From positions 1-22,386 of the IMG/VR virus record IMGVR_UViG_3300032288_001182: a stretch of DNA of 22,386 nt. One strand, written 5' to 3'. Below, piece by piece: positions 1 to 22,386 of the stretch (position 1 is the stretch's first letter; each line of letters begins with the position of its first letter). A program made the position numbers and the translations under genes. This stretch comes from a virus. The notes under the pieces are model-generated. The model was not told where the DNA came from and made no database searches. It saw only the letters and a program-made list of their open reading frames with translations.

Positions 1-4939: not shown

Positions 4940-7351
4940 ATGAGCATAGAAAAATCACTATACGCAGCCCCAGAGGGTTTAGCGGCATTAGACCAAGAGC
5001 CCGATATTGAGATTGAGATCGAGGATCCGGAGTCAGTAAAGTTAAGCATTGAAGGAGAAGAGATCCTTGAGATGCGCCAAGGTGAGGGGTCTGAAGACTT
5101 TAACGAGAACCTTGCTGACGTATTAGATGAAGGCACGATTCAGTCCTTAGCGGGCGATTTAGCAGAAGATATTAGTAACGACCTAGCCTCCCGCAAAGAC
5201 TGGGAGCAGATGTATAAAGACGGTATTACGTTATTGGGCTTGAAGTTCGAGGAAAGAACAGAGCCATGGGATGGCGCATGCGGTGTGTTCCACCCGATGA
5301 TTACAGAAGCGGTGGTGCGGTTCCAGTCAGACACCATCATGGAGACTTTTCCGGCAAGGGGCCCCGTACGTACACAGATAGTTGGTAAAGAAACGCCAGA
5401 GAAAAAAGAAGCGGCGACTCGTGTTGAAGAGGACATGAACTACCAGCTCACGGAGAAAATGCCTGAGTACCGCCCTGAGCACGAGAAGATGTTGTGGAAC
5501 CTGCCAAGTGCTGGTTCGGCGTTTAAGAAGGTGTACTACGACCCAAGCCTAGAGCGCCAAGTATCCATATTTATTCCAGCAGAAGATGTGATCCTGCCAT
5601 ACGGCGTCTCCGAAATTAACACCTGCCATCGCATTACCCACGTAATGCGCAAGAACAAAAACGACCTGTTAAAGCTCATGAATGCGGGCTTTTATCGGGA
5701 CGTTGAGCTAGGAGAGCCTAGCCGGTTCACAAGCGATATTCAAGAACGCAAGGACAAAGAGACTGGGTTCTCGGCATCTTATGACGACCGTTTTGAGATT
5801 TATGAGTCGCACGTTGACTTGGATATTCCTGGCTACGAGGACAAAGATAAGGACGGCGAGCCAACAGGTATTGCTCTGCCATATGTGGTTACGATGATCC
5901 GTGGCACGGACGAGGTCTTGGCAATTCGCCGTAATTGGAAAGAAGAAGACCCACTGAAGTTAAAGCGTCACCACTTCGTGCACTACCAGTACATCCCTGG
6001 ATATGGGGCGTATGGCTTTGGTTTGTTCCACCTGATCGGTGGTTATGCGAAGTCAGCAACATCCATAATGAGGCAGCTCGTAGATGCAGGTACGCTATCA
6101 AACCTGCCCGGTGGTCTAAAAGCCAGAGGACTGCGTATTAAGGGGGACGACACGCCAATTAGTCCGGGAGAGTTCCGTGACGTAGATCTGGGTAGTGGCA
6201 ATATTCGAGACAACATCCTGCCCCTGCCGTACAAAGAGCCTTCGATGGTTCTGTCGGGGTTGATGGACAAGATCGTTGAGGAAGGTAGACGCTTTGCGGC
6301 TACTTCGGATATGAAGATTGCCGATATGTCTAACCAAGCGCCGGTAGGAACCACACTGGCGATTCTGGAGCGGACGTTAAAAGTGATGTCGGCGGTTCAA
6401 GCCCGTGTACACTATTCGATGAAGCAAGAGTTGCAGTTATTGGCTGCGATTATCAGAGACTACACAGATGACGAATACACCTACGAGCCAGAAGACGGAA
6501 CAGCGCGTGCTAAGAAGGCGGACTATAGCAATGTTGAAGTGCTTCCCGTCTCAGACCCAAATGCGGCTACCCTTTCCCAAAGAGTCGTTCAGTACCAAGC
6601 TGTCATTCAATTGGCGCAGATGGCTCCACAGATTTACAATCTGCCAGTTTTACATCGTCAGATGTTGGAAGTGCTTGGTATTAAGCATGCGAGTAAGCTG
6701 GTGCCGTTGGAAGAAGACCAGAAACCGAAAGACCCAGTAACAGAGAATCAGAACGTTCTTAAGGGTAAACCCTTAAAGGCATTCTCGTATCAAGACCACG
6801 AAGCACACATCAAGGTGCACCAGATGGCGATGCAAGATCCCATCGTACAGCAACTTATTGGTCAGAACCCCATGGCGCAGGTTATACAGTCAGCCATGCA
6901 GGCACACATCGCCGAGCACGTGGGTTATGCGTATAGAAACAAAATAGAACTAGCCCTCGGCGTTGCACTGCCTAGCTCAGAAGATGAGCTCCCAGATGAG
7001 ATGGAGAAAGAGATCAGTCGCCTCATGGCAGAAGCCGCACCGCAGGTATTGGCAGAGTCCCAAGCCATGGCTGCTCAACAGCAAGCCCAGCAAAACGCTC
7101 AAGACCCAGTCTTACAGATGCAGATGCAAGAACTTGAGCTTAAGAAGCAAGAGTTGCAGCTCAAAGCCCAGAAACTACAGGTGGATGGGGCTGCCAAGAT
7201 GGACGAGCTAGCCATGAAGAAGCAAGAACTTGAGGCTAACGCTCAGCTTGAGATGATCAAATTGGGTCAAAAACAACAACTTGACGGCACTAAATTAGGT
7301 GTAGAAATAGCCAAAAGCCGCAGAGAAATGATGAAAAAGACGAAGGAGTAA
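4940..7351 (+). CDS. Portal protein (large, P22-like) with coiled-coil C-terminal extension
   Basis: This 803-residue protein forms the dodecameric ring at the capsid vertex through which DNA passes. Its place directly after the large terminase and its size fit large podovirus-type portals (P22's is about 725 residues). The central region includes the family-like stretch MRQLVDAGTLSNLPGGLKARG (around residues 378-398) and the helical segment beginning IVEEGRRFAATSD, typical of the stem region. The first 50 residues are very acidic (DIEIEIEDPES). From about residue 690 to the end is a Gln/Lys/Glu-rich coiled coil, reminiscent of the P22 portal barrel that extends into the capsid. An AGGA stretch precedes the ATG. 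Confidence 0.9.
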   Translation: MSIEKSLYAAPEGLAALDQEPDIEIEIEDPESVKLSIEGEEILEMRQGEGSEDFNENLADVLDEGTIQSLAGDLAEDISNDLASRKDWEQMYKDGITLLGLKFEERTEPWDGACGVFHPMITEAVVRFQSDTIMETFPARGPVRTQIVGKETPEKKEAATRVEEDMNYQLTEKMPEYRPEHEKMLWNLPSAGSAFKKVYYDPSLERQVSIFIPAEDVILPYGVSEINTCHRITHVMRKNKNDLLKLMNAGFYRDVELGEPSRFTSDIQERKDKETGFSASYDDRFEIYESHVDLDIPGYEDKDKDGEPTGIALPYVVTMIRGTDEVLAIRRNWKEEDPLKLKRHHFVHYQYIPGYGAYGFGLFHLIGGYAKSATSIMRQLVDAGTLSNLPGGLKARGLRIKGDDTPISPGEFRDVDLGSGNIRDNILPLPYKEPSMVLSGLMDKIVEEGRRFAATSDMKIADMSNQAPVGTTLAILERTLKVMSAVQARVHYSMKQELQLLAAIIRDYTDDEYTYEPEDGTARAKKADYSNVEVLPVSDPNAATLSQRVVQYQAVIQLAQMAPQIYNLPVLHRQMLEVLGIKHASKLVPLEEDQKPKDPVTENQNVLKGKPLKAFSYQDHEAHIKVHQMAMQDPIVQQLIGQNPMAQVIQSAMQAHIAEHVGYAYRNKIELALGVALPSSEDELPDEMEKEISRLMAEAAPQVLAESQAMAAQQQAQQNAQDPVLQMQMQELELKKQELQLKAQKLQVDGAAKMDELAMKKQELEANAQLEMIKLGQKQQLDGTKLGVEIAKSRREMMKKTKE

Positions 7352-7354
7352 TAC

Positions 7355-7561
7355 ATGCAACTAGAAACAATGAGTTTTGCCCAAGCGCTTAGAGACAAAA
7401 TTCGCTCGGACATGAACAACTTTACGGACGACATGGCTAGTGGACAGTGTATTGATCATGCGTCTTACAAAGAACTTTGCGGGGTGATTCGAGGTCTAGC
7501 CTACGCAGAGCGGCATTTAATTGACCTCGCTGACAACATAGAGAAGGCTAACGATGAGTGA
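7355..7561 (+). CDS. Small hypothetical protein between portal and co-chaperonin
   Basis: A 68-residue, probably all-helical protein (MQLETMSFAQALRDKIRSDM...). It has a strong GAAGGAG ribosome-binding site that lies within the end of the portal gene. Its end overlaps the next gene by 8 bases, so the two are translationally coupled. The helix-rich, mildly acidic sequence has two cysteines (residues 29 and 39 approximately) but no motif I can name. The location suggests a head-assembly accessory; function unknown. Confidence 0.75.
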   Translation: MQLETMSFAQALRDKIRSDMNNFTDDMASGQCIDHASYKELCGVIRGLAYAERHLIDLADNIEKANDE

Positions 7562-7982
7562 AGCTATAGCAGTTCCGGAGAAAGAGTTAATCCTGCCGCC
7601 GGGTGTAAAAGCCCCAGAAGTGGATGCAGAGTACGAATCAGCAGAAGTTAAGGCAAAAGCACTACCAGAGCCAAAAGGCTGGCGGATGCTGTGTGCTTTG
7701 ATTGACCCTGACGATACTTATGAAAGTGGTCTTGTAAAAGCCGATGCGACCAAGCAGGTTGAGGAGTTAACCTCCCCAGTGCTGTTTGTCATCAAAATCG
7801 GACCCACCGCATATGATCCAGAGAAGTTCCCAGAAGGGGCTTGGTGTAAGGAAGGCGACTTCGTTATTACCCGTCCGTATACCGGGACACGGATCAAAAT
7901 CCACGGCAAAGAGTTCCGCTTGATTAATGATGATCAAGTAGAAGCAACAGTCGAAGACCCACGCGGTATTTCCCGCGTTTAA
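7554..7982 (+). CDS. GroES-like co-chaperonin (Cpn10)
   Basis: In this 142-residue protein, residues 42-135 match the GroES fold layout. GWRMLCALIDPDD is the first strand. YESGLVKADATKQVEE (56-71) is in the place of the GroEL-binding mobile loop, including a Gly-Leu-Val hydrophobic group. VLFVIKIGP (76-84) matches the VVAVGPG strand. CKEGDFVITRPYTGTRIKIHGKEFRLINDDQVEATVED (98-135) closely follows the GroES pattern of VGD-V-F, a Y-G pair, and a closing 'DD-AVLE' strand. The first 40 residues are an acidic/proline extension absent from host GroES. Like T4 gp31, it probably partners host GroEL to fold capsid protein, which agrees with its place between portal and scaffold. Confidence 0.85.
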   Translation: MSEAIAVPEKELILPPGVKAPEVDAEYESAEVKAKALPEPKGWRMLCALIDPDDTYESGLVKADATKQVEELTSPVLFVIKIGPTAYDPEKFPEGAWCKEGDFVITRPYTGTRIKIHGKEFRLINDDQVEATVEDPRGISRV

Positions 7983-7994
7983 CAGGAGAAAAAT

Positions 7995-8972
7995 ATGCCA
8001 GATAATGACGAATTTAAGTTTCCTCACGAAACAGAGGACGAGGCGCAAGCCAATACCGAGATTGATATTGACGTATCGGCGGAATCCGATGTAGATATTG
8101 AAATTGAGGATGACACCCCTGAAATTGACCGCAAAGCCAAGCCGCTAGAGCGGGAAGTTGAAGACCCAACGGATGAAGAAATTGAGTCTTATACCAAGGG
8201 GGCACAGGCACGGATCAAAGAACTCACCCACGCACGTCACGACGAAAGACGGGCTAAAGAAGAGGCTTTGCGTGAAAAAGTTGAACTTGAGCGGTTAACT
8301 CAACAGATCTTAGATGAGAACCGCAGGCTCAAAGAGTATGTAAAAACAGGCGAAACGACATACCAAGAAACGCTACAGGCTAAAGCTGAAGCAGAGATGG
8401 AGATGGCGAGACGCAAGTTTAAAGAAGCACAGGAGTCTTACGACTCTGATGCCATGCTTGAAGCTCAAGAAAATTTGACTGATGCAAAGATGAAACTTGA
8501 AAGTGCAAAAAATTTCAAGCCAGCCTCTTTACAAAATTCAGAAAATGCAGTACAAACATACCAAACGGCTCCCGAAGCCCCCAAACTTGATGATAAGACC
8601 TTGCGCTGGCAAGCAAAAAACCAGTGGTTTGGATCTCCGGGATACGAGGAAATGACGGCCTTTGCACTAGGGCTGCACCAAAAACTAGTTGCTACCGGGG
8701 TAGACCCCCGCTCAGACGAATATTTCGATCGTGTCGACGGTCGCTTGAAGCAAGTGTTCCCAGAAGTCTTTAATGACGTAAAGAGCGCTGAACCGGTTAA
8801 GGCTGAGCCGACTAAAAAACCTGCGAATGTTGTGGCTTCTGCCACCCGTTCTTCGGGTGCTAAGAAAGTAATTAAGTTAACTGCTACGCAAGCTCGTCTT
8901 GCAGAAAAGTATGGCTTATCCCACAAACAGTATGCTCAGGAAATTTTAAAATTGGAGGCTCAAAATGGCTAA
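7995..8972 (+). CDS. Putative capsid scaffolding protein
   Basis: This 325-residue protein is highly charged. Residues 1-60 are strongly acidic (DIDVSAESDVDIEIEDDTPE), residues about 70-175 form a long Glu/Lys/Arg coiled coil, and a flexible middle follows. The C-terminus is a short Lys-containing helical hairpin, VIKLTATQARLAEKYGLSHK and onward. An acidic coiled-coil body with a small helical C-terminal domain just upstream of the major capsid gene is the usual architecture of phage scaffolds, where the C-terminal helices bind coat protein. No protease motif is seen, so it is probably a stand-alone scaffold. AGGAG precedes the ATG, and the end overlaps the next gene by 8 bases. Confidence 0.8.
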   Translation: MPDNDEFKFPHETEDEAQANTEIDIDVSAESDVDIEIEDDTPEIDRKAKPLEREVEDPTDEEIESYTKGAQARIKELTHARHDERRAKEEALREKVELERLTQQILDENRRLKEYVKTGETTYQETLQAKAEAEMEMARRKFKEAQESYDSDAMLEAQENLTDAKMKLESAKNFKPASLQNSENAVQTYQTAPEAPKLDDKTLRWQAKNQWFGSPGYEEMTAFALGLHQKLVATGVDPRSDEYFDRVDGRLKQVFPEVFNDVKSAEPVKAEPTKKPANVVASATRSSGAKKVIKLTATQARLAEKYGLSHKQYAQEILKLEAQNG

Positions 8973-9417
8973 TAACCGCACACCTCGTGAACAAGAATCA
9001 CGCGAAAAAAACCCAACTCGGTATGTTTATAAACCACCGAGCTCTTTACCAGATCCAGCACCAGATCCAGATTATGAGTTTCACTGGGTTGCAGTGGCGA
9101 TCGCAGGACAATCTAACCACACTAACGTGTCGCAGAGATTCCGTGATAACTGGGTTCCATGTAAAGCAGAAGACTATCCAGAGTTACAAGTTGAAGGTAA
9201 CAAGGATGGCAACGTAGAAATCGGTGGATTGCTTTTATGCAAGAAACCAAAAGAGATGGCTGAAGCCCGCAGAGACTATTTTGAGAAAAAAGCTCAACAG
9301 CAAATGGAATCTGTAGACAACAGCTTTATGAAAAATAGCAACCCAAATATGCCTTTGTTTGCTGAGCGTAAGAGCACAACAACTAAAGGACGTGGGTTTG
9401 GTGATGGAAATTCTTAA
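8965..9417 (+). CDS. Conserved phage head-region protein of unknown function
   Basis: A 150-residue protein beginning MANNRTPREQESREKNPTRY. The N-terminus is Pro/charged and probably disordered. The middle (YEFHWVAVAIAGQSNHTNVSQRF to LLLCKKP) looks like a compact beta-rich domain. The C-terminus is a Lys/Gln helix and a Gly-rich tail. It is coupled to the scaffold gene, with GGAGG 7 bases before its ATG inside that gene. I recognise this type from contigs of uncultured aquatic phages, where it sits in the same place, but I know of no assigned function. A minor head protein or capsid assembly accessory are the likeliest roles. Confidence 0.75.
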   Translation: MANNRTPREQESREKNPTRYVYKPPSSLPDPAPDPDYEFHWVAVAIAGQSNHTNVSQRFRDNWVPCKAEDYPELQVEGNKDGNVEIGGLLLCKKPKEMAEARRDYFEKKAQQQMESVDNSFMKNSNPNMPLFAERKSTTTKGRGFGDGNS

Positions 9418-9430
9418 CTAGGAGATTTAA

Positions 9431-10063
9431 ATGGCTTATCCAACCGTTGATACTCCCTATGGCTTACAGCCAATCAACAGCGTAGACGGCAAACCCTACG
9501 CTGGTGCAACCCGTCAATTGCCAATCGCAAGTACTTATAACACTGCGATTTTTAACGGGGATATTGTGACTGTAGTTGATGGGGGTACTATTGCACTGTC
9601 AGGCGTTACAGACGACTCTACAACTACTGCTGCTAACTACACCTATGGTGTATTTATGGGTGTTCAGTACACCAATGCGCAAGGTCAAACCGTTCAAGCT
9701 CAGTACTACCCAGGTAATGCTGCTGCAACGAATGCTATCGCTTATGTGGTAGATGACCCAATGGCTGCTTTTAAAGTAGCTGTTGTTGCCGCAAACAGCG
9801 TTGTACAGACTGTTAACCAAAGCGTTGTAGGTATTAACATGGCGATTCAACCAGAAGTACCACAGGGTAATACTACTACTGGTAATTCTTACACTGGCGT
9901 GCTCGTTCCTACCGATAACCGTGGTAACGCAGCAACCCTGCCAGTACGTTGTGTTGCCGTAGTTCCAGCAACTGCTACCGGTGCAAATGCCTTCACTGAA
10001 GTTGTAGTGAAGTTGAACAACCCACAAATACTCCGTACAACGGGTATTGATTACGCCGCTTAA
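9431..10063 (+). CDS. Putative capsid decoration or head structural protein
   Basis: A 210-residue protein rich in Ala, Val, Thr and Asn, almost without charged residues and predicted beta-rich. It opens MAYPTVDTPYGLQPINSVDG, a pattern I associate with a common head-gene neighbour in uncultured aquatic phages. It contains VDDPMAAFKVAVVAANSVV and ends in a short hydrophilic tail. There is no signal peptide. It directly precedes the major capsid gene with its own AGGAG site. The composition and place suggest a capsid-surface (decoration) protein or a second head subunit; mass spectrometry of a virion would settle it. Confidence 0.7.
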   Translation: MAYPTVDTPYGLQPINSVDGKPYAGATRQLPIASTYNTAIFNGDIVTVVDGGTIALSGVTDDSTTTAANYTYGVFMGVQYTNAQGQTVQAQYYPGNAAATNAIAYVVDDPMAAFKVAVVAANSVVQTVNQSVVGINMAIQPEVPQGNTTTGNSYTGVLVPTDNRGNAATLPVRCVAVVPATATGANAFTEVVVKLNNPQILRTTGIDYAA

Positions 10064-10074
10064 GGAGCATATAA

Positions 10075-10989
10075 ATGGCTATTTCACGCGCACAACTACT
10101 TAAAGAGTTGCTCCCAGGCTTAAACGCTTTGTTCGGTTTAGAGTACAAGCGTTACGGCGAAGAGCACAAAGAGATCTACGAAACTGAGAAATCAGAGCGT
10201 AGCTTTGAAGAAGAAACCAAGCTGTCCGGCTTCTCTGCTGCACCAGTCAAGAACGAGGGCTCAGCCATCGCTTATGACAATGCACAAGAGGCATTTACAG
10301 CTCGCTATAACCACGAAACCATCGCCCTCGGCTTCTCCATCACTGAAGAGGCAATCGAGGACAACTTGTATGACAGCCTTTCTGGTCGTTATACCAAGGC
10401 TTTGGCTCGTGCTATGGCTTACACCAAGCAGGTTAAATCTGCGGCTGTGTTGAACAATGGCTTCACCAATTCCAGCCAGTATTACGGCGGCGACGGTGTA
10501 CCTCTGTTCTCTACTTCACATCCGTTGGTTTCTGGTGGTGTTAACAGCAACCGTCCTTCCACTAACTCTGACTTGAATGAGACTTCGTTGGAAAACGCAG
10601 TTATTCAAATCGCAGCTTGGACAGACGAGCGTGGCTTGCTCATCGCAGCAATGCCCCGTAAGTTGATCATCCCACCAGCACTACAGTTCGTTGCAACTCG
10701 TTTACTTGAGACTAACCTCCGTGTTGGTACCACTGACAACGACATCAACGCATTGAAGAACAATGGTTCGATCCCAGAAGGTTACGCAATTAACCACTAT
10801 CTGACCGACACCAATGCTTGGTTCTTGACAACTGATGTACCTAACGGCATGAAGCATTTTGAGCGTATGCCTTTAAGTAACTCAATGGACGGCGACTTCG
10901 ATACTGGTAACGTACGTTACAAGTCTCGTGAGCGTTATTCGTTTGGCTGGTCTGATCCACTCGGAATGTTTGGTTCACCAGGAGCGTAA
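10075..10989 (+). CDS. Major capsid protein (HK97-fold type)
   Basis: A 304-residue protein. The N-terminal 45 residues are charged and helical (LLKELLPGLNALFGLEYKRYGEE), compatible with a scaffold-contacting arm. It has an E-loop-like segment and the central helix GFSITEEAIEDNLYDSLSGR with ALARAMAYTKQVKSAAVLNNGF. The latter is close in style to Mu gpT-like major head subunits (spine helix region followed by ALLNNGF). The stretch PRKLIIPPALQFVATRLLE matches the P-domain strand-helix seen in such capsids. The preceding AAGGAG is one of the strongest sites in the window, and the gene ends at a strong terminator, both fitting very high expression. Confidence 0.88.
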   Translation: MAISRAQLLKELLPGLNALFGLEYKRYGEEHKEIYETEKSERSFEEETKLSGFSAAPVKNEGSAIAYDNAQEAFTARYNHETIALGFSITEEAIEDNLYDSLSGRYTKALARAMAYTKQVKSAAVLNNGFTNSSQYYGGDGVPLFSTSHPLVSGGVNSNRPSTNSDLNETSLENAVIQIAAWTDERGLLIAAMPRKLIIPPALQFVATRLLETNLRVGTTDNDINALKNNGSIPEGYAINHYLTDTNAWFLTTDVPNGMKHFERMPLSNSMDGDFDTGNVRYKSRERYSFGWSDPLGMFGSPGA

Positions 10990-10991
10990 TA

Positions 10992-11020
10992 AAAAAGGGG
11001 AGCCAAAAACTCCCCTTTTT
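10992..11020 (+). terminator. Strong intrinsic terminator after the capsid gene
   Basis: AAAAAGGGGAG (10992-11002) and CTCCCCTTTTT (11010-11020) are perfect inverted copies around a 7-base loop, ending in a T-run that continues into a T-rich stretch. It is almost symmetrical and could work in both directions, but lies 2 bases after the capsid stop. Confidence 0.9.
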
Positions 11021-11039
11021 GTTTTATTTGTTGTAAGAT

Positions 11040-11068
11040 TTGATTTATCTGGGTGAATCGCTTATCAA
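11040..11068 (+). promoter_or_regulatory. Possible sigma-70-like promoter restarting transcription after the capsid gene
   Basis: TTGATT (11040-11045) is followed after exactly 17 bases by TATCAA (11063-11068), each 4 of 6 to consensus. It lies between the capsid terminator and the next gene start at 11130, which is where a new promoter would be needed. Confidence 0.4.
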
Positions 11069-11129
11069 ACCGCCCCAGCGGACGCATACACGATTGATAG
11101 GCTGAACTTTGTATGAAGGACAATTTATT

Positions 11130-11630
11130 ATGGCAACAGCAACTACCTCAGCCGTATGGCGCTCCACTGGTGGAGATCAAACACGCACTGCAGAAGCAGG
11201 CTCCATGGTTATGGCAGTCCCCTTCTATATTGCAAATACTGCAGCAACCGCAAACGTACTCAACGTTGTTAACGGAAACGCTTTAATTCTTCCCGCTGGC
11301 GCAGTAGTAACAGAAGTTATTGTTTCTAGCGGTGGCGGCGGTAATGCTACATCTAACGTAGGGTTTACCCCACTAATCAGCGTTGGTCCTGGTCAAACTA
11401 CCACTCTTGGTACAAACGTTCCTACTGGTTTTGTTTCTGCTGGTAACGTATCTGCTCGTACAATATTTACTGTTGGCGGTACAGGTGGTGGTGCTTCTTT
11501 GGGTAACGTAGCTAACGCAACTAACTTAGTTGTTGTTACTAATACTCAGGGTGCTACTAGTGCGATTGCCGGTGTGGTAAGTGGAAGAATCATTTATCAC
11601 GTAGCTGACGCTGGACAACAAAGCGTCTAA
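11130..11630 (+). CDS. Small beta-rich structural protein
   Basis: A 166-residue protein from the ATG at 11130 (MATATTSAVWRSTGGDQTR). The open frame reaches a TTG at 11109, but AAGGA at 11116-11120 is correctly spaced only for 11130. It is Gly/Ala/Thr/Val-rich with very few charged residues, and predicted beta strands carry turn motifs such as SSGGGGNA and GGTGGGAS. This resembles head decoration or virion-surface proteins; no specific family is recognised. It is the first gene after the capsid terminator and starts a new tightly packed gene row. Confidence 0.7.
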   Translation: MATATTSAVWRSTGGDQTRTAEAGSMVMAVPFYIANTAATANVLNVVNGNALILPAGAVVTEVIVSSGGGGNATSNVGFTPLISVGPGQTTTLGTNVPTGFVSAGNVSARTIFTVGGTGGGASLGNVANATNLVVVTNTQGATSAIAGVVSGRIIYHVADAGQQSV

Positions 11631-11641
11631 GGAGAAGCATC

Positions 11642-12136
11642 ATGACGATGCAATATGACGTAAAAGCAGCGCATTTAAATGCTACCGGCATAGCGTATTT
11701 AGGGCGTACCCGTTTAAAGGGCTTGTTAACTGTTGGTAGCACAACCGCAGGGGTGGTTAATCTTTGGGACTCCACCACAGCAGCTTTGGGCGGTACATAT
11801 AGCCGTACGGGTAATACTGTTACTGTTACTGTTACTTCGCATGGCTTAGCTAATGGACAGGCATTTGGTTTTGCTGCCTCTACTGGTAATGCTTCAAGCG
11901 GTAACTTTACGGTTGCTTCAGTGGCTAACGCCAATGCGTTTACCTTTACGGATACCCTAAATACTGGCTCTACTACTGGTAACTGTGGCATTAACACCCG
12001 TTGGTTGATGTCGTTTGATACAGCTAATAACCAAGCAGAAACCTATTTGTTACTGCCCGGCGAGGGCATTTTGGCACAAAACGGTATTTCTGTTGGTTTA
12101 GCTAACCAAACCAGCATGACGGTGTTTTATGGCTAA
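11642..12136 (+). CDS. Small structural protein with an inserted beta domain
   Basis: This 164-residue protein has its own AGGAG site. Residues about 50-115 (GTYSRTGNTVTVTVTSHGLA to FTFTDTLN) form a self-contained beta module. The 'Y-R-TGNTVTVT---HGLA-G----------TG--SSG-FTV-SV-NAN-FT-T' pattern is one I recognise from many phage tail and decoration proteins, where it occurs as a mobile module. The flanking parts (residues 1-45 and 118-164) read like one continuous small beta domain split by it. The end overlaps the next gene by 8 bases. It is probably virion-surface; exact role unknown. Confidence 0.65.
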   Translation: MTMQYDVKAAHLNATGIAYLGRTRLKGLLTVGSTTAGVVNLWDSTTAALGGTYSRTGNTVTVTVTSHGLANGQAFGFAASTGNASSGNFTVASVANANAFTFTDTLNTGSTTGNCGINTRWLMSFDTANNQAETYLLLPGEGILAQNGISVGLANQTSMTVFYG

Positions 12137-12449
12137 GAGCCCTGCTTGGACTCGTAAGGAAGGCAAAAACCCCGAAGGCGGTCTAAACGCCAAGGGGCGT
12201 GCCTCGTATAACGCCGCTAACCCTGGGAAACCGGGGCTAAAAGCTCCTCAGCCAGAAGGCGGTCCAAGACGTGATTCGTTCTGTGCCCGCATGAAAGGCA
12301 TGAAGAAAAAGCTAACCAGCGCTAAAACTGCCAACGACCCCAACAGCCGCATCAACAAGTCCCTGCGGGCTTGGAACTGCAAAGAAGGTGGGGCTGTACG
12401 TGGCGGTGGTTGCGAAGTCCGTGGTAAGACTAAAGGAAGGATAGTGTGA
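12129..12449 (+). CDS. Basic small protein, DUF6321-like, with C-terminal RGGGC-type tag
   Basis: A 106-residue, strongly basic protein. The beginning (KSPAWTRKEGKNPEGGLNAK, residues 3-22, then GRASYNAANPGKP) and the following RRDSFCARMKGMKKK and SRINKSLRAWNC match my memory of the phage family called DUF6321; I have not checked that name. After a short linker it ends in RGGGCEVRGKTKGRIV (91-106), the 16-residue tag shared by four downstream proteins. AAAGGAAGG in the tag's DNA is the ribosome-binding site of the next gene. The charge suggests nucleic acid binding, perhaps a virion DNA-condensing or ejected protein. Confidence 0.75.
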   Translation: MAKSPAWTRKEGKNPEGGLNAKGRASYNAANPGKPGLKAPQPEGGPRRDSFCARMKGMKKKLTSAKTANDPNSRINKSLRAWNCKEGGAVRGGGCEVRGKTKGRIV

Positions 12450-12450
12450 T

Positions 12451-12651
12451 ATGGCTATCGGTGAACGCCCAGAAGATTTAGAAACTTTAAGAAAAGCCTT
12501 TGGTGAAGTAGAAGGCGCATACGGTAAAGTTTTTCCAAGTATTCAAGGGCAATTAACAGGTTCTTTACCAGCGCAGAAAAAAGCCAAAGGAGGCAAAATT
12601 CGTGGCGGTGGTTGTGAGATTCGTGGCAAAACTAAAGGACGGATGGTCTGA
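12451..12651 (+). CDS. Small tagged protein (66 aa)
   Basis: A 66-residue protein. A short acidic helical part (ERPEDLETLRKAFGEVEGAYG) is followed by a linker KKAKGGKI and the 16-residue tag RGGGCEIRGKTKGRMV (51-66). The tag differs from the one just upstream by only two residues, and its DNA is also very similar, which suggests recent duplication. Its stop overlaps the next ATG (TGATG), with AAAGGA from the tag codons 11 bases before that ATG. No family is recognised apart from the tag. Confidence 0.65.
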   Translation: MAIGERPEDLETLRKAFGEVEGAYGKVFPSIQGQLTGSLPAQKKAKGGKIRGGGCEIRGKTKGRMV

Positions 12652-12911
12652 TGGAACTAATAATTAGCATTGTTCTTGGGCTGTGGTCTTTGGCACTAAG
12701 CGTAGTGTTATCTATTATTGGCTATGCAGTGAGAGAAAAATTGGACAAGATTAAAGAATTGGATGAGAAGTTAAACGCAACCAGAGTGGAGGTAGCTCGT
12801 GATAACGTTACTCAAGCAGAAATTGACAAAATTATGGTCCACATTGACCAGCGCTTTAATAAACTTGAAGACAAAATTGACCAACTTATTCAGAAAGGGT
12901 TAACAGCATGA
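12651..12911 (+). CDS. Small membrane protein: N-terminal transmembrane helix plus coiled coil
   Basis: An 86-residue protein and the only clear membrane protein in the window. Residues 2-27 (LIISIVLGLWSLALSVVLSI) form one transmembrane helix. Residues about 29-80 are a heptad-like Lys/Glu/Asp coiled coil (EKLDKIKELDEKL and RFNKLEDKIDQLIQK). There is no signal cleavage site or lipobox. Candidates are a holin-like or spanin-like lysis factor, or an ejected membrane-contact protein. I see no lysozyme next to it, so lysis is only one option. It overlaps both neighbours by 1-4 bases, so expression is coupled to the tagged basic proteins. Confidence 0.7.
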   Translation: MELIISIVLGLWSLALSVVLSIIGYAVREKLDKIKELDEKLNATRVEVARDNVTQAEIDKIMVHIDQRFNKLEDKIDQLIQKGLTA

Positions 12912-13093
12912 AACACTCAGATATTGCAAAAGACATGCCGATGATGAAAAAAGTAGCTGCTAAAGCAGTTAAAGGACACGAGGCACGTATGCACAAAATG
13001 GCGGGTGGTGGTGTAACCCGTGCTGATGGCTGCGTTATGAAGGGTCACACCAAAGGCAAGATGGTTAAGATGGCGGGCGGCGGAAGTTGCTAA
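12908..13093 (+). CDS. Small His/Met/Lys-rich tagged protein (61 aa)
   Basis: A 61-residue basic protein. Met- and Lys-rich helices (MPMMKKVAAKAVKGHEARMH) precede a variant of the shared tag, RADGCVMKGHTKGKMV (38-53). Here the tag is followed by eight more residues, KMAGGGSC, so it is internal rather than terminal, and a short GGG element is repeated (MAGGGVTR and MAGGGSC). It starts in an ATGA overlap and ends directly against the next ATG. Function unknown; high charge suggests binding to DNA, RNA or an acidic protein surface. Confidence 0.6.
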   Translation: MKHSDIAKDMPMMKKVAAKAVKGHEARMHKMAGGGVTRADGCVMKGHTKGKMVKMAGGGSC

Positions 13094-13489
13094 ATGCCAA
13101 GTTCTCGTGTTAACCCTATTTCTTCTGCCGCCCAATTAGATTTGGGCTTTGGTAGCACCCCTGAGCAAGTGCAAAAAGGTAGAGCGGCAGATCCGGGGTA
13201 CAAAGAAGTTCACGAGAAGTACAACCCACCAGAGAAAGACCAGAAAGCTAAAGCTGCTGAGAACAAAGAGTTTGAAGACAAGCGCCAGCAAAGAAGTAAG
13301 TTGATCCAACAAGCCGAGATGGCTAAGATCAACGAGATCTTTGAGCGGTCTAAAGGGGGTGGCGGTGCTGCTGGTATCCCTAAGACTGGTAAAAAGCCCT
13401 ATGACTTTAAGAAGGGCGGTAAAGTTAGTGCATCATCTCGTGCTGACGGCTGTGCTGTACGGGGTAAGACTAGAGGACGGATGATATGA
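13094..13489 (+). CDS. Tagged basic protein (131 aa)
   Basis: A 131-residue protein. The first 35 residues are mixed polar (LDLGFGSTPEQVQKGRAADP). Residues 45-85 are a Lys/Glu/Gln helix (KAKAAENKEFEDKRQQRSKL). A Gly-rich linker and FKKGGKVSASS lead into the C-terminal tag RADGCAVRGKTRGRMI (116-131). The linker-plus-tag part (GGKVS-ASSRADGC) is nearly the same as in the next gene, while the N-terminal parts are unrelated. The tag has thus been shared between different proteins by duplication or recombination. Its DNA carries AGAGGA eight bases before the next ATG (ATGA overlap). Confidence 0.65.
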   Translation: MPSSRVNPISSAAQLDLGFGSTPEQVQKGRAADPGYKEVHEKYNPPEKDQKAKAAENKEFEDKRQQRSKLIQQAEMAKINEIFERSKGGGGAAGIPKTGKKPYDFKKGGKVSASSRADGCAVRGKTRGRMI

Positions 13490-13857
13490 AAAAAGATGAG
13501 TTGCCACAAGAAATGGTTGATCGCCTCACCCGTGAGGAGAACGAAGCCAACCCAATGGTTAAATTGCGGGACAAAATTTTTGGAGCTGAGAAAACTAGCA
13601 GCGGTCCATATAAAGGCACATACAACCCCGATAAAAAGCGGGGTGAGTTGTTAAAAGACGGCGTGTCTACTGGCGAATATTTCCCAGATAAAAAAGGTCT
13701 TTTTAAAGATACCTCCGGTATGGAAGGCGCTAAAAAACGTGCATCTGAACTTAATAAAGAACCAGTAAAGAAAGCCAAAGGCGGCAAAGTATCTTCAGCG
13801 TCATCTCGTGCAGATGGCTGTGCTATCAAAGGTAAAACCAAAGGACGCATGGTATGA
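13486..13857 (+). CDS. Tagged basic protein (123 aa)
   Basis: A 123-residue charged protein that begins MKKDELPQEMVDRLTREENE. Its middle section has a repeated 'PDKK' theme (YNPDKKRGELL and YFPDKKGLFKD). It closes with KAKGGKVSSAS and the shared tag RADGCAIKGKTKGRMV (108-123). It overlaps its neighbours by 4 bases on both sides. In the tag, AAAGGA lies eight bases before the next start. No enzymatic motif and no known family apart from the tag. Confidence 0.65.
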   Translation: MKKDELPQEMVDRLTREENEANPMVKLRDKIFGAEKTSSGPYKGTYNPDKKRGELLKDGVSTGEYFPDKKGLFKDTSGMEGAKKRASELNKEPVKKAKGGKVSSASSRADGCAIKGKTKGRMV

Positions 13858-14258
13858 GAGCCAGTCGAGGCATGGGCGCTGTAATGCCTAGCAAGATGCC
13901 GGGCAAGAAAGTCATTCATCGTAAGGACAACCCTAACGATGTGGATATGTACGCCAAGGGCGGTAAGGTTGGCGGTAAAGGCGTTGTTGTTACCAAGGGT
14001 GGCACAGCTTCTGCCATGGCAAAGAAATTACTACAGAAGCCCGGTTCGTTAACTGCGGCTGATATGTATGCAGAAGGTGGTAAGACGTCTAGCGTTAACA
14101 AGGCGGGTAACTACACCAAACCCGGTATGCGCAAGTCTTTATTTGAGAGTATCAAAGCGTCTGCTGTGCAGGGTACTGCTGCAGGTCAATGGTCGGCTAG
14201 AAAAGCACAGCTTTTGGCTAAAAAATACAAAGCAAAAGGTGGAGGTTATCGTGGCTGA
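13854..14258 (+). CDS. Basic Gly/Lys-rich protein (134 aa)
   Basis: A 134-residue, very basic protein. It contains two similar elements, DVDMYAKGGKVG (residues about 29-40) and AADMYAEGGKTS (about 69-80), joined by a Lys-rich segment, so an internal duplication is likely. The C-terminal part, KPGMRKSLFESIKASAVQGT followed by WSARKAQLLAKKYKAKGGGY, is an amphipathic helix plus basic tail. I recognise that arrangement ('RK--LFE-IKAS---GT--GQWSARKAQ-LAK-YK--GGGY') in many phage virion-module genes without an assigned function. It lacks the RxxGC tag. Likely a small DNA-binding virion or packaging accessory. Confidence 0.7.
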   Translation: MRASRGMGAVMPSKMPGKKVIHRKDNPNDVDMYAKGGKVGGKGVVVTKGGTASAMAKKLLQKPGSLTAADMYAEGGKTSSVNKAGNYTKPGMRKSLFESIKASAVQGTAAGQWSARKAQLLAKKYKAKGGGYRG

Positions 14259-14427
14259 AAAGTGGATACAGAAAGCAATTAAGAAACCCGGTGCTCTGCG
14301 TGAGTCTATGGGCGTTAAGAAAGGCGAGAAGATCCCTGCCAAGAAACTGGCTGCTGCGGCTAAAAAACCCGGCAAGATGGGTCAGCGTGCTCGTTTAGCG
14401 CAGACTTTGAAAAAATTAGGTAAATAA
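14251..14427 (+). CDS. Very small basic protein (58 aa), GTG start
   Basis: The frame is open further upstream, but the convincing start is the GTG at 14251. It has GGTGGAGG a few bases before it and overlaps the previous stop by 8 bases. The product is MAEKWIQKAIKKPGALRESM followed by GVKKGEKIPAKKLAAAAKKP and a basic tail. This short Lys/Ala helix pair is one I recall from many phages as an uncharacterised small protein ('W-QKAIKKPG-LR---GVK-GEKIP'). Its very high positive charge points to nucleic acid binding. Confidence 0.75.
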   Translation: MAEKWIQKAIKKPGALRESMGVKKGEKIPAKKLAAAAKKPGKMGQRARLAQTLKKLGK

Positions 14428-14428
14428 A

Positions 14429-14710
14429 ATGCCTTTCCTTTGGGATTGGATCTGGAAGAAATTAAATGGCACTAGCGAAACCCCAACGCAGCCTCAAGTC
14501 TTGGACGCAGCAAGAGTGGACGACAAAGTCCGGGAAGAAATCGTCAGAGACAGGAGAGCGCTACCTACCAAAAAGAGCAATACAAGCGTTAAGCCCAAGC
14601 GAGTACGCAGCAACAACAAGAGCCAAGCGAGCCGGAAAAGCACAGGGAAAACAGTTCGTGCCCCAGCCGCCAAAGGTAAAAGCAAAAGTAAAACCGTACA
14701 GAAAGGTTAA
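14429..14710 (+). CDS. Possible small basic protein in a frame overlapping the next gene
   Basis: A 93-residue frame starting MPFLWDWIWKKLNGTSETPT, one base after the previous stop, which fits the tight packing of this row. The start is amphipathic and Trp-rich, and the rest is Lys/Arg/Ser/Thr-rich. A weak AGG lies 8 bases before the ATG. Almost all of it overlaps the 14466-14714 frame, which I believe is the conserved gene. It may be a real overprinted gene, or the open frame may be a by-product of the basic, Lys-rich coding on the other frame. Confidence 0.4.
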   Translation: MPFLWDWIWKKLNGTSETPTQPQVLDAARVDDKVREEIVRDRRALPTKKSNTSVKPKRVRSNNKSQASRKSTGKTVRAPAAKGKSKSKTVQKG

Positions 14711-14714
14711 ATAA
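14466..14714 (+). CDS. Conserved small basic phage protein (82 aa)
   Basis: An 82-residue protein: MALAKPQRSLKSWTQQEWTT, then KSGKKSSETGERYLPKRAIQ and ALSPSEYAATTRAKRAGKAQ, closing with a Lys-rich tail. I recognise the pattern 'W--Q-W-TKSGK-S-ETGERYLP--AI--LS--EYAATTRAKR--KAQGKQFV-QP' from many tailed phages of aquatic and other bacteria, where it is an uncharacterised small basic protein. GGAAG lies eight bases before the ATG. It is probably DNA- or RNA-binding. Expression may be coupled to the overlapping 14429 frame. Confidence 0.8.
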   Translation: MALAKPQRSLKSWTQQEWTTKSGKKSSETGERYLPKRAIQALSPSEYAATTRAKRAGKAQGKQFVPQPPKVKAKVKPYRKVK

Positions 14715-14717
14715 AAG

Positions 14718-15470
14718 ATGACCGTAGTTGCTAATGCAACATTTAATCTTGACCTCTCGGAGATGGTCGAAGAAGCGTTTGAGCGCTGTGGCTCAGAGCT
14801 TCGTTCTGGCTATGATTTAAAGACAGCTAGGCGCTCTCTTAACCTGTTGTTTGCTGACTGGGCAAACCGAGGCATTAACTTATGGACGATTGAGCAGGGG
14901 CAGATCCCGTTAGTTCAAGGCGTAAATACCTATGACTTGCCGGTTGATACTGTAGACTTGATTGAGCATGTTATTCGTACAAATCCTGGGGTGCAAAACA
15001 CTCAGGCAGACTTAACAATCTCACGCATCTCGGTATCTACATACGCAACAATCCCCAACAAATTGCAGCAAGCTCGCCCTATTCAGGTATGGGTAAATCG
15101 TCAGTCTGGAGCAACTTACGCTGGTACAAGCACTTCTAGCCCACCAGCAGGCGTTAACTATCCTAAGATCGTTATTTGGCCCACCCCAGACCAAGGAACA
15201 GCCCTAGACCCCTATTACACGTTTGTTTACTGGCGACTACGCCGTATTCATGATGCGGGTAATGGTATTAGCACAATGGACATACCGTTTCGTTTTTTAA
15301 CTTGCTTAGTTGCTGGTTTAGCTTATTACTTATCAGTTAAGTTACCAGAGGCTAAAGATAGGATTGGGTTATTAAAAGCACAGTATGACGAGGCTTGGGA
15401 GCTTGCGGCAACAGAAGACAGAGATAAGTCGCCTGACCGCTTTGTACCACGCCGTATGTACATCACCTAG
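14718..15470 (+). CDS. Head-tail adaptor (P22 gp4-like / head closure)
   Basis: A 250-residue protein. Residues 10-60 (LDLSEMVEEAFERCGSELRS, then GYDLKTARRSLNLLFADWANRG) have the helical beginning typical of podovirus adaptors that bind the bottom of the portal ring. A beta-rich middle with YDLPVDTVDLIEHV and PKIVIWPTPDQ follows, the 'YDLP'/'WP-P' arrangement of gp4- and gp11-type adaptors. The end is the helical region FLTCLVAGLAYYLSVKLPEA. Such proteins seal the filled head and join it to the tail. The length is larger than P22 gp4 (about 166 residues). Placed between the basic small genes and the fibre genes. No enzymatic motif. Confidence 0.7.
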   Translation: MTVVANATFNLDLSEMVEEAFERCGSELRSGYDLKTARRSLNLLFADWANRGINLWTIEQGQIPLVQGVNTYDLPVDTVDLIEHVIRTNPGVQNTQADLTISRISVSTYATIPNKLQQARPIQVWVNRQSGATYAGTSTSSPPAGVNYPKIVIWPTPDQGTALDPYYTFVYWRLRRIHDAGNGISTMDIPFRFLTCLVAGLAYYLSVKLPEAKDRIGLLKAQYDEAWELAATEDRDKSPDRFVPRRMYIT

Positions 15471-15478
15471 AGGTAGCC

Positions 15479-15901
15479 ATGCCAAATAGATTTGCGTCTG
15501 GTAAAAAGGCTATATCGCAGTGTGATCGCTGTAACTTTAGATTTCAGCTTAAAGAACTGCGTATTGAGATTATTAAGACTAAGCCGTATCAGTTGTACGT
15601 TTGTAAAGCGTGCTGGGATCCTGACCATCCACAGTTGCAGTTGGGTATGTACCCCGTTGAAGATCCGCAAGCATTACGGCATCCAAGACCGGATAATACG
15701 TACTATCAAGCTGGACTTACAGGGTTGCAGTTAAACCAGAATGCAGGAGCAACAGTTGATGGGTTTGGTGATCCAACGATGGGTAGCAGAGTGTTTCAAT
15801 GGGGGTGGAACCCTGTTGGTGGCGGGTCAAACTGGCCTCAAACGCCAAATGACTTGGTTTCTGGCGTAGTTTTAGGTACAGTTACGGTAACGACAACATA
15901 G
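15479..15901 (+). CDS. Small virion-module protein with a CxxC...CxxC zinc-ribbon
   Basis: A 140-residue protein. The four cysteines C15-x-x-C18 and C42-x-x-C45, with ISQCDRCNFRFQLKELRIEI between, form a clear zinc-ribbon. The following part (WDPDHPQLQLGMYPVEDPQALRHP) is a Pro/His-rich stretch I associate with many tailed-phage genes next to adaptors. The last 50 residues are Gly/Trp/Asn-rich and beta-like. There is AGAGG before the ATG. The zinc site may be purely structural. Its place between two adaptor-like genes suggests a neck or tail component. Confidence 0.7.
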   Translation: MPNRFASGKKAISQCDRCNFRFQLKELRIEIIKTKPYQLYVCKACWDPDHPQLQLGMYPVEDPQALRHPRPDNTYYQAGLTGLQLNQNAGATVDGFGDPTMGSRVFQWGWNPVGGGSNWPQTPNDLVSGVVLGTVTVTTT

Positions 15902-15910
15902 GAGAAAATT

Positions 15911-16132
15911 ATGTTTAAAAAAGGCGCAGATGGTATTACCAAAAAAGGTAAGACTGAAGGTAAAAATTTAGGTGATTCAGGTCCAAGCGTAGGCATTCAA
16001 GCTGGTGCTAAAGGGGCTAAAGGCAAGATGGGTGGCGGTAAAACCAACGAGCAAATGATGAAACTAGGTCGCAATATGGCTAAAGTAGCTAACCAAGGGA
16101 TGATGCGTAAAAGCGCAGGAAGGGGTCGATAA
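15911..16132 (+). CDS. Small Gly/Lys-rich basic protein (73 aa)
   Basis: A 73-residue protein: MFKKGADGITKKGKTEGKNL, then alternating Gly, Lys and Ala with GAKGAKGKMGGGK, ending in a Met/Lys helix MMKLGRNMAKVANQGMM and a basic tail KSAGRGR. This is a low-complexity, strongly basic composition like other genes in the row. It has an AGGAG site and its stop overlaps the next ATG by one base. Probably nucleic-acid-associated; no family. Confidence 0.65.
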   Translation: MFKKGADGITKKGKTEGKNLGDSGPSVGIQAGAKGAKGKMGGGKTNEQMMKLGRNMAKVANQGMMRKSAGRGR

Positions 16133-16395
16133 TGCCTAAGTACAGCATGAAACGTGATGGTAAAGAGGTTGGTCCAGCGTCTGTGTATGCTGAGCCACAC
16201 ACCATGGAAGGTAAAAAAGTAACTGTTGCTGGGGCTATTAAAGATAAGTCTGGTGCACAAGTTATGGACGACATGAACATCTCCATAGCTAAAATCAGTA
16301 AAAGCCTTGGTAAAGGTGTAAAGACTTCCGGCATTGAGACTCGTGGTAATGGAGCTGCTACTAAAGGGCGCATTGCTAGAGGACCAATGGCGTAA
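16132..16395 (+). CDS. Small basic protein (87 aa) with a divergent version of the tag ending
   Basis: An 87-residue protein that begins MPKYSMKRDGKEVGPASVYA. Helical residues 50-63 (MDDMNISIAKISKS) are followed by GKGVKTSGIETRGNGAATKGRIARGPMA-like ending residues. That ending keeps 'G-E-RG--AATKGRI' and so recalls the tag of the 12129-13857 group (RGGGCEVRGKTKGRIV), but without the cysteine and with eight extra residues. I treat it as a possible distant member. AGGAAGGGG before its ATG lies in the previous gene. Confidence 0.65.
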   Translation: MPKYSMKRDGKEVGPASVYAEPHTMEGKKVTVAGAIKDKSGAQVMDDMNISIAKISKSLGKGVKTSGIETRGNGAATKGRIARGPMA

Positions 16396-16406
16396 AGGTA
16401 AATCAT

Positions 16407-17315
16407 ATGAATTACACACAGCTTTACGAAGCTATTCAAAGTTATGCGGAGTCAACGGAGTCTCTTTTCGTTGCCAATATCCCTAATTTTGTCCAGCAAT
16501 GTGAAGAGCGTGTCTACAACGCAGTTCAAATCCCTGCTATTCGTAAAAACGTTATTGGTAACTTTACCCAAGGCGACTACTACTTAGCCCTGCCTATTGA
16601 TTATTTAGCGTCTTTCTCTCTTGCTGTAATTGATTCTAGCGGGAACTACGAGTATTTGATTGATAAAGACGTTAACTTTATACGCCAGGCTTACCCCAAC
16701 GCTACAAACGATACTGGTGTGCCAAAGTACTATGCTCAGTTTAAGCCCTATACATACATCATTGGACCTACCCCAGACGATAACTACCAGACCGAGCTAC
16801 ATTATTACTACTACCCAGAGTCTATTGTTCAAGGCGTAATAGGTGGATTTGGCACTATTGTTGGTGGATCAGGATATACCACCGGTATATACCAAAATGT
16901 ATCGCTTACTAATGGTTCTGGGCAATATGCAACGGCAACAATTGGAGTGGCGGGTGGCGCTGTTACAAGCGTAACAATTACTAACGGTGGATCGTTCTAC
17001 CTTACTGGTGACTCGTTAAGTGCTGCTAGCTCAAGTATTGGCGGTACAGGAACTGGATTTTCTGTGCCTGTTACGGTTATTAATAACTCGACTGGAACCT
17101 CATGGTTAGGCGATAATTTTGAAACTGTGTTGTTGTATGGTTCGTTACGTGAGGCTGTGATCTTCCAAAAGGGAGAGCAAGATATGGTCAATTACTACGA
17201 GCAAAAGTACCAAGAATCGTTAGCATTGCTTAAAGATTTGGGTGATGGTAAAGATAGAAGAAGCGCATACCGTGATGGACAACTTAGGCTGCCTGTACCT
17301 GGGCCTGTTAGATAA
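16407..17315 (+). CDS. Phage adaptor protein (T7 gp11-like) carrying an inserted beta domain
   Basis: A 302-residue protein. Residues 1-140 hold a helical start with YTQLYEAIQSYAESTE and FVQQCEERVYNAVQIPAIRK, then the YYLALPIDYLA and YYAQFKPYTYIIGPTPDDNY strands typical of phage adaptor / tail tubular protein A families. Residues 144-226 are a different composition. They form a Gly/Thr/Ser-rich beta module (TIVGGSGYTTGIYQNVSLTN and AVTSVTITNGGSFY) that is found by itself in phage fibre proteins. Residues 227-302 return to adaptor-like helices (DNFETVLLYGSLREA, MVNYYEQKYQESLALLK). The module seems to have been inserted into an otherwise normal, about 220-residue adaptor. Confidence 0.75.
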   Translation: MNYTQLYEAIQSYAESTESLFVANIPNFVQQCEERVYNAVQIPAIRKNVIGNFTQGDYYLALPIDYLASFSLAVIDSSGNYEYLIDKDVNFIRQAYPNATNDTGVPKYYAQFKPYTYIIGPTPDDNYQTELHYYYYPESIVQGVIGGFGTIVGGSGYTTGIYQNVSLTNGSGQYATATIGVAGGAVTSVTITNGGSFYLTGDSLSAASSSIGGTGTGFSVPVTVINNSTGTSWLGDNFETVLLYGSLREAVIFQKGEQDMVNYYEQKYQESLALLKDLGDGKDRRSAYRDGQLRLPVPGPVR

Positions 17316-17330
17316 TTTTAGGAGCAAAAA

Positions 17331-17762
17331 ATGGCAATTACTCAAGCAATGGCTACATCGTTCAAGGTTCAACTTTTGAATGGTCAGCAAAACTTTTCAG
17401 CAGACACGTTCAAATTAGCTCTGTATACCAGCTCGGCTACTATTAACGAGAACACAACCGCTTATTCAGCAACTAACGAAGTAGCTTCTACTGGCAATTA
17501 TTCTGCTGGTGGTAATACTTTGACGGTTTCTGTTACCCCAACAAACTCTGGCAACGTAGCCTATATCTCGTTTGCTAATACTTCTTGGGCTAACTCAACG
17601 ATTACTGCGGCTGGGGCTCTGATTTATAACAACAGCCAGTCTAATTCAGCCGTTTGTGTGCTGAGCTTTGGTGGAGATAAAACTTCTACCAATGGTACTT
17701 TTGCTGTTAATTTCCCAACTGCTGATGCAAGTAACGCAATTATTCGTTTGACCGCTAGCTAA
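17331..17762 (+). CDS. Small tail-module structural protein
   Basis: A 143-residue protein (MAITQAMATSFKVQLLNGQQ and FKLALYTSSATINENTTAYS). It is almost uncharged and beta-rich, with the pattern 'FK-ALYTSSATL---TTAY---NE--GTGYTAGG--L', which I recognise as a very common phage virion protein next to fibre genes. No domain assignment is known to me. It has an AGGAG site. Probably a small tail or fibre-attachment component. Confidence 0.75.
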   Translation: MAITQAMATSFKVQLLNGQQNFSADTFKLALYTSSATINENTTAYSATNEVASTGNYSAGGNTLTVSVTPTNSGNVAYISFANTSWANSTITAAGALIYNNSQSNSAVCVLSFGGDKTSTNGTFAVNFPTADASNAIIRLTAS

Positions 17763-17772
17763 GGAGCTGTAA

Positions 17773-20073
17773 ATGGCTCTCATCTTAAAAGATAGGGTTA
17801 AAGAAACCACTGCTGTTACCAGTACGGGTACGGCTACCCTTTTGGGTGCTGTAACGGGATACCAATCTTTCTCGGTTATTGGTAATGGGAACACATGCTA
17901 TTACGCCATTGCATCCCAGACTGGATCAGAGTGGGAAGTTGGTATTGGTACGTACACTTCGCCAGATCAACTAGCTAGAACTACGGTTCTGTCTTCTAGT
18001 AATAGCGGGTCGCTGGTTAACTTCTCTGCTGGTACAAAGGATGTCTTTGTAACTCAGCCAGCTGAAAAATCGGTATATACCGACGCAAGCAATATTGTTA
18101 ACACCTCTGGTAATGCCGCTACGACTGTTACTTTTACTCAAGTTAACACCACAAACTTAGTTGCTAATACGGTAACGCTAACTGCTGGAACAATCAGCAC
18201 CAACGCCGCAAATGCCACGGATATTACTAACAAGACATATGTTGACGGGCTTTTCTCAACAGGTATTACATATCACGAGCCTGTTTTAGTTGAGTCGCCA
18301 ATTGCTTTAAATGCCGTATATGTTCAGCCAAATGGCGCTGGTAATGGTGTAGGCGCAACATTAACTAATAACGGGGCTAATGCAGCACTCGTAGTTGATG
18401 GTGTAAGCGTATCTAATACAGCCCGTGTCCTTGTTTATCAGCAAGCTAATGCTGTTCAAAACGGTGTATATACAGTTACTAACCCAGGAAATGCCTCCGC
18501 ACAATGGGTCTTAACTCGTGCAACCGATGCTGATACTTATGGCGTTGGAGACCCAAATAAACTAGGTCAAGGTGATGCATTCTTCGTTCAGTCTGGTAAT
18601 ACGGGGGCTGGTGAAACTTATATTCTCAATACCGTAGGCACAATTACTTTTGGTTCAACCAACCTTACGTTTGCGCAGATTAGTTCTGCCCAGATTTATG
18701 CAGCGGGTACAGGTCTTAACCTTTCTAACCTAACGTTTAGCATCGCTAATACGACTGTTGTTTCTGGGCTTTATGGTGACTCAGCTAATGTATCGGTTAT
18801 TGAAGTCAATGCTCAAGGGCAACTAACTTCGGCTGCCAACTCCGCTATTAACGTATCTAACATCACTGTTGGTACTTTATCAAACGATAGAACTACAGCG
18901 TCCGCCTCAAACGGTGCTAATACCATTGTATTGCGTGACTCTACTGGATCGTTTAATACCAACGTAGTTACGGCTACAACAGGTAACTTCACAAACATTA
19001 CCGCTAACGCTGCCGGTCTTACAGACATCAACGCCTCAAACATTACTAGCGGAACCATAGCTAACGCCCGTACTACAGGTAATACATCTAACAGCGCTTC
19101 AACTTTAGTATTGCGTGATGCCAACGGTGCTTTTGAGTCTGGCAACATAACTGCATCAAACTTCATTGGTGCTGGCACAACCATAACTTCCATAAACGCA
19201 AGCAATATATCGTCTGGGACAATACCTAATTCTCACACTACAGCAGCTTCCGCTAACGGAGCTTCTACGATTGTTTCCCGTGACTCTGGCGGTAACTTCT
19301 CTGCCAATACCATTACAGCAAATATTTCAGGTGATATTTCTGGTGGTACAAATATCAATGCGTCTAACATTACTTCGGGGACCATATCAAATGCCAGGAC
19401 TACTGCTTCTTCTGCCAATGGTGCTTCCACTATTGTGCTTCGTGATGTTAACGGGTCTTTTGATGCCAACGTTGTAAACGCTACAAACCTTAGCGGTGGC
19501 GGTCTATCAATTACCTCAATTAATGCGTCAAATATTTCCGCTGGGACTATTGGGTCTGCTTATGTGTCCGGGGCGTACGCTAATATTACTGGGGTAGGTA
19601 CAGTTACTTCTGGTACATGGCAGGGTAATACAGTAGCTATTCTTTACGGTGGCACTGGGCAGACTACAGCTAACGGGGCGTTTAATGCCTTGGCTCCTAG
19701 CCAGACGGGTAATAACGGGAAATACTTAACTACCGATGGGGCTAATACCTCTTGGGGCACTGTTACTGCAGGTATCACAATTACCAACGATACAAGCACA
19801 AACGCCTCGTACTACCCAATATTTACTACGGCTAATAGCGGGTCTATCAGCGCTGCCAATGTATCGTCCACAGAACTGATATTTAACCCTGGGACTAACG
19901 CATTAACTGCCCCAAATATCGTGGCAAGTAACGGGCTTTTTGTAAACAATATGACGGTTGCAGGTAGTTTTTCTGTACCTGCTGGGTATTCAGCTAGCTC
20001 TGTAGGGCCTGTAACTGTGGGGTCGGGAGCTACAGTAACCCTCCCTTCGGGGAGTCGTTGGGTAGTACTGTAA
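17773..20073 (+). CDS. Large tail fibre protein with tandem repeats
   Basis: A 766-residue protein and the main fibre in the window. Residues 1-105 (FSVIGNGNTCYYAIASQTGS, WEVGIGTYTSPDQLARTTVL, SAGTKDVFVTQPAEKSVY) are the N-terminal module common in phage fibres. Residues 155-330 hold a second common module (TYVDGLFSTGITYHEPV, GVYTVTNPG, FVQSGNTGAGETYILNT). Residues 359-600 are about 55-residue repeats beginning INASNI(T/S)SGTI. Then come GTWQGNTVAILYGGTGQTTA and a final cap (about 730-766; VPAGYSASSVGPVTVGSG) shared with the 20752-21315 protein. No depolymerase or lyase motif is visible. It would bind the host surface, so its repeats and cap are likely to vary between relatives. Confidence 0.9.
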   Translation: MALILKDRVKETTAVTSTGTATLLGAVTGYQSFSVIGNGNTCYYAIASQTGSEWEVGIGTYTSPDQLARTTVLSSSNSGSLVNFSAGTKDVFVTQPAEKSVYTDASNIVNTSGNAATTVTFTQVNTTNLVANTVTLTAGTISTNAANATDITNKTYVDGLFSTGITYHEPVLVESPIALNAVYVQPNGAGNGVGATLTNNGANAALVVDGVSVSNTARVLVYQQANAVQNGVYTVTNPGNASAQWVLTRATDADTYGVGDPNKLGQGDAFFVQSGNTGAGETYILNTVGTITFGSTNLTFAQISSAQIYAAGTGLNLSNLTFSIANTTVVSGLYGDSANVSVIEVNAQGQLTSAANSAINVSNITVGTLSNDRTTASASNGANTIVLRDSTGSFNTNVVTATTGNFTNITANAAGLTDINASNITSGTIANARTTGNTSNSASTLVLRDANGAFESGNITASNFIGAGTTITSINASNISSGTIPNSHTTAASANGASTIVSRDSGGNFSANTITANISGDISGGTNINASNITSGTISNARTTASSANGASTIVLRDVNGSFDANVVNATNLSGGGLSITSINASNISAGTIGSAYVSGAYANITGVGTVTSGTWQGNTVAILYGGTGQTTANGAFNALAPSQTGNNGKYLTTDGANTSWGTVTAGITITNDTSTNASYYPIFTTANSGSISAANVSSTELIFNPGTNALTAPNIVASNGLFVNNMTVAGSFSVPAGYSASSVGPVTVGSGATVTLPSGSRWVVL
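18847..19560 (+). repeat. Tandem repeats of about 55 codons inside the fibre gene
   Basis: Units begin at residues 359, 419, 474, 528 and 583 of the fibre (spacing 60, 55, 54, 55). Each starts I-N-(A/V)-S-N-I and mostly continues SGTI-NARTT-S-NGAST-V-RD-G-F. DNA is diverged at third positions, so the repeats are old or under protein selection. Confidence 0.8.
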
Positions 20074-20742
20074 ATGTTTGCAGACTCACCGTATTCCGGT
20101 GCCCCGTTTGCATCACTAGGTATAAACCCTGATGTAACGGTTTTTGTTACTGGGGTAACGGCGGTTGGTGCGGTAGGTACGGTAGATTTAAGTCTTGGCT
20201 GTACAGTTGATTTAACAGGCGTTTATGCCGTAGGTCGGGCGGGTAATGTAGATGTAACGGCTGATGCTAACGTCAATGTGACGGGTATTCCTACCCCAGT
20301 ATTGGTTGGGAACGTAGATGCCAAGGCAGATGCGGTAGTTGATTTAACAGGTGTGTATGCGGTAGGTCGTGTTGGTAACGTAGACGTAACGGCTGGAGCG
20401 GTAGTTAACTTAACGGGCTTTGCAATACCGACCCTATTAGGAAATGTAACTACCCAGTCTGACAACTACATAGATGTAACAGGGCTTGCCTCACCAGTAT
20501 TGCTGGGCACCATAGATGTAGAAGTTAGCTCGTTTATTGATGTCACGGGACTGTATGCGGTAGGGCGAGTTGGCGATGTGTCTGTAGCTATTAGTATTGA
20601 CGCAAACGTGACAGGCGTTAGAACAGTTGTTAAACTTAAGAGGGTAAATGTTTGGGGCTTAATTAATCCAGGAGCTGGGTCAGGATGGACCGAAATTAGT
20701 CCGTCACAAAGCCCGACTTGGACAGATGTAATAGCCGCTTAA
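20074..20742 (+). CDS. Fibre-associated protein built of 22-residue repeats
   Basis: A 222-residue protein. Residues 22-197 are eight consecutive units of exactly 22 residues (pattern V-(D/N)-(L/V)-TG-------G-V-V---). Units alternate between YAVGR- and P-PVL-type centres for part of the array, so a pair of units was probably duplicated. The last 25 residues (GSGWTEISPSQSPTWTDVIA) are a short hydrophilic end. The regular spacing suggests a beta-solenoid or a row of small beta hairpins. I recognise similar 'TGV-A-G-VG-V-V' repeats in many phage virion proteins. Its ATG comes directly after the fibre stop, without an obvious ribosome-binding site, so translational coupling is likely. Confidence 0.75.
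   Translation: MFADSPYSGAPFASLGINPDVTVFVTGVTAVGAVGTVDLSLGCTVDLTGVYAVGRAGNVDVTADANVNVTGIPTPVLVGNVDAKADAVVDLTGVYAVGRVGNVDVTAGAVVNLTGFAIPTLLGNVTTQSDNYIDVTGLASPVLLGTIDVEVSSFIDVTGLYAVGRVGDVSVAISIDANVTGVRTVVKLKRVNVWGLINPGAGSGWTEISPSQSPTWTDVIAA
20137..20664 (+). repeat. Eight 66-bp units (22 codons) in tandem
   Basis: Exact 22-residue period from residue 22 to 197 of the 20074-20742 protein. Units 2, 4 and 7 (YAVGR type) are most alike. Confidence 0.85.
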
Positions 20743-20751
20743 AGGTAAATT

Positions 20752-21315
20752 ATGACTACATACTCAACATCGTTAAAACTAACCCTGATTGGGGACGGTG
20801 AACAGGCGGGTACCTGGGGGCAAACTACCAATACCAATCTAGGAACCTTGCTAGAGCAAGCCATTACGGGTGTTCAGTCAATTACTATGACGGACGCTAA
20901 TTACACCCTGACTAATATAGATGGGGCGTCAGACGAGGCAAGAAATGCGGTTTTGGTAGTAGGTGGGACAAACGCAGCTATCCGAGACGTTATTGCTCCA
21001 TTAGTCAATAAAGTATATATTGTTGTTAATAATACGACTGGTGGTTTTGCTATTAGGATTAGGGGTGCTACAGGCACTTCTGTTGAAGTTGGTAACGGAG
21101 TTACAACCCAAGTATTTTGTAATGGGTCTAATTTTTTTACAGCGTTTTCTGGTACAGGAGCATCAGCTGGAGGGGCGGTTTATGAGAATAGACAGACGGT
21201 TGGGTCGAACTACACCATGAGTTCAGGCTATAGCGGCGAGAGCGTAGGACCCATTGACATTTTGGCGGGCGTATCAGTTACTATTCCAGCGGGCAGCCGT
21301 TGGGTTATTTTATAA
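20752..21315 (+). CDS. Tail fibre / receptor-binding accessory protein
   Basis: A 187-residue protein. The start (STSLKLTLIGDGEQAGTWGQ, TTNTNLGTLLEQAITG) and DANYTLTNIDGASDEARN are a widespread phage fibre module. The C-terminal residues 150-187 (NYTMSSGYSGESVGPIDILA, VSVTIPAGSRWVIL) are a cap very similar to the end of the 766-residue fibre. It is probably a short fibre subunit with the same knob-like tip. No catalytic residues are evident. AAAGG lies before the ATG. Confidence 0.8.
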   Translation: MTTYSTSLKLTLIGDGEQAGTWGQTTNTNLGTLLEQAITGVQSITMTDANYTLTNIDGASDEARNAVLVVGGTNAAIRDVIAPLVNKVYIVVNNTTGGFAIRIRGATGTSVEVGNGVTTQVFCNGSNFFTAFSGTGASAGGAVYENRQTVGSNYTMSSGYSGESVGPIDILAGVSVTIPAGSRWVIL

Positions 21316-21324
21316 GGAATCATT

Positions 21325-22236
21325 ATGGCTTCAGTTGTCATTGCAGGCGACGTATCGGGTACATGTACCTTACAAGCTGCTAACGCAGCGGGTACTACTG
21401 TTCTTAGTTTACCGACCACTTCGGGGACTTTGGTTGCTACCAACGGCTCACCCACTTTTGTAACCGTAACTTCAACAACCGACAATACTACGACTCTTAA
21501 TGCAACAACTGGGAATATAACAACAGTAACTGCGGGTCTAGGTAACGCAACTGCCCCATCTATTACATTTACTGGTGATACCAACACAGGTATCTTCTCC
21601 CCCACAGCCGACACTATTGCTTTTACTGAAGGTGGTACTGAAAGTATGCGTATTGATGCTTCAGGAAATTTGGGTATTGGTACTAGCAGTCCAGGAGATA
21701 GGATTCATGCTGCTGCGTCCGTAGCTGCTGGACTTTCATTACAAGCAACAGGAACAGGCGGTAGTACTTGGAGATTTCTTTCAACTGATAACGCTGCTTC
21801 GATTGGTGGCGGTTACTTAGGGTTTAATAACGGTAGTTACCGAATGGTTATCGACTCTAGTGGTAATGTTTTTGTTGGCGGCACTACTCAAAACACATCT
21901 ACAAATCCTGTTTATGCTAAGAATACCGCTAAAGCATGGGTGCAATTTGTAGGGTCATCAGGTTCAGTAAACCAGTCTTTTAATGTAAGTTCAGTAACAA
22001 GAAACGCAACTGGGCAGTACACAGTAAATTACACCTCGGCACTTGCAAATGCAAACCCAACTATTGTTGGCACCATTAACGGCAATACAATGAGCTTTGG
22101 CAATAGTGCGTTACCTTCTGTTGTCAACGGGACAAATACCACTACCACTTCTGTTCTTTGGGTTGGTTATACAACAGGCGGTAGCAATTTTACAGCCAAT
22201 GACTATACCGCTATTGGTATGGTGGCGTTTGATTAA
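21325..22236 (+). CDS. Tail fibre protein
   Basis: A 303-residue, low-charge beta-rich protein. ITFTGDTNTGIFSPTADTIA, FTEGGTESMRIDASGNLGIG and TSSPGDRIHA are the well-known sequence motif of phage fibres, often followed by an intramolecular chaperone domain. That chaperone part (peptidase S74) is not present here. Instead the last 140 residues end in an Asn/Thr/Ser-rich region with TARNATGQYTVNYT-like strands and a different final domain (VGYTTGGSNFTANDYTAIGM). An AAGGA site lies upstream. Probably a side or tip fibre. Confidence 0.85.
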   Translation: MASVVIAGDVSGTCTLQAANAAGTTVLSLPTTSGTLVATNGSPTFVTVTSTTDNTTTLNATTGNITTVTAGLGNATAPSITFTGDTNTGIFSPTADTIAFTEGGTESMRIDASGNLGIGTSSPGDRIHAAASVAAGLSLQATGTGGSTWRFLSTDNAASIGGGYLGFNNGSYRMVIDSSGNVFVGGTTQNTSTNPVYAKNTAKAWVQFVGSSGSVNQSFNVSSVTRNATGQYTVNYTSALANANPTIVGTINGNTMSFGNSALPSVVNGTNTTTTSVLWVGYTTGGSNFTANDYTAIGMVAFD

Positions 22237-22249
22237 TTAAGGAACATCC

Positions 22250-22386
22250 ATGAAACAGGCAATTATCTATTCTCAAGACAACGGACAAGTAGCTGTTTGC
22301 TACCCAACAGGCGAACTGCCGATTGAAGAAGTGCAAGCTAAAGATACTCCAAAAGGCTCTTTAATCGTAAACATTTCTGACTTGCC
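22250..22386 (+). CDS. Start of a small phage protein, cut by the right window edge
   Basis: From the ATG at 22250 (AAGGA at 22239-22243) the frame is open to the window end: MKQAIIYSQDNGQVAVCYPT, then GELPIEEVQAKDTPKGSLIV, continuing. I recognise this beginning ('IIY-QDNG-VAV--P-GE---EEV--KD-P-G') from phage genes directly after fibre genes, where it is a tail-associated or fibre-assembly protein of unknown detail. Only 45 residues are visible. Confidence 0.75.
   Translation, partial: MKQAIIYSQDNGQVAVCYPTGELPIEEVQAKDTPKGSLIVNISDL

Follow-up and report, generated by a model that had tools for sequence, protein, structure and literature searches.

A conserved 16-residue tag on exchangeable small basic proteins of a large phage group: a candidate address for virion cargo

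A 16-residue module, usually C-terminal, is conserved and maintained by selection on small basic proteins encoded only in the late gene module of a large and mostly freshwater group of phages, and the N-terminal parts to which it is joined are exchangeable. Each phage encodes 1-6 such proteins, small, basic and dissimilar to one another, nearly all of which end in the common 16-mer. The reading preferred here, at a probability a little under one half (about 0.48), is that the 16-mer acts as an address which would bring cargo proteins into the virion, in the way that the capsid targeting sequence of T4 and the targeting peptides of encapsulins do; we infer the virion location because the T4 internal proteins (PMC9026906) and the C-terminal encapsulin peptides (PMC10960027) are analogous. 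The tag sequence appears to be undescribed, and the principle appears to be a variant of known cargo addressing.

Results

The tag in the window

The window, that is, the whole stretch of virus DNA that was analysed, comprises the 22,386 bases of IMG/VR record IMGVR_UViG_3300032288_001182, and its relevant features are collected in Table 1. The original prediction held that five small proteins of the window carry a 16-residue tag at their ends, once eight residues from the end, and that their other parts are unrelated. This description is borne out: the implied open reading frames contain all five 16-mers, with profile scores of 29.9-35.5 bits, four of them end at the stop codon and RADGCVMKGHTKGKMV ends 8 residues before it, and no BLAST match exists among the remaining parts of the five carriers. 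Chance and amino acid composition are excluded as the origin of the tag because no carrier with shuffled residues exceeded 11.6 bits in 21,800 trials. The DNA sequences of the five tags use different codons. The conserved module also reaches upstream of the 16-mer, to a GG-x-[V/I/T] motif, and two weaker relatives of the tag lie further along the window, the first of them in a 73-residue protein whose orthologues in related phages reach the threshold of the tag profile.

Table 1. Genes and tags of the window, in order of position
Feature	Position	Strand	Remarks
Terminase	3396-4931		
Portal	4940-7351		
Scaffold (probable)			Between the GroES-like protein and the capsid protein in gene order
Major capsid protein (MCP)	10075-10989	+	Upstream anchor of the cassette; PF25209 47.5 bits, PF10124 34.5 bits, PHROG 371
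Tag cassette	12129-14258		
Tagged protein 1, 106 aa	12129-12449	+	DUF6321 domain (residues 12-82), then C-terminal GG-x-V and tag
Tag RGGGCEVRGKTKGRIV	12399-12446	+	Protein 1; ends at stop
Tagged protein 2, 66 aa	12451-12651	+	No family match
Tag RGGGCEIRGKTKGRMV	12601-12648	+	Protein 2; ends at stop
Untagged small protein	12651-12911	+	Within the cassette; hydrophobic N-terminus, coiled-coil-like tail; relatives in the same slot
Tagged protein 3, 61 aa	12908-13093	+	KMAGGGSC follows the tag
Tag RADGCVMKGHTKGKMV	13019-13066	+	Protein 3; 8 residues short of stop
Tagged protein 4, 131 aa	13094-13489	+	No family match
Tag RADGCAVRGKTRGRMI	13439-13486	+	Protein 4; ends at stop
Tagged protein 5, 123 aa	13486-13857	+	No family match
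Tag RADGCAIKGKTKGRMV	13807-13854	+	Protein 5; ends at stop
SU10-type adaptor	14718-15470	+	Downstream anchor of the cassette; PF24175 33.8 bits (cut-off 27)
73-aa protein	15911-16132	+	N-terminal tag variant ADGITKKGKTEGK at 15926-15964, 10.1 bits
87-aa protein	16132-16395	+	Ends in sister 17-mer RGNGAATKGRIARGPMA at 16342-16392
Second SU10-type protein	16407-17315		

Anatomy of the tag

Related loci were sampled in three ways, by capsid similarity (blind to the tag), by the tag pattern (biased towards Cys) and by adaptor similarity (blind to the tag). The profile search beyond the window that had been proposed as a check finds 439 copies in 436 open reading frames at 152 loci, counted over the capsid-selected and pattern-selected sets together with annotated relatives, and it finds the tag in both tag-blind samples as well. 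In the alignment the module consists of GG-x-[V/I/T], a Ser/Ala-rich linker of 0-8 residues and then RADG[C/I/V]Ax[K/R]GKT[K/R]G[K/R/T]M[V/I]. The end of the tag coincides exactly with the stop codon in 264 of the 439 copies, about 70 are followed by 8-9 further residues, and one family of 60-70 residue proteins has the tag near its N-terminus. Three proteins have two tags each (L100:4475-5590, L124:2903-4087 and L172:2-334). G4 and G9 are invariant in the sample, and T11 and K10 are found in 438 and 425 of the 439 tags respectively.

The single invariant cysteine of the original prediction is a property of the five window tags that does not extend to their relatives, in which position 5 is Cys, Ile or Val. 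It is Cys in 32/103 and 99/193 tags of the two tag-blind sets and almost always Ile or Val in the rest, so that the cysteine is replaced in roughly half to two thirds of these tags, and 56/103 and 80/193 tags (41-54%) are entirely free of Cys; in the pattern-selected loci Cys is over-represented, as the search pattern required it. This variation rules out an invariant cysteine motif and leaves the proposed linkage to a partner by disulfide or metal unsupported. Cys at position 16 is commoner when position 5 is not Cys (30/219 against 3/198, Fisher P 1.8e-6 with kinship ignored), an association to which no weight is given.

Four to five residues of each 16-residue tag are basic. The Walker A pattern [AG]-x4-G-K-[ST], read as G4-x4-G9-K10-T11, fits 403 of the 417 full-length tags, and this match is a curiosity, since the context rules out an ordinary NTPase: there is no strand-loop-helix arrangement and no match to an NTPase family, and the protein usually stops five residues after T11. 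The tag is predicted to be a flexible tail and not a domain, because AlphaFold2 gives the isolated module low confidence (mean pLDDT 58.2), and in the DUF6321 protein the pLDDT falls from about 60-79 over the domain to 33-35 in the last blocks of the tail.

Distribution across phages

Among loci in which the MCP is more than 80% identical and both anchors are readable, 71 of 71 have 1-6 tags in the span from MCP to adaptor (three in 28 loci, two in 19 and four in 13); part of these loci entered the sample through the tag pattern, and the capsid-selected part is also entirely positive. The adaptor-selected set, which is blind to the tag, is positive at 50 of 51 loci, and the carrier at the sole negative locus ends in a degenerate tag, RGCGVAQRGLTKGKVL. 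In each of 16 long contigs (42-67 kb) all matches at E up to 1e-3 are confined to a single block of less than 4 kb, and this block of confident copies sits between the head genes and the gene for the SU10-type adaptor. Planktothrix phage Pag-Yong1, with a capsid protein 72.8% identical, has one tag in the same gene slot, where UMO75986 ends in ASGGMIGRDGCAKRGRTKGRFI. The exact tag is absent from named relatives with an MCP 40-65% identical, such as HTVC023P, CRP-902 and KcrB, so a binding site for it need not be universal. A cellular or plasmid origin is rejected, as the 24-residue consensus has no match in plasmids and the tag pattern occurs in only 3 contigs of the genome-contig collection, all of them from MAGs. 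A match to the endonuclease VII of Roseobacter phage CRP-207 is a chance hit, the tag being missing from that protein.

The carriers and the exchange of their N-terminal parts

BLAST clustering of 397 carriers stripped of the module gives 133 clusters, of which the largest has 125 members (QHRFM-type proteins) and 98 are singletons; the cluster count is an upper bound on the number of unrelated families, because BLAST links short low-complexity proteins poorly. Carriers inside the MCP-to-adaptor spans of the 71 loci form 72 cargo clusters. An alignment of 115 representative carriers shows conservation only at Met1 and in the C-terminal module, and these representatives give one family match in Pfam (DUF6496) and one in PHROGs, the latter a weak match to endolysin. 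The carriers have a median length of 127 residues and a median pI of 10.1, with every pI above 9, and disorder-promoting residues make up 70% of them compared to 43-54% of four folded window proteins. Two carriers have a signal-like hydrophobic start. Many tagged proteins, including L117:1474-1890, L124:2903-4087 and the 125-member cluster, have the N-terminal module MPSxSKKQHxFMAAVAxNPxFAKKxGVPQSVG, which is 70% identical to phiKZ PHIKZ165.1 and also matches the beginning of proteins that carry a virion structural annotation in jumbo phages. A search of named phages with the whole of tagged protein 5 gave no match.

The separability of the tag is clearest in tagged protein 1, the N-terminal domain of which matches PF19846 (DUF6321) with 70.5 bits against a cut-off of 28.5. 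This domain of about 72 residues is mostly found without the tag and elsewhere is often C-terminal in other phage proteins; 19 of its relatives are tagged and 114 untagged. The domain ends in ...LRAWKC in the untagged relatives and continues as ...LRAWNC-xxGGxV...tag in the 19 carriers, so that the tag is a clean extension beyond ...LRAWNC. The DUF6321 protein (window 12129-12380) has matches in 532 phage records, mainly those of Synechococcus and Prochlorococcus phages and pelagiphages; its annotation as RecA-like in one relative is unsupported by any match.

Cargo genes are swapped between phages with MCPs 98-99% identical, and the tags are retained. In locus L288, the capsid protein of which is 99% and the adaptor 91% identical to those of the window, counterparts of the window genes 12451-12651 and 13486-13857 are missing, and a different tagged protein of 143 residues is found instead; locus L290 (98% capsid identity) has yet another tagged protein, of 157 residues, together with a version of the 123-residue protein that is missing its middle. 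The DNA alignment between the window and L288 is broken at about 12443-12907 and 13490-13776, and window positions 13798-13857 pair with a tag in L288 that belongs to the preceding gene, so that an alignment junction falls on tag DNA. Because junctions sometimes fall there, recombination from tag to tag may help the exchange of cargo.

Selection on the tag

The DNA of the tags is as divergent within genomes as between them (identity 0.617 and 0.604 respectively), and tag pairs within a genome have a pS of 0.71 and a pN of 0.28. Since synonymous sites are saturated, the tags of one genome are not recent copies of one another, and this codon divergence rules out recent duplication or gene conversion. 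Between orthologues dN/dS is about 0.15 for the tag and 0.13 for the rest of the carrier, which are rough values because synonymous sites are near saturation, and both are far below 1. These ratios indicate that the tag is maintained as a peptide and that the cargo parts are functional proteins too. The original prediction was to be abandoned if relatives with the same N-terminal parts lacked the tag and no selection on it could be seen; the DUF6321 domain does have relatives without the tag, but selection on the tag is clear, so that the outcome is mixed.

Sister tags

Two proteins of the cultured Pelagibacter phage HTVC023P, gp32 and gp51, end in RGVGAAIRGHKFIGVK and RGGGAAVRGMGFKGVF, which represent a marine sister 16-mer, RGxGAAx[R/K]GxxFxGVF, that is likewise terminal on unrelated proteins. 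It resembles the tag in its length, in the register of R1, G4, A6, K/R8 and G9 and in often following a GG motif; it differs in its C-terminal half (xxFxGVF as opposed to KTRGKMV) and in being carried by other phage groups. A search for the sister motif with a DNA pattern that included no stop codon gave 70 stretches, with 35 occurrences of the motif in an open frame (some near-duplicates included), all with 0-2 residues left before the stop; the carriers are several different proteins, and some contigs have two occurrences. No description of this 16-mer was found in the literature searched. Within the tag group itself, an 87-residue protein ends in RG[T/N]GAATKGxxARGPMA (window 16342-16392; also, for example, L199 and L163) and adjoins the second adaptor gene in most relatives. 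To judge from their sequences, these two motifs and the main tag may belong to a single kind of C-terminal tag of which each clade has its own version.

Discussion

The common address for unrelated proteins that was originally proposed agrees with all the results on modularity, purifying selection, presence throughout the clade and confinement to the region between head and adaptor; the identification of that address with the virion is only likely, and it is made by analogy. Under the cargo reading, the flexible tail formed by the tag would bind one conserved phage component of assembly (the scaffold, the portal/adaptor ring or the capsid protein on its inward side), and carriers bound in this way would be taken up into the particle as it grows. 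Their N-terminal parts would be the cargo, basic and largely disordered and lying with the DNA, and would probably enter the cell together with the DNA, where the host-specific targets that they meet would account for their fast renewal. Strict C-terminal docking is not general, because in a minority of cases the tag lies near the N-terminus or has 8-9 residues behind it.

In T4, diverse basic internal proteins share one conserved targeting sequence (PMC3012670, PMC9026906), and the resemblance of the present system to IPI, IPII, IPIII and Alt lies in a short common peptide on small basic proteins with a divergent remainder, whose genes are accessory, exchangeable and part of the late head programme (PMC3012670, PMC9026906). 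Both the common peptide and the divergent remainder are seen in the tag carriers. The position is different: the T4 sequence is N-terminal, has about 10 residues and is removed by gp21, whereas the window tag is usually C-terminal, ends exactly at the stop codon in the majority of copies given above, has 16 residues and is unrelated in sequence; moreover, targeting is proven in T4 and inferred here. T4-like maturation is not evident, because no separate prohead protease family was matched in the window ORFs scanned; the MCP matches models of protease-MCP fusions in their capsid part only. The cargo of Family 1 encapsulins is addressed by short, usually C-terminal targeting peptides (PMC10960027), and these peptides (e.g. 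GSLxIGSLK) are like the tag in being short, Gly-containing and C-terminal, with hydrophobic and basic positions, and in belonging to a system with an HK97-fold shell (PMC10960027). Both systems place such a peptide, conserved and usually C-terminal, on cargo proteins that are otherwise unrelated. They differ in that the shell here is a phage capsid protein, the cargo consists of small basic proteins that are apparently non-enzymatic, and the sequences are unrelated; the neighbour of the carriers is not an encapsulin shell gene but a phage capsid gene in a terminase-portal-capsid module.

The carriers could alternatively be small structural proteins of the neck or head vertex that use the tag as a docking strand on portal, adaptor or capsid and deliver no cargo. 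This is rather unlikely. Their genes do lie directly between the head and adaptor genes, the usual site of head-completion genes, and DUF6321, the only recognised domain among the window carriers, is well conserved; fixed structural parts should, however, be conserved one-to-one, and what is found behind near-identical capsids and adaptors is one to six tagged genes with differing non-tag parts, of a composition typical of disorder. That the tag is instead a phosphate- or nucleic-acid-binding tail which coats DNA (or RNA) and has no protein partner we consider unlikely. The basic residues of the tag, the uniformly high pI of the carriers and the fit to Walker A, reminiscent of a minimal phosphate-binding loop, are what such a tail would show, but G4, G9 and T11 hardly vary and positions 5, 15 and 16 are hydrophobic, which is more than charge alone would require, K10 and T11 are not kept in the marine sister tag, and the loop lacks its strand-loop-helix context, with the protein usually ending so soon after T11.

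An address that operates inside the infected cell, by which the carriers would be recruited to a host or phage protein outside the virion for late takeover, lysis or evasion of defence, would suit their variable, accessory-like character, the weak endolysin match of one representative carrier in 115 and the two signal-like starts; it is improbable given that no confident copy lies outside the late structural block and takeover genes are usually elsewhere. Very improbable is a unit of recombination or duplication that is copied between genes at the level of DNA and has no function as a peptide. Alignment junctions between close relatives do sometimes fall on tag DNA, as in the comparison with L288, but the codons are as divergent within as between genomes and the residues are kept, and this divergence, with pS far above pN, largely refutes the idea.

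No family in Pfam, PHROGs, NCBIfam or the PDB sequences covers the tag, and the solved structures (PDB sequences) contain no direct match for tag, capsid, portal or adaptor. A literature search with most subscription journals outside its range found no paper describing the tag and, on short tags common to phage proteins, only cases of the T4 and SPN3US types. If the tag does target the virion, then a profile of 16 residues would suffice to list, from sequence alone, the proteins that a very common kind of aquatic phage injects, proteins which are at present annotated as hypothetical and are almost without family matches. Cargo addressing like that of T4 would then have arisen in much smaller phage genomes and at the opposite end of the protein, and the peptide would serve as a short handle with which to load proteins into phage heads. 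A broader proposal, which is put forward tentatively and as doubtful, is that tailed phages have a widespread and so far undescribed C-terminal sorting system in which clade-specific 16-mers (RADGCAxRGKTRGKMV; in marine phages RGxGAAxRGxxFxGVF) load an open-ended and fast-changing range of basic effectors into virions for delivery with the DNA.

Other features of the window

Two more small proteins sit between the capsid protein and the tag cassette. A GroES-like protein (7554-7982) lies in the gap between portal and scaffold and barely passes its Pfam cut-off (21.3 bits against 21.1); a GroES gene is annotated at the equivalent position in several named relatives. Two window proteins (14718-15470 and 16407-17315) match the SU10 adaptor family, which suggests a neck of two rings. 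Between them, a 140-residue protein (15479-15901) with a CDRC...CKAC pattern, possibly a zinc ribbon, is kept in close relatives.
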